A stretch of DNA of 64,000 bases from Veillonella infantium (lineage in GTDB: Bacteria > Bacillota > Negativicutes > Veillonellales > Veillonellaceae). Both the position numbers and the translations under genes were made by a program. Below, in pieces: positions 1 through 64,000 of the stretch; position 1 is the stretch's first letter; each line of letters opens with the position of its first letter. The notes beneath the pieces were generated by a model. It had not been told where the DNA came from, made no database searches, and saw only the letters and a list, made by a program, of their open reading frames with translations. Location: assembly GCF_002959895.1 (NCBI RefSeq), contig NZ_PPDD01000001.1, positions 1 through 64,000 on the forward strand. The letters are read 5' to 3'.

Positions 1-27
1 AATATTCTTGGTGTTTCTTATATTTTA

Positions 28-83
28 AAGGGGCTGCAACTAGAATGCGGTAAAACCGCATTCTGTTACAGCCCCTTTTTTGT
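28..83. terminator. Strong stem-loop terminator
   Basis: The outer arms GGGGCTG and CAGCCCC enclose a second stem, GAATGCGG/CCGCATTC, and an eight-T run follows on the plus strand. It probably ends a rightward gene left of the window. The minus-strand tail has only a weak T run, so its use by the PepSY gene is uncertain. Confidence 0.8.
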
Positions 84-173
84 TGCCACATATGAAAATA
101 CTACATATAACATGACTTAATGATACTACAGTTTAGATTTCACTAATTTGCTACATATAATTGTAACAATCTA

Positions 174-458
174 TTAATAAACCTCTTGCTCTACTTCCCA
201 CTTAGTAAAGGTTCCAGTATCTGCATCTATTTCAAAATCATATTCATAACCGTTATAATGTATTTCACCTTCATACTCTAAACGACCATTCTCATAATCA
301 CGATTGAACTCGATTACATTTGCAACTGTTGCTCCTGGCACACGAGCTAATGCACTCTGTACAGCCTCATCAGAACTAATAGCTTCTACAGAAGAAACTA
401 CAGTAGTCCCTAGTACAGCCACTACAGCCAAAATCAAAAATTTTGTCATTTTTTTCAT
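174..458 (-). CDS. Secreted PepSY-domain protein
   Basis: This 94-residue protein has an N-terminal signal peptide (MKKMTKF, then a hydrophobic run ending near VEA, about residue 25). One PepSY-type domain follows: a helix around DEAVQSAL, then strands ending in YDFEIDADTGTFTKWE. PepSY domains are small extracytoplasmic modules often proposed to inhibit proteases or bind ligands, but their role here is unknown. The start was chosen at the ATG at 456-458 because GGAGAG lies just upstream; a longer reading frame upstream lacks such a site. It is monocistronic and divergent from the drug exporter. Confidence 0.8.
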   Translation of the reverse strand: MKKMTKFLILAVVAVLGTTVVSSVEAISSDEAVQSALARVPGATVANVIEFNRDYENGRLEYEGEIHYNGYEYDFEIDADTGTFTKWEVEQEVY

Positions 459-691
459 ATAATTCTCTCCTACACACATAAATTGAATTAATATTCTAAA
501 TATAAATAATATCAATTATTGTAATTGATAAGAAAAAAGATAGCAAATCATAATTATTAACAAGAAAAATCTATAGAAATTATCTACCAATCATGTTACA
601 ATACATCGTATCAAATAGAAAAAATTAAATGCAGTCTGCGAAGTGCGATTCGCAGGCTTTTATTTTTCCCATTTTAAGATAGGAGGATTTT
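459..691. other. Divergent intergenic region
   Basis: This AT-rich region lies between the divergent PepSY gene and the MFS exporter. The only structure I can support in it is the hairpin at 633-668. No convincing paired -35/-10 promoter was identified by eye. Confidence 0.4.
633..668 (+). terminator. Leader hairpin upstream of MFS gene
   Basis: CTGCGAA and TTCGCAG pair around a short loop and are followed by a broken T run (TTTTATTTTT), 23 nt before the exporter start. No gene precedes it on the plus strand inside the window. It could therefore be an attenuator in the exporter's 5' leader rather than the end of another gene. Confidence 0.55.
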
Positions 692-1879
692 ATGACTCAA
701 GAAAATTCTGCTAAGGTTTCCTTTATCTTGGTAGTATTCCTTGGCATGTTAACAGCTATTACACCGCTCGCAACAGATCTGTATTTACCTGCATTACCGA
801 TTATGCCTGGAGAATTAAATACAACAGCATCAAATATTCAAATGACCATAGGTGTTATGACCTTTGGCGTTGCCTTAGGTCAATTATTTGGTGGGCCTAT
901 AAGTGACACAATGGGCCGTAAAATGCCACTTGTTGTAGGTAACTTACTATGCGTTATTTCTAGTATTATTTGTGCCTATGCACCAAGTATCGAAATACTT
1001 TTACTAGGAAGATTTCTACAAGGTTTAACCGGATCTGTAGGCGTTGTAATTGCCAAAGCCATCGCTCGAGACTTTGCATCCGGTCAAGAATTAACAAAAC
1101 TTTTTGCCTTACTCATGATGGTTAACGGCCTCGCACCAGTCCTTGCACCGTTAGTAGGTGGTCAACTGCTCTTATTTACTACATGGCGTGTAATCTTTGT
1201 TATCTTAGCAGTATTCTCTGCTATTCTATTGGTAGGCTCTTTTCTTTTCCGTGAAAGCTTACCAAAGGAAAAACGCGTTACTGGCGGCCTTGCTACGGCT
1301 ACAAAGAACTATCTTACACTAATTAAAGATAAACCCTTCCTAGGACAATCTTTAATTCAATTCTTTGCTTTCGGCGCTTTCTTTGCCTATATCTCAGGTT
1401 CATCCTTTGTATACCAAAATATATTTCAACTATCTGCTCAAGAGTTTAGCTATTTATTCGGTATTAATAGTTGCGGCATTATCTTAGCCAGTGCCATTAG
1501 CGGACGCGTAAGTAATGTCGTAACCTCTCGTCAACTACTTACATTCAGTCTATGGGAACTTACAATTGGCTCTTTACTATTCTTAGTAGCCATGATTTTT
1601 GAATGGTCTCTCATTCCTGTAACAACAATTCTATTCTTTACTGTGTGTACAGTATCCCTATTCGGTTCCGCCTCCTTCTCTATGGCGATGACAAACTATG
1701 GAAAAATGGCAGGCAGCGCCTCTGCTATATTAGGCTTTGCAAGCATGTTTGCGGCAGGCATTGTATCTCCACTCGTTGGTATTGGCGGCGATCATACGGG
1801 TATACCAATGGGGATTACAATGCTAGTATGTGCAGCGCTTTCCTTATTGTGCTTGTATGGTTTAGTAGGAAAAGAATAA
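692..1879 (+). CDS. MFS drug-resistance transporter, Bcr/CflA type
   Basis: This 395-residue protein has about 12 hydrophobic segments. The first cytoplasmic loop carries the classical MFS motif A (GGPISDTMGRK, about residues 70-80), and the first helix has the TDLYLPALP signature of the Bcr/CflA drug:H+ antiporters. It most likely exports small toxic molecules across the inner membrane; the substrate cannot be read from sequence. An AGGAGG site precedes the ATG. It is a single-gene unit, with a hairpin in its leader (633-668) and repeated terminator-like hairpins downstream. Confidence 0.85.
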   Translation: MTQENSAKVSFILVVFLGMLTAITPLATDLYLPALPIMPGELNTTASNIQMTIGVMTFGVALGQLFGGPISDTMGRKMPLVVGNLLCVISSIICAYAPSIEILLLGRFLQGLTGSVGVVIAKAIARDFASGQELTKLFALLMMVNGLAPVLAPLVGGQLLLFTTWRVIFVILAVFSAILLVGSFLFRESLPKEKRVTGGLATATKNYLTLIKDKPFLGQSLIQFFAFGAFFAYISGSSFVYQNIFQLSAQEFSYLFGINSCGIILASAISGRVSNVVTSRQLLTFSLWELTIGSLLFLVAMIFEWSLIPVTTILFFTVCTVSLFGSASFSMAMTNYGKMAGSASAILGFASMFAAGIVSPLVGIGGDHTGIPMGITMLVCAALSLLCLYGLVGKE

Positions 1880-1949
1880 TCTCTTTTAAACATTTGTGTA
1901 AGTCCTACAATGGGGCCCCGTTACAATAGAATAAATTTTGTATAAAAAC

Positions 1950-2021
1950 AGCGGTACCTTCTTCTTGCTCAGTACGTCACTTCGTTCCGTAAAATCGCTT
2001 CGAAAAAGGTACCGCTATTTT
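1950..2021. terminator. Hairpin 1 with shared core, reverse orientation
   Basis: The arms AGCGGTACCTT and AAGGTACCGCT pair perfectly over 11 bp and are followed by ATTTTTA. The loop carries the shared core in the opposite orientation to hairpins 2 and 3 (it begins CTCAGTACGTCAC). It likely terminates the exporter transcript. Confidence 0.7.
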
Positions 2022-2141
2022 TATTAATTTTTGCTATGAAGATGTCCCATTGTAGGACTATCAGACTATAATTAAAATATATTAATTCTTTTTTACAAAT
2101 ACACTAAGCACAATAAAGGAAAGCACCTGTCCAACTGATTG

Positions 2142-2257
2142 TAGAAAAGAATACAGCCCTCTCTGCAGCGATTTTATGGAACGTAGTGACGTACTGAGCC
2201 AAGAGAGGGCTGTATTTTTTCTATACCAATAATATGCAGTTGTATTCGGGCCCCATT
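2142..2257. repeat. Direct repeat copy A with hairpin 2
   Basis: The 14-bp stem ATACAGCCCTCTCT/AGAGAGGGCTGTAT (2151-2164 with 2202-2215) is followed by TTTTTT. The whole 116-bp unit, including the trailing GGGCCCC box, recurs 220 bp downstream as copy B. Confidence 0.85.
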
Positions 2258-2361
2258 ATAAAATGAAAGCACCTTATCGCTTATTTACAATAGCTCTATC
2301 TCAACTCCTCCCCACTGCACTAGTTATATTTTCAATGGGACATCTTCATAATGGGTGTATA

Positions 2362-2477
2362 TAGAAAAGAACACAGCCCTCTCTGCAGCGATTTTACGGA
2401 ACGTAGTGACGTACTGAGCCAAGAGAGGGCTGTGTTTTTTCTATACTAGTGATATGTAGTTGTCACGGGGCCCCATT
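2362..2477. repeat. Direct repeat copy B with hairpin 3
   Basis: This unit is nearly identical to copy A through the hairpin. At one stem position both bases change together: T2152-A2214 in copy A is C2372-G2434 here, so pairing is kept. It lies just downstream of the leftward activase gene's stop codon and may terminate that gene too. Confidence 0.85.
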
Positions 2478-2497
2478 GAAAATATAACAGAGCACTC

Positions 2498-5400
2498 TTA
2501 TTCAAACATTGTCGATAGTAGTAGTTTCAACCGATTTGCTTGGTTTACTGCACTGGAGCCTGGATCGTAGTCGATGGCAGCAATGCGCACGTCTGGGTAG
2601 GCAGCGGATAGTGTTTTAACCATGCCTTTACCTGTAACGTGGTTTGGTAAGCATCCGAATGGTTGCAAGCATACGATTTGTTTAGCCCCTTTTTCAATGA
2701 GGTCAATCATATCGCCGGTGAGGAACCAACCTTCACCGCATTGGTTACCAAGACCAATGTAGTGAGCCGCTTCTTTTGCTACTTCTGTCATACGTTGTAG
2801 AGGGTCAAAGTTTTTAGACGCTGCTACTGCTTTAGCGTATGGCAAGCGGTAGAGTTCAAGGGCTTCACGAGCCAATGTACCAAAGAAGCCAGATAGCCAT
2901 GTGCCATCAAGGTGTTTAGCACGGTATGTGCTGTCCATTGCGCAGTATAAGAAGAAATCTAATAAACCAGATGTAACGACTTCGCCACCTTCTTTTTCAA
3001 TGAGTTCATTGATATGGTTGTTAGCACTTGGGTGGAATTTAACGTAAATTTCACCTACGACGCCAACGCGAGGTTTTTGTACATCTTTATTAACCGGCAA
3101 GTTATCAAAGTCATGAATGATTTCTTTGATGTACTTATTATACTGACGAAGACTTGCAGATGTAATGTTTTCACGTAATTTTTTAATCCAGTAATCACAT
3201 AATGCATCTGTAGAGCCCGGGTTAGTTTCGTAAGGACGTGTAGCCAATACGCATTGCATGAGGGCATCACCGTAAACAACAGCTTGAATCATGCGATGCA
3301 AGAAACCTTTTGTCAATTTAAAGCCTGGTTGACGTTCCATATCGCTTGCATTAAGAGATAGGATTGGCACTTGTTTCATACCAGCGTCAATCAACGCTTT
3401 ACGCAAATAACCAATATAGTTTGTAGCACGGCACCCACCACCTGTTTGAGAGATGATAACAGCTGTTTTATCGATATCGTATTTACCAGATAATAGTGCA
3501 GACATGAGCTGCCCTACAACGATAATCGCTGGGTAACATGCATCATTATTGATATATTTCAAGCCTACTTCAATATCGTCACGCGTTGGAGCTGGCAACA
3601 TTTCAAAGTTATAGCCTTCATTTTTGAGGACTGGATCTAAGAGGCTAAAATGCAATGGTGACATTTGTGGCACCAAGATTTTATAGGTCTTACGCATTTC
3701 CTCTGTGAACACCACGCGATTATAATCGTAGGTTGGCAATTGTTCTTCCACCACTTCTGGTGCCTCTGGGTTGTGATGACGACGCAAGCTACGTTCCATT
3801 ACAGATTGCAAGGAACGCAAACGAATCGTTACAGCCCCAAGGTTTGTACCTTCGTCAATTTTGAGTAAGGTATGAATCTTATGGTTTGCTGAAAGTATAT
3901 CTTTTACTTGATCCGCTACGATAGAATCGAGACCGCAACCAAAGGAGTTAAGCTCAACAATTTGGAAGCCTTCTGTTCTACTTACGAATTCAGCAGCGCG
4001 GTATAGACGGCTATGGTAAGACCATTGGTCTACAACACGTAGATGCTTAATTTCATTACCAAGTGGCGCAACGCCATCTTCTGTAAGAACAGCCATACCA
4101 AGGGATGTAATAAGCTCTGGAATACCGTGATTAATACCAGAGTCCAAATGGTATGGACGACCAGCCAATACGATAGTAGGAATTTGTTCTGCTACGAGGC
4201 GAGATACTGTTTTCTTTGTCGTTTCACGGTAAGAAGCCTTACAATTTTCTTGTTCTTCCCAAGCTTTTTCAACAGCATTAGCAATATCTTTCTTCTTGAG
4301 ATTCAAGAAGTCCAATGCTTTCACAAGAGCAGGAACAAGAGATTTCTTATCAGCTAATGGCAAGAATGGTGCGTGGAATGGAGTATCTCCCAGAACCTCC
4401 TGCATGTTGTTTTTGATAAGCTCTGGATAGGAAATAACCATTGGACAATGGTAATTATTGTCGCGGCTAAATTCCTTAGGACCATGTTGAATACAAGGGT
4501 ACCAAACAAAGTCTACCTGTGCATTCGCAAGATCACGAATATGACCATGAACCGCTTTTGCTGGATAGCAAGCTGTATCGGATGGGATTGTATCGATAGC
4601 CTTGTTGTATTGGTCCTTTGTAGTGTAATCGGAAAGAATTACTTCGTAGCCAAGTGTATTAAAGAATGTAAACCAGAATGGAAAATCCTCGTACATATTA
4701 AGGACGCGAGGAATACCTACGCGCATTTTACCTTCGAACTCTGGAATATTTTTCTTCAAATAATAGTCGAAGTAACGACGCAATTTAACGTCTACTAAGT
4801 TAGGAACAGCTTTGCGTTCCTCTTGAATCATACCGCCCGCACCGCGGTCACAACGGTTACCCGTTACGTAGGTACGACCGTCGGAGAAAGCGTTGATGGT
4901 AAGCATACAATTGTTAGAGCAAAGGCCACAATTGCGCATTGTCGTAGATACTTGTAAGGAGTTAAGGCCATTGCTATCGAGCAAAGTACTTTTTTCCTTT
5001 TGTAACTCTTCTGCCGTTTCAGCTGCAAGAAGAGCCATACCATAAGCACCCATCAAGCCAGATACGTCAGGACGAATTACTTCTACACCCATCAATTTCT
5101 CGAAGGCACGCAATACGGATTCATTGTAGAATGTACCGCCTTGTACAACGATATGATCGCCCAATTCTTTAGGATCTTTTACCTTAAGAACCTTGTAAAG
5201 GGCATTTTTAATAACAGAGTAAGCAAGGCCTGCTGCGATATCTTGTACCGTAGCACCTTCTTTTTGAGCCTGCTTAACTTTAGAGTTCATAAATACGGTA
5301 CAACGAGAACCCAAGTCGATTGGCAAGGATGCCAATAAACCTTCCTTCGCGAATTGATCGATTGGAATGCGTAGACCGGATGCGAATGTATCGATGAAGG

Positions 5401-6751
5401 AGCCGCAACCAGAGGAGCACGCTTCGTTCAATACGATATCTTCGATATAGCCATCGCGAACCTTACAGCATTTCATATCTTGACCGCCGATGTCTAAGAT
5501 AAAGGATACATCAGGGCAGAAGTAACGAGCTGCACGATAGTGAGCCATTGTTTCTACTTCACCAATATCGATGCCAAGGGCACGTTTAAGAAATGCCTCG
5601 CCGTAACCAGTTACACCAGAATGCGCAATATACGCGCCTTTTGGTAACAGTTCATAAATCTTCTCGATCATTTCACGAGATTTTTCTAATGGTTTACCAT
5701 GGTTAGGACCATAGTGAGAGAATATGATTTCCTTATTACTATTGATGAGAACGACCTTAAGAGTAGTAGAACCAGCATCGATCCCAAGGTAACAAGGGCC
5801 TTGCGCATCTTCAATATTCGCTTTTGGCGTTACAGCCTTAGCGTGACGAGCGCGGAATTCTTCTAATTCTTGTTCATTTTTAAATAGAGGTTCTACACGA
5901 TCTGTAGCCTCCATAGGAATACCGATGAGGGCACCAATTTCCTTTGTTAATTGACCAACCGTAATCTCACGACAGTCTTCTTTCATCAAAGCCGCCCCTA
6001 AGGCGATGAATAATTCACCGTTTTCAGGGATAATGCGATGAGCTTCATCTAGTTCTAAGGTATCGCAGAAACATTGACGAAGTTCGGATAAGAATGTTAA
6101 CGGCCCCCCAAGGAATGCTACATTACCTTCAATTTTATGACCGCATGCAAGACCCGCAATTGTTTGGTTTACAATAGCTTGGAATACGGATTTTGCAATA
6201 TTTTCATGAGATGCGCCTTGGTTTAACAAAGCTTGTACGTCTGTTTTAGCAAATACGCCACAGCGTGCTGCAATTGGATAAATCGTATCAGCATTCATGG
6301 CCAATTGGTTAAGACCAGATGCATCAGTTTGCAATAAAGTCGCCATTTGGTCGATGAAGGCACCTGTACCACCTGCACAAGAACCATTCATACGGTGTTC
6401 TGCCGTTTGACCTAAATAGGTTACCTTCGCATCTTCACCACCAAGTTCGATAATAACATCAGTTTCTGGATACAACGCTTTTACAGCACGTGTTTCAGCA
6501 ATAACCTCTTGCACGAATGGAATGCGTACCTTTTCAGCCATCGCCATACCACCAGAACCTGTAATACATACATGAACTTGATCATTTTCATGGCCCACTT
6601 GAGCCTCTTGGAGCAAGGTATATACGGTGTCCAAAATGTTTGCATAATGGCGTATGTACTTTTTATACAAATAATTATCGTGTTCGTCTAATAGTACAAC
6701 TTTAACCGTTGTAGAGCCCACGTCAATACCCATGCGTAGCATGTGTTGCAT
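2498..6751 (-). CDS. Acyl-CoA dehydratase activase-like ATPase (BcrAD/BadFG + DUF2229)
   Basis: This 1417-residue multidomain protein starts with two tandem ASKHA ATPase domains of the 2-hydroxyacyl-CoA dehydratase activator family. They carry GIDVGSTTVKVVLL near residue 8 and GIDAGSTTLKVVLI near 320. Each has the iron-sulfur cysteine region (CAGGTGAF near 120, CSSGCGSF near 445). A cysteine-rich CGLCSNNC follows near 605, then a DUF2229/HgdB-like C-terminal half. Related activators use ATP to drive an electron into a [4Fe-4S] dehydratase. No classical HgdAB dehydratase subunits are adjacent, so the substrate is unknown. The start at 6751 is supported by AGAGAGG upstream; a longer frame lacks one. 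It is a single-gene unit. Confidence 0.85.
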   Translation of the reverse strand: MQHMLRMGIDVGSTTVKVVLLDEHDNYLYKKYIRHYANILDTVYTLLQEAQVGHENDQVHVCITGSGGMAMAEKVRIPFVQEVIAETRAVKALYPETDVIIELGGEDAKVTYLGQTAEHRMNGSCAGGTGAFIDQMATLLQTDASGLNQLAMNADTIYPIAARCGVFAKTDVQALLNQGASHENIAKSVFQAIVNQTIAGLACGHKIEGNVAFLGGPLTFLSELRQCFCDTLELDEAHRIIPENGELFIALGAALMKEDCREITVGQLTKEIGALIGIPMEATDRVEPLFKNEQELEEFRARHAKAVTPKANIEDAQGPCYLGIDAGSTTLKVVLINSNKEIIFSHYGPNHGKPLEKSREMIEKIYELLPKGAYIAHSGVTGYGEAFLKRALGIDIGEVETMAHYRAARYFCPDVSFILDIGGQDMKCCKVRDGYIEDIVLNEACSSGCGSFIDTFASGLRIPIDQFAKEGLLASLPIDLGSRCTVFMNSKVKQAQKEGATVQDIAAGLAYSVIKNALYKVLKVKDPKELGDHIVVQGGTFYNESVLRAFEKLMGVEVIRPDVSGLMGAYGMALLAAETAEELQKEKSTLLDSNGLNSLQVSTTMRNCGLCSNNCMLTINAFSDGRTYVTGNRCDRGAGGMIQEERKAVPNLVDVKLRRYFDYYLKKNIPEFEGKMRVGIPRVLNMYEDFPFWFTFFNTLGYEVILSDYTTKDQYNKAIDTIPSDTACYPAKAVHGHIRDLANAQVDFVWYPCIQHGPKEFSRDNNYHCPMVISYPELIKNNMQEVLGDTPFHAPFLPLADKKSLVPALVKALDFLNLKKKDIANAVEKAWEEQENCKASYRETTKKTVSRLVAEQIPTIVLAGRPYHLDSGINHGIPELITSLGMAVLTEDGVAPLGNEIKHLRVVDQWSYHSRLYRAAEFVSRTEGFQIVELNSFGCGLDSIVADQVKDILSANHKIHTLLKIDEGTNLGAVTIRLRSLQSVMERSLRRHHNPEAPEVVEEQLPTYDYNRVVFTEEMRKTYKILVPQMSPLHFSLLDPVLKNEGYNFEMLPAPTRDDIEVGLKYINNDACYPAIIVVGQLMSALLSGKYDIDKTAVIISQTGGGCRATNYIGYLRKALIDAGMKQVPILSLNASDMERQPGFKLTKGFLHRMIQAVVYGDALMQCVLATRPYETNPGSTDALCDYWIKKLRENITSASLRQYNKYIKEIIHDFDNLPVNKDVQKPRVGVVGEIYVKFHPSANNHINELIEKEGGEVVTSGLLDFFLYCAMDSTYRAKHLDGTWLSGFFGTLAREALELYRLPYAKAVAASKNFDPLQRMTEVAKEAAHYIGLGNQCGEGWFLTGDMIDLIEKGAKQIVCLQPFGCLPNHVTGKGMVKTLSAAYPDVRIAAIDYDPGSSAVNQANRLKLLLSTMFE

Positions 6752-7227
6752 AAATACCTCTCTTTTCAAAAAACGTATGACCACACAAGATCATACTCAT
6801 ATTGTGAAAGTAGTACATTGAGCATGAATCTAAAATAAAATGCACCAAACATCTAATTAAACTTAGATAAGGATAGGCTTTCACAAAAACATCTAATTTT
6901 TTAAATATCCTATACATATTATACAACAAATGTAGATAAAATCTATGTTTTTCTATATTCCAATGAGTTATATGGAATATGACTAAACTTGAATAACACC
7001 TCTACATCGAGATAGGATGTAAAATTTATTATATCATTCTAAGATGAAAAAAAGTGTATCTAACAGCACATAACTTAAGCAACAAATAGGTAAATATTAT
7101 TTCTATTTCTATTTCAATTAACAAGAATAAGGGAATACAAAAAGAGGCTTCCATGAAATCATTGAAGCCTCTTGTATTTGTATTGTTCATTATATACTTT
7201 TGAGTTTTATTATTCACTCTATATAGG
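6752..7227. other. Intergenic region after pduQ
   Basis: This is 476 bp of AT-rich non-coding sequence between the end of the pdu operon and the activase start. It holds the pdu operon terminator (7142-7176) and presumably the activase promoter, which I could not place with confidence. A 12-mer at 6927-6938 (CAAATGTAGATA) recurs in the metQ upstream region. Confidence 0.5.
7142..7176 (-). terminator. pdu operon terminator
   Basis: The arms AGAGGCTTC and GAAGCCTCT close a hairpin with a TTTTTG tail on the minus strand. It lies about 50 nt past the pduQ stop codon and marks the 3' end of the pdu operon. Confidence 0.8.
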
Positions 7228-8346
7228 TTACAAAACCTTTTTATATAATCCAATAAGATCATCATGGTTAGCTGGGTATGGATTAAATCTATAACACATA
7301 TCCTCTAGTGCTCTATCTGCCATGAGGTTAAGTTTTGGTTCAGATGTAGCCTTATCTACACCAAATTCAGTCAGTGTCATTGGACATTCTAAAGTTCGTT
7401 GTAGTTTTATAATCGCCTCTAGTAATGCACCTATTTTATCTCCATCGGATGCTTTATGCGATGCAAAGCCCAACTTAGCAGATAGATGGGCATATTTCTT
7501 GGCCACCTCTTGGTTACGAGAGCAATTAAATCCAATTACATAAAGCAAAAGCATACTGTTAGCTAGACCATGAGGCACATGAAATTGTCCTCCCAACTGA
7601 TGAGCCATGGCATGAACTATACCTAATCCGGCCTTGTTAAAGGATAGACCTGCTAAACATGAAGCCTCATGCATAGACATTCTATCTTGCTCTGTTGCTG
7701 TTGGCTTATGACATCTTGGTAAGTAAGTAAAGACTAGCTCAATCGCCTGTTGTGCCAACGCATCAGTAAAATTATTTGCAGCCGTTGCTACATAGGCTTC
7801 CAATGCGTGAACTAGCACATCCATACCACTGAATGCAGTAACACTTGGTGGAGATGTTTTTACAAATAATGGCGTTAATAATGCTTCATCTGGTAATACC
7901 GCATCATCCACAAGAGGATATTTAATTTGTGTTTCACTATCTGTAAGAACAGCAAAAGAGGTCACTTCTGATCCAGTTCCACTAGTAGTAGGAACAGCAA
8001 TAAAGGATTTGATATCCATATGCTTTAACTTACGACCAAAGTAAGCAATGCCCTTACTCATATCGATACAGGAGCCCCCACCTATGGCAATGATTACAGT
8101 TGGTTTAATGCCTTCCATAAACTCAATACCCTTTACTACATGCGTTATGGGTGGATCAGGTACTACATCAGTGTAGATGGTTACCTTATTTTTACTATCC
8201 ATTAACCCCATCACATACGTAAGACTTGGAGAATCTTTTAAAAATGGATCGCATATGATAAGGATAGATTCATTAGAAAACTCTGTAAGACGATTCAATG
8301 AATCTGGCCCTGCATAAATCTGGGTTGGAAAAGTCCATTGATTCAT
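7228..8346 (-). CDS. pduQ: Propanol dehydrogenase, iron-containing
   Basis: This 372-residue group III (iron-dependent) alcohol dehydrogenase has the NAD-binding GGGSCIDMSKG region near residue 95 and the FSGMDVLVHALEAY and HAMAHQLGG metal-site segments. In the pdu pathway it reduces propionaldehyde to 1-propanol and regenerates NAD+ inside the microcompartment for PduP. It is the last gene of the operon, 11 bp after pduP, with a terminator downstream. The position and family make PduQ the best name. A second, more distant iron alcohol dehydrogenase lies at 31420-32592 outside the operon. Confidence 0.88.
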   Translation of the reverse strand: MNQWTFPTQIYAGPDSLNRLTEFSNESILIICDPFLKDSPSLTYVMGLMDSKNKVTIYTDVVPDPPITHVVKGIEFMEGIKPTVIIAIGGGSCIDMSKGIAYFGRKLKHMDIKSFIAVPTTSGTGSEVTSFAVLTDSETQIKYPLVDDAVLPDEALLTPLFVKTSPPSVTAFSGMDVLVHALEAYVATAANNFTDALAQQAIELVFTYLPRCHKPTATEQDRMSMHEASCLAGLSFNKAGLGIVHAMAHQLGGQFHVPHGLANSMLLLYVIGFNCSRNQEVAKKYAHLSAKLGFASHKASDGDKIGALLEAIIKLQRTLECPMTLTEFGVDKATSEPKLNLMADRALEDMCYRFNPYPANHDDLIGLYKKVL

Positions 8347-8357
8347 ATGCTCACCAC

Positions 8358-9788
8358 CTATCGAATATTAAATCCTGTTGTTAAACAACATCTACGACGT
8401 CGCGCAAAGCAACGAGCCGATGTAGTAGATTCCCCAGTAGGTGTAGCAATTGTAAAGGTTGTCGTCCCCTCACCACTAAATCCAAGCCCTGCATAGGACG
8501 GACCATTCTTAACAAAAATGGAAGTTTTCATTTTACGAGCCATCCGGTTGAGACGTTCCATATTCAAGGAATGCATTGTGGCCGTATGATGTAAGCCTGC
8601 TTCTAACATCAAGCATACATCAAGACCTTCGTCAAAGCTATCTACTGTAACAACAGGTAAAATAGGCATTAACATCTCAATTACTGCAAAGGGATGATTT
8701 TTTGGAGCCCGCATGATAATTAACCGTGGATCACCATTGTACGGAATATGTGCTGCATCAAGAATAACGCTTGCATTTTTACCGACAAATTTTTTGTTTG
8801 GTGTTCCATTCGGTAACACTGTTAAATCGACTAGGCGTTGAACATCTTGTTTATTTTCAAGGAGAACACAACCTGCTTTTACCATTTCTTGAACTAGCTG
8901 TGGCTCGATTTGGCGCATGGCTACAACGCTCTTTTCAGCGATACATAGAATATTATTATCTAGACTAGCGCCAAGAACAATATCTTGAGCGGCCTTTTTA
9001 ATATCTGCCGTTTCATCTACAAAGGCCGGTGGATTGCCTGCACCAGCACCAATAACCTTTTTACCACTTTGAAGGGCTTGTTTTACTACGCCAGGACCTC
9101 CAGTAACAACTAATAGGCTCACATCTGGATGTAGCATCATCTCTTGAGCAGACTCAATAGATGGTTCTCGAAGTGTAACAATAAGGTTTTCAATACCAAT
9201 CGATTTGGCGATGATTTGATTAAGTTCACTAACTAGCAATCGACTAAGATGCTTAGCACCAGGATGAACACTAAAGAATACAGCATTCCCTGCGGCTAGC
9301 ATACCTATTGTATTACATATTAATGTTTCCGCTGGATTCGTACTTGGCGTAACAGCACCAATAACACCATAAGCAGACAATTCGTATAATGTCATACCAT
9401 TATCGCCTGTTTCACACTCTGTAACGAGATCTTCTACGCCCGGTGTTTTATCGAGTGTTAGATTTAATTTTAGTACTTTATCCGCAACGCGACCCATCCC
9501 CGTTTCTTCAACGGTTTTCTGAGCCAACTCTTGTACTCGTGGACGCATGGCAGCACGGATGTCTGCTATTACCTTTTCACGGGTTGCTAAGGTGCAATCT
9601 TCAAAGCGCGCTTGTGCTGCTTTTGCAGCTTGAATTGCTTCATCAACTGTATCAAATACACCTGGCTCAACTTGACCTCTAGGCGCTTGTTTAATAGGTT
9701 GTGATGAGGCCATTTCTTGCTTTTGCCCCTGTAATACATCTATAACCATGGAGCGGATCATTTCTTTCAACTGTGTATTGTTTTCCAT
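8358..9788 (-). CDS. pduP: CoA-acylating propionaldehyde dehydrogenase
   Basis: This 476-residue aldehyde dehydrogenase-fold enzyme is of the PduP/EutE type. It converts propionaldehyde, CoA and NAD+ to propionyl-CoA. The catalytic cysteine lies in DNNILCIAEK, the nucleotide region includes VTGGPGVVKQAL, and the tail is arginine-rich as in PduP. The N-terminus (ENNTQLKEMIRSMVIDVL) can form a short amphipathic helix, followed by a flexible linker; in PduP of Salmonella such a helix targets the enzyme into the shell. The ATG at 9788 was chosen because it gives 6-nt spacing from GGAGG; the ATG just before it is also possible. Confidence 0.92.
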   Translation of the reverse strand: MENNTQLKEMIRSMVIDVLQGQKQEMASSQPIKQAPRGQVEPGVFDTVDEAIQAAKAAQARFEDCTLATREKVIADIRAAMRPRVQELAQKTVEETGMGRVADKVLKLNLTLDKTPGVEDLVTECETGDNGMTLYELSAYGVIGAVTPSTNPAETLICNTIGMLAAGNAVFFSVHPGAKHLSRLLVSELNQIIAKSIGIENLIVTLREPSIESAQEMMLHPDVSLLVVTGGPGVVKQALQSGKKVIGAGAGNPPAFVDETADIKKAAQDIVLGASLDNNILCIAEKSVVAMRQIEPQLVQEMVKAGCVLLENKQDVQRLVDLTVLPNGTPNKKFVGKNASVILDAAHIPYNGDPRLIIMRAPKNHPFAVIEMLMPILPVVTVDSFDEGLDVCLMLEAGLHHTATMHSLNMERLNRMARKMKTSIFVKNGPSYAGLGFSGEGTTTFTIATPTGESTTSARCFARRRRCCLTTGFNIR

Positions 9789-9919
9789 CATGAACCTCCA
9801 TATAGGTTGCATTGCTGATGCAATGACCATGTCAACTAACGGTGTACACAATCAAGGATACATTCATGATGTGACACAATAACTAGGTTTAACTCTGGCA
9901 CCAGCTATTTCCTATACAA
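9789..9919. other. Short gap between pduN and pduP
   Basis: About 130 bp of non-coding sequence, the largest gap inside the operon. It includes the pduP ribosome binding site. I see no clear terminator or promoter in it. Confidence 0.4.
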
Positions 9920-10186
9920 TTATTTTTCAAAACTATCAATAATACCCACAATAGCACAATCTACTGCGGTGCCTTTATCATCTTCGAAAATATGCCGTGC
10001 CGATGAGCCTCGAGTTAGAAGCACATATTCACCTTCACCAGCACATACTGTATCGACGGCGATTTCTATGCGCCCCGTCAACTCTTGTTCTCCATCGAGA
10101 ATATCAACCATCATCAGTTTCATTCCCTTTAGAGATTCATGCTTTTGAGTAGATACAATACTACCCACAACTTTACCGACTTGCAT
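9920..10186 (-). CDS. pduN: Microcompartment vertex protein, EutN/CcmL type
   Basis: This 88-residue protein of the pentameric bacterial microcompartment vertex family (BMC-P) has the typical opening MQVGKVVGSIVSTQKHESLKG and a central GEYVLLTRGSSAR segment. Pentamers cap the corners of the polyhedral shell. The ATG at 10186 matches the family N-terminus; a TTG 18 nt upstream is in frame but would add an atypical extension. It overlaps the end of pduM by 14 nt, which suggests translational coupling. Confidence 0.9.
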   Translation of the reverse strand: MQVGKVVGSIVSTQKHESLKGMKLMMVDILDGEQELTGRIEIAVDTVCAGEGEYVLLTRGSSARHIFEDDKGTAVDCAIVGIIDSFEK

Positions 10187-10664
10187 ACTTCTCGTTCCCT
10201 TCAATTATTGTGATACCTAAGCGCTCGATTTCATCTCGAGCAGCCATGGTAAACCGTTGTCCCCTATATATGACGATAATAGACTGACTTTCACAAGATT
10301 TAACAAAAGAGGTCGTTATCCACGCTTGATGACTGGCATATATAGGACGACCAAATTTATCTAGAAATTTGATAGGCCAATCTAGAATGACTGATGGATT
10401 CATCAACGAGGTTACAGGAACTGCTAGGTGTATCGTCACCTCACAGTCATAGGCTAATGCACGATGCAAATAGGCAACCCAAGGCACCAATCTATCGCAC
10501 ATTAACTCTCGTATATGACCATAATCTATACCACTGAAAGAAATGAGTTGATTCTGCAACAATATATGCTCATCATAGCTATTGCACTCTGTGACCATAA
10601 AAGTAGCAGTGGATGTCATGCGCTTTTCTAGGCGTTCTAGCACCAGTTTAACTAATGCATCCAT
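10173..10664 (-). CDS. pduM: PduM-like microcompartment protein
   Basis: This 163-residue protein matches PduM by length, position (between eutJ and pduN) and sequence style (LVPWVAYLHRALAYDCEVTIHLA; ASHQAWITTSFVKSC). PduM is required for proper Pdu compartment assembly in Salmonella; its biochemical role is not settled. The N-terminus MDALVKLVLERLEKRM is a predicted amphipathic helix like the targeting helices of its neighbours. The start at 10664 follows GGAAGTGAG; a TTG 24 nt upstream is in frame. The eutJ stop codon is one base away. Confidence 0.8.
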   Translation of the reverse strand: MDALVKLVLERLEKRMTSTATFMVTECNSYDEHILLQNQLISFSGIDYGHIRELMCDRLVPWVAYLHRALAYDCEVTIHLAVPVTSLMNPSVILDWPIKFLDKFGRPIYASHQAWITTSFVKSCESQSIIVIYRGQRFTMAARDEIERLGITIIEGNEKYASR

Positions 10665-10665
10665 A

Positions 10666-11502
10666 TTAATGCTCACTTCCCATGGCAATCCCTAAGGGCG
10701 TTACAAATTCTGGATACAGTGGCTTATGAACAGGTAACCCTATATATTGACTGAAAGTCTTTGTGAACTCCTCAAAATTAGAGGCGCCGCCCACAACAAC
10801 AATAGGAGTCCCCTTTTCATAGCCGCCCTCATGTAACGCACGCTTAGAAATAGCTGCCATTTTTTCAACTACAGGCCGTATGGTTGCATATACATCACGT
10901 TTATTCGCTTCATTGCGCTTATAAGCTTCCGCTTCAGGAATAGAGATGCCATAGGCCCCGCTAATAACAAGGTTCATATGGGTACCTCCTGTAGGCTCAT
11001 CTACGGTATATACAACTCGGCCATCTTTTAAAATGCTTATGCCCGTAGTACCACCACCGACGTCGATAACAGCGCCATCGGTGATTCCTAGCACATTAGC
11101 AGCAGCGGTAGGCTCGTCTAAAATGCAGGTTACTTCAAAACCGGCACTTTCAAGAACATGACCTACTACCTCTTTATTCTTGCCTATCGTTCCAGGTGGA
11201 ACAGCTGCTGCGGCATATACAAGCTCTGTGCCTAAGGCAGCTTCCGCCTTAGCCTTTAAAGCTCTCGTAATTGTAACAGCTCCTACATAGTCAACTACAA
11301 GGCCATCTCGAATAGATTCGTTGTATTCAAAAGCACCATATATAGGTTTACCTTTATCGTTTACTACGGATAGGACAATAGATGATGTACCAAGGTCAAT
11401 TCCTACGCGCAAATTTTTTTGATTATGAGAGCTCACTTGTTTAGACTCTACAAGATCAGAGAACTCTTGCAAGGTATTATTTGCCTTTTTCAAACCTTTC
11501 AT
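10666..11502 (-). CDS. eutJ: EutJ-family ASKHA chaperone-like protein
   Basis: This is about 278 residues of an actin/Hsp70-fold ATPase. It has a phosphate-1 loop (VGIDLGTSSIVLSVV), a phosphate-2 region (GAVIDVGGGTTGISIL) and an adenosine motif (IVVVGGASNFEEF). EutJ is the presumed chaperone of ethanolamine compartments. It is not part of the Salmonella pdu operon, so its presence makes this a hybrid-type locus. Two adjacent ATGs (11505, 11502) are possible; 11502 has better spacing from AGGTG. It sits between pduL and pduM. Confidence 0.88.
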   Translation of the reverse strand: MKGLKKANNTLQEFSDLVESKQVSSHNQKNLRVGIDLGTSSIVLSVVNDKGKPIYGAFEYNESIRDGLVVDYVGAVTITRALKAKAEAALGTELVYAAAAVPPGTIGKNKEVVGHVLESAGFEVTCILDEPTAAANVLGITDGAVIDVGGGTTGISILKDGRVVYTVDEPTGGTHMNLVISGAYGISIPEAEAYKRNEANKRDVYATIRPVVEKMAAISKRALHEGGYEKGTPIVVVGGASNFEEFTKTFSQYIGLPVHKPLYPEFVTPLGIAMGSEH

Positions 11503-11515
11503 CATATCACCTACT

Positions 11516-12136
11516 TTACTGTACAATTCTCGCCATTACTGTACCTTGTACATTGGCAGCATTTGCCTCATCTGTATCAATATGGAGTTCTAGAACAAAT
11601 CCCGGTACGGCTCGAACGATGACATCACCAAATACAGTTGTGCGCTCTGATGTTTGAATTTCAACATTTACGCTGTCGCCATCGTTTACAGAAAGCCGTT
11701 TCGCATCATCAGGAGACATATGAATATGCCGTTTTGCAACGATGCAAATAGGTTTTGTAATTTCCCCATTTTCAGTACATAGAGTAATCTCTACGGCTGA
11801 TTCTAAATGACCAGATAGCACAATAGGAGGTTTTATACCCAATGCACGGGCATCGGTCAAAGATACCTCTACTTGTGACTGTTTTCTAAGAGGACCTAAT
11901 ACGCGGACATTTTGAATGACCCCTTTAGGCCCCACTAAAGTAACTGTTTGTTCTGAAGCAAACTCTCCAGTTTGTTTTAAGTCACTTTTTTTAGTAATAG
12001 CCTGGTTAGGGAATAATATATCCCAGTCCTCCTGACATAGATGGACATGTCTATTGCTCACACCTACGGGAATGGACGATTCGAACATGGCTTCGATCAC
12101 TTCTCGTACGATAGCACGAATCTGTTCCCGATCCAT
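11516..12136 (-). CDS. pduL: Phosphate propanoyltransferase
   Basis: This 206-residue PduL-type phosphotransacylase converts propionyl-CoA and phosphate to propionyl-phosphate and recycles CoA within the shell. Both histidine-rich zinc-binding segments are present (SNRHVHL near residue 27, KRHIHM near 135), as is the C-terminal LHIDTDEANA. The first 20 residues (MDREQIRAIVREVIEAMF) look like a shell-targeting amphipathic helix. No PduW propionate kinase is encoded here, so ATP recovery from propionyl-phosphate must use an enzyme elsewhere. It starts 6 nt after the preceding shell gene. Confidence 0.93.
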   Translation of the reverse strand: MDREQIRAIVREVIEAMFESSIPVGVSNRHVHLCQEDWDILFPNQAITKKSDLKQTGEFASEQTVTLVGPKGVIQNVRVLGPLRKQSQVEVSLTDARALGIKPPIVLSGHLESAVEITLCTENGEITKPICIVAKRHIHMSPDDAKRLSVNDGDSVNVEIQTSERTTVFGDVIVRAVPGFVLELHIDTDEANAANVQGTVMARIVQ

Positions 12137-12142
12137 AAGCCA

Positions 12143-12418
12143 TTATCCTTTCTTAGGTAAGATTAATTCTACATCGCTATGAGGGCGTGGAATAACGTGA
12201 GTAGATACTACTTCACCTACTTTTTGTGCTGCTGCACAGCCCGCATCAACAGCCGCTTTTACAGCGCCTACATCACCGCGAACCATTACTGTTACAAGAC
12301 CGGAACCGATTTTTTCAGTACCTTCTAATGTAACGTTAGCTGCTTTTACCATTGCGTCAGCCGCTTCAATTGCGCCTACTAAACCTTTTGTTTCTACCAT
12401 GCCTAATGCGTTATTCAT
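12143..12418 (-). CDS. pduJ: BMC-H shell hexamer, PduJ/PduA type
   Basis: This 91-residue single-domain BMC shell protein has the [20 protein letters not shown] opening and a KIGSGLV pore loop, with the serine that lines the pore in PduA. Hexamers tile the compartment facets and admit propanediol. It differs from the second PduA-type gene (13756-14037) at only a limited number of positions. The name pduJ reflects its place after pduK and before pduL; PduA and PduJ cannot be separated on sequence alone. AAAGGAG precedes the ATG. Confidence 0.9.
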
Positions 12419-12444
12419 GATAATCTCCTTTATTATTTACTACT

Positions 12445-12888
12445 TTATTTCTTTTTAGGGTTGTTCTTTGGTGTTGTTTTCTTTGTACCTGTTGATTTAG
12501 AACTTTTCGGTTCTATAATCGTGGATACTATCTCATCTAACACCTCAACAACCTTTTCATCTAATTTGGGTTTCTCTGTTCCATCAGCTACCTTAGCCGG
12601 CTTATCTGTAAAATCATCATTAAAGGATTCTACTAAACCTTCTGCAGGTCGAGGAATTACTTTGTGAGCTACATACAAGTTCATACCTTTTGTAATCGCT
12701 ATACCTGTTTGAACAGCTGCTTCAACAGCTGCCACATCACCAGTTACCTTTACGGTCATCCAGCCAAGTCCTCTCGCCTTTTCTATTCCTATGAGCCGTA
12801 CATTTGCAGCTTTAACCATTGCATCTGATGCGGTGATAGCCCCCAGCAAACCAGCTACTTCTAGTAACCCTAGTGAATCTTTCACCAT
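12445..12888 (-). CDS. pduK: BMC-H shell protein with C-terminal extension, PduK type
   Basis: This 147-residue protein has an N-terminal BMC domain (about residues 1-88, SLGLLEVAGLLGAITASDAM) followed by an extension of about 60 residues. The extension contains a predicted acidic/hydrophobic helix (DEKVVEVLDEIVSTII) and a lysine-rich end (KKTTPKNNPKKK). PduK is a minor shell protein whose role is unclear. The extension here contains no cysteine, so it cannot hold a metal cluster through Cys ligands. It lies between pduB-long and pduJ, with GGAGGTGG before the ATG. Confidence 0.8.
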   Translation of the reverse strand: MVKDSLGLLEVAGLLGAITASDAMVKAANVRLIGIEKARGLGWMTVKVTGDVAAVEAAVQTGIAITKGMNLYVAHKVIPRPAEGLVESFNDDFTDKPAKVADGTEKPKLDEKVVEVLDEIVSTIIEPKSSKSTGTKKTTPKNNPKKK

Positions 12889-12910
12889 GCCACCTCCCGA
12901 CGTTTATTCA

Positions 12911-13753
12911 TTAGATGATGTAAGCATTACCTTTGTTTTTAGGTCTTTCTCCCATAGTTTCTAGTAACGCTAACCCCACATCACGTGCTGCTTTTACAGC
13001 TTGTTTAACAGCGCCAGAGTCACCAGAAATTAGTAAAACAACTTCATTAGACATATCTGAGCTCGATGGAGACTGATAATCTACCACATCTACATTAGCT
13101 GATTTAACTGCTGTATCTGCCATAACTACACCTATTGCTGCTGGGGCACCTACTAATAACCCAAAGGCTTTACCTTCTGGTGTCCCAAAAGCAGTGACTA
13201 AGGCTTCTCCTGCACGCGCTGTATATTGGACCTCCACATGGCCTGCGTCATTCATATATACTTCGCCAAAGGTGCGTTCTAATTCACGTAATGCTACTTC
13301 CACAGAACGTCTTACATCGGATACGTCATCGCCACCAAATATGATAAGGGAACCAGAACCAGCGCCACCTTTCATATCACGGGCCAGTTCAATGCTAACA
13401 ATCTCTGTATTCGTTGCTTTTACAGCTTCATCAGCGGCCATAATTTGCGGCCCTGCACCTGTACGTGAACCTAAGATACCGATGGATCGATATGACTTAG
13501 TGAGCTTCATAGCTTCCAATACTTGACTATCAACATTGGCAATTACGAGACCAATTGTATCGCCTGTTGTAGTGCTACCTACGTGTTCAGTAATCATAGA
13601 AGTTTGTAGTTGACTTACAGCAGGTGAACTTACATGTGCCGAAGCACATGATGCATTACTAGTGGCGCCTGAAGTTTTGCTTAAATCAGCACTATCGATA
13701 CGCATCAATACGCGCTTTAAAATCTCGTCTACCAGACTTTTAGTATCGGCCAT
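12911..13753 (-). CDS. pduB: Tandem-BMC trimeric shell protein, long PduB form
   Basis: This 280-residue protein has two fused BMC domains (BMC-T), about residues 62-275, matching the other pduB gene closely (GDTIGLVIANVDSQVLEAM; GAGPQIMAADEAVKATNTE). It carries an extra N-terminal region of about 55 residues: a helix (MADTKSLVDEILKRVLMRI) plus a Ser/Ala-rich linker. In Salmonella one gene makes long PduB and short PduB' from two starts, and the extension binds cargo to the shell. Here the long form has its own gene. It sits 2 nt after the PduA-type gene and is probably translationally coupled to it. Confidence 0.9.
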   Translation of the reverse strand: MADTKSLVDEILKRVLMRIDSADLSKTSGATSNASCASAHVSSPAVSQLQTSMITEHVGSTTTGDTIGLVIANVDSQVLEAMKLTKSYRSIGILGSRTGAGPQIMAADEAVKATNTEIVSIELARDMKGGAGSGSLIIFGGDDVSDVRRSVEVALRELERTFGEVYMNDAGHVEVQYTARAGEALVTAFGTPEGKAFGLLVGAPAAIGVVMADTAVKSANVDVVDYQSPSSSDMSNEVVLLISGDSGAVKQAVKAARDVGLALLETMGERPKNKGNAYII

Positions 13754-13755
13754 AA

Positions 13756-14037
13756 TTATTCACCCTTTGTTGGTAAAATACCTTCTACATCTTTATGTGG
13801 TCTTGGAATTACATGAGTAGAGATAACAATGCCTACCCGTTCTGCAGCAGCTGCACCTGCGTCTACAGCAGCTTTTACAGCACCTACATCACCACGAACC
13901 ATAACAGTAACGAGACCAGAGCCAATTTTTTCATTGCCTACGAGTTCCACATTAGCTGCTTTAAGCATTGCATCAGCTGCTTCAATAGCACCTACTAGAC
14001 CCTTAGTTTCCACCATACCTAATGCTTCTTGTGTCAT
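13756..14037 (-). CDS. pduA: BMC-H shell hexamer, PduA/PduJ type
   Basis: This 93-residue major shell protein has a single BMC domain, the KIGSGLV pore loop and the conserved [13 protein letters not shown] end. It is a close paralog of the gene at 12143-12418. It is the first shell hexamer gene met after the cofactor genes; unlike Salmonella, no pduA precedes pduB at the head of the operon. AAAGGAG lies upstream. The pduA label, rather than pduJ, is positional and tentative. Confidence 0.9.
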
Positions 14038-14081
14038 CTGTTTTCTCTCCTTTTACAAAACATAGAGCAAAGATTACAAAT

Positions 14082-15089
14082 TTATTTTTCTAATAGTTCC
14101 ACCATGGTACCTATATTCATAAAAGCAAAGTGCGCTGTTTTAAGTAGTTGTACCATGAGTACAGCACCAGTACCTTCACCTAACGCCATTTGTCCATGGA
14201 TTGGAACTTCATCAAGACGAATATTGGCATAAGCCAATGCTGCGGCCATCCCTACCTCGCGAGAATAATGAGATGGAATACCGTATAATGGAGCGTCTCC
14301 ATTCATTTGAGTAGCACAAGCCATGGCAACTGCTGTAATATATCCATCGATTACAAATGGGATATGTAAGTCTGTACAAGCTACCATAGCACCTGTAATC
14401 GCGGCTATATCAAAGCCACCTACGCGGCTAATTACCTCTTTAGGACTATTTAAGTGTCCCTTATGATGAGATAATGCAGTACGTACAAACTCTCGTTTTT
14501 GATTCATGTACGCCTCTTCATCAGGGCCAGATCCAGGACCTACAGTTATCCGTGGGTCTAGTTTTGTAAGACCACTCAGGACAGCTGCTGAAGTAGTCGT
14601 ATTACCAACACCCATTTCGCCAAAGGAAAATAGATTGATACCCGATTCTGCATAGTAAACAACTCTGTTATATCCAGCTTGATATGCTAGGTCAAACTCT
14701 TCAGCACTCATAGCAGCACCATCTAATATATTCTTTGTGCCTTGAGCTACCTTTCGATTTATCCCAATACCTTGTGGGCACGCAATGCCTACATCTACCA
14801 CTTCATAAGGAATATGGTTAAAGATACAGTAATTAGCAACTGCACTTTTACCATCAATCATATTCTGAGACTGTTTGCGAGTAATCTCATAGTTATAACC
14901 GATTAGGCCATCTACGGAAATACCATTATCTGCAGAAAAGATAATATGCTGAGCCTGAATCTCAGGTTTCATATCTTGCCAAGCGAGACACATTTTTTTG
15001 AAATATCGTTCCCATAGACCCAAGCTTTTTGGAATGATCGCCTTATTTAAAATAAATTGATTAAGTTGTTCTTCAAACACTTTGTCCAT
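14082..15089 (-). CDS. cobT: CobT-like nucleotide:base phosphoribosyltransferase inside pdu operon
   Basis: This 335-residue CobT family protein activates the lower ligand base of cobamides (B12). The catalytic GEGTGA glutamate near the C-terminus and the GEMGVGNTTTSA phosphate-binding loop are present. The N-terminal base-pocket region reads SADNGISVDGLIGYNYEITR instead of the usual A(G)DHGV...SAYP-EVT pattern, which suggests a different base preference. Phenolic bases are used by the related ArsAB of Sporomusa, also in Negativicutes, but this is only an inference. A paralog lies at 27666-28703. ATG 15089 follows GAAGG; pduV ends 18 nt upstream. Confidence 0.85.
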   Translation of the reverse strand: MDKVFEEQLNQFILNKAIIPKSLGLWERYFKKMCLAWQDMKPEIQAQHIIFSADNGISVDGLIGYNYEITRKQSQNMIDGKSAVANYCIFNHIPYEVVDVGIACPQGIGINRKVAQGTKNILDGAAMSAEEFDLAYQAGYNRVVYYAESGINLFSFGEMGVGNTTTSAAVLSGLTKLDPRITVGPGSGPDEEAYMNQKREFVRTALSHHKGHLNSPKEVISRVGGFDIAAITGAMVACTDLHIPFVIDGYITAVAMACATQMNGDAPLYGIPSHYSREVGMAAALAYANIRLDEVPIHGQMALGEGTGAVLMVQLLKTAHFAFMNIGTMVELLEK

Positions 15090-15107
15090 GGAAAAACCTT
15101 CTTTCAA

Positions 15108-15548
15108 CTAACCGTATATGTAGTTACATAATTGTTTTAACGACTCTTCGTCGTGAACTGATATTTCAAAAATCTTAGTGGCTCCCGCTAGTTTAAGATT
15201 GCGCCGAGGCGCTTCAACATCTTTACCCATATCCACCTTTGATACAACCCCTATAACCTCACGATTTAAGGAGTTTCCAAAATTTGGTGGGAATATGGTT
15301 GTTTCATCACCTGCAGGAATCATGAAAATCACTATGTCCGCATCATAGGCGTGCAAGATAATGCCTCGATAGTAATTAGGATTCTCCATATATTCTCCAG
15401 GGGTATCGATGAAGTTTCCTACTCTCGTTATGGCTTGTGTCTTATGATACGTAGCCGAGCCATGAGTAATCGTATCTGCTAATGTAGTCTTACCACAACC
15501 GCTACGACCTACTAGAAGGATGCGTTTTTCTTTCTTTTCGGTGCTCAT
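15108..15548 (-). CDS. pduV: PduV/EutP-type small GTPase
   Basis: This 146-residue Ras-like P-loop protein has a Walker A motif (GRSGCGKTTL, residues 14-23), a DTPGEY switch-II motif and a SKVD guanine-specificity motif. PduV and EutP associate with microcompartments; PduV of Salmonella affects compartment movement, while some EutP proteins act as acetate kinases. The exact role here is unknown. It lies 13 nt after pduU, preceded by AAAGGG. Confidence 0.88.
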   Translation of the reverse strand: MSTEKKEKRILLVGRSGCGKTTLADTITHGSATYHKTQAITRVGNFIDTPGEYMENPNYYRGIILHAYDADIVIFMIPAGDETTIFPPNFGNSLNREVIGVVSKVDMGKDVEAPRRNLKLAGATKIFEISVHDEESLKQLCNYIYG

Positions 15549-15561
15549 AATTACCCTTTCA

Positions 15562-15924
15562 TTAGGATCTTGTTAAATCCGTTGGGAAGAATCCTAATAT
15601 GCGTTGCAGACCTTCAATTACGCTGCGCAAAGCAGATTCAACAGCAGATACATCACCAGTTATGAGAAGTGCCCCTGAAAATCTATCGATGAAACCGATT
15701 TCGATATCACCAGATTTACTTGCAATATCGGCTGCAATAATGGTCCCTTCGCCAGGTGTTATGGTAAGAATTCCAATGGCATTGCGCCCTTTTTCCTCAA
15801 GCCCCATTTTTCTAAATAGATCTGGCTTAGGATTGGCAATAACATGGGCTATCGTAACCTGCTTTCCAGGTACAAACTCTTGTATGATGCGCTGTTTTGC
15901 ATCAATTACCTCTTGAAAGGCCAT
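15562..15924 (-). CDS. pduU: Circularly permuted BMC-H shell protein
   Basis: This 120-residue permuted BMC protein is of the PduU/EutS type, recognised from [21 protein letters not shown] and [18 protein letters not shown]. Its hexamers have a beta-barrel cap that closes the pore. A GGAGGAG site precedes the ATG. An 85-bp gap with a weak hairpin (15958-15982) separates it from pduF upstream. Confidence 0.92.
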
Positions 15925-16009
15925 ATAATCTCCTCCTAATGTAATATGTATTCTTTAAACTATACTGACATGTTATAGTTTGTCGTTGTTTTATATACTC
16001 TAGCTATAG

Positions 16010-16732
16010 TTAAGGTGCCACTAATTGGAAGAACAACACGGCTAAGCTTGCCCCAATCAATGGGCCAATAAATGGTACCCATGCATATTGCCAGTTCGCA
16101 GTTCCTTTATTAGGAATCGGTAATAAGAAATATGCTAATCGCGGACCAAAGTCACGGGCTGGATTTAATGCATATCCAGTAGTTGCACCAAAGGACATAC
16201 CAATGGATGCTACCAAAATACCGATGACCATAGGTGCTAAACCATCGGCCATTTTTCCTAAGCAGAGAATCGCTAGCATAAACATAAATGTTGCTATGAT
16301 TTCAGATATCAAATTGAAAGGTTTATTATCGATTGCTGGACCTGTTGCAAAAATCCCTACACAGTTTCCTTCGTCAGGACCGGTTACTTTAAAGTGTGGA
16401 TAATAGAATAATGCAGCAATGGCAGCGCCTGTAAAACCACCTGCAATTTGAGCTATGGACATGGGAATGACTTGATCCCAAGGGAATATACCTGCTACAG
16501 CAAGAGCAAAGGTAACGGCAGGGTTCAAATGCCCCGGGCCACCAAGTGTAATCCCTACATATACACCAAAGGCTACGGCAAATGCCCATCCGAAGATAAT
16601 GTGTAGCCAGTTAGTACCAAAAATACTAACAATGGTTTTCTTTAACAAGATAGATGCATTGGTAGTATTACCAAATGCAATTAAAACGGCAGTACCAACA
16701 AACTCACTAATATACATTTGCGTTACGTCCAT
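16010..16732 (-). CDS. pduF: Propanediol diffusion facilitator
   Basis: This 240-residue aquaglyceroporin (MIP family) has six hydrophobic helices and both signature NPA half-helices: HLNPAVT near residue 67 and ALNPARD near 187. The Asp after the second NPAR is typical of glycerol-type facilitators. It lets 1,2-propanediol cross the cytoplasmic membrane. In Salmonella pduF is upstream and divergent with pocR; here it is embedded in the operon between pduO and pduU. ATG 16732 has GAGG 8 nt upstream; an in-frame GTG at 16741 is the alternative. Confidence 0.9.
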   Translation of the reverse strand: MDVTQMYISEFVGTAVLIAFGNTTNASILLKKTIVSIFGTNWLHIIFGWAFAVAFGVYVGITLGGPGHLNPAVTFALAVAGIFPWDQVIPMSIAQIAGGFTGAAIAALFYYPHFKVTGPDEGNCVGIFATGPAIDNKPFNLISEIIATFMFMLAILCLGKMADGLAPMVIGILVASIGMSFGATTGYALNPARDFGPRLAYFLLPIPNKGTANWQYAWVPFIGPLIGASLAVLFFQLVAP

Positions 16733-16742
16733 TGTTTTCACC

Positions 16743-17798
16743 TCATTGAGTTAACAGAGATTGTAATGCATGAGATGCAATGTCCATATCCTGTGCCACG
16801 GTACCACCGCTAATGCCGAGTCCACCAATCATCTTTCCATTAATCATGATTGGATATCCGCCACCAAAGGTGCAAATTTTACGGTTTACCATGGATTCTA
16901 TGTTGAATAGATCGCCATCAGGCTGTGCGCTTGGATGTATTTCATGAGTTGCTGATTTAAGCGCCACTGCGGTGTACGCCTTTGCCTGTGCGATGTCGTT
17001 ACTGATGAGCAATGCATCTGACATACGTTGGAAATACATTAATACACCGTTTGCATCTACTATAGATACAACGATAGGTACGCCTATGGACTGAGCGTAG
17101 TCCAATGCCGCTTGTGAAAGCTTCGTCATAATACGCTCTAACTCTGTCCCAGTTGACATATAAATAACTCCACTTTCAGCAGTATGCTCTATATTACTTA
17201 CGCATTGATTGCTTTCTGTCAGTATTTCCTCACGACTAGTTGCTACACGTTCTGAAACGCGTTCTACAATTGTTTCTACAAATTGTATATAGTCTTCCAT
17301 GCGAGCCATGATATATAGAGCATCAGATAGTCGATTAATAAATTTACGAACCTCATCGCGAATAGGTTCTACAGAACCTAAGCTTATAAGCAATCGTTCA
17401 CCACGACGACAAATGGTACGCGCCACATGTAGCTCTGCAGCAGATAGATAATTTCCGCTTAATATAAAGCTATGTTGCTGTGGCAATCGCTTTGTATAGT
17501 CATCGATCATGTATTCCAATTCGCTTATATCTTGTTGTGAAATTAGATTGCTACTTTCACTTAGATTTTCCACATGAGGCGTAGCTATCTCCGCACATAA
17601 GCGGAATAGCTGATGTTGTAATGTGTGAAGCACATGTTTATTGTCTGGTGAGACGACTAATTTCTCACATACACTAACCTGTGCATTTAATTCATCAAAG
17701 GTTCCATATGTGTCCACACGAAGTGAATTTTTAGGTACTCTAGTGCCATCAAATAAGGCCGTTGTACCTGCATCACCGGTTTTCGTATAAATAGCCAT
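16743..17798 (-). CDS. pduO: ATP:cob(I)alamin adenosyltransferase with HbpS-like domain
   Basis: This 352-residue two-domain PduO has residues 1-185 as a PduO-type adenosyltransferase, with the N-terminal ATP motif IYTKTGDAGTT and FINRLSDALYIMAR. It makes adenosylcobalamin, the cofactor of PduCDE. Residues about 215-350 form a GlcG/HbpS (DUF336) domain that can bind haem or cobalamin in relatives. The partner reductase PduS is absent from this locus. ATG 17798 was chosen for the GAGGTGG site upstream. Confidence 0.92.
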   Translation of the reverse strand: MAIYTKTGDAGTTALFDGTRVPKNSLRVDTYGTFDELNAQVSVCEKLVVSPDNKHVLHTLQHQLFRLCAEIATPHVENLSESSNLISQQDISELEYMIDDYTKRLPQQHSFILSGNYLSAAELHVARTICRRGERLLISLGSVEPIRDEVRKFINRLSDALYIMARMEDYIQFVETIVERVSERVATSREEILTESNQCVSNIEHTAESGVIYMSTGTELERIMTKLSQAALDYAQSIGVPIVVSIVDANGVLMYFQRMSDALLISNDIAQAKAYTAVALKSATHEIHPSAQPDGDLFNIESMVNRKICTFGGGYPIMINGKMIGGLGISGGTVAQDMDIASHALQSLLTQ

Positions 17799-17825
17799 AT
17801 GCACCACCTCTAAAGTTAGTTAGAT

Positions 17826-18200
17826 TTAAAAAGCTACTTCCAATCGTTCATCAGAAACGAAAGGATTACCTTTTACAAGGCGGGCTGCATTGACACCCAA
17901 GGTGCGTAAGCTATTTGGATATTGAGCATAGCTCGTAAGTCGATAAATAAATTGATGCATTGGTATGTTTTTATAGGTCAACACAATCGCCTCATCATCA
18001 ACGCCTATCCCAACAGATAAAGCGGAATTACGAGATGCTAGGTCGGCCAATGTCATATGCGTACCACTATGGGACTCAATGACAACAGGAAGACCTTCCT
18101 CTTCAATTCCATATAGTACGGGTTTTAGTATATCCTCACTGATATGCTCTGTAGTATACAGCAATATGGTTGGCTTACTGACGATACTTTGATCCATCAT
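17826..18200 (-). CDS. pduH: Diol dehydratase reactivase, small subunit
   Basis: This 124-residue protein of the PduH/DdrB family is recognised by TILLYTTEHISEDILKPVLYGIEEEGLPV. With PduG it removes damaged cobalamin from inactivated diol dehydratase. It overlaps the pduG stop codon by 4 nt, so translation is coupled and the subunits are likely made in equal amounts. Two ATGs are adjacent at the start. Confidence 0.92.
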   Translation of the reverse strand: MMDQSIVSKPTILLYTTEHISEDILKPVLYGIEEEGLPVVIESHSGTHMTLADLASRNSALSVGIGVDDEAIVLTYKNIPMHQFIYRLTSYAQYPNSLRTLGVNAARLVKGNPFVSDERLEVAF

Positions 18201-20023
18201 AGGCCTCCCTTCTGTACATAGGATAATACCAATCCTGTTGCTACCGCATTTCGTGCCCCTTCAACGCCTCGAATGTTGCCTCGCCCCGCTACTAATGCAT
18301 ATTGTGAAAGTGCATCGGTTACGAGTTGAGGAATTTCAAAGTCTAATGCAGAACCACCTACGATAACTACGAATGGTATATCTCGCACATTATGAGTAGG
18401 ACTAACAGATGCCAAAGCGCGGAGTGAATTTGTGACAAATACCCGTTTCTTTGCGGTTTGACGAACACGCTTAATCGTTTCTAGAGGGATATCTCGCTCT
18501 ACAGGAACGAGCCCATCTGGCGTTACGATAACAACGCGGCCAAACAATGCTGCCGAAAGTGGTTCATTAAAGAACTGCACCGTTCCATCTTCGTGACGAA
18601 TGTGATATACACTGAGTACTTGAGCCAATGGGTCTCGTTTGATGGCTTCTGCAATATGCATATCCTCTAAACCAAGTTCAGAATTGATGAGCATAGTTAC
18701 CATATTTCCTGCCCCTGCAAGATGAATGGCTTTAATTTTTCCTTCTTGGTTAATGATGGATGCATCAGTTGAGCCTGCCCCTAGATCGAGTATGGCCATT
18801 GGTTTTGCTGTCCCCGGTGTAGTCAAAGCGCCTAAGATAGCTGATTCAGCCTCTTCACCACCGATTTCAACTGGTACGCCTAACTCTTTTTCTACCTGCT
18901 TTGCAATAATTTCCATTTGTAGATGATCTGACTTAACCATGGAGGCAATGCCTACGGCTTGTTCCATAGAGAACTCCCCTGCAAGGCCGCCCTTTACATT
19001 GATAGGAACAGCTACATCTACGGCTAGCAAATCTTGGATAAATACATCTTGAGGGGATTTATTCGTCAATTGAGCCATTGTAAGGCGAACCTTTTCAAGC
19101 ATGCCACCTACGTTCGTACCGGCTTCACCACTAATATCATCGATAGGATGAACAGATTCGAGAGTTTCCATAATCCTCTCTGCCCCAGCAGATACATCAA
19201 CGGATACAGTTCGGTCATTCCCCATAACAATGATGGATCCTGCCGGTATTACCCGCTCCTTAACGTCCCCTGCTGGTGTTTTGATGACTACAGCTGAGCG
19301 ATTTCCGATAAGAGCTCTAGCGATAGGTACAATATTCTTTGTTTCCTCTGGTGAAAGCTCAAATACAGTGGCAATTCCATAAGGATTCGATAATTGTGAT
19401 ACTACTTGCCCCGGTTCTACAACCTCTACAGCAGAAAGCATGCCCATTGGGATTTTATCGATATACGCAACCTCGTCTACGATAGGAATTTTATGATCCA
19501 ATCGATTATTAACGAGTACGCCGTCATCGGCTTGAAGAATAGCAGCTCGAATATCATAACCTCGCTTACAGTACGCATTAATTAGCTGTGCTATCAATTC
19601 AAAATCGATAATCTTTGGAGCTACCACGATGTATGGCTGACCTTGTGGCTTATCAATCAGTTGCTCAATGGGAACCGTATAGCCTACTCCAAGGCCTAGA
19701 CCACCTGGTGTTTTAGGATTGTGACCAATCATGGTAGATTCCGTAATAATCGTTTCTGTAATCGTTTCCATAGCCACATCACCGATAACTGGTGTAGCCT
19801 CATTAATGCGAACTAAGTCGATGTCTCGTAGTGTAAGATTAGCAGACCTGATTAGCGACTTGAGGGCATCCATGAGACCTACGATATTTTCGCGTGTTCC
19901 TTTAATGCCTGTGGTACTAGCTATTGCAGAAGATAAGAACTTTACCTCGCCATTGCTATGAATTTCGGCCAAGGCCGCTTCTGTTGTAGAGTTTCCGATA
20001 TCGATGCCAACAATTCGTTTCAT
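18197..20023 (-). CDS. pduG: Diol dehydratase reactivase, large subunit
   Basis: This 608-residue protein matches PduG/DdrA in length. It begins with an ASKHA ATPase motif (MKRIVGIDIGNSTTEAAL) and has a second phosphate loop (AILDLGAGSTDASI near residue 405). As a chaperone-like ATPase it exchanges inactive cobalamin in diol dehydratase for fresh adenosylcobalamin. It is placed after pduE and overlaps pduH. AGGAG lies before the ATG. Confidence 0.95.
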   Translation of the reverse strand: MKRIVGIDIGNSTTEAALAEIHSNGEVKFLSSAIASTTGIKGTRENIVGLMDALKSLIRSANLTLRDIDLVRINEATPVIGDVAMETITETIITESTMIGHNPKTPGGLGLGVGYTVPIEQLIDKPQGQPYIVVAPKIIDFELIAQLINAYCKRGYDIRAAILQADDGVLVNNRLDHKIPIVDEVAYIDKIPMGMLSAVEVVEPGQVVSQLSNPYGIATVFELSPEETKNIVPIARALIGNRSAVVIKTPAGDVKERVIPAGSIIVMGNDRTVSVDVSAGAERIMETLESVHPIDDISGEAGTNVGGMLEKVRLTMAQLTNKSPQDVFIQDLLAVDVAVPINVKGGLAGEFSMEQAVGIASMVKSDHLQMEIIAKQVEKELGVPVEIGGEEAESAILGALTTPGTAKPMAILDLGAGSTDASIINQEGKIKAIHLAGAGNMVTMLINSELGLEDMHIAEAIKRDPLAQVLSVYHIRHEDGTVQFFNEPLSAALFGRVVIVTPDGLVPVERDIPLETIKRVRQTAKKRVFVTNSLRALASVSPTHNVRDIPFVVIVGGSALDFEIPQLVTDALSQYALVAGRGNIRGVEGARNAVATGLVLSYVQKGGL

Positions 20024-20041
20024 AATGACATCTCCTATAGG

Positions 20042-20572
20042 TTAATTATCACCTTTAAGTTTTTTACGACGTTCGTAATTTTCTGCAGCTTCTCGTACAA
20101 AGTTTGCACAAATTGGAGCCCCTAAACCATCAAGTTCGCTAGCAATATCTAACAGTTCTTGTTTGGAAGAACGATATGGACGAAGTGCATTATACATTTC
20201 AAGTAAGCGTTTATCACTTACCTTCGTCATTTCTGCAGCGCGAGAGAAGTTGAGTTCAATTTGATCTCGCCCCCCAGCCTTAGCAATTTGACCTTGGGCT
20301 TTCAAAATAGATGGAGAAATTTTTAAATCGTCCATTGTAATATGTCCAGCCATTACGTTATCCATCGTAATATGGCTTAAGTCTCGACCTTGACCAAGAT
20401 CAATCCATTCTGGATGTTTTTTAGCAATCGGATAATCCTCGATGGTAGCCACCCTATCTACTGTATTAGTTGTAGATGATGTATGAGGCGCAGAGTATTG
20501 TGTGGTATTTCCCTTTGCCCCTTCTATTTCAGATACGATCTGCCGGATTAAGGCTTCTAATTCGTTAGCCAT
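20042..20572 (-). CDS. pduE: Propanediol dehydratase, small subunit
   Basis: This 176-residue gamma subunit of B12-dependent diol dehydratase contains KHPEWIDLGQGRDLSHITMDNVMAG as its core signature (written in Salmonella-like form). The N-terminal MANELEALIRQIVSEIEG helix and linker resemble the shell-targeting extensions of PduD and PduP. It lies 11 nt after pduD, with AAGGAGG before the ATG. Confidence 0.94.
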   Translation of the reverse strand: MANELEALIRQIVSEIEGAKGNTTQYSAPHTSSTTNTVDRVATIEDYPIAKKHPEWIDLGQGRDLSHITMDNVMAGHITMDDLKISPSILKAQGQIAKAGGRDQIELNFSRAAEMTKVSDKRLLEMYNALRPYRSSKQELLDIASELDGLGAPICANFVREAAENYERRKKLKGDN

Positions 20573-20583
20573 AGTAAACCTCC

Positions 20584-21279
20584 TTATACAGTGACACGAA
20601 CTTCATCAGCTGGCTTACCTTTTACTACATGCTTAGTTTCCTTGATATGAAGCAATGCAGATAATGCTTGGTATTTTGGACGAGCCATTTGATCGTTCAA
20701 TGTTGGTACTGGTGTTGGGGATTCGCCCTTAGCATATTTAGCAGCATTTTTACCGATAGCACGGTATGTTTCAGCTGTTAATAGAGGTGCTTGAGGGAAT
20801 AATTCCAAATTTGAAAGTGGTTGTAAATCGCGTTGGTGAATCAAGGTTGTACCTTTAGATTGAATACCGATGCATACACCAGATCCAGAAATAGAATCGC
20901 CTTCAACGGCTACAGCCGCTACGTCAGAGGAACGGTATACGCGAATTACACGAGCTTTTAAACCTTCTTCTTCGATACCAGCTACTAATTGGCGAATTAC
21001 CTCTTGATGCGGTACACCAACGATAGTTTGTCGTTGACTACGGCCAAAGGCAGGGCCAACAGCAATAACTACTTCATCTGCGCTTGTACCAGGTTGTGCA
21101 GGGCCACCAGTTTGGAGCCAGCTATCGTCACCAGTTGGATCTTCATGTCGAGGAGCCGCACTTGGTGTTGTGCTTTCACCAGCACTAGCCTTGAATTGTG
21201 GTGCTTCATGAACACCACCCATTTCTTGTAAAACGTCTAGGATAATAGAACGTAATACATCTCTGTTAATTTCAGCCAT
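20584..21279 (-). CDS. pduD: Propanediol dehydratase, medium subunit
   Basis: This beta subunit has about 231 residues and includes [17 protein letters not shown] and [13 protein letters not shown], the cobalamin-contacting part of diol dehydratase. The N-terminal [20 protein letters not shown] is a classic compartment-targeting helix, followed by a Ser/Pro-rich linker. An ATG directly before the chosen one (21282) is also possible; both are near AAGGAGG. It sits between pduC and pduE. Confidence 0.94.
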
Positions 21280-21291
21280 CATGACACCTCC

Positions 21292-22953
21292 TTATATATC
21301 CCGTGGATCAATGGCGTTTGGAATATCTTTAATGCGTTCCCAATCTTCACCTTCCACACGATAACCTGTGCCAACACCTTGATAGTCATTTCTATTGTTA
21401 ATCGCGGAGATAACATTGAAATCACGGTCAAAGATGGCCGATGTTTGTAAGTAATCGCCGGAGATTTTTTGTTTTAATAGATTCAAAATACTTTGTGCTA
21501 CATCAGGATGACCTTCTTTAGCTAAGCCTTTTACAAAGTCAACGCCTGTAACACCGCGGTTCAACAAGTCTTGAGCCGCTTTAATATCTGCAACCTTGTC
21601 GCGAGGAGGCATATCTTTAGAGCCATTCGCATAAGTAGCAGCCTCTACCTCTTGATCTGTAATCGGAGGCAAACCTAATGCTTTGAACAAAGCTTGTAGT
21701 GCACGAGCCGCTTTATTACGAACTGCTACTACTTCTTCTTCACGAGCAGGAATAAGACCGCCATTTACTTTTAGGTCACGTTGGATAATTGTCCAGTCAT
21801 CATAGTCTTCTGCATCCCAGTTAGAACCAGCAAACATGTTGTCATAGTTTGGTGTAGAGCTATAACCAGAGCAAATGAAGTCAGTGCCAGGTGCAAATTG
21901 CATCAATGTACGAGCTGTTCTACGCAAATCAGAATGACTGAATGTTTGGTCATTACTAGATGCACATTCTAGGTCAAGCATAGCTGCTACAAGGTTTTCT
22001 GCTAATACAGCGCGGATACCAGAAGGTACAGCTGCTGGAATACCGATACAGCTTACAGAACCATTTTGGATACCTTGTACGCCGGCGCCTTTTGTGATGT
22101 ATAGGCAACGGATTTCAAGATATAACATAGATTTACCTTCTGCTTGGCCCATTTGTACTTCAGAACCTGTACCAGAGGTGAAGCGCATTTTAAGACCACG
22201 AGATGCATAAGCAGATGCGAGGAATCCTTTAGACCACGGTGTATCATCACCATCGGTAAATACGTCTTCTGTACCATATACGGAAATTGTTTCTGCATAT
22301 GCTGTGAAGCCACGCATGCCAAGTTCCAATTCTGTTGCTTCTTCCAAGGAGCATTGTGTCAATACACCTGGGCGACCACATTGAGAGCCTACGAGTAAGC
22401 TAATCGCATTAAGTGGTGCGTAACGAGCAACGGCTACTGTTGTTTCTTCTTCTGCGAATCCACGAAGTGCACCTTCCGCAGCATCCGCTGCGATTTGCAC
22501 TGGATTGTCGTTTACGTTCGTTACATGGGCTTGGTTAGCCATTGTACGACGAGCACGCATTTTTTGCATACATTGCATCATTTCAACAACGTTCATAGAA
22601 GAAACAACTTCCAACATTTTCGCTGGAGTAATAGATTTACAAATCTTAACGATTTCTTCACGAGGTACTGATGGTGTAAGCATCATATTAGCAATCTCTT
22701 TTGAATCCTTTGTCATTGCTTCTTGAGCACCATCGAGAACGATACCGTAATTTGCAATAAATGTATCGATAAGATCAAAATCTTCGCGGCGTTTACCATC
22801 GAGTTCAACGATGCGTCCACCTTCGATTTTGAGGCTAGGCTTTGGATCTTGAGGAGATTCCATGGCTATAAAACCTTCCTCTACCCATTCCTTTACATAA
22901 CCATCCTGATTGACAGGACGTTGACTTAAGACTTCGAAACGTTTTGATTTCAT
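21292..22953 (-). CDS. pduC: Propanediol dehydratase, large subunit
   Basis: This 553-residue catalytic alpha subunit of adenosylcobalamin-dependent diol dehydratase is essentially the family length (Salmonella PduC has 554). It opens MKSKRFEVLSQRPVNQDGYV and contains the barrel segments FTSGTGSEVQMGQAEG and CIGIPAAVPSG. It converts 1,2-propanediol to propionaldehyde by a radical mechanism. It follows the short pduB gene. The ATG at 22953 matches the family start; an ATG 12 nt upstream overlaps the ribosome site and is unlikely. Confidence 0.96.
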   Translation of the reverse strand: MKSKRFEVLSQRPVNQDGYVKEWVEEGFIAMESPQDPKPSLKIEGGRIVELDGKRREDFDLIDTFIANYGIVLDGAQEAMTKDSKEIANMMLTPSVPREEIVKICKSITPAKMLEVVSSMNVVEMMQCMQKMRARRTMANQAHVTNVNDNPVQIAADAAEGALRGFAEEETTVAVARYAPLNAISLLVGSQCGRPGVLTQCSLEEATELELGMRGFTAYAETISVYGTEDVFTDGDDTPWSKGFLASAYASRGLKMRFTSGTGSEVQMGQAEGKSMLYLEIRCLYITKGAGVQGIQNGSVSCIGIPAAVPSGIRAVLAENLVAAMLDLECASSNDQTFSHSDLRRTARTLMQFAPGTDFICSGYSSTPNYDNMFAGSNWDAEDYDDWTIIQRDLKVNGGLIPAREEEVVAVRNKAARALQALFKALGLPPITDQEVEAATYANGSKDMPPRDKVADIKAAQDLLNRGVTGVDFVKGLAKEGHPDVAQSILNLLKQKISGDYLQTSAIFDRDFNVISAINNRNDYQGVGTGYRVEGEDWERIKDIPNAIDPRDI

Positions 22954-22974
22954 AGGGCATACCATCCTTTCAGA

Positions 22975-23676
22975 TTAGATATAGGAAGGGGCTCCGTTCA
23001 CTGGTTCGTCACCCATCGTACCTAGCAATTTCTTACCTACTTCACGAGCAGAGATTACTGCTTGTCGTACAGCCCCAGAATCACCAGAAATTTGTAAAAT
23101 AACTTCGTTAGAATTGCTTGTGCCTGCAGAAGGAGATGCATAACCAATTACATCAACGTTAGCAGATTTAACAGCTACATCGGCCATGACTACACCAATA
23201 GCTGCTGGAGCGCCTACGATAAGGCCAAAGGCTTTACCTTCAGGAGCACCAAATGCTGCATTTACTGCATGGCTAGCGCGTGCTGTATATTGAAGTTCAA
23301 GATGTCCCGCATCGTTTGCGTATACATCGCCAAAGGTGCGTTCCACTTCAGCCAATGCAACTTCAATAGCACGTTTTACATCGGATACATCATCACCACC
23401 AAAGATGATAAGAGAGCCATGACCTGCTCCACCTTTAGTATCACGAGGTAATTCAATGCTAACAATTTCAGTATTGGTTGCTTTTACTGCTTCGTCAGCT
23501 GCCATAATATGAGGGCCTGCACCTGTACGAGCCCCTAAAATACCGATAGAACGATATTTTTTCTTCAATTGCATCGCATCTAATACTTGTTGATCTACAT
23601 TAGCAATTACGAGACCTATAGTATCACCAGTTTTGCTAGTCCCTACAAATTCAGTTAATCCACATGTTGTCGCCAT
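22975..23676 (-). CDS. pduB: Tandem-BMC shell protein, short PduB' form
   Basis: This 233-residue BMC-T protein starts MATTCGLTEFVGTSKTGDT. It lacks the long cargo-binding N-terminus and is the same length as Salmonella PduB'. Both BMC domains are intact. It is the first gene of the operon. The start at 23676 is fixed by GGAGGGTATT; an in-frame ATG 12 nt upstream lacks a site. No long N-terminal extension is encoded upstream in frame, so this gene can only make the short form. Confidence 0.92.
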   Translation of the reverse strand: MATTCGLTEFVGTSKTGDTIGLVIANVDQQVLDAMQLKKKYRSIGILGARTGAGPHIMAADEAVKATNTEIVSIELPRDTKGGAGHGSLIIFGGDDVSDVKRAIEVALAEVERTFGDVYANDAGHLELQYTARASHAVNAAFGAPEGKAFGLIVGAPAAIGVVMADVAVKSANVDVIGYASPSAGTSNSNEVILQISGDSGAVRQAVISAREVGKKLLGTMGDEPVNGAPSYI

Positions 23677-24156
23677 AATACCCTCCATACGTATAATGAA
23701 AGTATCTATGTACAGAAAACTATGTTGCGGTATACCATTTTATATTTTTTATCATTTCTTTAATCATTCATATGTATGCAACCTTAAATTCTGTACACCA
23801 TATATTACTATAGAGCATGCCTTGCTATTCAGTCACAACCCATCGGACTCAATCCTTTCTAAACACATGTACTATAAGGCTTTATCTACCTTTATTATAA
23901 AAATTATTAAATGCAACTTTTTTATGTATATTCGTAAAATGCGATTTTTCTATTACAAAAATACGACAATCCTGTTATACTTATACATGTAAAAGCAAGA
24001 AATAACGTAATTTTATAGGTATATGAATTTTAGGTGGTATGTCACTTTTCTCTTTTCTCAGGTTTAGAGCCTACCCTTTAGATAGAGAGCAAGTAGAGCT
24101 ATTTTAGCGGTGTGCTTACTAGCCCTCTTAACACATTTGTGATTGGAGGTTTTACC
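23677..24156. promoter_or_regulatory. Divergent pdu/pocR control region
   Basis: This 480-bp AT-rich region between pduB-short and pocR should contain both promoters. A perfect 9-bp inverted repeat, TGTACAGAA (23709-23717) and TTCTGTACA (23789-23797), flanks 71 bp that include a TATAAA-like element for the leftward operon. It is a candidate operator for PocR or another regulator. I do not see a cobalamin riboswitch. Confidence 0.5.
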
Positions 24157-25047
24157 ATGATTTGTACGAATGAAGATACTAAGCTTATTAATGAAATCAT
24201 GCGCGATTTCACAAACATAACAAAGATTGCGGCTATTTTTGTTAATAATCGTGGAAAAGTGTTATCTCAAGAATATAACTTTTCCCCTTTTTGCAAGGTT
24301 GTAAGGCGCAATCCAATCTATGCCAAGCGCTGCAATCAATGCGACTTATATGGTGGCCTAGATGCTACAAAAGAACTATCATCCTGCCCGTATCGCTGTC
24401 ACATGGGCCTCATCGATTTCTCTGTTCCGGTTATGAAAGATGGAGCCATTTTAGGTTTTATTATGGCAGGTCAAACAAAAACAGAAGATACGACAATCAA
24501 ACCTATTCTTCCTACCCAAACCGATTGGCATGATGACACCAAACTTCGTGCATTATATCAGACCTTACCAGTTTTGACAGCCGAACAAATTTACAGTGCT
24601 ACAAAGGTTTTACGGATTTTGGTTGAACACTACTTCCCATTTAACGATGCCATAGCAGAAGAGATGCCTTATGAACAATTGCCAGACTTTGTGGAGTCTG
24701 AACGACCTATTAACCGTCCAGAAATTCGAAAGGCTATGTTATATATAGAAAAAAATCTGAGCAAACGAGTGTCGCTCAGAAGGATTTCGGAACATATTCA
24801 TTTAAGTGAGTCCTACTTCTCTAAGATTTTTAAAGATGATACGGGACTTTCAGTAGTGCAATATATAACACTATTACGCATACAAGAAGCAAAAAAACTA
24901 TTAGTATATTCCCAACTAACAGTTAATCAGATCAGTAAAACATTGGGCTATAACAGAACTAGTTATTTCTGTAAAATTTTCAAAATGGCTACCACTGAAA
25001 CACCACATTCATATCGGAAAAAATATGCAAAACCAATTGATGCATAA
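24157..25047 (+). CDS. pocR: PocR-type AraC-family activator of pdu
   Basis: This 296-residue regulator has an N-terminal PocR sensory domain (about residues 1-165) with a cysteine-rich stretch (AKRCNQCDLYGG, SCPYRCHMG) and a C-terminal pair of AraC helix-turn-helix motifs (about 195-290; HIHLSESYFSKIFKD and KTLGYNRTSYFCKIFK). PocR activates pdu and cob genes in response to propanediol in Salmonella. It is divergent from the operon it presumably controls. ATG 24157 follows TTGGAGG; an earlier frame start has no site. Confidence 0.9.
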   Translation: MICTNEDTKLINEIMRDFTNITKIAAIFVNNRGKVLSQEYNFSPFCKVVRRNPIYAKRCNQCDLYGGLDATKELSSCPYRCHMGLIDFSVPVMKDGAILGFIMAGQTKTEDTTIKPILPTQTDWHDDTKLRALYQTLPVLTAEQIYSATKVLRILVEHYFPFNDAIAEEMPYEQLPDFVESERPINRPEIRKAMLYIEKNLSKRVSLRRISEHIHLSESYFSKIFKDDTGLSVVQYITLLRIQEAKKLLVYSQLTVNQISKTLGYNRTSYFCKIFKMATTETPHSYRKKYAKPIDA

Positions 25048-25053
25048 TATAAT

Positions 25054-25091
25054 AAAAAAGACGTAACAGCAATGGTGTTACGCCTTTTTCG
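25054..25091 (+). terminator. pocR terminator
   Basis: The stem (G)ACGTAACA/TGTTACG(C) has flanking A and T runs, so it could work in both directions (pocR and the leftward metQ). Confidence 0.75.
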
Positions 25092-25151
25092 TATCTATAG
25101 AGTTTGTCATGAGAAGGTATTGTATCAGATACATATATTATTAACGATCAA

Positions 25152-25973
25152 TTAGAACGCTGGGATGATAGCTCCCTTGTAGTGTTCTTCGATGAACTTC
25201 TTAACTTCTGGAGATTGTAATGCTTTAGCTAATTTTTGGATAGCTGGTTTATTTTCATCACCAGGGTTAACAGAAAGAAGATTTGCATATGGAGAGTCAG
25301 CTTTTTCTACGAATAAGCCATCTTTTGTAGGATTAAGACCAGCTGGCAACGCATAGTTAGCATTGATTACTGCTGCATCTAAATCTTGGATGGAACGAGG
25401 AATTTGAGCTGCTTCTAACTCAGTAATTTGAATATTTTTAGGATTGCTAGTTATATCAAATGGTGTGTTAGTCAAACCAGTTGGATCTTTCAAAGTTACA
25501 AGACCTGCACTTTGCAACAAGAGAAGTGCACGAGCACTGTTTGTTGGATCAGATGGAATTGCTACTTTTGCACCATTTGGCAAGTCTTTCAAGTCTTTAA
25601 TTTTTTGAGAGTAAATAGCCAATGGTTCAATATGAACTGGTGCAAAGCTTACAAAGTTTGTACCATGATCTTTATTGTAGTTATTTTGGTAAGGTACGTT
25701 TGCAAAGAAGTTTGCATCTACTTCATGGCTAGATAGAGCCATATTTGGTTGGATGTAGTCTGTAAATTCAACGATTTGTAAGTCTACACCTTCCTTAGCC
25801 AAAATAGGTTTAACTTGTTCTAAAATTTCGGCATGAGGTACAGGATTTGCCGCTACCTTTAATACCTCTTTAGAGCCACTAGAGCTCGCGTTATTTGTGG
25901 AAGAGCCACAACCACTAATCAATAAGGACGCACCTAGTACGGCCGTCGCTGCTAATGCTAACCATTTTTTCAT
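25152..25973 (-). CDS. metQ: MetQ/NlpA-family substrate-binding lipoprotein
   Basis: This 273-residue lipoprotein has a signal peptide with a lipobox (LLISGCGSS, Cys near residue 22). The fold signature matches MetQ/NlpA (KVAANPVPHAEILEQVKPIL; VEFTDYIQPNMALSSHEVDANFF). It should capture methionine or a related amino acid for an ABC importer. No MetN or MetI gene is adjacent, so this copy is an orphan inside the window. AGGAGG lies before the ATG. Confidence 0.85.
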   Translation of the reverse strand: MKKWLALAATAVLGASLLISGCGSSTNNASSSGSKEVLKVAANPVPHAEILEQVKPILAKEGVDLQIVEFTDYIQPNMALSSHEVDANFFANVPYQNNYNKDHGTNFVSFAPVHIEPLAIYSQKIKDLKDLPNGAKVAIPSDPTNSARALLLLQSAGLVTLKDPTGLTNTPFDITSNPKNIQITELEAAQIPRSIQDLDAAVINANYALPAGLNPTKDGLFVEKADSPYANLLSVNPGDENKPAIQKLAKALQSPEVKKFIEEHYKGAIIPAF

Positions 25974-26342
25974 GTAATCCTCCTATCTACGATGAAAACC
26001 TACATCTCGGACGAGGACTCATACGTATATAACATTTGTAGATATTATAATAAATTTATTTTTCTTATCTTATATCTACATTTGATTATTTAATAATTTC
26101 GATGTAGTAAGTATATCAATTTAATTCCTACTCGTATAATAGATTTTATATATGCATTAATATAACTTTAATCTATAGCAAGATAAGAGTAATTACATTT
26201 AGCTATACCAAGTACATAAAAACGGTACTAAGCTGATTCCCCGTACTACTAGGTAATATACCTAATAGATTCAATCAAACTTAGTACCGTTATACATATC
26301 GCTCTATATAATAAACAATCTAATCAAAATCAAAAAATCAAC
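25974..26342. promoter_or_regulatory. metQ upstream region
   Basis: This 369-bp region holds a perfect 9-bp inverted repeat, TGTAGATAT (26037-26045) and ATATCTACA (26072-26080). The repeat encloses a TATAAT-like element for metQ and is a possible operator. The far end holds the terminator of the DUF389 operon (26216-26294). I recognise no SAM riboswitch or T-box. Confidence 0.4.
26216..26294 (-). terminator. Long hairpin terminator of cobT2-DUF389 unit
   Basis: The outer arms AACGGTACTAAG and CTTAGTACCGTT pair perfectly and enclose a smaller internal stem (ATTAGGTATATTACCTAGT). A T run (TTTTTA) follows on the minus strand. Confidence 0.75.
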
Positions 26343-27656
26343 TTATTGAGTTGACGTTGTTTGCTCCACAGAAATAGTTACAGGTGCTGATAATTTAGCC
26401 TCTAACCAAGCTTTTATTCGTTCCAAATCTGCATCAGATACAGTGGATGTAGTATGGATAATCACCATATAGCGACTTGCTTTAGGCTGTTCTAGATTAT
26501 CTATTAAAGGCATGCCTTCCACTTTGCTTACAAACGGGAATAACGCCTTTGCTTCAGCCTCTGTCGTTTTCATAGTATTTATCGTTTCACTTACTAGTTG
26601 ATAAGTCGGCTGGTACAGATTACTCAATTTTTTATATGTTTCAAGGTTCTCTGAAGATTTATTCAAACTTGTCTTATCCATAGTAGAGTTTTTCTCATCT
26701 ACGCTATTAACAAATTGGAGTGTATAAGAGTGTAAGTACTTATACTGCTGTAACTTGCCTTCCAACTGGGATTGTTCCTCTGAAGTCACAGGAGCGCCTA
26801 TAGCTACTATGTCTACTAGCTTATTCGTTCGATCCAATGAATAATCAATCACTTGTCGACGTCCAGCTTGATTAACATCATTCTTAATAAACTGCTCTAA
26901 ATGATTTGACTCAGAATACTTGATGGTCATATCATAGCCTGCATAAATACTTGGTATAGCCATAATAAGACCAATCACAAGAAATATTAGCTGATTACGA
27001 CGAATAAGCTCTTTGTCTTGTTTATGGAATGGCAAACTATATACACCCTTTAAAACAATAAAAGTTGCAAAGAAGATGAAGAATGTATTTATAAAGAATA
27101 AATAGGCAGCCCCAAAGAAATAGTGCCAATCTCCATTAGCAAGTCCATATCCTGCCGTACATAGTGGTGGCATAAGTGCAGTCGCAATCGCAACCCCTGG
27201 GATAACATTATCTAAGGTCTTACGCGTTTGCCCAATAATCCCAGCTAACCCACCAAATATAGCAATAAGTACATCATAAATACTCGGTTCTGTACGCGCT
27301 AATAGTTCAGATGTAGCAGTATTAATGGGAGAAATATAAAAATACAAAGCAGATGCCAAAACAGCAATCGTAATCTGTAAGGACAATCTTAAAATACCAC
27401 TTTTTACAACTGTAAAATTAAGCGTAGCGAAGCCAAAACCAGTTGCTAAAATAGGTCCCATCAACGGCGATATAAGCATAGCACCAATAATAACTGCCGT
27501 ACTATTCATATTCAACCCAATAGAGGCAATAAATATGGAGAGGATCAGGATAACTAAAGCAGGTCCCTTAATCTTAGCCCCACCTATCAGTCTTTTAGCG
27601 ATAGTTGCATCATCAGCTCGCTCAAAATGTATATCAAAGTACTTATTTATTTTCAT
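26343..27656 (-). CDS. DUF389 family membrane protein
   Basis: This 437-residue protein has an N-terminal membrane half with about six or seven helices carrying DUF389 signatures (MNSTAVIIGAMLISPLMGPI; VAIATALMPPLCTAGYGLA). A soluble C-terminal half of about 190 residues follows. DUF389 proteins have no established function. It follows the second cobT gene by 9 nt with a good AGGAGG site, so the two are likely co-transcribed. Confidence 0.85.
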   Translation of the reverse strand: MKINKYFDIHFERADDATIAKRLIGGAKIKGPALVILILSIFIASIGLNMNSTAVIIGAMLISPLMGPILATGFGFATLNFTVVKSGILRLSLQITIAVLASALYFYISPINTATSELLARTEPSIYDVLIAIFGGLAGIIGQTRKTLDNVIPGVAIATALMPPLCTAGYGLANGDWHYFFGAAYLFFINTFFIFFATFIVLKGVYSLPFHKQDKELIRRNQLIFLVIGLIMAIPSIYAGYDMTIKYSESNHLEQFIKNDVNQAGRRQVIDYSLDRTNKLVDIVAIGAPVTSEEQSQLEGKLQQYKYLHSYTLQFVNSVDEKNSTMDKTSLNKSSENLETYKKLSNLYQPTYQLVSETINTMKTTEAEAKALFPFVSKVEGMPLIDNLEQPKASRYMVIIHTTSTVSDADLERIKAWLEAKLSAPVTISVEQTTSTQ

Positions 27657-27665
27657 TCGTCCTCC

Positions 27666-28703
27666 TTATAATTTCATCAAATCAGCAAAGGTGCCTACAT
27701 GTACAAACATATGCTGTGTCGTTTTGAGCATTTGTACCATCAAAATGGCTCCTGTCCCTTCCCCCATCGACATTTGGGCTTGAATAGGAACTATGTCTTG
27801 TGTAATACCTACCTCAGCTAAAGCTAGCTCTGTTCCTTTTTCACGAGAGTTATGAGATGGCAATGCATAATCCTTAATACGAGTATTCATGTGTACTGCG
27901 CAAGCTGCCGCTACAGACGTAATAAAGCCATCTATGACAAAAGGCTTTTTAAACTCAACACAAGCCAGCATAGCCCCAAGAATAGCAGCAATATCAAAGC
28001 CCCCTACATGGGCTACGATTTTACGAACTCTTTCAGCTTCACTGTCAGAAACGATACTAGCCTTATGCTTATCTAATACAGCGCGCACAAAATCTATTTT
28101 ACGTTTCATCAAATCTGGTTTATTCGGCCAAGAACCAGGACCTACCGTTTCAGTGGGATCAGCTCCAGTTAAGGCAGACAACACACAGGCAGAAGTCGTC
28201 GTATTACCAAGTCCCATTTCCCCAAAGGAAAATAAATTGACTCCTTGCTCTACATAATATTGAACCCGCTCATAGCCAGATTGAAAAGCACTATTAAATT
28301 CATCCTCAGTCATAGCAGGATGGTTTAATATATTCTTTGTCCCCTTTGCGACCTTGCAATCCACTCCGATACCATCATCTGAGGCAATTCCTACATCCAC
28401 AACTTCATAAGGAATGTTGTTAAAGTTACAAAACTGTGTAGCCGACGAACGACCCAAGAGCATATTACGCGACTGCTTTTGCGTTACCTCATAGTTATAA
28501 CCTACATAACCTTCCATATTACAACCATTATCGGCAGAAAATATGATATGCTGAGGTCGAATTTCACCATCAATCTCACCCCACGCCGTACAAATCTTGC
28601 GGAAATAATCCTCCCACAAGCCAAGGCCACCAGGAATTAGACATTTCGGTTGAAGAAATCTATTCAATTGTTCCTCAATTGGTAATACTGACTTATCTTT
28701 CAT
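27666..28703 (-). CDS. cobT: Second CobT-like phosphoribosyltransferase
   Basis: This 345-residue paralog of the gene at 14082-15089 also carries GEGTGA and GEMGLGNTTTSA. Its base-pocket region again departs from standard CobT (ADNGCNMEGYVGYNYEVTQ). It should activate a cobamide lower ligand. It could work alone or as one half of a heterodimer with the pdu-embedded copy, as ArsA and ArsB do in Sporomusa; the second option is speculative. It is followed closely by the DUF389 gene. The ribosome site (GAGATTAG) is weak. Confidence 0.82.
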   Translation of the reverse strand: MKDKSVLPIEEQLNRFLQPKCLIPGGLGLWEDYFRKICTAWGEIDGEIRPQHIIFSADNGCNMEGYVGYNYEVTQKQSRNMLLGRSSATQFCNFNNIPYEVVDVGIASDDGIGVDCKVAKGTKNILNHPAMTEDEFNSAFQSGYERVQYYVEQGVNLFSFGEMGLGNTTTSACVLSALTGADPTETVGPGSWPNKPDLMKRKIDFVRAVLDKHKASIVSDSEAERVRKIVAHVGGFDIAAILGAMLACVEFKKPFVIDGFITSVAAACAVHMNTRIKDYALPSHNSREKGTELALAEVGITQDIVPIQAQMSMGEGTGAILMVQMLKTTQHMFVHVGTFADLMKL

Positions 28704-28811
28704 TCTAATCTCTAGTCTGCACAGAATATGCCAACTAGCCTTCTGTTAATTCGATATTATTCTATATAGAAGTATAACACAAATTATATAATTAGTAATA
28801 TAAGGTTTGTA

Positions 28812-29723
28812 CTAGTACTCATATATACGAATTATCCTCTCATCAGGGAATAATCTATGCTTTTTAGCCTTAAACTCTGGATTGTTATTAGAATCAAAAT
28901 ATTCAATTGTATTTCTTAACTGCTCATGAGTAAAAGGACTCGTACTTGGATTATATACAAGCTGATTAAATACAGCATACCGTCCATCATATGCAGCAAA
29001 TAGTAAATTAGATTTCTTATCTGGATTGTATGAATCCACTAACATTCCAGGCAAGCCATTATTCCATACCGCTGAATAAGTAGGATTTTGTAAATCATCA
29101 AAGATTCCCCACATACGCCAATATACTTGCAATGTGTGATAAAAATTATACTCTTTATCTACAAGCACCTTATTTTCTATATCTTTACTATCAGGATGAT
29201 CTACATCTAAAGGAATAATCTGAATAGAATACCAAATATCTCCTATCTCATACACTATAAAAATATTGTTATCTAACATATAGAACATCTTCAACTCTGC
29301 ACCTTTAGGAATGCGGAATGTCATGCCTTTACGAGTAATTGTGTCTGTATATGAATCTATATCCTTTAAACTCTTCTTACAAGGAACCTTCCTTCCCACA
29401 GGATACGATAAAAGAGTAGTCTTTTTCTCATCATGAATGAGCTTATCCGTTGAATGATACAATCTTCCCCGAATCAAACTTAACTCTTGGGCATACGTTT
29501 CATCATCACGTAAATACCCCTTGGCTATATCCTCGGACTTCATTCTTTCCAAATGTCTTTGTAGATCAGCTTCAACTTCATTATTAGTTTTTTCATTACT
29601 AATACACTTCTCTTTAGCACCACTAGATGTACCACCATGAGTAACTAGATCTTTTGCATATACTGTTGAAAGCACAGCACTCAAAACTAACACTCCAGCA
29701 AGGCATGAACATATCCTCTTCAC
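28812..29723 (-). CDS. Secreted protein of unknown function
   Basis: This 303-residue protein starts at a GTG codon (29723) placed 7 nt after AAGGAG. The N-terminus (MKRICSCLAGVLVLSAVL, ending TVYA) is a signal peptide. The rest is hydrophilic, with a charged helical segment (residues about 45-90) and a beta-rich part containing GMTFRIPKGAELKMFYMLD. I recognise no family. It resembles the secreted proteins at 54323-57235 only in being exported and beta-rich. It is a single gene with its own flanking spaces. Confidence 0.7.
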   Translation of the reverse strand: MKRICSCLAGVLVLSAVLSTVYAKDLVTHGGTSSGAKEKCISNEKTNNEVEADLQRHLERMKSEDIAKGYLRDDETYAQELSLIRGRLYHSTDKLIHDEKKTTLLSYPVGRKVPCKKSLKDIDSYTDTITRKGMTFRIPKGAELKMFYMLDNNIFIVYEIGDIWYSIQIIPLDVDHPDSKDIENKVLVDKEYNFYHTLQVYWRMWGIFDDLQNPTYSAVWNNGLPGMLVDSYNPDKKSNLLFAAYDGRYAVFNQLVYNPSTSPFTHEQLRNTIEYFDSNNNPEFKAKKHRLFPDERIIRIYEY

Positions 29724-29810
29724 AATACAACTCCTTAGTCTTATAAGAACCACTATAATCAATATCAATCTCTACTAGTATTGTACCTTTTAATACTTAT
29801 AGAGTCATCA

Positions 29811-29846
29811 AAAAAGGTTATCCCATTACAGGATAACCTTTTATTT
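29811..29846. terminator. Bidirectional terminator
   Basis: The stem AAAAGGTTATCC/GGATAACCTTTT has a 7-nt loop. It lies 47 nt after the symporter stop codon and ends that leftward gene. Confidence 0.85.
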
Positions 29847-29892
29847 GACTCATATAATTAAGTAATTTCTTTAATTTATTTAACTGCTAACA

Positions 29893-31212
29893 TTAAGCAC
29901 CTTGGAATTGTGGCATATCGTCGCCGCTAGAGTCATCCAATTTACCTTGAAGGTCATGGTCAACCATAGCACATACAGACGCGTCAGACCATACGTTTTC
30001 AGCAGTTTCAATCATGTCGATAATCGTATAAATTGGCAAGATGATACCGAGCAAGCCGATTGGTGCACCGATGGAGCTCATCAAGGACAATGTTAGGAAG
30101 TAACAACCCATTGGAACACCAGCATTACCAATAGCAGCAAGAACAGCAATGAATAACCAAGCAATCATTGTGCCCATAGTTAATTCAATACCTGCGTTTT
30201 GCATTACGAATAAGGATGTTACAAGGATGAAAGCTGCGCAACCATTCATATTAATTGTTGTACAAATTGGCAATACGAAACGAGCTACTGCAGGGTGAGC
30301 TTTCAAATTATCTTCAGCAGATGCCAATGTTACTGGCAATGTTGCAGCAGAGGATTTAGTGAACAACGCAACAGCTACAGCTGGGGACATTTTACGGAAT
30401 ACGTCCACAGGGTTCAAGCCACGGAACAACAAGAACAATGGAATTACGATAAAGAATTGGATCAAGTTACCACCGATAACAACAGCAGTGTATTTACCTA
30501 AAGCACCAACGATTACGCCCGCTTCGATTTGAGCAGATAATTGACCTGCGAATGCAAGGATACCAATTGGTAATACATAAAGTAAAGCTTTAATCAATGT
30601 GAAGAGCAATTCTTGTAATCCGAATAATACTTTCAATACTGCTTCGCGACCTTCTGTACGAGGCATAAACGCAAAAGCTAAACCAACAGAAGCGGAGATA
30701 AACATAACAGATAATACGTTACCTTCCAAATATGGTTTCAAGATATTGTTAGGAATAACGGATAAGAAATGATCATAATATGTTACGTGACCTAATTTTT
30801 CAGGTACTTGCGCTACACCGGCACCAATTACATCAAGTGGTAAGTTACCTGGCGCAATCCAAAGGAATAAACCAAGACCAACAGCGGCTGCACAAATTGT
30901 TGTTAACAATGTATAGGTGACAGCATGACCAAAGATACGTCCTGTATCTTTTTTAGCACCTAGCATAGATAATGTAGTAATTACTGCTAATGATACCGTT
31001 GGAATTGCGATGAATTGGAATAAACGTGTAAACACAGCTGCAATAAAATTAAATAATTCATTTAACGCTGGAATATGTTGCCATCCCAAGATAGCACCGA
31101 TGATTAGTGCGCCCATCCATAAAATGAACTGACGCAATTTGCCTTGCCCACGACTTTTTAAGGTAATCTCTTGCGCTAAGGCATCTACATTTTTGTTATT
31201 TTGATCTGCCAT
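29893..31212 (-). CDS. Dicarboxylate/amino acid:cation symporter
   Basis: This 439-residue protein of the DAACS (GltP/DctA/SstT-like) family is identified by the serine-rich loop FTKSSAATLPVTL and the helix 7 segment CTTINMNGCAAF, which form the substrate and cation sites. It imports glutamate, aspartate, serine or C4-dicarboxylates with Na+ or H+. The serine/threonine-rich features are compatible with SstT-like or dicarboxylate use, and the substrate is not fixed. It is monocistronic, with GAGAGG before the ATG. Confidence 0.88.
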   Translation of the reverse strand: MADQNNKNVDALAQEITLKSRGQGKLRQFILWMGALIIGAILGWQHIPALNELFNFIAAVFTRLFQFIAIPTVSLAVITTLSMLGAKKDTGRIFGHAVTYTLLTTICAAAVGLGLFLWIAPGNLPLDVIGAGVAQVPEKLGHVTYYDHFLSVIPNNILKPYLEGNVLSVMFISASVGLAFAFMPRTEGREAVLKVLFGLQELLFTLIKALLYVLPIGILAFAGQLSAQIEAGVIVGALGKYTAVVIGGNLIQFFIVIPLFLLFRGLNPVDVFRKMSPAVAVALFTKSSAATLPVTLASAEDNLKAHPAVARFVLPICTTINMNGCAAFILVTSLFVMQNAGIELTMGTMIAWLFIAVLAAIGNAGVPMGCYFLTLSLMSSIGAPIGLLGIILPIYTIIDMIETAENVWSDASVCAMVDHDLQGKLDDSSGDDMPQFQGA

Positions 31213-31246
31213 AAAAACACCTCTCTAAAAATTAAACTACTTGAGA

Positions 31247-31281
31247 CAAAAAAAGAAATCCCAACCCTAGGGCTGGGATTG
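31247..31281 (-). terminator. Alcohol dehydrogenase terminator
   Basis: The hairpin AATCCCA...CCCTAGGG...GGGATT has a seven-T tail on the minus strand. It lies between the symporter start and the dehydrogenase stop. Confidence 0.8.
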
Positions 31282-31419
31282 TTGATACATCCTAGTCTCT
31301 TTAAATCATATTATAAAGATATGTTTTAAAGTTGTCAATTCCAATACTTGAATATATAAGAATATATTCAAGTATTGTTCCAAATTTTATATACAAACTC
31401 TCTCCTATAATGACAACAC

Positions 31420-32592
31420 TTAGAACATTTTCTTATACAACGCTTCAATATCTTCACGGCTTATTTCAGCCACTGTATTAGCAATATTGCCTGTAGCAAC
31501 AACGTATACATTATCTACAAGCCAAGGAATGTCTTTTTTCATAAAACCTAGTTCTGTAAGGTTCGTTGTCAAATCTAATTCGTGCACAATTAAACGTAAG
31601 GCTTCACCTAGTTCGGAGCCATCGCCGTGGTTAAAGATACGAGCTAATGCACCGAATTTATCAGGGTTTGCACTCCATGTATATTCCACTACAACAGGTT
31701 CAATAATAGCAAGGCCTACACCATGGGTAATATCTTTAAGGCCACTGGCAGGGTGTTCCATACCATGGGCCAAGGTTACACCTGCCGTATTGATTACCAT
31801 CCCACCAATGGTGCTAGCAAGGGTTACCGATTCCCAAGCTTTTGTGAGTTGTTTTTCGCTCAGAACGTCAGTTTTACCATCTGCAACGGCTTTCACATGT
31901 TTATATAGAGGTACGAGGTATTGTGCCAATAGCATGACTGCATAGTGAGACAAGGCATCTGTAAAAGGTTGCGCCGTTTTAGATGTATAGGCCTCGATGT
32001 TGTGGCATAGTGCATCAAAGCCTACAGATGCCAATACATGAGGTGGCATTGTACCCATTACAGCAGGGTCTACAATAGAAACCTTTGGCACAATAGCATT
32101 GCAGCGTAAGGATTTCTTATCACCTGTTTCAGAATTAGTAAGAACACCAAAACCGTTGCCTTCAGAGCCGGTACCACAAGTCGTGGGAATAACAATAAGA
32201 GGCAGCGCATTATCACTTGTTTTACGGTTGAAAATATAGTCGTTAATATCACCTTCATTCACCGCCATAAAGGCAATCCCTTTGGCACAGTCCATGATGG
32301 AACCACCGCCGATAGCAATAACCATATCACAGCTTTCAGATTTAGCTAACGCAGCGCCGTCTAAGGCTGTCGTGGTCAATGGATTGGCATCCACTTGATC
32401 AAACAATACATGGCCGATATGAGCCGCATCAAGCTTTGCTACCACTCGATCATATAAGCCAGATTTTTTAGCACTTGTACGACCAGTTACAATAAGTGCT
32501 TTCTTGCCATACGGTGCAGCAAAATCAGCAATATTATCTACTTTATTCCAACCAAATTGGATGTTTACAGGTAAAAAATAAGAGAATTCCAT
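31420..32592 (-). CDS. Iron-containing alcohol dehydrogenase
   Basis: This 390-residue group III alcohol dehydrogenase resembles NADPH-dependent butanol dehydrogenases. It has the GGGSIMDCAKGIAF nucleotide loop near residue 95 and the metal-site segments FDALCHNIEAYTS and GVTLAHGMEHPASG. It interconverts aldehydes and alcohols in the cytoplasm. The lack of linkage to pdu and clear divergence from PduQ argue for a separate role. It is divergent from the large membrane protein to its right. Confidence 0.87.
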   Translation of the reverse strand: MEFSYFLPVNIQFGWNKVDNIADFAAPYGKKALIVTGRTSAKKSGLYDRVVAKLDAAHIGHVLFDQVDANPLTTTALDGAALAKSESCDMVIAIGGGSIMDCAKGIAFMAVNEGDINDYIFNRKTSDNALPLIVIPTTCGTGSEGNGFGVLTNSETGDKKSLRCNAIVPKVSIVDPAVMGTMPPHVLASVGFDALCHNIEAYTSKTAQPFTDALSHYAVMLLAQYLVPLYKHVKAVADGKTDVLSEKQLTKAWESVTLASTIGGMVINTAGVTLAHGMEHPASGLKDITHGVGLAIIEPVVVEYTWSANPDKFGALARIFNHGDGSELGEALRLIVHELDLTTNLTELGFMKKDIPWLVDNVYVVATGNIANTVAEISREDIEALYKKMF

Positions 32593-32740
32593 GTGACAAC
32601 CTCTTTTCTTTGAAAACTAGTTCTTAATGTTATTGTAAAGGATATTTAAAAGCATGTAAAACCTCATAGGGCTTTCACCAGAAAACAGGTATACTAATAA
32701 TAAGAGGGGATATTTATATTTATAGAGGGAGAGAACATCT

Positions 32741-34300
32741 ATGAAATTTGCTATTAAACATGTATGGTCTTCGCTGCGGGACCTAGCAACGCAGTCGCCT
32801 ATATTACTGGCATTGATTGCCGTATTTTCATGTACTCCGTTGTATATTGAACAAGATTGGTTTTCCGACATTGATCTTAAGCTTTACTCACTGTATTTCT
32901 TTATCGTTATATTACAAAGCTATATAACAAGAGCCCGAAAGTTTTCCATATTATATACCTTGGCAAGTATCGGAATCAGCATTGGCCTTTATATGCTTCA
33001 CGAAACGTACGGCTATGTGCGGGGTATTGAACTGGCTACAGAAAATATATCGTACCTATGGCTGTACTCCATGATCGCCTTGTATTTCACATCGCCTGGT
33101 GAACACTACATCGGTGAAATCATTAACCGCATCAAGCGGATTGGCATCACCCTTGTTACGTCTACTTTATATAACATTGTTATCATCATGAGTTTATGGT
33201 TCTTCTTCATCATCGTGGACCAACCATTCAACTTTGAAGAAACCATTTTTAAGGTACTCGCATCCATTAACATATTCATTTGTCTATCTATGGTATGTTC
33301 TTACAAAGAGGATCCCGCAGGTCCTCCAACACCAAACTCATTTTTCACTGTTGTGTTCGGCATCATCTTGCCTAAGGCGTCCATTATTACAGGCATTCTA
33401 GCTAACATCTATTTGGTCTTGATTCTGTTAGGGCTTCGAGAGGATACGCGTTTCTTCTACACCTACTATCCATATGTAGCTATTTTTTACCTATTCTACT
33501 TGGCTAGCTTTAGAACTAGTGAAAGTAGCAGAACACAGCAAATCCTGTGCTTCTTGTTCATTACGTTAACTACATTGTGCTTAGCCCTTATCGGTAAGCG
33601 TGTTATTAATGAACCAATCCTCTGGCTCAATACAATTTACGTAAGTGCATTCAATCTAATCTTCTTAGTACACAATGTATATTCTCTGGTGAAAGGTTTA
33701 AAACCTTCTGTACACACAACCGTTATGGCTCTAGCCTTAGGTACTGTCCTTTTGACGCCATTCATAGGCTATACATCGTATCGTGAATTTGTGACCTATA
33801 CTAAAGTCGATGGCGAATGGCATGCAAGCCTACCAATAGCTGCTACCTTTGACCCTAACTTCACGGACTACGGCACACCGTATGTACCTGTGGACGATCT
33901 AAAACTGCCAGATACAAATCCAGTAAATGGCAGACGCGTTGAATATATTAATTTTGATGCTTTGTCTGCACCAAAGGTTATTTCTATTGCAGGCTACGAT
34001 AAATACATTGAAAACATTGAATTAATAGTCTATGAAAAAGACCTTAAGGAATATGAAGTAGAATCTGCCAACTTCGACTCCATCTCCTTCAAGTTCCTCA
34101 ACAAAGGCCTTGATTTAGAGGTATCCCTACCAAATGGAGTAACAGAGGTCCATCACATTTATGATAAGTTCCTTACAGTTGATAAAACAGCTATCGATCC
34201 TGTCATTATAGAAGGCAATGGATATAAGCTATTGATTACGTCGTACTTCATAAACCAATTCGATACACGTAAACTTAAATTTAATGTACTTTATAATTAA
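32741..34300 (+). CDS. DUF4153-like multi-pass membrane protein
   Basis: This 519-residue protein has about ten hydrophobic helices over residues 20-355 and then a soluble C-terminal part of about 150 residues, probably extracytoplasmic. The segment GIILPKASIITGILANIYLV and the following YYPYVAIFYLFYLASFR resemble DUF4153 membrane proteins. No function is established. A GAGGGAGAG site precedes the ATG. It is a single gene bounded by the terminator at 34349-34382. Confidence 0.65.
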   Translation: MKFAIKHVWSSLRDLATQSPILLALIAVFSCTPLYIEQDWFSDIDLKLYSLYFFIVILQSYITRARKFSILYTLASIGISIGLYMLHETYGYVRGIELATENISYLWLYSMIALYFTSPGEHYIGEIINRIKRIGITLVTSTLYNIVIIMSLWFFFIIVDQPFNFEETIFKVLASINIFICLSMVCSYKEDPAGPPTPNSFFTVVFGIILPKASIITGILANIYLVLILLGLREDTRFFYTYYPYVAIFYLFYLASFRTSESSRTQQILCFLFITLTTLCLALIGKRVINEPILWLNTIYVSAFNLIFLVHNVYSLVKGLKPSVHTTVMALALGTVLLTPFIGYTSYREFVTYTKVDGEWHASLPIAATFDPNFTDYGTPYVPVDDLKLPDTNPVNGRRVEYINFDALSAPKVISIAGYDKYIENIELIVYEKDLKEYEVESANFDSISFKFLNKGLDLEVSLPNGVTEVHHIYDKFLTVDKTAIDPVIIEGNGYKLLITSYFINQFDTRKLKFNVLYN

Positions 34301-34348
34301 GCATTTACTACAATATAGTAATAATTACAACATCATATATAAATATGA

Positions 34349-34382
34349 CAAAAGCAGTACCCCACAGGGGGTACTGCTTTTA
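34349..34382. terminator. Bidirectional terminator
   Basis: The stem AAAAGCAGTACCCC/GGGGTACTGCTTTT has a tiny loop. It serves the rightward membrane protein and the leftward flavodoxin gene. Confidence 0.88.
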
Positions 34383-34407
34383 TGCGTTAACTACGTTTTA
34401 TATTTAC

Positions 34408-34451
34408 TTGTTAGCTAAGCTTTATATTGGATTTGTTAGCTAAGCTTTATA
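34408..34451. repeat. 19-bp direct repeat at flavodoxin 3' end
   Basis: TTGTTAGCTAAGCTTTATA occurs at 34408-34426 and 34433-34451. The second copy spans the stop codon and last codons of the flavodoxin gene. It looks like a small slippage duplication. Confidence 0.8.
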
Positions 34452-34951
34452 AGAATATCATTAGCAAAATCTTGTGCTGCTTTAAAGTCTACTTCATTCG
34501 GATGTACTGCAGCTTGTTTATGACGTGCATCCCGATCAGCGGATTGACCGTGGCTATGCCCTTTAGGAAACATCTTATACATCATTTCGATAACCTTAGG
34601 ATCTACCTTACCTTGGCAGATGAAGGTTCCTACAGGCTCTACGCCATCGGGTAAACAATTTGCTGCATTGATTAAACTTTCCTTAGCATGTGCCATTTGC
34701 GGTGGTACGCCAGCTGTTGCAAATAGAGCAATGTGAGAGTTATGCAATGTGCCTAGTACATCACGGGCTTCTTTATTAGCTGTCCCTTTATCCACCCAAA
34801 ATCCTGCAAATACAAGATCATAGGATGATAGATCGGTTGGTAACTCTTTCATAGATACGCAAAGTGTATCTGCTGGCAATACGCTAGTAATAGCCTCTGC
34901 CACTTGTTTAGTATTTCCCGTAAGGGATGAATATATAACAATAGACTTCAT
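34436..34951 (-). CDS. Flavodoxin-family protein
   Basis: This 171-residue flavodoxin fold protein begins with the FMN phosphate loop (YSSLTGNTKQVAEAI, residues 7-21). The middle segment GFWVDKGTANKEARD and FATAGVPPQ are typical of a flavodoxin subgroup that includes proteins now called BilS. It should carry electrons through FMN in the cytoplasm; the redox partner is unknown. It is a single gene that ends at a bidirectional terminator and a short repeat. Confidence 0.82.
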   Translation of the reverse strand: MKSIVIYSSLTGNTKQVAEAITSVLPADTLCVSMKELPTDLSSYDLVFAGFWVDKGTANKEARDVLGTLHNSHIALFATAGVPPQMAHAKESLINAANCLPDGVEPVGTFICQGKVDPKVIEMMYKMFPKGHSHGQSADRDARHKQAAVHPNEVDFKAAQDFANDILIKLS

Positions 34952-35191
34952 GTCTTACCTCCTATTTACTATATATCTATTATAGGACATGTATGACATG
35001 CTTTTAATAAAATAAATCACAATAGTATATAGAACGGAATTTTATATACTGCCACGTACTATTTAACTATTCTCAAAAGAGATACATCATTCAAAATCAT
35101 CATATATGCTCTTTATATAATACTTTCTAGCTTTTATAACTATATCGATAAATTTAAGCATACTATATTTATAAATTTCTAAATGTCAATA

Positions 35192-35220
35192 TTGAATGTA
35201 TAGAATTTTTTCGCTATAAT
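35192..35220 (+). promoter_or_regulatory. nrdAB promoter
   Basis: TTGAAT and TATAAT are separated by 17 bp, an almost perfect housekeeping promoter. Transcription would start near 35227, leaving a leader of about 155 nt. Confidence 0.75.
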
Positions 35221-35246
35221 CGTAACATAATGTATAAGCTTAATAG

Positions 35247-35280
35247 GAAAACTACAACATATAGTAGTTTTCTTATTTTT
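35247..35280 (+). terminator. Terminator-like hairpin in nrdAB leader
   Basis: The 9-bp stem GAAAACTAC/GTAGTTTTC is followed by TTATTTTT. It lies between the promoter and nrdA with no gene before it, so it may act as an attenuator. Confidence 0.65.
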
Positions 35281-35381
35281 CTGATTAGACTTAACTTAAA
35301 GATATTTTATACTTTTCAGTCTAATCTTATATATGCTTAGATTAACAGTTTTATTACTTTTAAGACTCAAGGGGAACAGTA

Positions 35382-37664
35382 ATGGAGATTATGATCAAGA
35401 AACGGGATGGCCATTTCGAGCCTTTATCCGTTGAAAAAACGAAACGTATGATTGCCTTCGCATGTTTGGGGTTAGATTCTTGTGATCCACTAGAATTGGA
35501 AATGGATGCGAAGTTACAATTCGTTGATGGCATGACAACTAAAGAAATTCAAAAAACTTTAGTACAAACAGCTATCGAAAAGGTTATCTCTAAAAAAGAC
35601 GACGGTTTCGGCAACCAAGTTAATAAAATGAACCAAGATTGGCAGTTTGTAGCAGCTCGCCTCTTCTTGTTCGATCTCTATAAAGAAGCAGCTATCACTC
35701 GTCGTTATAAAGCATTCGGTTATGGCAACTTCCCAAATCTTGTACATATGCTTGTAGAAGAGAAAAAATACGCTGACTTCTTCGTTACAGAATATACAGC
35801 TGACGAATTGCAAGAGTTAGGCGATTACATCAAACCTAAACGAGATTACCTCTTCAACTATGAAGGCCTTAAATTATTAGCTGACCGTTACTTGGTAAAA
35901 GGCTTCAATAAAGAAATCTTTGAGTTACCTCAAGAACGTTTCATGGCTATCGCTATGCACTTGGCATTAGTAGAAGGCGAAAACAAAGTAAAATACGCTA
36001 AGAAATTCTACGATTTGATGAGCCAATTAAAAATGACAACAGCTACACCTACATTAGCAAATGCGGGCACACCATTCCATCAATTGTCCTCTTGCTTCAT
36101 CTCTGGTGTAGATGACAACTTATGGTCCATTTACGACGTAAATAGCAAGTTCTCCCGCGTATCTAAACACGGTGGTGCTCTTGGTATCTACCTTGGTAAA
36201 GTTCGTGCATTGAACTCCGATATCCGCGGTTTCAAAAACTCCTCTGGTGGCGTTATTCCTTGGATTCGTTTATACAATGATACAGCTGTTGCCGTTGACC
36301 AATTAGGTAAACGTAAAGGCGGCGCTACCGTAACACTTGATATTTGGCACAAAGACTTCTACGAGTTCGTAGAGCTTCGTACTAATAATGGTGATGACCG
36401 TCGTAAAGCACACGATATCTTCCCTGCCATCTCCGTTCCAAACATCTTCATGGAACGCATGATCGGCCGTGAAAATTTCACCCTCTTCGACCCTCATGAA
36501 ATCTTGGCTGTAAAAGGCTATGCTCTAGAGGACTTCTATGACACAGACGATAACAAAGAGTTCACGAAACGTTACCTTGAATGTGAACAAGATCCGAACT
36601 TACATGGCATCGAAGTACCAGCACTAGACATGATGAAAAAAATCATGCGCTCTGCTGTTGAAACTGGTACACCATTCATCTTCTTCCGCGATACTGTAAA
36701 TGCTGCAAACCCAAACAAACATGCAGGTATGATTTACGCATCTAACTTGTGCCACGAAATCGCACAAAACGTTGGCTTCACAAACCTTGCTGAAGAAATT
36801 ATCAACGAAGACGGCACTATCACTACAAAAACAAATACAGGCGATATGGTTACATGTAACTTGAATTCCATCAGTCTTGGTCGCATTTCTGACGAAGAAT
36901 TAGAAGAAAATATTGCTCTTCAAATCCGCATGTTAGACAATGTTATTTCTATCAACCAGGCGCCAGTACCAGAGTCTCGTATGACATCTGATAAATACCG
37001 CGCTATCGGTCTTGGTACTTCTGGTTACCACCACTACCTTGTAAACCACGATATCCAATGGGAGTCCGATGAGCACATTGAAGTAGCGGACAAATTGTTC
37101 GAAAACATCGCGTACTATGCTATCAAAGCTTCCATGGAATTGGCGAAAGAAAAAGGTGCATACCCTGCATTCAAAGGTTCCGAATGGGAAAGTGGGGAAT
37201 ACTTCACACGTCGTGGCTACACATCCGATCGTTGGAAACAATTGGCTGCAGACGTTGCAAAATACGGCATCCGCAATGGTTATTTGATGGCCGTAGCTCC
37301 TACAGGTTCTACTTCCAACATTGCGAATACAACGGCTGGTATCGACCCTATCTTCAAAAAATTCTTCATCGAAGAAAAGAAAGGTTCTTTCACACCAAAA
37401 ACTGCACCAGATTTGAACAACAAAACATTCTGGCTCTACAAAGAGGCGCATACAATCGACCAACAATGGTCCATCAAAGCTTGTGGCGTACGTCAACGTC
37501 ATATTGACCAAGCACAATCTTTCAACTTGTATATCACACCTCAAATGAAAGCGAAAGAAATCCTAGATCTTTATGTTGAGGCCTACAAACAAGGTATCAA
37601 AACAATCTACTACATCCGCAACCAATCTCTTGAAATGGATGAGTGCACTAGCTGCTCCTCTTAA
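35382..37664 (+). CDS. nrdA: Ribonucleoside-diphosphate reductase, alpha subunit
   Basis: This 760-residue class I catalytic subunit reduces ribonucleotides to deoxyribonucleotides. It has an N-terminal ATP-cone (about residues 3-95), which gives dATP regulation. The active-site cysteines lie in SSCFISG, SNLCHEI and TCNLNSIS, and the C-terminal electron-relay pair in CTSCSS. Radical generation comes from NrdB. AAGGGGA precedes the ATG. It is followed by nrdB after 149 bp. Confidence 0.94.
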   Translation: MEIMIKKRDGHFEPLSVEKTKRMIAFACLGLDSCDPLELEMDAKLQFVDGMTTKEIQKTLVQTAIEKVISKKDDGFGNQVNKMNQDWQFVAARLFLFDLYKEAAITRRYKAFGYGNFPNLVHMLVEEKKYADFFVTEYTADELQELGDYIKPKRDYLFNYEGLKLLADRYLVKGFNKEIFELPQERFMAIAMHLALVEGENKVKYAKKFYDLMSQLKMTTATPTLANAGTPFHQLSSCFISGVDDNLWSIYDVNSKFSRVSKHGGALGIYLGKVRALNSDIRGFKNSSGGVIPWIRLYNDTAVAVDQLGKRKGGATVTLDIWHKDFYEFVELRTNNGDDRRKAHDIFPAISVPNIFMERMIGRENFTLFDPHEILAVKGYALEDFYDTDDNKEFTKRYLECEQDPNLHGIEVPALDMMKKIMRSAVETGTPFIFFRDTVNAANPNKHAGMIYASNLCHEIAQNVGFTNLAEEIINEDGTITTKTNTGDMVTCNLNSISLGRISDEELEENIALQIRMLDNVISINQAPVPESRMTSDKYRAIGLGTSGYHHYLVNHDIQWESDEHIEVADKLFENIAYYAIKASMELAKEKGAYPAFKGSEWESGEYFTRRGYTSDRWKQLAADVAKYGIRNGYLMAVAPTGSTSNIANTTAGIDPIFKKFFIEEKKGSFTPKTAPDLNNKTFWLYKEAHTIDQQWSIKACGVRQRHIDQAQSFNLYITPQMKAKEILDLYVEAYKQGIKTIYYIRNQSLEMDECTSCSS

Positions 37665-37761
37665 TAGTTAAAAATATCATTGCTATATTTTACAAAAACT
37701 ATACACTATAAGTAGAGAGCACTACACTTGGGAAAGATACTTTCACCAATACTATAAATCT

Positions 37762-37792
37762 GATGACGACCTATAGCAGTATAGGTCGCATC
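37762..37792 (+). other. Strong hairpin between nrdA and nrdB
   Basis: GATG(A)CGACCTATA pairs with TATAGGTCGCATC around a GCAG loop, giving 13 bp with one bulged A. No T run follows. It ends 21 nt before the nrdB start and just upstream of its AAAGGAG site. Confidence 0.7.
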
Positions 37793-37813
37793 GTTGTATA
37801 AAGGAGTCCTACT

Positions 37814-38842
37814 ATGGATAAAAAACTGATTTTCAACGAACATGGTGACCGTGGCACCCAATCTATGATTGGTGGCAATACCACAAACCTTCGCGAATGG
37901 AACCGTATCAAGTACGACTGGGCAAACCAAATGTACCGTACGATGCTCAACAACTTCTGGATTCCTGAAGAGATTTCCTTGAACGAAGACGTTAAGCAAT
38001 TCCCATACTTAACAGATTACGAACGCCGTGCATTTGACAAAATCATTGCGTTCTTGAACTTCCTTGATTCTATTCAATCCGAAAACTTGCCTAACTTGAG
38101 CCGCTATATTACAGCCTCTGAAGTGGCATCTTTACTAAATATTCAAGCATTCCAAGAAGAAATTCACGCTCAAAGTTATTCATACATTTTGGACACTGTA
38201 ACGAATCCTATTACACGTGACAAAATCTATGACGAATGGCGTACAGATAAAACATTACTTGCTCGTAACCGCTTCATCGCTGATGCATACCAACGTTTCA
38301 GCGACGATCCTAGCGAAGCAAACCTTATTCATACAATCATTGCTAACTATATCTTAGAAGGTATCTACTTCTACTCTGGTTTTAGCTTCTTCTACACATT
38401 GGCACGCCAAGGTAAAATGACAGCTACATCTACTATTTTCAAATATATCAACCGCGACGAAGTAACTCACCTTGTGTTATTCCAAAACATCATCCGCGAG
38501 TTACGCCGTGAACGCCCTGATTTATTCACACCAGAACTAGAGGAAAAAATCACCGACATGATTCGCCAAGGTACAGAGAACGAAATCGCTTGGGGCCAAT
38601 ACATCACTGATGATAAAATCCTCGGTCTTAACAATGTTCTTATTGAACGCTACATCAAATACCTTGCAAACATCCGCTTAGAAGCAATCGGCTTGCCTCA
38701 TCTATACCCTGAAATCAAGGACAATCCAATGGAATGGATTGAAAGCTTCTCCAACTTGAATAGCACAAAAACTGACTTCTTCGAAGCAAAAGTTACAAAC
38801 TATACAAAAGCAGCGGCATTTGATTTCGATGATTTAGAATAA
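37814..38842 (+). CDS. nrdB: Ribonucleoside-diphosphate reductase, beta subunit
   Basis: This 342-residue class I radical-generating subunit has all metal ligands: D85 (FLDSIQ), E115 and H118 (EEIHAQSY), E182 (LEGIYFY), and E216 and H219 (RDEVTHL). The radical tyrosine Y122 is at the E. coli position. This points to a class Ia type that needs oxygen or another oxidant to form its radical. The C-terminus DFDDLE fits docking on NrdA. No nrdI flavodoxin is adjacent, although an unrelated flavodoxin lies upstream. Confidence 0.94.
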   Translation: MDKKLIFNEHGDRGTQSMIGGNTTNLREWNRIKYDWANQMYRTMLNNFWIPEEISLNEDVKQFPYLTDYERRAFDKIIAFLNFLDSIQSENLPNLSRYITASEVASLLNIQAFQEEIHAQSYSYILDTVTNPITRDKIYDEWRTDKTLLARNRFIADAYQRFSDDPSEANLIHTIIANYILEGIYFYSGFSFFYTLARQGKMTATSTIFKYINRDEVTHLVLFQNIIRELRRERPDLFTPELEEKITDMIRQGTENEIAWGQYITDDKILGLNNVLIERYIKYLANIRLEAIGLPHLYPEIKDNPMEWIESFSNLNSTKTDFFEAKVTNYTKAAAFDFDDLE

Positions 38843-38858
38843 TAAAAAAATGATAAAA

Positions 38859-38897
38859 GAAAAAGTGATTCTCACGATGGGAGAATCACTTTTTTCA
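38859..38897. terminator. nrdAB terminator
   Basis: The stem AAAAAGTGATTCTC/GAGAATCACTTTTT is symmetrical with long A and T runs. It ends nrdB and the convergent rubredoxin-like gene. Confidence 0.9.
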
Positions 38898-38924
38898 TTA
38901 TAAAGGTTATTCAGTTAATAACGG

Positions 38925-39563
38925 TTAGCCAGCTGTATATGGGCCGAATCGACCTGCAAATAGATAGGAACCCATTTTACCAAGTTTGGCAGCAAAGATA
39001 GAAGCTACGATACCTAAAATAATCATAATCCATGCGTTATCAGCATTTACACCATTAGCAATAGCGATGTAGGCTTGTGCACAGGAAAGAATAAAGTAGA
39101 TAACTGTTAAGTAAATCTTTGCTTTAGGAATTTTAGATGTTCCTGTTTTGTAACGTAATTTACTACCAATATAACCAGAAATACCACCAATAATAACGAG
39201 AAGTGGTAAAATCATTGCTACTAATGTAATGGCAGGGAATAATACATTTGCAATAGATGGAATCAACAATGCAATAACAGGTACTAAGAAAGAAGCTGCT
39301 GTTGCTGCGATTGGGAAATGTACCGCAATTGGATGTAAATGAAGATCTAGCAATTTTTCACGTTTTGTATCAATGCGACGTGGCTTGTAATCCATCCAAA
39401 CTGTTGGAGGAAAACCACATGTTGGACAAGGTTGATCCCTGTACTTAGCATCCTCAATATATCCACATACACGGCAAATTATCCATTCGGTACCTTGTTC
39501 AGGTGTTGATTTAGCTGCGGTAGAACTTGTTGCTGCCGTAGCTGCTTTTTGTTCTGCTGTCAT
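38925..39563 (-). CDS. Rubredoxin-like domain fused to DUF2231-like membrane domain
   Basis: This 212-residue protein has a disordered Ala/Thr-rich start (1-24), then a rubredoxin/rubrerythrin-type iron site, CRVCG...CPTCG, with C30, C33, C46 and C49. A membrane domain with four or five helices (about residues 75-205) follows, starting with HPIAVHFPIA, a DUF2231-like signature. The iron domain probably faces the cytoplasm and may pass electrons to the membrane part. The specific function is unknown. AAGGAG lies before the ATG. Confidence 0.75.
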   Translation of the reverse strand: MTAEQKAATAATSSTAAKSTPEQGTEWIICRVCGYIEDAKYRDQPCPTCGFPPTVWMDYKPRRIDTKREKLLDLHLHPIAVHFPIAATAASFLVPVIALLIPSIANVLFPAITLVAMILPLLVIIGGISGYIGSKLRYKTGTSKIPKAKIYLTVIYFILSCAQAYIAIANGVNADNAWIMIILGIVASIFAAKLGKMGSYLFAGRFGPYTAG

Positions 39564-40001
39564 AATGAAATCTCCTTACTTAAGAAATTCTATATAATTA
39601 AATAATGATTATTATTTAATTATATTATACCATAATTCACTAAGTAAAAAGTAAAATTTATATACTTATCAAAAAATTAAATATATCGTAGTGCTAACAT
39701 ACCTATAATCAAAGGTAGCGGTATTTGATTTCCATAAATTAGAATAATAAGAAAAAAGATACCCAATCCAGATCTTTGAATTAGGTATCTTTTTATCGTT
39801 TATATTTAGAAATAGTCCCCAACGCCACCCTCGTTTGTACAGTTGACACGTGGTAATACATTGTAAATTGTATCAATACATTTGTGCGCAAATAGGCCTA
39901 CACTGTAGATTTTTATTCGCCCCATGAATGTATTCATCAAACGCTTGGTAAAAGCAAAATTTTTGTGTCCACCCTGTTTCAAACTACCAACTATATAGAT
40001 A
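39564..40001. other. Intergenic region
   Basis: This 438-bp region holds a terminator at 39752-39794 and, upstream of the rubredoxin-like gene, an AT-rich promoter-like stretch. A 68-codon frame at 39806-40012 has no ATG and no ribosome site and is not called. Confidence 0.5.
39752..39794. terminator. Terminator, both directions
   Basis: AGATACC(C)AATCC pairs with (T)GAATTAGGTATCT, flanked by A and T runs. It lies about 210 nt after the DIP1984-type gene. Confidence 0.75.
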
Positions 40002-40460
40002 TTAGCTTTCAATCAATTCGGTGGTCCAGTTAGCAGACTGCAATAGATTGTCTAATAAACGAACTTGTTTTGCGATGCGATCAGCTTCTTTTTGGATATC
40101 TCTGACATTGACGGTCGGGATTAATTTGATTTCAGACCCTCTCGCACGAAAATTGATACTACCTGCGCTAGACGCCAATGTCCGATAAGCACTTAGACGC
40201 AATGCAGCACTATCTTTTTCCGCAATAATTTCAGTAATAGAACGACCTTCTACAATAGTTTTGCAATTTGTTAAATTAATATGTGCAATTAACTTTTGTA
40301 GTCTAGTTACACATTGATCTAATGTTTTTAAAAGCTCTTCAGGGTTCTCATTCGGTGCTTCCCCTTCTTGCACTAAACTATTTTGAGTCAAACGAAGCTC
40401 TAAATCACTAATTTTATAATTCAAATCAGATCGCTCTTGTAATGCTTCTGCTAGTTTCAT
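40002..40460 (-). CDS. DIP1984-family protein
   Basis: This 152-residue, mostly helical protein (coiled-coil pattern in residues 1-30 and 118-145) has the family hallmarks MKLAEALQERSDLNYKISDLE and a C-terminal ANWTTEL. Members are annotated only as DIP1984 or septicolysin-like; no function is established. GAGGTGAG precedes the ATG. It is leftward and spaced 85 bp from the acetyltransferase. Confidence 0.8.
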   Translation of the reverse strand: MKLAEALQERSDLNYKISDLELRLTQNSLVQEGEAPNENPEELLKTLDQCVTRLQKLIAHINLTNCKTIVEGRSITEIIAEKDSAALRLSAYRTLASSAGSINFRARGSEIKLIPTVNVRDIQKEADRIAKQVRLLDNLLQSANWTTELIES

Positions 40461-40545
40461 AAACTCTCACCTCATATTTTAAAATATATGGATATTAATA
40501 TACTGACTGAACTAATACAAACTATTATATTTAGTATCTAGTTTC

Positions 40546-40962
40546 TTATAATACTTTCCGCATCATCACATGTGGACAGCCTTCATCAAGGTATTCCTCG
40601 CCTTCTGCCTTATAGCCAAGAGATTCGTAGAATGCTTTTGCCTGTACTTGCGCTGATAAGGAGCAGGTCTTAAATCCATCGCGGCGAATGCCGTTTTCTG
40701 CGGCCATCATAATCTTAGTACCTAGATGTTGTCCACGATACAACTTACGCACCGCCATACGGCCAATATGGGCATCACCTTCTTCGTTACTTGGGAAATA
40801 GCGACATGTACCTGCTGGCTTACCATCTATGGATAAAAGTACAAACTTTGCAGTCTCATCGATTTCATCGAACTCGTCTTCAAAACCCTGTTCCTTCATA
40901 AACACATCGATACGAATTTGTTTTATTTCATCAGTTATATGATCTAAGATTTGAATAATCAT
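40546..40962 (-). CDS. GNAT-family N-acetyltransferase
   Basis: This 138-residue acetyltransferase has a central acetyl-CoA loop (GRMAVRKLYRGQHLGTKIM) and a C-terminal YESLGYKAEGEEYLDEGCPHV, like ElaA/YjcF-type GNATs. The substrate is unknown. AAAGGG lies before the ATG. It is divergent from the aromatic operon. Confidence 0.85.
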   Translation of the reverse strand: MIIQILDHITDEIKQIRIDVFMKEQGFEDEFDEIDETAKFVLLSIDGKPAGTCRYFPSNEEGDAHIGRMAVRKLYRGQHLGTKIMMAAENGIRRDGFKTCSLSAQVQAKAFYESLGYKAEGEEYLDEGCPHVMMRKVL

Positions 40963-41215
40963 AGGTAACCCTTTCGCAGAATAAGTATATTTATAAAAAT
41001 CGATTTAAGCTTATTACGAAACATAATATAAACACTGAAAACTTCTTATTTTTATTATATCAAAAACACGCTTAATTCCAACAAACATCTTAAATTCTAT
41101 TAATTCCCACAGCCAAAATATTTTAAAACTTCTATGAAATTTAATTTTAAGTATTGCATAATCTTATCATTTGGGTTTATACTATACCCAACATTTTAGA
41201 AAGGAGCAACCAAAG
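40963..41215. other. Promoter region of the aromatic operon
   Basis: This AT-rich divergent gap contains the rightward promoter at 41154-41183. No further structure was recognised. Confidence 0.5.
41154..41183 (+). promoter_or_regulatory. Promoter of the aro operon leader
   Basis: TTGCAT and TATACT are separated by 18 bp and lie 33 bp before the leader peptide start codon. Confidence 0.65.
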
Positions 41216-41305
41216 ATGACTAACCAAATTAGCCTCGCTACAAAACAATACTTTTATTGGTTCTTTATCCAACGTACGGGTAAGGAACTATTTGTGGTAC
41301 GCTAA
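41216..41305 (+). CDS. Aromatic-rich leader peptide (attenuator)
   Basis: This 29-codon frame is preceded by AAGGAG. Residues 12-17 read YFYWFF, six aromatic residues in a row that cover all three aromatic amino acids, and F26 follows. It ends at TAA, 36 nt before a strong terminator and 133 nt before aroF. This is the architecture of a ribosome-mediated transcription attenuator: shortage of charged Tyr, Phe or Trp tRNA would stall the ribosome in the leader and prevent termination. The peptide itself needs no function. It is too short for standard gene callers. Confidence 0.85.
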   Translation: MTNQISLATKQYFYWFFIQRTGKELFVVR

Positions 41306-41341
41306 TTAAGATTGAGTCATTATTAGTTGCTTAGAATAGTA

Positions 41342-41380
41342 AAAGGGCTGCCCGTATTAAACTACGGGTAGCCCTTTTTT
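41342..41380 (+). terminator. Attenuator terminator of the aro operon
   Basis: The 12-bp stem GGGCTGCCCGTA/TACGGGTAGCCC (one G-T pair) with a six-base loop TTAAAC is followed by TTTTTT. The segment TACGGGTA at 41275-41282 in the leader frame duplicates part of the 3' arm and could pair with the 5' arm as an antiterminator. Confidence 0.88.
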
Positions 41381-41438
41381 GTTTGCTATCCCGTATGGTA
41401 AGCCCTACTATTCACTGTAGTTATAAGGAGGAATTATC

Positions 41439-42452
41439 ATGATTATTACATTGAAACAAAACGCAGCAGAAACAGAAGTATCTCGTTTACGCAGTGAATT
41501 AGAGGAAAAAGGCTTCATTATCCATCCTGTAGAAGGTGCACGCTATAATATTTTAGGTCTTATCGGAGACACAGCATCCCTCGATGCTCGTCAAATCGAG
41601 TCCCTTGATTTCGTAGATAAAGTAACTCGTATCCAAGAACCATACAAAAAAGCAAACCGTAAATTCCATCCAGACGATTCTGTAATCAACGTAGGTGGTG
41701 TATTGATCGGTGGTGGTCACTTCGCAGTAATGGCTGGCCCTTGCTCCGTAGAAACACCTGAACAAGTATTAGAAACTGCTAAAGCTTGTAAAGAAGCTGG
41801 CGCTACAATTCTTCGTGGCGGCGCTTTCAAACCTCGTACATCCCCATACTCCTTCCAAGGCATGGGCCCAGAAGGCTTAGAATTATTAGAGCTTGCTAAA
41901 AAAGAAACAGGTCTTCCTATCGTATCTGAAGTTATGGATATTTCCCAATTACAGTACTTCGATAACGTAGATATGCTTCAAATCGGCGCTCGTAACATGC
42001 AAAACTTCACACTTTTAAAAGAAGTAGGTAAATTAAACAAACCAGTTCTTTTAAAACGTGGTTTATCTGCTACATACGAAGAATGGTTGATGGCTGCTGA
42101 ATACATCATGTCTGAAGGCAATGAACAAGTTGTATTATGTGAACGTGGTATCCGCACATTCGAAACTAAAACGCGTAATACATTAGACGTAACAGCAATT
42201 CCTATGATGCACGAATTATCTCACTTGCCAATCATCATGGACCCTAGCCACGCTGCTGGTATGAGTCGTATGGTTCGCCCACTTTCCCTTGCATCCGTAG
42301 GTGGCGGTGCAGACGGCCTTATGATCGAAGTTCACAACGATCCATCCAAAGCATTATGCGACGGCCCTCAAGCATTACGTCCAGACCAATTCACTAGCCT
42401 TATGAAAGAAGTTATCGCATTGCGCCAAGCATTGGTAGAATGCACTAAATAA
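41439..42452 (+). CDS. aroF: 3-deoxy-7-phosphoheptulonate (DAHP) synthase
   Basis: This 337-residue enzyme makes the first step of the shikimate pathway from phosphoenolpyruvate and erythrose 4-phosphate. An N-terminal regulatory ferredoxin-like domain (about residues 1-70) precedes the barrel, which has AGPCSVETPEQ, GGAFKPRTSPYSFQG and DPSHAAG. This is the type found in Thermotoga and Bacillus rather than the E. coli type. It is the first structural gene after the attenuator. AAGGAGG lies before the ATG. Confidence 0.93.
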   Translation: MIITLKQNAAETEVSRLRSELEEKGFIIHPVEGARYNILGLIGDTASLDARQIESLDFVDKVTRIQEPYKKANRKFHPDDSVINVGGVLIGGGHFAVMAGPCSVETPEQVLETAKACKEAGATILRGGAFKPRTSPYSFQGMGPEGLELLELAKKETGLPIVSEVMDISQLQYFDNVDMLQIGARNMQNFTLLKEVGKLNKPVLLKRGLSATYEEWLMAAEYIMSEGNEQVVLCERGIRTFETKTRNTLDVTAIPMMHELSHLPIIMDPSHAAGMSRMVRPLSLASVGGGADGLMIEVHNDPSKALCDGPQALRPDQFTSLMKEVIALRQALVECTK

Positions 42453-42468
42453 TCTCACATACCACACA

Positions 42469-42512
42469 AATAAGCTAGTATCCGTTATAATAGATACTAG
42501 CTTATTCTTTTA
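42469..42512 (+). terminator. Intra-operon hairpin aroF-aroB
   Basis: The perfect 14-bp stem AATAAGCTAGTATC/GATACTAGCTTATT has a weak CTTTT tail. It may lower expression of downstream genes or protect the aroF mRNA end. Confidence 0.6.
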
Positions 42513-42526
42513 AGAAAGGAACCGTT

Positions 42527-43579
42527 ATGACTCGCATTCATATTAACGCCTCCACACCGTATGACGTCGTCATCGAGGAAGGCGCTTTACAACGCATCAC
42601 CGATTATATTAAACCGTTAAAACCAAATTGCCGTGTTATCATCGTCAGCGACAGCAATGTGGCACTGCACTATTTGGATTCTGTGAAAGCTAATATGGAA
42701 CATGCGGGTTATACTGTTTGTGATTATGTATTCCCTGCTGGTGAAAGCTCCAAAAACGCTCATCAACTCATCGATTTAGTGGAGTACATGGCGGCCCAAT
42801 CATTAACACGCAAAGACCTTCTCATTGCCCTTGGAGGCGGCGTAGTAGGTGATATGGCAGGCTTTGCAGCAGCTACCTATCTACGTGGGATCGATTATGT
42901 ACAGGTGCCTACCTCTCTTTTAGCCGCTGTAGACTCCTCTGTAGGCGGTAAAACGGCGGTCAATCTAGAAGCAGGTAAAAACTTGTGGGGTGCTTTCAAA
43001 CAACCTATCCTTGTCCTCTGTGATCCTACAACACTTAACACCTTGCCAGACATGGAGTGGAAAAATGGATGCGGAGAAATTATTAAATATGGTTTCCTTG
43101 ATGTACCAGGGTTATTAACCCAACTCGAGCATAAGCCATTAATAAAGCATCGTGATAGCGTTAGTGCCGTTATCGCTCGTTGTGTTCAAGCAAAGGCGGA
43201 TATCGTAGAGCAAGACGAACGTGAATCTGGTGTTCGTGCCCTCTTAAACCTCGGTCATACCTTTGGTCATGGTATTGAAAAAGCGAGCCACTTTGAAGTC
43301 CACCATGGCTACGCCGTTGCTATTGGCATGGTCCTTATGGCGCAAGGTGCTGTCAAACATGGAGAGTTAGATAAAGTGGCGTTAGAAAAATTAAAGGCTC
43401 TCATCGAAGCACACGATTTGCCAACTACTATGACCATACCAAAAGAAGAAATCCTGGCAGCTGCTAAACATGATAAAAAAAGCGAAGGTGCTACTATAAA
43501 AATCGTTATTCCTACTAGTTATGGTCATAGCGAGCTCAAGGTTGTCACCCACGAAGAGTTAGCAACCTATCTTGATTAA
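42527..43579 (+). CDS. aroB: 3-dehydroquinate synthase
   Basis: This 350-residue NAD+ and metal-dependent enzyme carries out the second step of the shikimate pathway. Signatures are GGGVVGDMAGFAAATYLRG, VDSSVGGKTAVN and LNLGHTFGHGIEKAS with its metal-binding histidines. Length is normal for the family. It follows aroF after a hairpin, with AAGGA before the ATG. Confidence 0.95.
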   Translation: MTRIHINASTPYDVVIEEGALQRITDYIKPLKPNCRVIIVSDSNVALHYLDSVKANMEHAGYTVCDYVFPAGESSKNAHQLIDLVEYMAAQSLTRKDLLIALGGGVVGDMAGFAAATYLRGIDYVQVPTSLLAAVDSSVGGKTAVNLEAGKNLWGAFKQPILVLCDPTTLNTLPDMEWKNGCGEIIKYGFLDVPGLLTQLEHKPLIKHRDSVSAVIARCVQAKADIVEQDERESGVRALLNLGHTFGHGIEKASHFEVHHGYAVAIGMVLMAQGAVKHGELDKVALEKLKALIEAHDLPTTMTIPKEEILAAAKHDKKSEGATIKIVIPTSYGHSELKVVTHEELATYLD

Positions 43580-43685
43580 GATAACTTATCTATTACGATT
43601 AAGTTATCTAAGGTTTCTAGTACCTACAACCTACATAATTGTTATTTGTAATATAAGGTTTACCTAATATTTAAAGGAGATTTAT

Positions 43686-44954
43686 ATGCATTCCGTAACG
43701 AACGCCATTCCTACAGGAACGATTGCGTCCATCCCAGCAAAAGCACATGCACACCGCGCATTAATTTGTGCAGCCCTTGCTAACTCTCCATCTACTATAC
43801 TATTGAGCCGTACCTCTAAAGACATCGATGCTACTATGGACTCCTTGCGAGGCTTAGGTGCTCACGTAATATATAAAAATAATATTGTCACTGTTACACC
43901 AGGGCCTGTCCCAGCAAAGGGCAATGTAGTACCTCACGAATCAGGTACTACATTACGGCTCTTATTACCTGTAGCCGCATCCATCTGTAACGATGTAGAC
44001 GTAGATGCGAAAGGTCGTTTACCAGATCGCCCTCTCGAACCTATGCTAGGCGAAATGAAAGCGCATGGCGTAACATTCTCCCAGGATAAACCACCTTTTA
44101 CTATGACAGGACGTCTCCAAGGTGGTAATTTTTCCATGGTAGGAGATGTGAGTAGCCAATTTTTCTCTGGCTTATTGTTGGCGGCTCCACAAATTGGCTT
44201 GTCCACCATCACCTCTACTACACCATTACAATCTAGTGATTATGTAACATTGACGACTGAAACAATGCGTGATTTTGGCGTAGAGGTAGAACATACCTTG
44301 CCAGACGCAAACATTAATGAGGCTTTTACAGTTCCATTTGGGGCCTCCTTCATAGGCCGTGATAATTACCAAATCGAAGGCGATTGGTCCAATGCCGCCA
44401 TTTGGATGGTAGCAGCTGGCATGACGGGCAAACCAATTACCATTACGGGCATGAACAAGAATTCCGTACAAGCTGACCGCCGCATCATGCAAGTCATGAT
44501 TGATGCAGGTTGTGATGTAGCATGGGATGGTATGAATGTAACGGTTACAGGCCGAGCGTCAAAACCAATTCATGTAGATCTTGAGCAAATGCCAGATATG
44601 TTACCAGTTATGGCTGCTCTTGCATGCTCTATTTCTGGTGAAAGTTCCTTTATTAAGGGTGCTCGCCTACGTTTAAAAGAATCTGATCGTCTTGTAGCTG
44701 TTGCCAATCTCGTAAGAGATCTAGGCGGCACGGTGCGTGAAGACGGCGATGACCTATATATCATCGGTAGTGGTATACTTAAAGGTGGACAAGGCGATTG
44801 CGTGAATGACCATCGCCTCGTTATGGCAGGCACATTGATGGCCCTCATCAGTGAAAATCCTGTTACGTTAAAAGATAGCGAAGCTATCACAAAATCCTAT
44901 CCAGACTTCTTTGAGGACTGGAATTTACTTGGCGGTAATGCACAACCGTTATAA
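43686..44954 (+). CDS. aroA: 3-phosphoshikimate 1-carboxyvinyltransferase (EPSP synthase)
   Basis: This 422-residue enzyme has most signatures: ESGTTLRLLLPVA, SSQFFSGLLLAAPQ, RLKESDRL and DHRLVMAGT. The N-terminal motif reads IPAKAHAHRALI (residues 16-27). The lysine and arginine are kept, but the serine usually following the lysine is replaced by A20; that serine contacts shikimate 3-phosphate in E. coli. It is otherwise a full-length, normal enzyme of the sixth shikimate step. AAGGAG lies before the ATG. Confidence 0.92.
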   Translation: MHSVTNAIPTGTIASIPAKAHAHRALICAALANSPSTILLSRTSKDIDATMDSLRGLGAHVIYKNNIVTVTPGPVPAKGNVVPHESGTTLRLLLPVAASICNDVDVDAKGRLPDRPLEPMLGEMKAHGVTFSQDKPPFTMTGRLQGGNFSMVGDVSSQFFSGLLLAAPQIGLSTITSTTPLQSSDYVTLTTETMRDFGVEVEHTLPDANINEAFTVPFGASFIGRDNYQIEGDWSNAAIWMVAAGMTGKPITITGMNKNSVQADRRIMQVMIDAGCDVAWDGMNVTVTGRASKPIHVDLEQMPDMLPVMAALACSISGESSFIKGARLRLKESDRLVAVANLVRDLGGTVREDGDDLYIIGSGILKGGQGDCVNDHRLVMAGTLMALISENPVTLKDSEAITKSYPDFFEDWNLLGGNAQPL

Positions 44955-45026
44955 ATTGCAAACCATATCCGATGTGCTTTAATAGATAAGAATAGTAGTA
45001 CGTACTATATAGTAGGAGTTAATATA

Positions 45027-46121
45027 ATGGCATCTAATTTTGGTAAAACCATACAGGTATCTACCTTTGGCGCCTCTCATGGATACGCTATCGGCGGTAT
45101 CGTAGAAGGCCTACCTTGTGGACATACCATCGATATCGATGAGTTAAAAGCCTTTTTAAAGCGCCGTGCGCCAGGGCAAAATCAATTAACAACACAGCGT
45201 AAGGAAGCCGATGTGCCTGAATTTTTAGCAGGTATTGTAGACGGCATGCTCAGTGGTTCTCCATTGGCATTTATGATCCGCAACACATCTCAACACTCTA
45301 GCGATTATAATAACTTACGCGATATCCCTCGCCCCTCTCATGCAGATTTTACAGCTCGTATGCGCTACGGTGACAAGGTAGATATGCGTGGTGGCGGTCA
45401 CTTCTCAGCACGCCTTACAGCACCACTTTGCGTAGCTGGTGGCATCGCCCTTCAACTATTACGCGAAAAAGGCATCGAAATCCACGGCCATTTAAAACAA
45501 GTGGAAACCATCCAAGATGCTCCTATCGATATGGTTCATCCAGATATGAAAGCACTTGGTACTATCTCGACAGAGCCAATTGCTATGCTCGATGCAGATA
45601 AACGCACTGAAGTAGAAAACCTTGTAATGAACCTCAAAAAAGATGGGGACTCTACAGGTGGCATCGTTGAAGTCGTTGCTACAGGTCTACCAATTGGCCT
45701 TGGCAATCCAAACTTTGACGGCATCGAAAACCGTTTAGCTCGCGTTATCTTTGGTGTACCAGCCATTAAAGGCATCTCCTTTGGCGGTGGCTTTGACATG
45801 TGTGCTAAGCTTGGTTCCGAAGTGAATGACGCTTTCACCATAGACGGCGACAAGATTACAACGATAACGAATAATAGCGGTGGCGTCCAAGGTGGTATTA
45901 CCAATGGTTTACCACTTGTTATGCAAGTGGGTATCAAGCCAACTCCATCCATTTATAAAGAACAACATTCTGTATCACTTTCTCAAAAAGAGGACACATT
46001 GCTCACCATTCAAGGTCGTCACGACCCATGCGTGGCTCTTCGTGCAGTGCCTGTTATCGAAGCTGTTACGGCCCTTGTTATTCTTGATTTCTTAGGAGAT
46101 ATTGACCATGAACTTAGATGA
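45027..46121 (+). CDS. aroC: Chorismate synthase
   Basis: This 364-residue FMN-dependent enzyme makes the last common step, giving chorismate. Signatures are GASHGYAIGGIVEGLPCG, RPSHADFTARMRYG and RGGGHFSARLTAPL. Length is normal. Its 3' end overlaps pheA by 14 nt, which implies translational coupling. AGGAG lies before the ATG. Confidence 0.95.
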   Translation: MASNFGKTIQVSTFGASHGYAIGGIVEGLPCGHTIDIDELKAFLKRRAPGQNQLTTQRKEADVPEFLAGIVDGMLSGSPLAFMIRNTSQHSSDYNNLRDIPRPSHADFTARMRYGDKVDMRGGGHFSARLTAPLCVAGGIALQLLREKGIEIHGHLKQVETIQDAPIDMVHPDMKALGTISTEPIAMLDADKRTEVENLVMNLKKDGDSTGGIVEVVATGLPIGLGNPNFDGIENRLARVIFGVPAIKGISFGGGFDMCAKLGSEVNDAFTIDGDKITTITNNSGGVQGGITNGLPLVMQVGIKPTPSIYKEQHSVSLSQKEDTLLTIQGRHDPCVALRAVPVIEAVTALVILDFLGDIDHELR

Positions 46122-47247
46122 AGTACGCGTTAAAATTAACGATATAAACGACCAAATGCTCGCCCTCTTCAAAGAGCGCATGGAACTCTCCAAGGATGTT
46201 GCGGCAGCGAAAAAAGAAATGAACAAGGCTATTTACGATGCCAAACGGGAACGAGATATCCTCGATAAAGTAACTCGAGATGCAGGCCCAGACCTCGACC
46301 TATACGCACGCCGTTTCTTCGAAGCATTATTTAGCTTGAGCCGTACGTATCAGTCTGAACAATTATTCCAAGATAATGAGTTCACAGTAAAAATGAAAAA
46401 AGCCATTGAGCAGTCCCCTACCTTACCTCCACAACGTGGCAGCGTAGCTTGTGCTGGCGTCTTCGGTAGCAATGCCCAAGTAGCGTGCGATAAATTATTA
46501 CCACTCAGCCAAATTCACTATGTAACAGGATTCCGTGCCGTATTCGACGCTGTTGAGTCTGGAGAATGTCAATTCGGCGTATTACCTATCGAAAACAGCT
46601 CCAATGGTTCTGTAAAAGAAGTGTATGACCTTCTAGAAGATCGTAAATGCTATATCGTGCGCGGTACACGCCTTTGGATTTCCCACGACTTGCTAGTAAA
46701 AAAAGGTACGAAATTAGAAGATATTCATACTATCATCTCCCATCCTCAGGCGTTGGGCCAATGTAGCCACTTCCTAGATACATTAGAAGGCGTAGAGTTG
46801 CGTTCCTTCGACAACACAGCTCGTGCAGCACAAATGGTGGCAGCCAGTGATGATCCAGGCGTAGCAGCTATTGCAGCACCGCAATGTGCAGACTTGTATA
46901 ACTTGTCTCCATTGATGCGCAATATCCAAAATAGCGATAACAACTATACGCGCTTTATTTGCATTAGCAAGGACTTCCATGTGTACCCAGGAGCTAATAA
47001 AATCTCGGTGGTAACCACAGCAAGCCACGCTCCAGGTGGGCTTGGTACATTACTTACCAAGTTTGCTAATATCGGCGTAAATCTAACAAAACTCGAATCT
47101 CGCCCTATCGTAGGCCATAACTTTGAGTTCTTGTTCTACCTCGATTTAGAAGCATCCTTAGCAGATCCAAAGGTATTATCTGTTCTAGCAGAGCTTCATA
47201 CATCACAAGATAAGTTCCGCTTGCTCGGTAATTACCCTGAAAACTAA
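46108..47247 (+). CDS. pheA: Chorismate mutase / prephenate dehydratase
   Basis: This 379-residue bifunctional P-protein makes phenylpyruvate for phenylalanine. It has an AroQ-type mutase (residues about 1-85), a dehydratase (about 110-285; LPIENSSNGSVKEVYDLL, NYTRFICIS) and a C-terminal ACT domain (about 300-375; GGLGTLLTKFANIGVNLTKLESRP) for feedback by phenylalanine. ATG 46108 was chosen; a TTG 6 nt upstream is in frame. No tyrA is present in the window. Confidence 0.94.
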   Translation: MNLDEVRVKINDINDQMLALFKERMELSKDVAAAKKEMNKAIYDAKRERDILDKVTRDAGPDLDLYARRFFEALFSLSRTYQSEQLFQDNEFTVKMKKAIEQSPTLPPQRGSVACAGVFGSNAQVACDKLLPLSQIHYVTGFRAVFDAVESGECQFGVLPIENSSNGSVKEVYDLLEDRKCYIVRGTRLWISHDLLVKKGTKLEDIHTIISHPQALGQCSHFLDTLEGVELRSFDNTARAAQMVAASDDPGVAAIAAPQCADLYNLSPLMRNIQNSDNNYTRFICISKDFHVYPGANKISVVTTASHAPGGLGTLLTKFANIGVNLTKLESRPIVGHNFEFLFYLDLEASLADPKVLSVLAELHTSQDKFRLLGNYPEN

Positions 47248-47370
47248 TATATTCATTCCTACTAGTCCCTATTAGGGCATATATAGTACAATGAATATAG
47301 TTATAAAACTCCAATGGCTAATAGGTACCAGCCTATTAGCCATTCTATGTATATTGACCTAGGAGGTCCT

Positions 47371-48606
47371 ATGAAATTTGGTTTACTTGGCCGTACGTTG
47401 GGCCATAGCTTTTCCCCTCACATTCATAGTGTGTTAGGAAATACTAATTACGAATTATTTGAACGAGAACCGAGCCAACTACAAGAGTTCTTTGATGATC
47501 AGGAATTACAAGGCATCAATATTACCTTCCCTTACAAGGTAAATGCTCTTGAGGCTTGTGATGTAGTTGACCCTCGTGCAGAGCGCATTGGCTGTGTAAA
47601 TACGATGGTTCGCAAAGACGGTAAATGGCATGGCTATAATACAGACTATGATGGCTTTGTATTTACCCTACAACATGCTGGCATCGATGTAGCTGGCAAG
47701 GAATGTATCATTCTAGGCGATGGTGCTTCCTCTGCTACAGTTCACGTAGCACTTGAGGATTTAGGTGCTAAGAGTATCACTCATTTATCTCGTAAAACAG
47801 CTCCGTTCTACGATGATGCACCTAATTACTACGAAACAGCACAGATTATTATTAACTGTACACCTATCGGTATGTATCCTCATAATCCGGCTAACCTTAT
47901 CGATATTACTCAGTTTTCTAAATTAGAAGGCGTTGTAGATCTCATCTACAATCCACGCCGTACGATTTTGCTTTTACAAGCAGAAATGATGGAAATTCCG
48001 CATTGTGATGGCTTGCCATTCCTCGTGGCGCAAGGCGTTGAGGCGGCTAACCATTTCCAAGGTGAAAGCTTTGGTACAAAGGAAATCGAACAAATCCTAC
48101 GAGATATGCGTCGTGAAAAGGAAAATATCATTCTCATCGGCATGCCTGGTGTAGGTAAAACAACTGTTGGTAAAGCCCTTGGAGAAGAAATGGGCCGCAC
48201 TTGCGTTGATGTGGATCAAGAACTAGAAAAAGAAATCGGTGATATCTCTGCCTATATTACAGAACAAGGGGAACCGGCCTTCCGTGAAAAAGAGGCGGAA
48301 ATGATTGCGAAACTCGGCACTCAAACAGGCCTCGTTATCTCCACTGGCGGTGGCTGTGTAACAGTGCCTAAAAACTACGCACACCTACGCCAAAATGGTC
48401 GCATTTACCAATTAACACAACCAGTAGAAAACCTATCTACCTCCGGTCGTGTACTTTCTAGTGGCGGCATCGAACGCTTACGCGAACTGGAAGCAACTCG
48501 CACACCAATGTATGAAAGCTTTGCGCAATGCATCGTAGAACATAATCGCAATGCACCAGAAACAGTAGCAGCTATCCTAGAAGACTTTGAAGCAAACTTA
48601 TTGTAA
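47371..48606 (+). CDS. aroE-aroK: Shikimate dehydrogenase-shikimate kinase fusion
   Basis: This 411-residue fusion has residues 1-250 as AroE (LGHSFSPHIHSVLG, NITFPYKVNALEA, NTDYDGF, GDGASSATVHVAL) and residues 252-411 as shikimate kinase, with the P-loop GMPGVGKTTVGKALG at about 256, DVDQELE, and STGGGCV. It therefore performs two non-consecutive-gene steps (4 and 5) in one chain. The start at 47371 follows AGGAGG. It is the last gene of the operon before the terminator at 48673-48711. Confidence 0.93.
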   Translation: MKFGLLGRTLGHSFSPHIHSVLGNTNYELFEREPSQLQEFFDDQELQGINITFPYKVNALEACDVVDPRAERIGCVNTMVRKDGKWHGYNTDYDGFVFTLQHAGIDVAGKECIILGDGASSATVHVALEDLGAKSITHLSRKTAPFYDDAPNYYETAQIIINCTPIGMYPHNPANLIDITQFSKLEGVVDLIYNPRRTILLLQAEMMEIPHCDGLPFLVAQGVEAANHFQGESFGTKEIEQILRDMRREKENIILIGMPGVGKTTVGKALGEEMGRTCVDVDQELEKEIGDISAYITEQGEPAFREKEAEMIAKLGTQTGLVISTGGGCVTVPKNYAHLRQNGRIYQLTQPVENLSTSGRVLSSGGIERLRELEATRTPMYESFAQCIVEHNRNAPETVAAILEDFEANLL

Positions 48607-48672
48607 GAGCATTTACATCTGTATTTCTAGATAAAACTAAAACTCATATCATGACATCAATGATATAAACTG

Positions 48673-48711
48673 AAAAGCAGTAGCTATCCTAAAGATAACT
48701 ACTGCTTTTTT
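48673..48711 (+). terminator. aro operon terminator
   Basis: The stem AAAAGCAGTAG(C)TATC/GATA(A)CTACTGCTTTTTT lies 67 nt after the aroE-aroK stop codon. Confidence 0.88.
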
Positions 48712-48870
48712 ATGTGTCCTATGTATTATATATATTTGAAAAAGCTACCATTTGCAATTACAATGTAATTACATTTAAAATTCAAAAAACTTAAATACAT
48801 TTTACTATAAAATCAGCTCTATAACCGAAACATTACAGACACAAAGAAAAAGAATACTAGGAGAGATACT

Positions 48871-49485
48871 ATGAAAACTGTAAACCTACAAGTCCGCATC
48901 AACGAAGATTTAAAACAAGAAGTATCTAGCATATTAAAAGCACAAGGTCTATCCTATACCTCCATGCTTGACGCACTATTTCGTCAAATCATTAAAGAAC
49001 GTCGCATTCCGTTTGCCATTGCATTACCAACGGCACCGATAGATGAAAGACCTACACCAAGCACGATCAACAACGGCACCTATGAACAACCACAAACTAC
49101 ATTAAAAGCCTCGGATACTACAAGTACATATGGAGCCAGTCCGTCAAATGAGATAGACATAGCCTTCGACACAATCGATAAAACAGGTGTTCTTAACATC
49201 CGCATTAATCCTAAAGTAAAGACACTTACTACGGCAATCCTAAAAGAAATGGGATTAACCATATCATTATTGATTACACTAATCTCCAAACAAATACAGT
49301 TTTTAAAAGCAATTCCTAATTCGGTAAACAAGCCAATTGCTTGTGACTCTATGAATGCAGACTTTCTTACTGACGAAGAAATCAATCAACTACTAGAGTT
49401 GTCATATATAGATATGGAACAAGGTAACTTAATTTCAGCTGAAGATCTTTTTGAGCAACTAAAGAAAGAAGGTCTTCTTTTATGA
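48871..49485 (+). CDS. RelB/DinJ-type antitoxin with two DNA-binding domains
   Basis: This 204-residue protein has two ribbon-helix-helix motifs of the RelB/DinJ type: residues 3-50 (VNLQVRINEDLKQEVSSILK) and 106-152 (GVLNIRINPKVKTLTTAILK). They are joined by a low-complexity Thr/Ser linker. The C-terminal 40 residues (DEEINQLLELSYIDMEQGNL) likely bind the toxin. Ordinary RelB antitoxins have about 80-100 residues and act as dimers, so this looks like a single-chain tandem duplicate. It overlaps the toxin gene by 4 nt (ATGA). Confidence 0.8.
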   Translation: MKTVNLQVRINEDLKQEVSSILKAQGLSYTSMLDALFRQIIKERRIPFAIALPTAPIDERPTPSTINNGTYEQPQTTLKASDTTSTYGASPSNEIDIAFDTIDKTGVLNIRINPKVKTLTTAILKEMGLTISLLITLISKQIQFLKAIPNSVNKPIACDSMNADFLTDEEINQLLELSYIDMEQGNLISAEDLFEQLKKEGLLL

Positions 49486-49772
49486 GCTATAAAGTTTTAT
49501 TTAGTAAACTTGCTGAAAAAGAAGTGAAAAATATCATTATAAATTTAAAAGAATTTACTCAAGATTTGAATCTAATTCAACAACGACAAGCCGAAATTCG
49601 GAATGCAGTCTTTTCACTTGATATTTTCCCTGAACGATATCCTATATATAAGACTAATAATGGAATATATTATTTTCGAAAAATGGTGACTAAACATTAT
49701 ATTATCTTATACTCTATAAAAAATAAAACTGTAATAATTAAGAAAGTACTAACGCAAGGTATGAGTATATAA
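49482..49772 (+). CDS. RelE/ParE-family toxin
   Basis: This 96-residue protein has the RelE/ParE fold pattern: MSYKVLFSKLAEKEVKNII, a helix with FPERYPIYK, then strands ending in HYIILYSIKNKTVIIKKVL. It is likely an mRNA interferase or gyrase poison. It is translationally coupled to the antitoxin and ends at a bidirectional terminator. Confidence 0.82.
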   Translation: MSYKVLFSKLAEKEVKNIIINLKEFTQDLNLIQQRQAEIRNAVFSLDIFPERYPIYKTNNGIYYFRKMVTKHYIILYSIKNKTVIIKKVLTQGMSI

Positions 49773-49798
49773 AAAGTCGGCTCTCGCCGACTTTTTTA
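49771..49798. terminator. Bidirectional terminator
   Basis: The perfect stem AAAAAGTCGGC/GCCGACTTTTT has a TCTC loop. It serves the toxin gene and the convergent aroD; its edges overlap both stop codons. Confidence 0.92.
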
Positions 49799-50590
49799 AT
49801 GCACTTTTACGCGTTTATGTTGTTGTTTATCAAAAACGCCATCTACGTCGATGGTATCGAGGATGCGTTTTAGTTCATGTACATCGATTTGACCTGGTGC
49901 CGATGCTTTACCAGCAGAGGCAAAGGTCATAGCATTACCAAACAATGCTCCTGCTGTACGTGTAACAGCCCCCAATGGTCCCATAGCCATCGTAATGATT
50001 GGGTCAGATGGATACAAGGCTTTAACTTCAGCCGTTGCTTCAAGGAGGGTTAATACGTCCCCAGTTGTATGAGGCATAACAGCCATCTTTGGCACATCAG
50101 CCAAGAAGTCTTTCATTTGAATGAGACGATTTACAATAACCTCATGGCTTGGTGTACCATGGAAATCATGATTACTCATAACTATGGTTACACCATGCAC
50201 CTTGGCGAATTCTATCGTTTTAAGCATTCTATCTTGATCAAAGAATAGCTCGATATCAATAGCATCCACTAATCCAGTCGGAATAAGGCGCTCTAGCATT
50301 GTAAAGTAATCGTGTGTAGAAATAGATTTCTCACCACCCTCACCTTTTGTGCGCCAAGTAAATAACAAAGCACGACCTTTTAACTGAGGTTTGATGAGCA
50401 TTAACAGTTCAATAATAGCGTCAATGGAGTGGGCCCGCTCGTAATAGTCAATGCGCAGCTCCACTACATGACACGGTGTATTACATGCAACCGCAGTGGC
50501 ATCTAAAATTTCTTTCATTGTTGTGCCCACAATAGGAACACATATTTTTGTACCCTTTTCACCGAGTACAGCATGACCGATACGGACCAT
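49796..50590 (-). CDS. aroD: 3-dehydroquinate dehydratase, type I
   Basis: This 264-residue type I enzyme carries out shikimate step 3 through a Schiff base. The segments VELRIDYYERA, VTIVMSNHDFHGTPS (His) and KMAVMPHTTGDVL, with the catalytic lysine, are recognisable. It complements the aro operon but is transcribed in the opposite direction, outside the attenuator's control. The start at 50590 follows AAGGAG; the longer frame upstream is not supported. Confidence 0.92.
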   Translation of the reverse strand: MVRIGHAVLGEKGTKICVPIVGTTMKEILDATAVACNTPCHVVELRIDYYERAHSIDAIIELLMLIKPQLKGRALLFTWRTKGEGGEKSISTHDYFTMLERLIPTGLVDAIDIELFFDQDRMLKTIEFAKVHGVTIVMSNHDFHGTPSHEVIVNRLIQMKDFLADVPKMAVMPHTTGDVLTLLEATAEVKALYPSDPIITMAMGPLGAVTRTAGALFGNAMTFASAGKASAPGQIDVHELKRILDTIDVDGVFDKQQHKRVKVH

Positions 50591-50911
50591 AATAACTCCT
50601 TTCCGTCCCACACGGTGAGACAAATGACTTACCTTAAACTTAACTATATACCAATATTTTAGTAAAAGCAATCAATCCGCCTATATTGGATTGCTATTCA
50701 CTAAAAATGTATGAAAGCCTGTCATTATGCACTAAAATAGTATTTTTAGATGAACGATTAATATCATTTTTTGTTATATCCTAGTATCTTGATTTTATTG
50801 AAATTAGTCAGATTATTTAGATTTTATAAGCAACCACTAAGATAAAAAGATACCTTATTCAATCGCTAAAGCAATCGAACAAGGTATCTTTTAAATCACC
50901 GTCAAAATATA
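50591..50911. other. Intergenic region
   Basis: This 321-bp AT-rich region holds the MFS terminator (50843-50893) and presumably the aroD promoter; nothing else was recognised. Confidence 0.4.
50843..50893 (-). terminator. MFS gene terminator
   Basis: AAAAGATACCTT...AAGGTATCTTTT encloses an inner GAAC/GTTC-like and CGAT/ATCG pairing. It lies just after the leftward MFS gene. Confidence 0.8.
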
Positions 50912-52144
50912 TTAATCATGTTGTACAGATAACTTTCGAGCTTGGAAGCCCATATATAGTAATAGCAAACCGGTAATACTAAATACATAGGATATGCCAA
51001 TGTAGGTGGATACTATACTTGCAAATACAGGGCCTACCATGGAACCAAATTGTTGTGCTGTAGTAGTCATACCAAACATGCGTCCCCTAAAGTTTGGGTC
51101 AGTATTGAGTGTTACCGCTGCACTCAAGGATGGGTTAATACCTACTATACAAGACCCAATGAGTACTTGTAATACACCAAACCACCAGATACCTACTGGT
51201 AAGCTTTGAAGTAATAAAACGATACCACTACCAATCATACAATAGGAAATGGTCTTAAAATAACCACGACGTTCACCAAGACGAACCCATAGATTTGTCG
51301 TCAAGGAACCTGCTAGACCACCAATACTAAGGATTGTACCCGAAATAATAGCCGCCCCTTCCATAGTGCCTTGCATATCTCCTACATAGAGCGCCAAAAT
51401 AGGCTGCAGCATCATAATAGCACATTGCATAAAGAAGAAAATCCATAATAACCGTACTAATACAGGCTGTTGTTGGACTGCTTTAAAGTCTTCACGCAAG
51501 GATGTAGATTTTGTAGCGTGAGTAGCTTGCTCTTTTTCATCAGAACCTACAGAATGTAATTTTGGTTCTTTCACAAAAAATAATACTGCCAAAGTCGCAA
51601 TAAATACCGCAATACCTGATACATAAAATACAGGCCGCATGCCTACAACACTTTCAACGGCACCACCTAAAAATGGACCGATGACATTGCCTAAGATAAG
51701 ACCGGTTTGGAATATGCCTAGTGCTCTACCAACTTGTTTCTCATCCACACTAAGGGACACCATGGTCATTGCCGCCGGATAAAATCCATTAGCAAAACCA
51801 ACTAAGGCCCGTCCCATGAGTAATTGATATTGGTCTGTAACTAAGCCAATTAATACATAACAGATAGCGATGGCAAAGCCTGCACGCAAGGCCATCCGTT
51901 TTTTCCCTTTATTATCAGCAATCTTTCCCCATATAGGAGCCATAATGCCGGCGATAAGGAAAGTGATACCAAAGACGAGCCCTGACCAAAGAGCTACATC
52001 ATCTTTCGGAACCCCTAGTTCCAACAAATATATCGGCAAGAAAGGTATGATCATGGTGTAGCATATGGCAAGGACGGTCATACTAGCTGTAATAATCCAT
52101 ACATTGCGCATACCTCCACGAATATCGTATTCAGTTGTACTCAT
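50912..52144 (-). CDS. MFS transporter, DHA1-type multidrug exporter
   Basis: This 410-residue, 12-helix major facilitator has motif A (PIWGKIADNKGKKRMALRAG, about residue 70) and a motif C-like GLILGNVIGPFLGG in helix 5, typical of drug:H+ antiporters such as MdtG. The substrate is unknown. The start at 52144 follows GGGGAGG. It is monocistronic. Confidence 0.85.
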   Translation of the reverse strand: MSTTEYDIRGGMRNVWIITASMTVLAICYTMIIPFLPIYLLELGVPKDDVALWSGLVFGITFLIAGIMAPIWGKIADNKGKKRMALRAGFAIAICYVLIGLVTDQYQLLMGRALVGFANGFYPAAMTMVSLSVDEKQVGRALGIFQTGLILGNVIGPFLGGAVESVVGMRPVFYVSGIAVFIATLAVLFFVKEPKLHSVGSDEKEQATHATKSTSLREDFKAVQQQPVLVRLLWIFFFMQCAIMMLQPILALYVGDMQGTMEGAAIISGTILSIGGLAGSLTTNLWVRLGERRGYFKTISYCMIGSGIVLLLQSLPVGIWWFGVLQVLIGSCIVGINPSLSAAVTLNTDPNFRGRMFGMTTTAQQFGSMVGPVFASIVSTYIGISYVFSITGLLLLYMGFQARKLSVQHD

Positions 52145-52282
52145 ATTGACCTCCCCTCCATATAGAAAGAAGAGCCGCATATGAAACGCGACTCTTTCAA
52201 TAAAATTACCTAAACAATAGCCATGCAAGCCAGTGTGCACGTAAAAATTACATCCCCTAAACCAATCCTAGGGAATCACCAA

Positions 52283-52702
52283 CTATACCTCTGGGAACTT
52301 GTGATCCATCACATCTTGTAAGGAAACACGTTCCATAACATGGCGGAATTCTGCTTGTAAATGTTGCCACAACGGTGCCGTCAAGCAATCGTTAAACATC
52401 GGACATGGCTCTACATCGTCTTCTAAGCAAGATACGAGAGCAATGGAATCCTCTGCGGCATATAAAATTTCATATACATTGTATTCAGCAGGTAATTTCA
52501 CCAAGCGATATCCACCGTATTTGCCACGTCCACTTTTAACGAGGCCAGCGGAGGACAAGCGAGATACAATCCCCTCTAAGTATTTATCGGAAAATCCTTG
52601 GCGTTCTGCAATTTCACGGATTGGAACGTTTTTTTCTACTCCATGTTCTGCAATATCTGCCAATATCCGTAAGGCATAACGCCCTTTAGTAGATATTTTC
52701 AT
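52283..52702 (-). CDS. Rrf2-family transcriptional regulator
   Basis: This 139-residue winged-helix regulator opens MKISTKGRYALRILADIAEH and has the recognition helix FSDKYLEGIVSRLSSAGLVKSGRG. Three cysteines (spacing C-x7-C-x5-C, about residues 91-106) could bind an Fe-S cluster, as in IscR, so it may sense iron-sulfur or redox status. No isc genes are adjacent. It is divergent from the purine permease. Confidence 0.88.
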   Translation of the reverse strand: MKISTKGRYALRILADIAEHGVEKNVPIREIAERQGFSDKYLEGIVSRLSSAGLVKSGRGKYGGYRLVKLPAEYNVYEILYAAEDSIALVSCLEDDVEPCPMFNDCLTAPLWQHLQAEFRHVMERVSLQDVMDHKFPEV

Positions 52703-52845
52703 AAGTTAACCTCTAAGTCATTCATAATATATTTATAGTATATCACAAATTTATACAAAAAATGGTGGGAAATATGATACACTATACATATATCGAAATA
52801 TTTTATTTGGGTATTTTTTAATTTCATATGGGAGGATGTTATCTA

Positions 52846-54213
52846 ATGTTAGATAAACTATTTCAACTCAGTGAACGCGGTACAACTGTTAAAACCGAAA
52901 TTTTAGCTGGTATTACTACGTTTATCACGATGGCGTACATCCTATTCTTGGCGCCAAACATTCTTAGTCTTGCAGGCATGGATAAAGATGCAGTCCTCAT
53001 CGCTACAGCCTTAGGTGGTGGTCTTGTAACGATTGCTATGGGTTTATTCGTAAACTATCCGATTGCCCTCGCTCCAGGGGTTGGCCTCTTAGCCTTTTAC
53101 TCTTTTACCGTAGTTCTCGGTATGGGCGTATCCTGGCAAACAGCATTAGGTGCGGTGTTCATTTCCGGCCTCGTATTCCTCGTATTAACACTTACATCAA
53201 TACGACAAATGATTGTTGAAGGCATCCCCGCCTCTATGAAGGTTGCCATTACCGTTGGTATCGGCCTCTTCATCGCTATCATCGGCTTAAAATTATCCGG
53301 CTTAATGGCTATCTCCATTAGTTTGTCTCCAAACTCCTTAGGTCAAGTTGTGCAAACGCACGGTAATTTAGTGCCGCCTGCGTCCGAAGCACTCTTAACG
53401 CTTGGTAATTTGCACAGTGGCGAAACATTGTTGGCTCTATTCTCCCTCATCTTTACAGCTCTATTGATGGCTCGTAAAATTCAAGGTTCTCTCTTGATTG
53501 GTGTGGCAGCAACAACAATTCTTTCCTACGCTACTGGCCTTTCCACAATGCCTGAGAACTTCACTGTATTGGCAGTGCCTGATTTCTCTAAAGCAGCATT
53601 CCTTCAATTAGATATTCCTAGTGCTCTCCACATGGGCTTAATCACGATTATCTTCTCCTTCACCTTCGTAGAATTGTTCGACTCCATGGGTACCTTGATT
53701 GGTACTGCAACAGAGGCGAAAATTGCAGATCCTAAAACTGGTAAATTCCCAGGCCTTGGTAAAGCTATGACTGTCGATGCAATCGGCGTTAGTGCTGGTG
53801 CATTGCTCGGTACTTCTACGATTACTGCCTTTGTTGAAAGTGCGGCAGGTGTAGGTGCTGGTGGTCGTACAGGCTTAACAGCTGTTACAACAGGCGTATT
53901 ATTCTTAATCTGCTTATTCTTAGCTCCAATCGTATCCTTGGTGCCAAATGCAGCCACATCTCCTGTTCTTATCATCGTTGGTGCCCTCATGTTGGGTGCT
54001 ATCAGAAATATCGACTTCGATGATTGGACAGAAGGCTTCCCGGCATACCTAGTTATCGTTTTGATGCCTTTCACATACAGCATTGCTAACGGTATCTCTG
54101 CAGGTCTCGTTGCATACCCTCTACTCAAGATCATTTCTGGTCGTGCAAAAGAGGTTAACTGGATTATGTACGTATTGGCGGTACTCGTTATCATACGCTA
54201 CGTATTCTTCTAA
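52846..54213 (+). CDS. NCS2-family purine permease (AzgA-like)
   Basis: This 455-residue membrane protein has about 14 helices. Signatures are EILAGITTFITMAYILFLAP, TALGGGLVTIAMGLFVNYPI and FVELFDSMGTLIGTATEA, all typical of the AzgA-type guanine/hypoxanthine permeases (PbuG/PbuO). It imports purine bases with protons. ATG 52846 was chosen; an in-frame ATG 18 nt earlier lies on the ribosome site. I see no purine riboswitch upstream. Confidence 0.9.
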   Translation: MLDKLFQLSERGTTVKTEILAGITTFITMAYILFLAPNILSLAGMDKDAVLIATALGGGLVTIAMGLFVNYPIALAPGVGLLAFYSFTVVLGMGVSWQTALGAVFISGLVFLVLTLTSIRQMIVEGIPASMKVAITVGIGLFIAIIGLKLSGLMAISISLSPNSLGQVVQTHGNLVPPASEALLTLGNLHSGETLLALFSLIFTALLMARKIQGSLLIGVAATTILSYATGLSTMPENFTVLAVPDFSKAAFLQLDIPSALHMGLITIIFSFTFVELFDSMGTLIGTATEAKIADPKTGKFPGLGKAMTVDAIGVSAGALLGTSTITAFVESAAGVGAGGRTGLTAVTTGVLFLICLFLAPIVSLVPNAATSPVLIIVGALMLGAIRNIDFDDWTEGFPAYLVIVLMPFTYSIANGISAGLVAYPLLKIISGRAKEVNWIMYVLAVLVIIRYVFF

Positions 54214-54228
54214 TTAATAACTAAGAGA

Positions 54229-54278
54229 ACCTATCTCCAAAGATATTAATAAAATATCTAGGAGATAGGTCCTTTTTT
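54229..54278 (+). terminator. Purine permease terminator
   Basis: ACCTATCTCC/GGAGATAGGT with an inner AGATAT/ATATCT stem is followed by CCTTTTTT. Confidence 0.85.
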
Positions 54279-54322
54279 ATGTACTCTTTTCTTAGGAAAA
54301 ACTAATACCAGGTACTAACGAA

Positions 54323-55651
54323 TTATTTTACACCGATTAAGTCTGTACGATTTGGATCGATATCTTTTAACGGCACTACATGATCTCTATAAAAATCTGC
54401 TTCAGATGCTTTCACAGGCACTTGGAAGAACAAGAAATACGCCATATTATCCTTGTACCACGTAACACTGCGCACTAAGCCCTTATCTACATCACCTGTA
54501 TAGTGAACGTCGCCTATTGGAGTAGAGTCAGTCCACTGTACGTCATGATACTCCAATGGAATATATTCTTCAGGCCAAACCGTATCCATAGAGTAACTCA
54601 TGCGGAAGACCATAGTATGAGTTACCCAACGGCCACTGCGTTCTTGGTACTCTTCACCTTGCTTCCAATATACAGTTTCTAATACATCATTGTCATAAAA
54701 ATGTGTAGCATAGTATGTATAGCCAAACGGTAAATAACTTGGTACAGATACGTCATAGGACACCTTATGAGATGCATTAATTACACCGCTAGGTAAGCCC
54801 TTGGATTTGCTCGTAAGTATAGGCCATACAGAATTTGTATGTGTACGCACTGGTAAAGGAATCGATTCATAAGGAGGCCAATCTATTTTAACATTTTGTT
54901 TACCCTGTTCTTCAACATTTTGTTTAATAGGTTCTTCAATATTTTGTTTATCATTTCGATCACCACGTAATCGAGTATCATCAGCGGCTACGTTACTCAA
55001 AGGACCTACAGAGTCTACAATTTTGCTTACAAAGTCTTGGTTTCTTGAAGAAGCAAAGTAAAGCATATGAACTTTATTATCTTTTTCCCAGTAAGCAATT
55101 TGAATAGCGTCTTTTCTAGAGCCTAATGTATTTACAGAAATTCCATTAGGGGTAATAAAGCTAACTGCATCCTTAGCTTTATAATTTGTCTTTTCTAATA
55201 TAGGTGTTACCACTGTATCGATAACCCACCCCATACGATATACAATATCTGTATTAGAGAAGGTTAATTTCGGCCCATATTCTCCATCACGGCCCGTTTC
55301 TGTATATACGATTTCTAATACGTCATGGTCCTTGGCCTTTACATCGCGCACTGCATAGTCTTTAGGCATATAAGACGGCACTTGTAATGGATAACCAAAC
55401 TCCTGCACGGCACTTTCAATATTAGTTTCAACTATATCATAATCACCAACTTGATCATACCAGAGATAACGATCCATAAGTTTTTGATTATCATCGATAA
55501 TTTTCTGATTATCTACATCTCGTTCAACAGGAACGGTATTACCATTTTTATCTATTAACGGGTATGTAGCACTAACTGGCTGTCCCCCAAAGGTGCTTAC
55601 TGCTGTAGCCATCGTAGCACATAAAATGGCAGCTCTTATTATTTTCTTCAT
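54323..55651 (-). CDS. Secreted protein with two related beta-rich domains
   Basis: This 442-residue protein has a signal peptide (MKKIIRAAILCATMATAVSTF). Two related domains follow: about residues 65-225 (VPSYMPKDYAV, DVLEIVYTE, VYRMGW) and 280-440 (VPSYLPFGYTY, DVLETVYWK, VFRMSY, VRSVTW). A linker with three KQN(V/I) repeats (about 235-255) separates them. The C-terminal domain is the same module that makes up the two next genes. The fold resembles DUF4367-like extracellular domains; the function is unknown. It has a GAGGAG site and is followed by a short gap. Confidence 0.75.
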   Translation of the reverse strand: MKKIIRAAILCATMATAVSTFGGQPVSATYPLIDKNGNTVPVERDVDNQKIIDDNQKLMDRYLWYDQVGDYDIVETNIESAVQEFGYPLQVPSYMPKDYAVRDVKAKDHDVLEIVYTETGRDGEYGPKLTFSNTDIVYRMGWVIDTVVTPILEKTNYKAKDAVSFITPNGISVNTLGSRKDAIQIAYWEKDNKVHMLYFASSRNQDFVSKIVDSVGPLSNVAADDTRLRGDRNDKQNIEEPIKQNVEEQGKQNVKIDWPPYESIPLPVRTHTNSVWPILTSKSKGLPSGVINASHKVSYDVSVPSYLPFGYTYYATHFYDNDVLETVYWKQGEEYQERSGRWVTHTMVFRMSYSMDTVWPEEYIPLEYHDVQWTDSTPIGDVHYTGDVDKGLVRSVTWYKDNMAYFLFFQVPVKASEADFYRDHVVPLKDIDPNRTDLIGVK

Positions 55652-55718
55652 ATTCTCTCCTCTTTGAGCGGTTATACACGTTTCCGCTTTATTCCAAGTA
55701 AATCACTACGTGACATAA

Positions 55719-56384
55719 CTATATTTTTACAGGCTCCACATGTTCCTTATAGAATTCCGCATCAACTGATTTCACAGGTTCTAAGAACAATAAGGAGTAT
55801 GCCATACCGTCCTTTGTCCACGTAATGCTACGGATCAGTTGTGCTGCTGGATCACCGGTATAAAAGACTTCACCGGATTCACCTTGTTCAGACCATTCAA
55901 AGTCCTTATACTCAGCAGGAACATACGGTACATCTTTTACATCGTTCACGGAATAGCCCATTCTATAAACAAAAATACTACCGAGATTTTTCTTACCATC
56001 TCTATATGTTTGAGCATTTTTTATAAAGTATACAACCTCTAATACATCATTTTTGTCTTGCCGCACTGTATAGACTTCATAACCATAAGGGATATAGCTA
56101 GGTGCCTTAACCTCATAAGGAAGCTTCTGTGCTGCCTCTTTTAGATTGCCCTTAAAAGTATGCGCCTTTTGTGTATTCTCTATAGGCCAATCATGAAAGT
56201 GCCACTGTAAATGGTCAGTTCTAGGCTCTACATTTTTAAAATTATGTCCTAGCTTATGTGTTTGAGTAGATACAGACTGATCTGTAGTATTAGAGGTATA
56301 CACAGTTTCTGCTGTTGCCATTCCTACAGATAGTAGCCCAGTAGCGATAACAGCTAAAACGGACTTGTACATTGTTTTTCTCAT
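55719..56384 (-). CDS. Secreted single-domain paralog
   Basis: This 221-residue protein has a signal peptide (ending MATAETVY) and one copy of the module APSYIPYGYEVYTVRQDKND, with LEVVYF, YRMGYS, YTGDPAAQLIRSITW and AEFYKEHVEPV. It is paralogous to the genes on both sides, especially 56474-57235. It likely arose by tandem duplication. No catalytic motif is evident. Confidence 0.75.
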   Translation of the reverse strand: MRKTMYKSVLAVIATGLLSVGMATAETVYTSNTTDQSVSTQTHKLGHNFKNVEPRTDHLQWHFHDWPIENTQKAHTFKGNLKEAAQKLPYEVKAPSYIPYGYEVYTVRQDKNDVLEVVYFIKNAQTYRDGKKNLGSIFVYRMGYSVNDVKDVPYVPAEYKDFEWSEQGESGEVFYTGDPAAQLIRSITWTKDGMAYSLLFLEPVKSVDAEFYKEHVEPVKI

Positions 56385-56473
56385 ATTTTTTCCTCTTTAT
56401 AAGCGACTACTAATTTCGCCGCTATACACAATATATTATTGTAGATACAGTTTGTATAACATCAGTGTATCTG

Positions 56474-57235
56474 CTAAGGAATCATTCGTTCTTTATCGTA
56501 TTCATCTCTTGTTTTGTTTGAAATCTTCGTAACCGGATAGTTTCCTAACAATTCATAACGTGAGCTATCTATAGTTTTTACAGGCACCACATGTTCCTTA
56601 TAGAATTCTGCGTCAACTGCTTTCACAGGTTCTAAGAAGAATAAGGAGTACGCCATGCCGCCTTCCGTCCACGTAATGCTACGGATTAGTTGTACGCCTG
56701 GCTTACCTGTATAATACACCTTGCCAGATTCACCTTGTTCAGACCATTCATAGTCCTTGTACTCTGCAGGAATATACGCTGTATCTCTTACGGTATCCAA
56801 GGAATATCCCATTCGATAAGCCATAACATTAGTAATAAATTTATTCCCATCCTGGTAGATAGGCCCGCCTCTTTTGTAATATACAACCTCTAAGACATCA
56901 TTTTGATCGTGACGCGCTGTATAAAGCTGATATCCAAAAGGTATATAACTAGGTACTTCAGCCTCATAAGGCAATTTCTGAATAGCCTCTGCTACCCCCT
57001 TAAAGTTACGAGCACTGTCTTGAGTCATCATAGGCCAGCCTACTAATTGCGTTCTTGGTATTTGTATAATCGGAGAAGCATTATTCATGTTTGGCGTAAC
57101 ATTTTTAGACTTAGATGCGGCCTCAGAATTATTAATAGATATAGACTGATCAACAGTATCTGCGGATACATAGCTTATAGATACTAAACCCACAGCTATA
57201 GCAGCTAACATCGTCTTACACATTATTTTTCTCAT
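56474..57235 (-). CDS. Secreted single-domain paralog
   Basis: This 253-residue protein has a signal peptide (ending SYVSADTV), a Ser/Asn-rich spacer and the same module (VPSYIPFGYQLYTARHDQND; YTGKPGVQLIRSITW; AEFYKEHVVPVKTIDSSRYEL). It adds a charged tail of about 20 residues. It is the first gene of the three-gene cluster. The function is unknown. Confidence 0.75.
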   Translation of the reverse strand: MRKIMCKTMLAAIAVGLVSISYVSADTVDQSISINNSEAASKSKNVTPNMNNASPIIQIPRTQLVGWPMMTQDSARNFKGVAEAIQKLPYEAEVPSYIPFGYQLYTARHDQNDVLEVVYYKRGGPIYQDGNKFITNVMAYRMGYSLDTVRDTAYIPAEYKDYEWSEQGESGKVYYTGKPGVQLIRSITWTEGGMAYSLFFLEPVKAVDAEFYKEHVVPVKTIDSSRYELLGNYPVTKISNKTRDEYDKERMIP

Positions 57236-57415
57236 ATTCTCTCCACTTATAAAAAAATATAATATACTTCACACATATAATGATATATTTTCTTATTTAT
57301 ATCAGAATCTAGCTACCGTTTCTGTAGCTCTAGCTACTTCATAAAACTTTTATCTTTCCTTTTGTGAAAGCATAGGCATCATCAACTAATGTATCTAATG
57401 CTTAGGTTCAATATA

Positions 57416-57461
57416 AAAAATCCTACTGAACGCTATATCATAATAGAGTTCAATAGGATTG
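57416..57461 (-). terminator. Terminator of the flavin-binding gene
   Basis: AATCCTATTGAAC pairs with GTTCAGTAGGATT (one G-T) on the minus strand and is followed by TTTTTA. Confidence 0.8.
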
Positions 57462-57469
57462 TTGTGTCA

Positions 57470-57982
57470 TTATTTAGTTAATGGAGGCATAATAGTATCT
57501 TGTTCAAGTTGTCTTCGCCTTTTGGCCGTATAGTCGACAATTTTAATTTGAACTACGCCCACAGAGTTTACCATGGCTTCCGTAAAAGTAAATTCACGAC
57601 TTGTCTGATGTTTCATCAATACTTGTAAGCCATGAGACTTTTCATCAATAGCCTCTAAATAAGTAGCCTCTCCACGCCCCATCACACTAGAGTAAACCGA
57701 GCTATATTTACATGGTATATCTCCACCTGAAACGAGGGCTTCATCGCTACCATCAATTTCAATAAATACATGGGGATTCGCTTGAATCAAACTAAACTTC
57801 TTCCCCTCATAATGGCCATGTACATAGATATAAAGTGCCTCATCTGTAAATTCGTATCCAAAATGTAGTGGCACCACATAAGGATAGTCACCATCCATCA
57901 GACCTAGGTGAATGATACGAGTACTATTTAAAATCCCCTTAATTTCATCTATATCTGTAACCATGCGATCTTGTCGTCTCAT
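57470..57982 (-). CDS. Pyridoxamine 5'-phosphate oxidase-like flavin protein (NimA-like)
   Basis: This 170-residue split-barrel FMN-binding protein contains YPYVVPLHFGYEFTDEALYIY, GKKFSLIQANPHVFIEID and a conserved SSVMGRGEA segment. The family includes NimA-type 5-nitroimidazole reductases of anaerobes, but sequence alone does not show resistance. It is a single gene with GGAGGG before the ATG. Confidence 0.85.
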   Translation of the reverse strand: MRRQDRMVTDIDEIKGILNSTRIIHLGLMDGDYPYVVPLHFGYEFTDEALYIYVHGHYEGKKFSLIQANPHVFIEIDGSDEALVSGGDIPCKYSSVYSSVMGRGEATYLEAIDEKSHGLQVLMKHQTSREFTFTEAMVNSVGVVQIKIVDYTAKRRRQLEQDTIMPPLTK

Positions 57983-58149
57983 AATAGCCTTCCCTCCACA
58001 GTTTTACGTAAAAGATAATCTATGTATTATTATAGCAAATGTTTAAAACCTTTTAAGGCATAGTATCCTTTTAAAAATTATGAATAATTTCTCTTTTATT
58101 CGTATATTAATAATACTATTTGCTCTATATGTCTACTGCATAAATACAT

Positions 58150-58178
58150 TTGACTTTTTACAATAGATACTGTATTAT
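58150..58178 (+). promoter_or_regulatory. Promoter of amino acid permease
   Basis: TTGACT and TATTAT are separated by 17 bp. Transcription would start near 58185, giving a leader of about 90 nt. Confidence 0.7.
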
Positions 58179-58210
58179 AAGAAAATAGTTTTATATATTC
58201 TATAGATTAT

Positions 58211-58239
58211 AAAGGCTATGGGTATCCATGGCTTTTTAT
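58211..58239 (+). terminator. Terminator-like hairpin in permease leader
   Basis: AAAGGCTATGG pairs with CCATGGCTTTTT around GTAT (two G-T pairs). It lies between the promoter and the permease start codon, so it may be an attenuator. Confidence 0.55.
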
Positions 58240-58274
58240 ATTTGTAGATGGTTTGTAGAAAAGAGGTCTTTACT

Positions 58275-59717
58275 ATGTCTGATACACATCAGTTAAAACG
58301 GGGTCTTAAGAACCGGCACGTACAGTTGCTCGCCATTGGCGGTGCCATCGGTACAGGCTTGTTCTTAGGCTCCGGTCGTGCCATTCACTTGGCCGGTCCA
58401 TCCATTATTTTCGCCTACCTTATTACAGGTATTATCTGCTTCTTTATCATGAGAGCATTAGGCGAATTGTTATTATCCAACTTGAATCATCACTCTTTTA
58501 TCGATTTCGTAGAAGATTATTTAGGTGATCGAGCAGCATTTATCACAGGATGGACATACTGGTTCTGTTGGCTTTCACTAGCCATGGCCGATTTAACAGC
58601 CGTAGGCCTCTATATGCAGTTCTGGATACCGTGGCTGCCTCAATGGATACCCGCCCTTGTCGTCTTAGTGGCATTGCTATTAATGAACTTAACAGCCGTA
58701 AAGTACTTCGGTGAAATGGAGTTCTGGTTTGCCTTGATTAAGGTAATTGCCATCATTTCTCTCATTATTATCGGTATCATCATGATTGTCACAGGTTTTA
58801 CTACAGATGCAGGCGTTGCCGCCTTTAGTAATATGTGGAATTATGGGGGCTGGTTCCCGAACGGAACAATGGGCTTTATCTTATCATTCCAAATGGTTGT
58901 TTTCGCTTTCACAGGTATCGAGCTCGTAGGTTTGACAGCTGGTGAAACAGAAGATCCTGAAAAGGTTATTCCTATGGCGATTAACAACATCCCTTTACGC
59001 ATTATTTTGTTCTATGTGGGCTCTTTGGCTATCATCATGAGCATTTATCCTTGGACAGCCGTCAACCCATCTGCTAGCCCATTTGTGGCCGTATTTACAG
59101 CAGTTGGTATTGCAGCCGCTGCAGGCATCGTAAACTTTGTAGTTCTTACATCTGCTGCATCTGCAACAAACTCTGGTATCTTTAGTACAGGCCGTATGAT
59201 TTACGCCCTTGCTAAACGCGGTCATGCGCCAAGCTCTATGCGCCGCTTAACCCACAGCAGTGTACCATACCAAGCAACCATTTTCTCCGCTGCAGTACTA
59301 TTGATTACAGTTGTACTCAACTATGTAATGCCAGAAGCAGTATTCGTTATGATTACATCTATCTCTACATTCTGCTTCATCTTTATTTGGGCAATGATGG
59401 TTATTTGTCACCTTAAATATCGCAAGAAAAACCCTGAATTAGCGGCACAATCTAAATTCAAGATGCCTCTATTCCCAGTGATGAATTACATCATCCTTGC
59501 GTTCTTTGTTTTCATTCTAGGCATTCTCGCCCTAAACGAAGACACTCGAATTGCCCTCTTGTTTACACCAATTTGGTTCGTTATTCTCTGGGCCTTCTAC
59601 TCCATGCTTAATACAGATGATGAGGACGCTCTCAGTGAGGAACTTATCGAGATGGCTGGTGTAAAAGAAATTTACAAAAAACCTAAAAAAGAAGATTCTG
59701 ACGATTACATAATCTAA
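58275..59717 (+). CDS. APC-family amino acid permease
   Basis: This 480-residue protein with 12 helices belongs to the amino acid transporter (AAT) branch of the APC superfamily. It opens LKRGLKNRHVQLLAIGGAIGTGLFLGSG and contains FAFTGIELVGLTAGETEDPEKVIP (helix 6 region). It is related to AnsP, ProY and CycA. It imports an amino acid with protons; the exact substrate is unclear. The start at 58275 follows AAGAGG. The downstream terminator has been split by an insertion sequence. Confidence 0.9.
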   Translation: MSDTHQLKRGLKNRHVQLLAIGGAIGTGLFLGSGRAIHLAGPSIIFAYLITGIICFFIMRALGELLLSNLNHHSFIDFVEDYLGDRAAFITGWTYWFCWLSLAMADLTAVGLYMQFWIPWLPQWIPALVVLVALLLMNLTAVKYFGEMEFWFALIKVIAIISLIIIGIIMIVTGFTTDAGVAAFSNMWNYGGWFPNGTMGFILSFQMVVFAFTGIELVGLTAGETEDPEKVIPMAINNIPLRIILFYVGSLAIIMSIYPWTAVNPSASPFVAVFTAVGIAAAAGIVNFVVLTSAASATNSGIFSTGRMIYALAKRGHAPSSMRRLTHSSVPYQATIFSAAVLLITVVLNYVMPEAVFVMITSISTFCFIFIWAMMVICHLKYRKKNPELAAQSKFKMPLFPVMNYIILAFFVFILGILALNEDTRIALLFTPIWFVILWAFYSMLNTDDEDALSEELIEMAGVKEIYKKPKKEDSDDYII

Positions 59718-59765
59718 CAAAAGGCGATTACATAAGCTAATAAAATTTGTCTACGTAACATAACA

Positions 59766-59777
59766 AAAAGCCCGTGC
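59766..59777. terminator. Left arm of terminator interrupted by IS
   Basis: AAAAGCCCGTGC pairs perfectly with GCACGGGCTTTT at 61259-61270, on the other side of the insertion sequence. Before insertion this was a 12-bp terminator stem with a short loop. Confidence 0.85.
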
Positions 59778-59788
59778 ATATTGATATG

Positions 59789-59822
59789 TACCCCCTTTAC
59801 TGGACAACCAGTAAAGGGGGTA
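59789..59822 (+). promoter_or_regulatory. Perfect hairpin covering the orfA ribosome site
   Basis: TACCCCCTTTACTGG pairs over 15 bp with CCAGTAAAGGGGGTA around an ACAA loop at the left IS end. The 3' arm contains the AAAGGGGG ribosome binding site of orfA (ATG 59828). Transcripts entering from outside would hide this site. Confidence 0.8.
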
Positions 59823-59827
59823 TTTTC

Positions 59828-60397
59828 ATGAGATATAGTTATGAATTTAAAAGAAAAGCAATTGAATTATTTTATCAAGGTGAATGGCCCGAGACACCTG
59901 ACGGTGTAAGGACAGATACATTTCATAAACAAATAAGGGACTGGGTTAAATTAGAACAACGTCATGGTTCGGACATTAATAAATGTCAAGGGACTAATAA
60001 GTATTGGTCTCCGGAAGAAAAATATGAGTTAGTATGCCAAGTTCTTTCTGGTCAAGGTTTAAGAGCAGTAGCTATTGTAGCGGGTATTAACTCTGGACAA
60101 CTGTATCAATGGGTTCATAAATACAAAACTTTGGGATACAATGGTCTTATTAATAAACCTAAAGGACGACCACCAAAGGATTGCAAAATGAAAGTACCTA
60201 AGACTATCTCAACTCGAGAGCTCAAAGAAAGTGAATATGAGGAACTCATTCGCTTACGAGCTGAAATTGCTTATATTAAAGCTGAAAATGAAGTCATAAA
60301 AAAAGAGATTGCCTTGAGAGAAGAAAAGGAAGCTGCGCGTCTCAAGGCGAAAAAGCAGCGATTATCAAAACGCTCCGCCAACAAGGCTATCAACTAA
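59828..60397 (+). CDS. IS3-family transposase OrfA
   Basis: This 189-residue DNA-binding part of the transposase has two helix-turn-helix regions (MRYSYEFKRKAIELF near the start; YELVCQVLSGQGLRAVAIVAG about 60-85) and a leucine-zipper-like coiled coil (about 140-180). A five-A run (60350-60354) before G60355 lies near its end. A -1 shift there opens the frame of OrfB, giving an OrfAB fusion transposase. The start was chosen at 59828 after AAAGGGGG. Confidence 0.88.
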   Translation: MRYSYEFKRKAIELFYQGEWPETPDGVRTDTFHKQIRDWVKLEQRHGSDINKCQGTNKYWSPEEKYELVCQVLSGQGLRAVAIVAGINSGQLYQWVHKYKTLGYNGLINKPKGRPPKDCKMKVPKTISTRELKESEYEELIRLRAEIAYIKAENEVIKKEIALREEKEAARLKAKKQRLSKRSANKAIN

Positions 60398-60414
60398 AGC
60401 ATCTTTTAAAAGCT

Positions 60415-61215
60415 ATGCCAATGTCCAAATCTACCTATTATTTTGAACTTACTAAAGTAGATCTTGTAGATAAAAGAAATACAGAGCTAAAAGATGAAAT
60501 TCAAAAGATTTTTACAGAACATAAAGGTCGGTATGGTGTACGCCGTGTATACCAAGAACTTCTTAATCGAGGTTTTGTAGTCAATCATAAACGAGTACAA
60601 AGACTTATGCATAATATGGGACTAGCAGGAAAGCGGCCGAAGGAAAAGTATCACTCTTACAAAGGGAAAGTCGGTAAAGTAGCAGAAAATATCGTCAATA
60701 GAGATTTTAGTACAACTGCACCATTACAAAAATGGACTACTGATGTGTCTCAATTTAATTTCCCGTGGGGAAAATGCTATTTGTCGCCTATTTTAGATAT
60801 GAATACGAATGAGATTGTTGCTTATGACTTAGCATTAAGGCCTAACTTAGAACAGATTTCTCGTATGTTAGAGAAAGCTTTTAAGAAGTTTACTAATCTT
60901 TCGGGATTAATCTTCCACTCTGATCAAGGATGGCAATACCAACATAAGTATTTTAGGCAAGCACTTAAAGAACATGGCATTATTCAGTCTATGTCTAGAA
61001 AAGGAAATTGTTATGATAACTCTGTGATGGAAACCTTTTTTGGTAGATTGAAAACAGAAATATATTATGGTTTTGAAAAAGAATATTCATCATTTAATGC
61101 TTTTGCAGTAGCAATAAAAGAATATATTAACTATTACAACAACAGAAGGATCCAGAAAAAAACAAAATGGATGCCCCCTGTAAAATACAGGGAAGCATCC
61201 ATGTGTTTAGGCTAG
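60415..61215 (+). CDS. IS3-family transposase OrfB (DDE domain)
   Basis: This 266-residue rve-type integrase core has the first Asp in WTTDVSQF, the second in IFHSDQGWQYQ and the Glu in NSVMETFFGRLK, i.e. a DD(35)E-like triad. Upstream HTH_21-like residues (GRYGVRRVYQELLNRGF) are intact. The protein is probably made as an OrfAB fusion by -1 frameshifting; its frame extends back to about 60349. The internal ATG at 60415 may not be used. Confidence 0.88.
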   Translation: MPMSKSTYYFELTKVDLVDKRNTELKDEIQKIFTEHKGRYGVRRVYQELLNRGFVVNHKRVQRLMHNMGLAGKRPKEKYHSYKGKVGKVAENIVNRDFSTTAPLQKWTTDVSQFNFPWGKCYLSPILDMNTNEIVAYDLALRPNLEQISRMLEKAFKKFTNLSGLIFHSDQGWQYQHKYFRQALKEHGIIQSMSRKGNCYDNSVMETFFGRLKTEIYYGFEKEYSSFNAFAVAIKEYINYYNNRRIQKKTKWMPPVKYREASMCLG

Positions 61216-61258
61216 TAAATAATATGTGTCCAGGAAAATGGGTACATATCATATCATA

Positions 61259-61270
61259 GCACGGGCTTTT
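61259..61270. terminator. Right arm of terminator interrupted by IS
   Basis: GCACGGGCTTTT is the partner of 59766-59777. It now lies 4 nt from the stop codon of the leftward exported-protein gene. Confidence 0.85.
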
Positions 61271-61273
61271 CTG

Positions 61274-61846
61274 TTACTTCATAGTCGGGAAGTTTTGTTG
61301 TTCATATTGTTGTTGATACGCTGCAATATTGCTTGTATCTTCATCGTAGTTAAAGATTGTTTTACTGCGATATCCACCTTGCGTAATGATGATATCGATA
61401 GAGGACGGCACCTCTTGACCAGTACGTTGCAAATGGTTAACTAGCTCTTGTAAAGCTTCATTTTGGCGCATGGAACCAGCCATGTATTTACCTTTAGATA
61501 AACCAGTATTTCTAATGACTTGACCATTATATACTTGGCCTCTATTATCTACATAATAGAAGCGTACGGCACCCTTATCTCCCGAAGGCACTGCTTTTAC
61601 ATAAATAGTCTTCCAGTTCTTTTTAACCATACCTTTAGTAGCGTCTGCTAACTTATTAGACAAACGTTGTGTTTCTTTATTAGTCTCTTTGGAGACACCA
61701 TTTACCTGTTGAATTTCATCATTCATGGGCATTTCAATAGGTGACACCGCAGGATCTTGTTGAACCTTTTTCGCATCTGCAGGCTGAACCGCCAATACAC
61801 CAACGGCTGCCATTACAGCTAATGTTGTAAGAGCAAATTTCTTCAT
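61274..61846 (-). CDS. Exported protein of unknown function
   Basis: This 190-residue protein has a clear signal peptide (MKKFALTTLAVMAAVGVLA, cleavage near ADA). The mature part has a helical, charged segment (about 30-75) and a beta-rich half with GAVRFYYVDNRGQVYNGQVI and VPSSIDIIITQGGYRSKTIF. No family is recognised. The start at 61846 follows GAGGAGAG. It is downstream of the membrane-anchored gene at 61930, 83 bp apart, and may be co-transcribed with it. Its terminator is split by the IS. Confidence 0.72.
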   Translation of the reverse strand: MKKFALTTLAVMAAVGVLAVQPADAKKVQQDPAVSPIEMPMNDEIQQVNGVSKETNKETQRLSNKLADATKGMVKKNWKTIYVKAVPSGDKGAVRFYYVDNRGQVYNGQVIRNTGLSKGKYMAGSMRQNEALQELVNHLQRTGQEVPSSIDIIITQGGYRSKTIFNYDEDTSNIAAYQQQYEQQNFPTMK

Positions 61847-61929
61847 TATATCTCTCCTCAGATAGGATTCCCTAAACAAATTATATTTTATACAATACAT
61901 TATAAGCATTAGGCTATTTATTATCAAGC

Positions 61930-62826
61930 CTATCTTATTTTTTCAGGACCATTATTCTTAATTATTTGATTCCAATGTTCAAATCTCGCAATATTATAAT
62001 CCATATCCATATATTTAATATTAAAAGATGTAATAGATTTAAGATCGTTATAAAATTCCATCTCATCAGTACTCGTATTCCAGAATAACATCATATTTTC
62101 ATATATAGGTATACCATAATACTGTTCAGCTTTTAAAAACTCAAATGGTAAATTCATGTTAGGCTTCGCGTAGATAAGAGGACTAACAGTAAGCAAATAG
62201 GTATCTCCTACCTTACCATTCATGTATAAATCTCTAGGAATTAAAGAATCTGATATTACTTTATCTTTTTGAATACCATGTTTACTAACATTCTTATTTT
62301 GAACAGAAATCGAGTCTGTATTCACTATTTTGCTAGCAGATAAATCAGGGCTTAAGATATATTTCGCGTTCCCTTTAGAAGCTATAATTTTACCATCTAT
62401 ATAGTCTAATGAAGCGGAGAATTTATCGAATTCATACCCGATAACATTAGAGCTTAAAGATGTATCATTAATCTTAAAAATTAAAAGTTGATATAATTTC
62501 ATATCAGAAATAGCATCATTAGAACGTGCAAGAAGATATAATTCATTATTAACGATAAGAGAGTCAAAAATATAACAGTTATATGCTTTCATGATAGGCA
62601 ATACATCAACTACATAAGATTCAGAGTAATTACTTGCATTTATAACTGTCACGGTTGCATTAGGATCACGATTACTATCAACTGTAATATCCTTCTCTAT
62701 AATTATTCCTTGTTTGGGTAAAATTCGATCCTCATTTCTCGTACCATTAAGGTGTAAGGCACACAAAACAAGGATAAGTAAAAGCAAAAAACTAACAATA
62801 TAATGCTTTTGTATCCATCCCAACAT
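61930..62826 (-). CDS. Membrane-anchored protein of unknown function
   Basis: This 298-residue protein has one N-terminal membrane segment (IVSFLLLLILVLCALHL, residues 10-26) and then a long beta-rich extracytoplasmic part with repeated strand-turn patterns (YDYNIARFEHWNQI near the end). The pattern suggests a propeller-like or beta-sandwich fold, but this is a guess. No family is recognised. GAGAGGTG lies before the ATG. It may be co-transcribed with the exported protein gene at 61274-61846. Confidence 0.7.
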   Translation of the reverse strand: MLGWIQKHYIVSFLLLLILVLCALHLNGTRNEDRILPKQGIIIEKDITVDSNRDPNATVTVINASNYSESYVVDVLPIMKAYNCYIFDSLIVNNELYLLARSNDAISDMKLYQLLIFKINDTSLSSNVIGYEFDKFSASLDYIDGKIIASKGNAKYILSPDLSASKIVNTDSISVQNKNVSKHGIQKDKVISDSLIPRDLYMNGKVGDTYLLTVSPLIYAKPNMNLPFEFLKAEQYYGIPIYENMMLFWNTSTDEMEFYNDLKSITSFNIKYMDMDYNIARFEHWNQIIKNNGPEKIR

Positions 62827-62877
62827 AAAATCACCTCTCTCTTATGTATAGTATAGCGAAATCTCTAACCTAATAAA

Positions 62878-62943
62878 AGAAAAGGCTTCAACCAATGCTC
62901 GACAAAACTTATTCTGTCGATGATTGATTGAAGCCTTTATTTT
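62878..62943 (-). terminator. CDF gene terminator
   Basis: AAAGGCTTCAA...TTGAAGCCTTT encloses an inner CGACAAAA/TTCTGTCG-like stem. T runs lie on both sides. It ends the leftward CDF gene. Confidence 0.82.
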
Positions 62944-62950
62944 TATATTA

Positions 62951-64000
62951 TTAATTACTGAAGTCAGTATCTACAATAGCAAATTGTGTATATTCAGGGC
63001 AGCGTTTTTGCATTTCTGCTTTAATTTTTTCTAATGTACCTTGTGGATCTTCTTCGTCAAAATCAAAGATAATATCGTAGTAGATAACTTTCTTTTCTTC
63101 TTGTACGTAGAACGCATGTACTTGTACTACGTTTGTATATAGACTCACAACTTGGTCGAGTGCTTGTCTTATTTCAAGCACTTCTACACTAGGTTGGTTT
63201 TCAGCATATACGCCAACGGTCATAGCAATACCAAATTTTTTATAGAGATGAACGGCGATACCTTTTGTTAGGGGATGAATATCTGCCATGGTCATCGTAT
63301 CTGGCACTGTAATATGAACGGAGCCAATTGTTTCACCAGGACCGTAGCTATTTAATACTAAATCATATACACCGCCTACATTTGGATGTTGGGCGATAGT
63401 TTCTTTAATTTCACGAACTAAGTTATCATCTGCACGAATGCCAAGCAAGTGATTATACATTTCTTTTAAAATGTCATAAGCAGCTTTCAAAATTAAAACA
63501 GAGATAGCTGCACCTACATAACCTTGAATATCAAAGTTAAAGAAGAATACTAACGCTGCAGATACCAATGTGGCAAAGGTAATTACCGCATCAAAGAGCG
63601 CATCGATACCGGATGCTACAAGAGCATCGGATTTATATTTTTCACCTTGCGCCTTAATATAACGGCCCATTACAACTTTCACCACAATAGCAACAGCGAT
63701 AATGGCCAAGCTTGGAACATCAAAGGTAGATACCTCAGGGTGAAGAATTTTTTCAATAGATTCCTTGAGGGATCCAATGCCTGCACCAAGGATGATGAAA
63801 GCAATGGCCATGGTAGTCATATATTCGATACGACCATGACCAAATGGATGCTCCTTATCGGCACCTTTAGCGGCTAATTTTGTACCAACAATGGTCAATA
63901 CAGAGGACAAAACGTCTGTTAAGTTGTTTACCGCATCAAGGATGATGGCGATAGAGTTAGACGCAAGGCCTACAATCATTTTAAAAATAACGAGAACGAC
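62951..64000 (-). CDS. Cation diffusion facilitator (CDF) metal exporter, 5' end cut
   Basis: At least 349 residues of a CDF transporter are present; the frame stays open to the window edge and the first helix is partly missing. The metal site shows NNLTD in helix 2 and DALFD in helix 5, i.e. Asn-Asp and Asp-Asp pairs rather than the His-containing pair of zinc exporters. The conserved HPFGHGRIEY follows helix 2. The C-terminal domain has the usual cytoplasmic fold. Mn2+ is a plausible substrate by analogy with MntE-type proteins. Confidence 0.85.
   Translation of the reverse strand, partial: VVLVIFKMIVGLASNSIAIILDAVNNLTDVLSSVLTIVGTKLAAKGADKEHPFGHGRIEYMTTMAIAFIILGAGIGSLKESIEKILHPEVSTFDVPSLAIIAVAIVVKVVMGRYIKAQGEKYKSDALVASGIDALFDAVITFATLVSAALVFFFNFDIQGYVGAAISVLILKAAYDILKEMYNHLLGIRADDNLVREIKETIAQHPNVGGVYDLVLNSYGPGETIGSVHITVPDTMTMADIHPLTKGIAVHLYKKFGIAMTVGVYAENQPSVEVLEIRQALDQVVSLYTNVVQVHAFYVQEEKKVIYYDIIFDFDEEDPQGTLEKIKAEMQKRCPEYTQFAIVDTDFSN

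Follow-up and report, generated by a model that had tools for sequence, protein, structure and literature searches.

In Corynebacterium glutamicum, the aroR leader with a Phe-Tyr-Phe motif precedes a DAHP synthase gene and is interpreted as acting by ribosome-mediated attenuation, according to the accessible portions of the published reports (PMC4046766, PMC11802643). The motif uORFC-13-1 is outlined, in the available part of its description, as an upstream ORF that contains one or more Phe codons and is accompanied by a terminator, located before aroF; the same text mentions that attenuation had been hypothesized earlier for aroF of Escherichia coli, whose 5' UTR differs from the Acholeplasma motif (PMC8632094). 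Excerpts of two further papers describe His leader attenuators in Bacillota, in which leader peptides with a terminator and an antiterminator occur in place of T-boxes (PMC9413887, PMC2965389). By the account in the available part of a 2010 survey, amino-acid leader peptides were known only from Proteobacteria and Actinobacteria before that survey added the His case of bacilli (PMC2965389).

Here, we describe a leader located before the aromatic operon of Veillonella infantium (Negativicutes) in a stretch of 64,000 nucleotides, hereinafter the window (assembly GCF_002959895.1, contig NZ_PPDD01000001.1, positions 1-64,000). T-boxes, which sense tRNA charging, are the usual regulatory device in Bacillota, and the leaders pheL and trpL overlap segment 1 of a four-segment RNA. 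As judged from sequence and its comparison among relatives, the Veillonella leader is highly likely to be a ribosome-mediated transcription attenuator of the trp/phe type that senses the charging of aromatic tRNAs; the operon would very probably be read only when aromatic amino acids run short.

Leader region and aromatic operon of the window

The leader region and the operon that follows it include the following features:

41154-41183, + strand: candidate promoter, -35 TTGCAT (41154-41159) and -10 TATACT (41178-41183) with an 18-nt spacer (sequence)
41200-41206, + strand: Shine-Dalgarno (SD) site AAAGGAG of the leader (sequence; small changes only in the family alignment)
41203-41210, + strand: leader SD region, pairable with 41326-41332 behind the stop codon (conserved helix)
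41216-41305, + strand: leader peptide ORF MTNQISLATKQYFYWFFIQRTGKELFVVR, ATG start, 29 codons, TAA stop (ORF list, sequence)
41249-41266, + strand: aromatic run TAC TTT TAT TGG TTC TTT (YFYWFF), six consecutive codons (sequence)
41258-41270, + strand: segment 1, forming the 5' arm of the 1:2 hairpin and including part of the run (Trp-Phe-Phe codons) (scan, fold, alignment)
41274-41282, + strand: antiterminator half GUACGGGUA, pairable with 41349-41357 (alignment; duplex of -15.2 kcal/mol)
41278-41290, + strand: segment 2, forming the 3' arm of the 1:2 hairpin within the ORF (scan, fold, alignment)
41341-41380, + strand: intrinsic terminator (3:4), hairpin 41341-41378 with 16 pairs, 8 of them G-C, and T run 41375-41380 (scan, fold)
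41349-41357, + strand: segment 3 UGCCCGUAU, common to the antiterminator and the terminator (duplex, alignment)
41439-42452, + strand: aroF, DAHP synthase, the first enzyme of the shikimate pathway (NF006421 and TIGR01361 above cut-off)
42527-43579, + strand: aroB (TIGR01357 above cut-off)
43686-44954, + strand: aroA (TIGR01356 above cut-off)
45027-46121, + strand: aroC (TIGR00033 above cut-off)
46102-47247, + strand: pheA, chorismate mutase-prephenate dehydratase (near full-length NCBIfam match, below curated cut-offs)
47314-48606, + strand: aroE-aroK fusion (aroE and shikimate kinase models match the respective halves, below curated cut-offs)

The preliminary description of this DNA had proposed an unannotated leader peptide with its own ribosome site, and the 29-residue frame with its AAAGGAG site, both kept in relatives, bears this out. 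The strong terminator said to follow the frame proved to be attenuator-like, a 16-bp hairpin with a T-rich tail; it has the most pairs and the most G-C pairs among the four terminator-like sites listed in 40500-42500, where shuffled sequences give 1.4 on average. The region thus combines (i) a translatable ORF led by an SD site, (ii) a conserved run of end-product codons, and (iii) an intrinsic terminator before the first gene. The candidate promoter matches the -35 consensus poorly and is absent from the pattern-scan list of 40500-42500; by eye, TTGC is present upstream of all 27 leaders of the window's family, and TATACT or TATAAT upstream of 26 of the 27.

All six aromatic genes, aroF-aroB-aroA-aroC-pheA-aroEK, lie behind the leader and terminator, which supports the earlier proposal of one switch for the whole set. 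When 42400-49000 was scanned for patterns, the + strand before 48600 yielded three sites resembling terminators and three resembling promoters; since these internal sites are weak and shuffled sequences give as many, it is plausible that the operon is read as one transcript. Further downstream, a RelB-type antitoxin gene followed by a small ORF (a putative toxin, by position alone) occupies 48871-49772 and separates the operon from aroD, which is on the opposite strand. The AroF protein is 97% identical in Veillonella parvula SKV38 and V. tobetsuensis, among the matches listed.

Competing helices and the proposed switch

The leader RNA (41190-41386) folds at -74.7 kcal/mol compared with a mean of -39.6 kcal/mol in 200 shuffles, none of which is as stable (z -9.2). 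The consensus of the window's family contains three main helices, namely the SD region with 41326-41332, the 1:2 hairpin in the ORF, and the terminator; 98.3% of their cells are paired, and 30 cells are changed on both sides, as opposed to 9.0 in shuffles. Taken separately, the terminator is paired in 99.4% of cells (13 pairs counted), with both-side changes at 5 pairs, and the 1:2 hairpin in 98.4% (12 of its 13 pairs counted; 26 distinct family sequences). The alternative 2:3 helix is paired in 93.9% of cells in the 26 distinct family sequences against 22-40% when slid, so that the 1:2, 2:3, and 3:4 helices all stand far above their slid controls within this family. The 2:3 helix has 6 double-changed cells versus 2.9 in shuffles of the window's family, and its pair types there are not above shuffles (247 of 500 reach the native number). 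Part of the 2:3 pairing is due to the resemblance of segment 2 to segment 4, as competition for segment 3 requires. In relatives, both sides have changed at 2 of the 5 pairs of the SD-region helix, which may turn off translation of the leader at a late stage or favor termination when no ribosome starts.

The codons of the run show no base variation across the ten family loci of the same length, the window's own copy included. From the run to the stop codon, the ORF folds at -18.1 kcal/mol, the mean of 100 random synonymous recodings being -9.5 kcal/mol and none being as stable, and the native 2:3 duplex is reached by 4 of 100 silent recodings (it is better than the other 96). Because silent recodings reach the native duplex rarely and the native hairpin never, selection seems to act on the leader RNA beyond the encoded peptide. 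At two other loci such contrasts are weak or absent, for the duplex in L022 and for both hairpin and duplex in L028.

According to the proposed mechanism, a ribosome would begin to translate the leader before RNA polymerase has left it. With aromatic aminoacyl-tRNAs plentiful, the ribosome would pass the run and segment 2 would be masked or paired with segment 1; segments 3 and 4 are expected to form the terminator, and transcription would stop at about 41380. Under a shortage of charged Phe-tRNA, and probably of charged Tyr- or Trp-tRNA, the ribosome would stall on the run and cover segment 1, the freed segment 2 (41274-41282) would pair with segment 3 (41349-41357), the terminator would fail to form, and the genes from aroF to aroEK would be read.

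This scheme was simulated by removing the footprint of a stalled ribosome, cutting the RNA before segment 4, and scoring the upstream pairing of segment 3. Over 85 leader-bearing loci of the class, the mean pairing is 0.54 for aromatic codons, 0.33 without a ribosome, and 0.29 for a ribosome placed at the stop codon, the aromatic mean exceeding the no-ribosome value in 72 of the 85. In the window, the pairing is 0.33-0.43 with the A site on F-Y-W-F-F, 0.12 in the free RNA, and 0.14 at the stop; the value is 0.05 at the first Tyr of the run and near 0 at the codons after the run, and some codons outside the run are also high at 0.26-0.34 (Thr and Lys before the run, 0.34; Lys after it, 0.31). 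Synonymous recodings of the window give a mean of 0.31 compared with the native 0.35, and 40 of 100 are at least as high. Eleven loci were recoded for the difference between aromatic codons and the free or stop state: L028, L046, L056, L040, and L111 exceed nearly all recodings, and L001, L010, L016, L022, L107, and L085 do not exceed them; in L010, segment 3 pairs equally with the ribosome at the stop.

The 2:3 duplex exceeds shuffles modestly over the 85 loci (z < -1.5 in 26 and z < 0 in 60). In a swap test with the arm fixed, the native middle outperforms the median foreign one in 15 of 16 families (p = 6e-4), family f30 going the opposite way; with foreign arms in place of foreign middles, the test is flat (p = 0.67). 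Families differ in their 2:3 sequence yet keep complementarity. A competing antiterminator on the 5' arm of the terminator is thus supported, strongly in the window's family and more weakly, by shuffles, elsewhere.

Distribution of leaders and the amino acids they may sense

Homologs of AroF were found in 51 of 61 genomes of the order, giving 51 aroF loci, and in 238 of 252 genomes of the class. Outside the order, 63 class loci were picked from the listed matches to cover many genera, a non-random choice in which several genomes give two loci; for the 74 loci outside the class, the named records with the best scores among the matches listed were used, with taxa taken from record titles alone. 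A paralogue with the DAHP/KDO8P synthase fold lacking the N-terminal match (L002) was left out of the counts, dense frames judged spurious (L078, L086, L087, L090, L091, L106, and L110) were not counted as leaders, and the leader frame was set by hand for 13 leaders.

Conservation of the aromatic run, proposed earlier as a check, was confirmed: an aromatic leader precedes aroF in 50 of the 51 order loci and in 35 of the 63 loci picked elsewhere in the class. The window's family carries it at each of its 27 loci (27 to 42 codons; the run is broken in L027), as do 23 of the 24 other order loci. In the genus Veillonella its form is mostly QYFYWFFIQRTGKELF, and YFYFWFF or TFFWFF is found in other genera. 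A fixed rule, demanding an SD-led ORF with at least six aromatic residues in 14, selects 26/27 loci of the window's family, 23/23 other order loci, 32/63 in the rest of the class, and 48/74 outside the class (the best-matching among the matches listed). Its antisense control gives 0 in all four sets (0/27 in the window's family, 0/113 in order and class together), and shuffles give 4/270, 8/230, and 11/630 (23/1130 for the class) and 5/740 outside the class. Since so many loci of the order and the class carry the leader and the antisense control yields none, its presence before aroF is not a matter of chance.

A terminator-like hairpin with a T-rich tail follows all 85 class leaders, with a median of -18.2 kcal/mol compared with -2.5 in shuffles; 80 of 85 native hairpins and 10 of 510 shuffles reach -12 kcal/mol or better, and the terminators of L036, L077, and L088 are each equalled by one of six shuffles. 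Outside the class, all 48 leaders are followed by such a hairpin, as seen in the native sequences. By title, these records include Clostridium bovifaecis, Anaerococcus, Acetobacterium, Alkalibacter, and Fretibacterium. An example of the aromatic-rich leaders among L122-L195, titled Clostridia, Synergistaceae, and others, is MKRNIFAAEYFYFYFINKS.

Terminator kept and frame lost, the pattern that the preliminary description named as refuting its proposal, occurs in 1 of the 51 order loci. This locus (L115 of genome G030) retains a GC-rich hairpin but has no leader frame, U tract, or Rfam match, and is perhaps a decayed attenuator. A hairpin retained without a frame is also what an ordinary terminator, or a small RNA accompanied by a chance ORF, would leave; for the window this explanation is extremely improbable, given that 50 of 51 order loci retain the frame, its start, and the run, and that the upstream gene (40546-40962) is on the other strand, so that no co-directional gene ends just before the leader.

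All 28 leaderless class loci were scanned; a T-box precedes aroF in 16 of them (4 and 12 in two scans), which leaves 12 of the 63 loci with neither device; outside the class, T-boxes were found in 2 of the 20 scanned loci among the 26 that fail the fixed rule. Control of the window's operon by a T-box or riboswitch, the ORF being incidental, would agree with these T-boxes of leaderless loci; it is nevertheless hardly credible, as an Rfam scan of the window gave no family at gathering score, including T-box RF00230 and the Phe, Trp, and other leader families, and no T-box on the aroF strand was detected in the leader-bearing loci scanned (the window and 32 of the other 84). The T-box present at the leader-bearing locus L077 belongs to a divergent gene. 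The respective genome, G108, has a leader on one aroF (L077), a T-box on a second aroF copy (L078), and another leader on aroK (L238).

The preliminary description held that the run senses all three aromatic amino acids, which is only partly supported. Over the 85 cores, Phe is present in 84, Tyr in 80, and Trp in 60; on the other hand, Trp is replaced by Gly (TGG to GGG) in L017 and L024 of the window's family, and five of the six loci of genus g3 lack Tyr in the run. The same attenuator could be essentially a Phe sensor, Phe being the end product of the pheA branch, with the Tyr and Trp codons merely lengthening the slow stretch. We regard this as a real but less favored possibility. The near-universal Phe codons, the less frequent Trp, and the two TGG-to-GGG changes agree with it, as does C. 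glutamicum aroR, for which Tyr availability was reportedly irrelevant in the accessible part of the source (PMC11802643). It is opposed by the frequency of Tyr, nearly equal to that of Phe (270 versus 326 residues in the 85 cores), and by the Trp codon, which 23 of the 27 family members keep at the same column.

A further point in favor of Phe sensing comes from the V. infantium genome, in which a T-box-like element (L201, C3:33793-34045; 68.4 bits, less than the gathering score) has its end about 170 bases upstream of a trpE match; since this element precedes trpE, the Trp branch seems to be under separate control by a sensor of its own. The same genome (L196-L198, L200) has three above-cut-off T-boxes before genes that were recognized by eye as cysS, thrS, and leuA; a further, weaker T-box lies upstream of an ileS-like gene.

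Codon hairpin, leaders before other genes, and known systems

Outside the window's family, the leader core is typically like FSWGYFFSAGYF, with Ser encoded by AGC in 41 of 41 cases at its column and the preceding Phe by TTT in 42 of 42. These codons are fixed because they form a nested hairpin, UAGCUGG.GCUA, loop, UAGC.CUGGCUA. We aligned 46 of the 58 leaders outside the window's family, 12 being left out for differing length or layout, so the following counts speak for the aligned 46 (42 distinct sequences): 91.1% of cells are paired versus 25-45% when slid, 24 cells are double-changed versus 5.8 in shuffles, and 5 pairs have a double change versus 2.9 in shuffles, with 28 of 500 shuffles reaching the native number. 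By eye, compensatory versions of the hairpin were observed in families f25, f22, f11, and f29. The best 2:3 pairing outside the window's family is often between the ORF end and the terminator arm on its loop side; the sequences involved are specific to each family.

Conserved non-aromatic residues in cores of this type might suggest a nascent-peptide arrest, in which the peptide itself would stall its ribosome, a free aromatic amino acid serving as the ligand; TnaC is a precedent for such ligand-dependent arrest. For FSWGYFFSAGYF this reading was rejected based on the codon counts and the covariation: the non-aromatic residues are fixed at the level of codons and lie in a covarying hairpin. 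The order and spacing of the aromatic residues also vary between families, and nascent-peptide arrest appears quite improbable for the leaders as a whole; attenuation driven by tRNA charging remains the preferred interpretation.

A model of the class-wide codon hairpin (R1) matches 95 of 252 class genomes at E <= 0.01 and 6 of the 74 loci outside the class below E 0.001. Its search of the V. infantium genome gave no match because the window's family uses a different 1:2 hairpin. Beyond aroF, 20 R1-matched places were judged from their most aromatic frame and 4 of them read in detail. Leaders with the codon hairpin precede (i) tyrA-aroA-aroC (L232) and aroA-aroC (L233, L237), aroC being called by eye, (ii) aroE-aroK (L234) and aroK (L238, L240), and (iii) a gene for a 144-residue protein without an NCBIfam match (L243). 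Among the matched places, L239 is a doubtful case, L235 is cut by a contig edge, and L241 contains a masked stretch. The weak tail of R1 matches includes chance matches; those in G060, G244, G204, G165, G174, G114, G046, and G012 were rejected for want of an aromatic leader, the one in G060 being a plain hairpin before trpS.

The frame with its run, the terminator, the competing pairings, their conservation, and their linkage to aroF are read directly from the sequence and its comparison. The mechanism belongs to a known kind, and the window's copy comes close to a textbook example. How widespread this kind of attenuator is was unexpected; its unusual features are a mixed aromatic run on the common pathway, a spread where T-boxes would be expected, and codons doubling as a hairpin. 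Aromatic leaders before aroF in related bacteria seem to be undescribed so far: the open-access literature yielded no report of such a leader in Negativicutes, which is weak evidence, subscription papers being mostly outside the search. On balance, we consider it probable that an undescribed attenuator family governs shikimate entry across Negativicutes and much of Clostridia and Synergistota, that it swaps with T-boxes, that its sensing codons double as a hairpin in most sampled Negativicutes leaders, and that its regulon, including tyrA, aroA-aroC, aroE-aroK, and aroK, reads pooled aromatic tRNA charging. Since the leader guards the first aromatic step in Veillonella and in many related bacteria, a common control element is being missed by annotation. 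Lineages have either a T-box or a leader on the same gene, and the evolution of tRNA-charging sensors is therefore directly testable. The mixed run also poses the question of whether one leader may serve as an OR gate for three tRNAs.

Leaders of the ilv and thr type are likewise mixed. The contrast drawn earlier with leaders sensing mainly one amino acid was too strong, given that C. glutamicum aroR is mixed as well in the available description (PMC11802643). Comparison with the known systems reveals both shared and distinct features. Sister lineages have T-boxes ahead of aroF, and the V. infantium genome probably has one ahead of trpE; T-boxes operate without translation or a leader peptide. 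The His leaders use His codons and, in the accessible parts of the reports, are assigned to bacilli, Peptostreptococcaceae with Lutispora, and Erysipelotrichales, not to Negativicutes (PMC9413887, PMC2965389). The uORFC-13-1 motif, compared by its partly available description, has its own structure model and is reported only in Acholeplasma and unassigned environmental sequences, not in Negativicutes. The E. coli pheL-pheA and trpL-trp systems (genes as given in the accessible part of PMC11802643) share the logic of end-product codons in the leader, whereas they respond mainly to one amino acid and the window matches no Rfam leader family. The closest precedent is aroR-aroF of C. glutamicum, compared by its published description as far as available: it belongs to another phylum and has Phe-Tyr-Phe in place of the YFYWFF of the window, and it shares with the Veillonella locus a mixed aromatic leader before a DAHP synthase gene.
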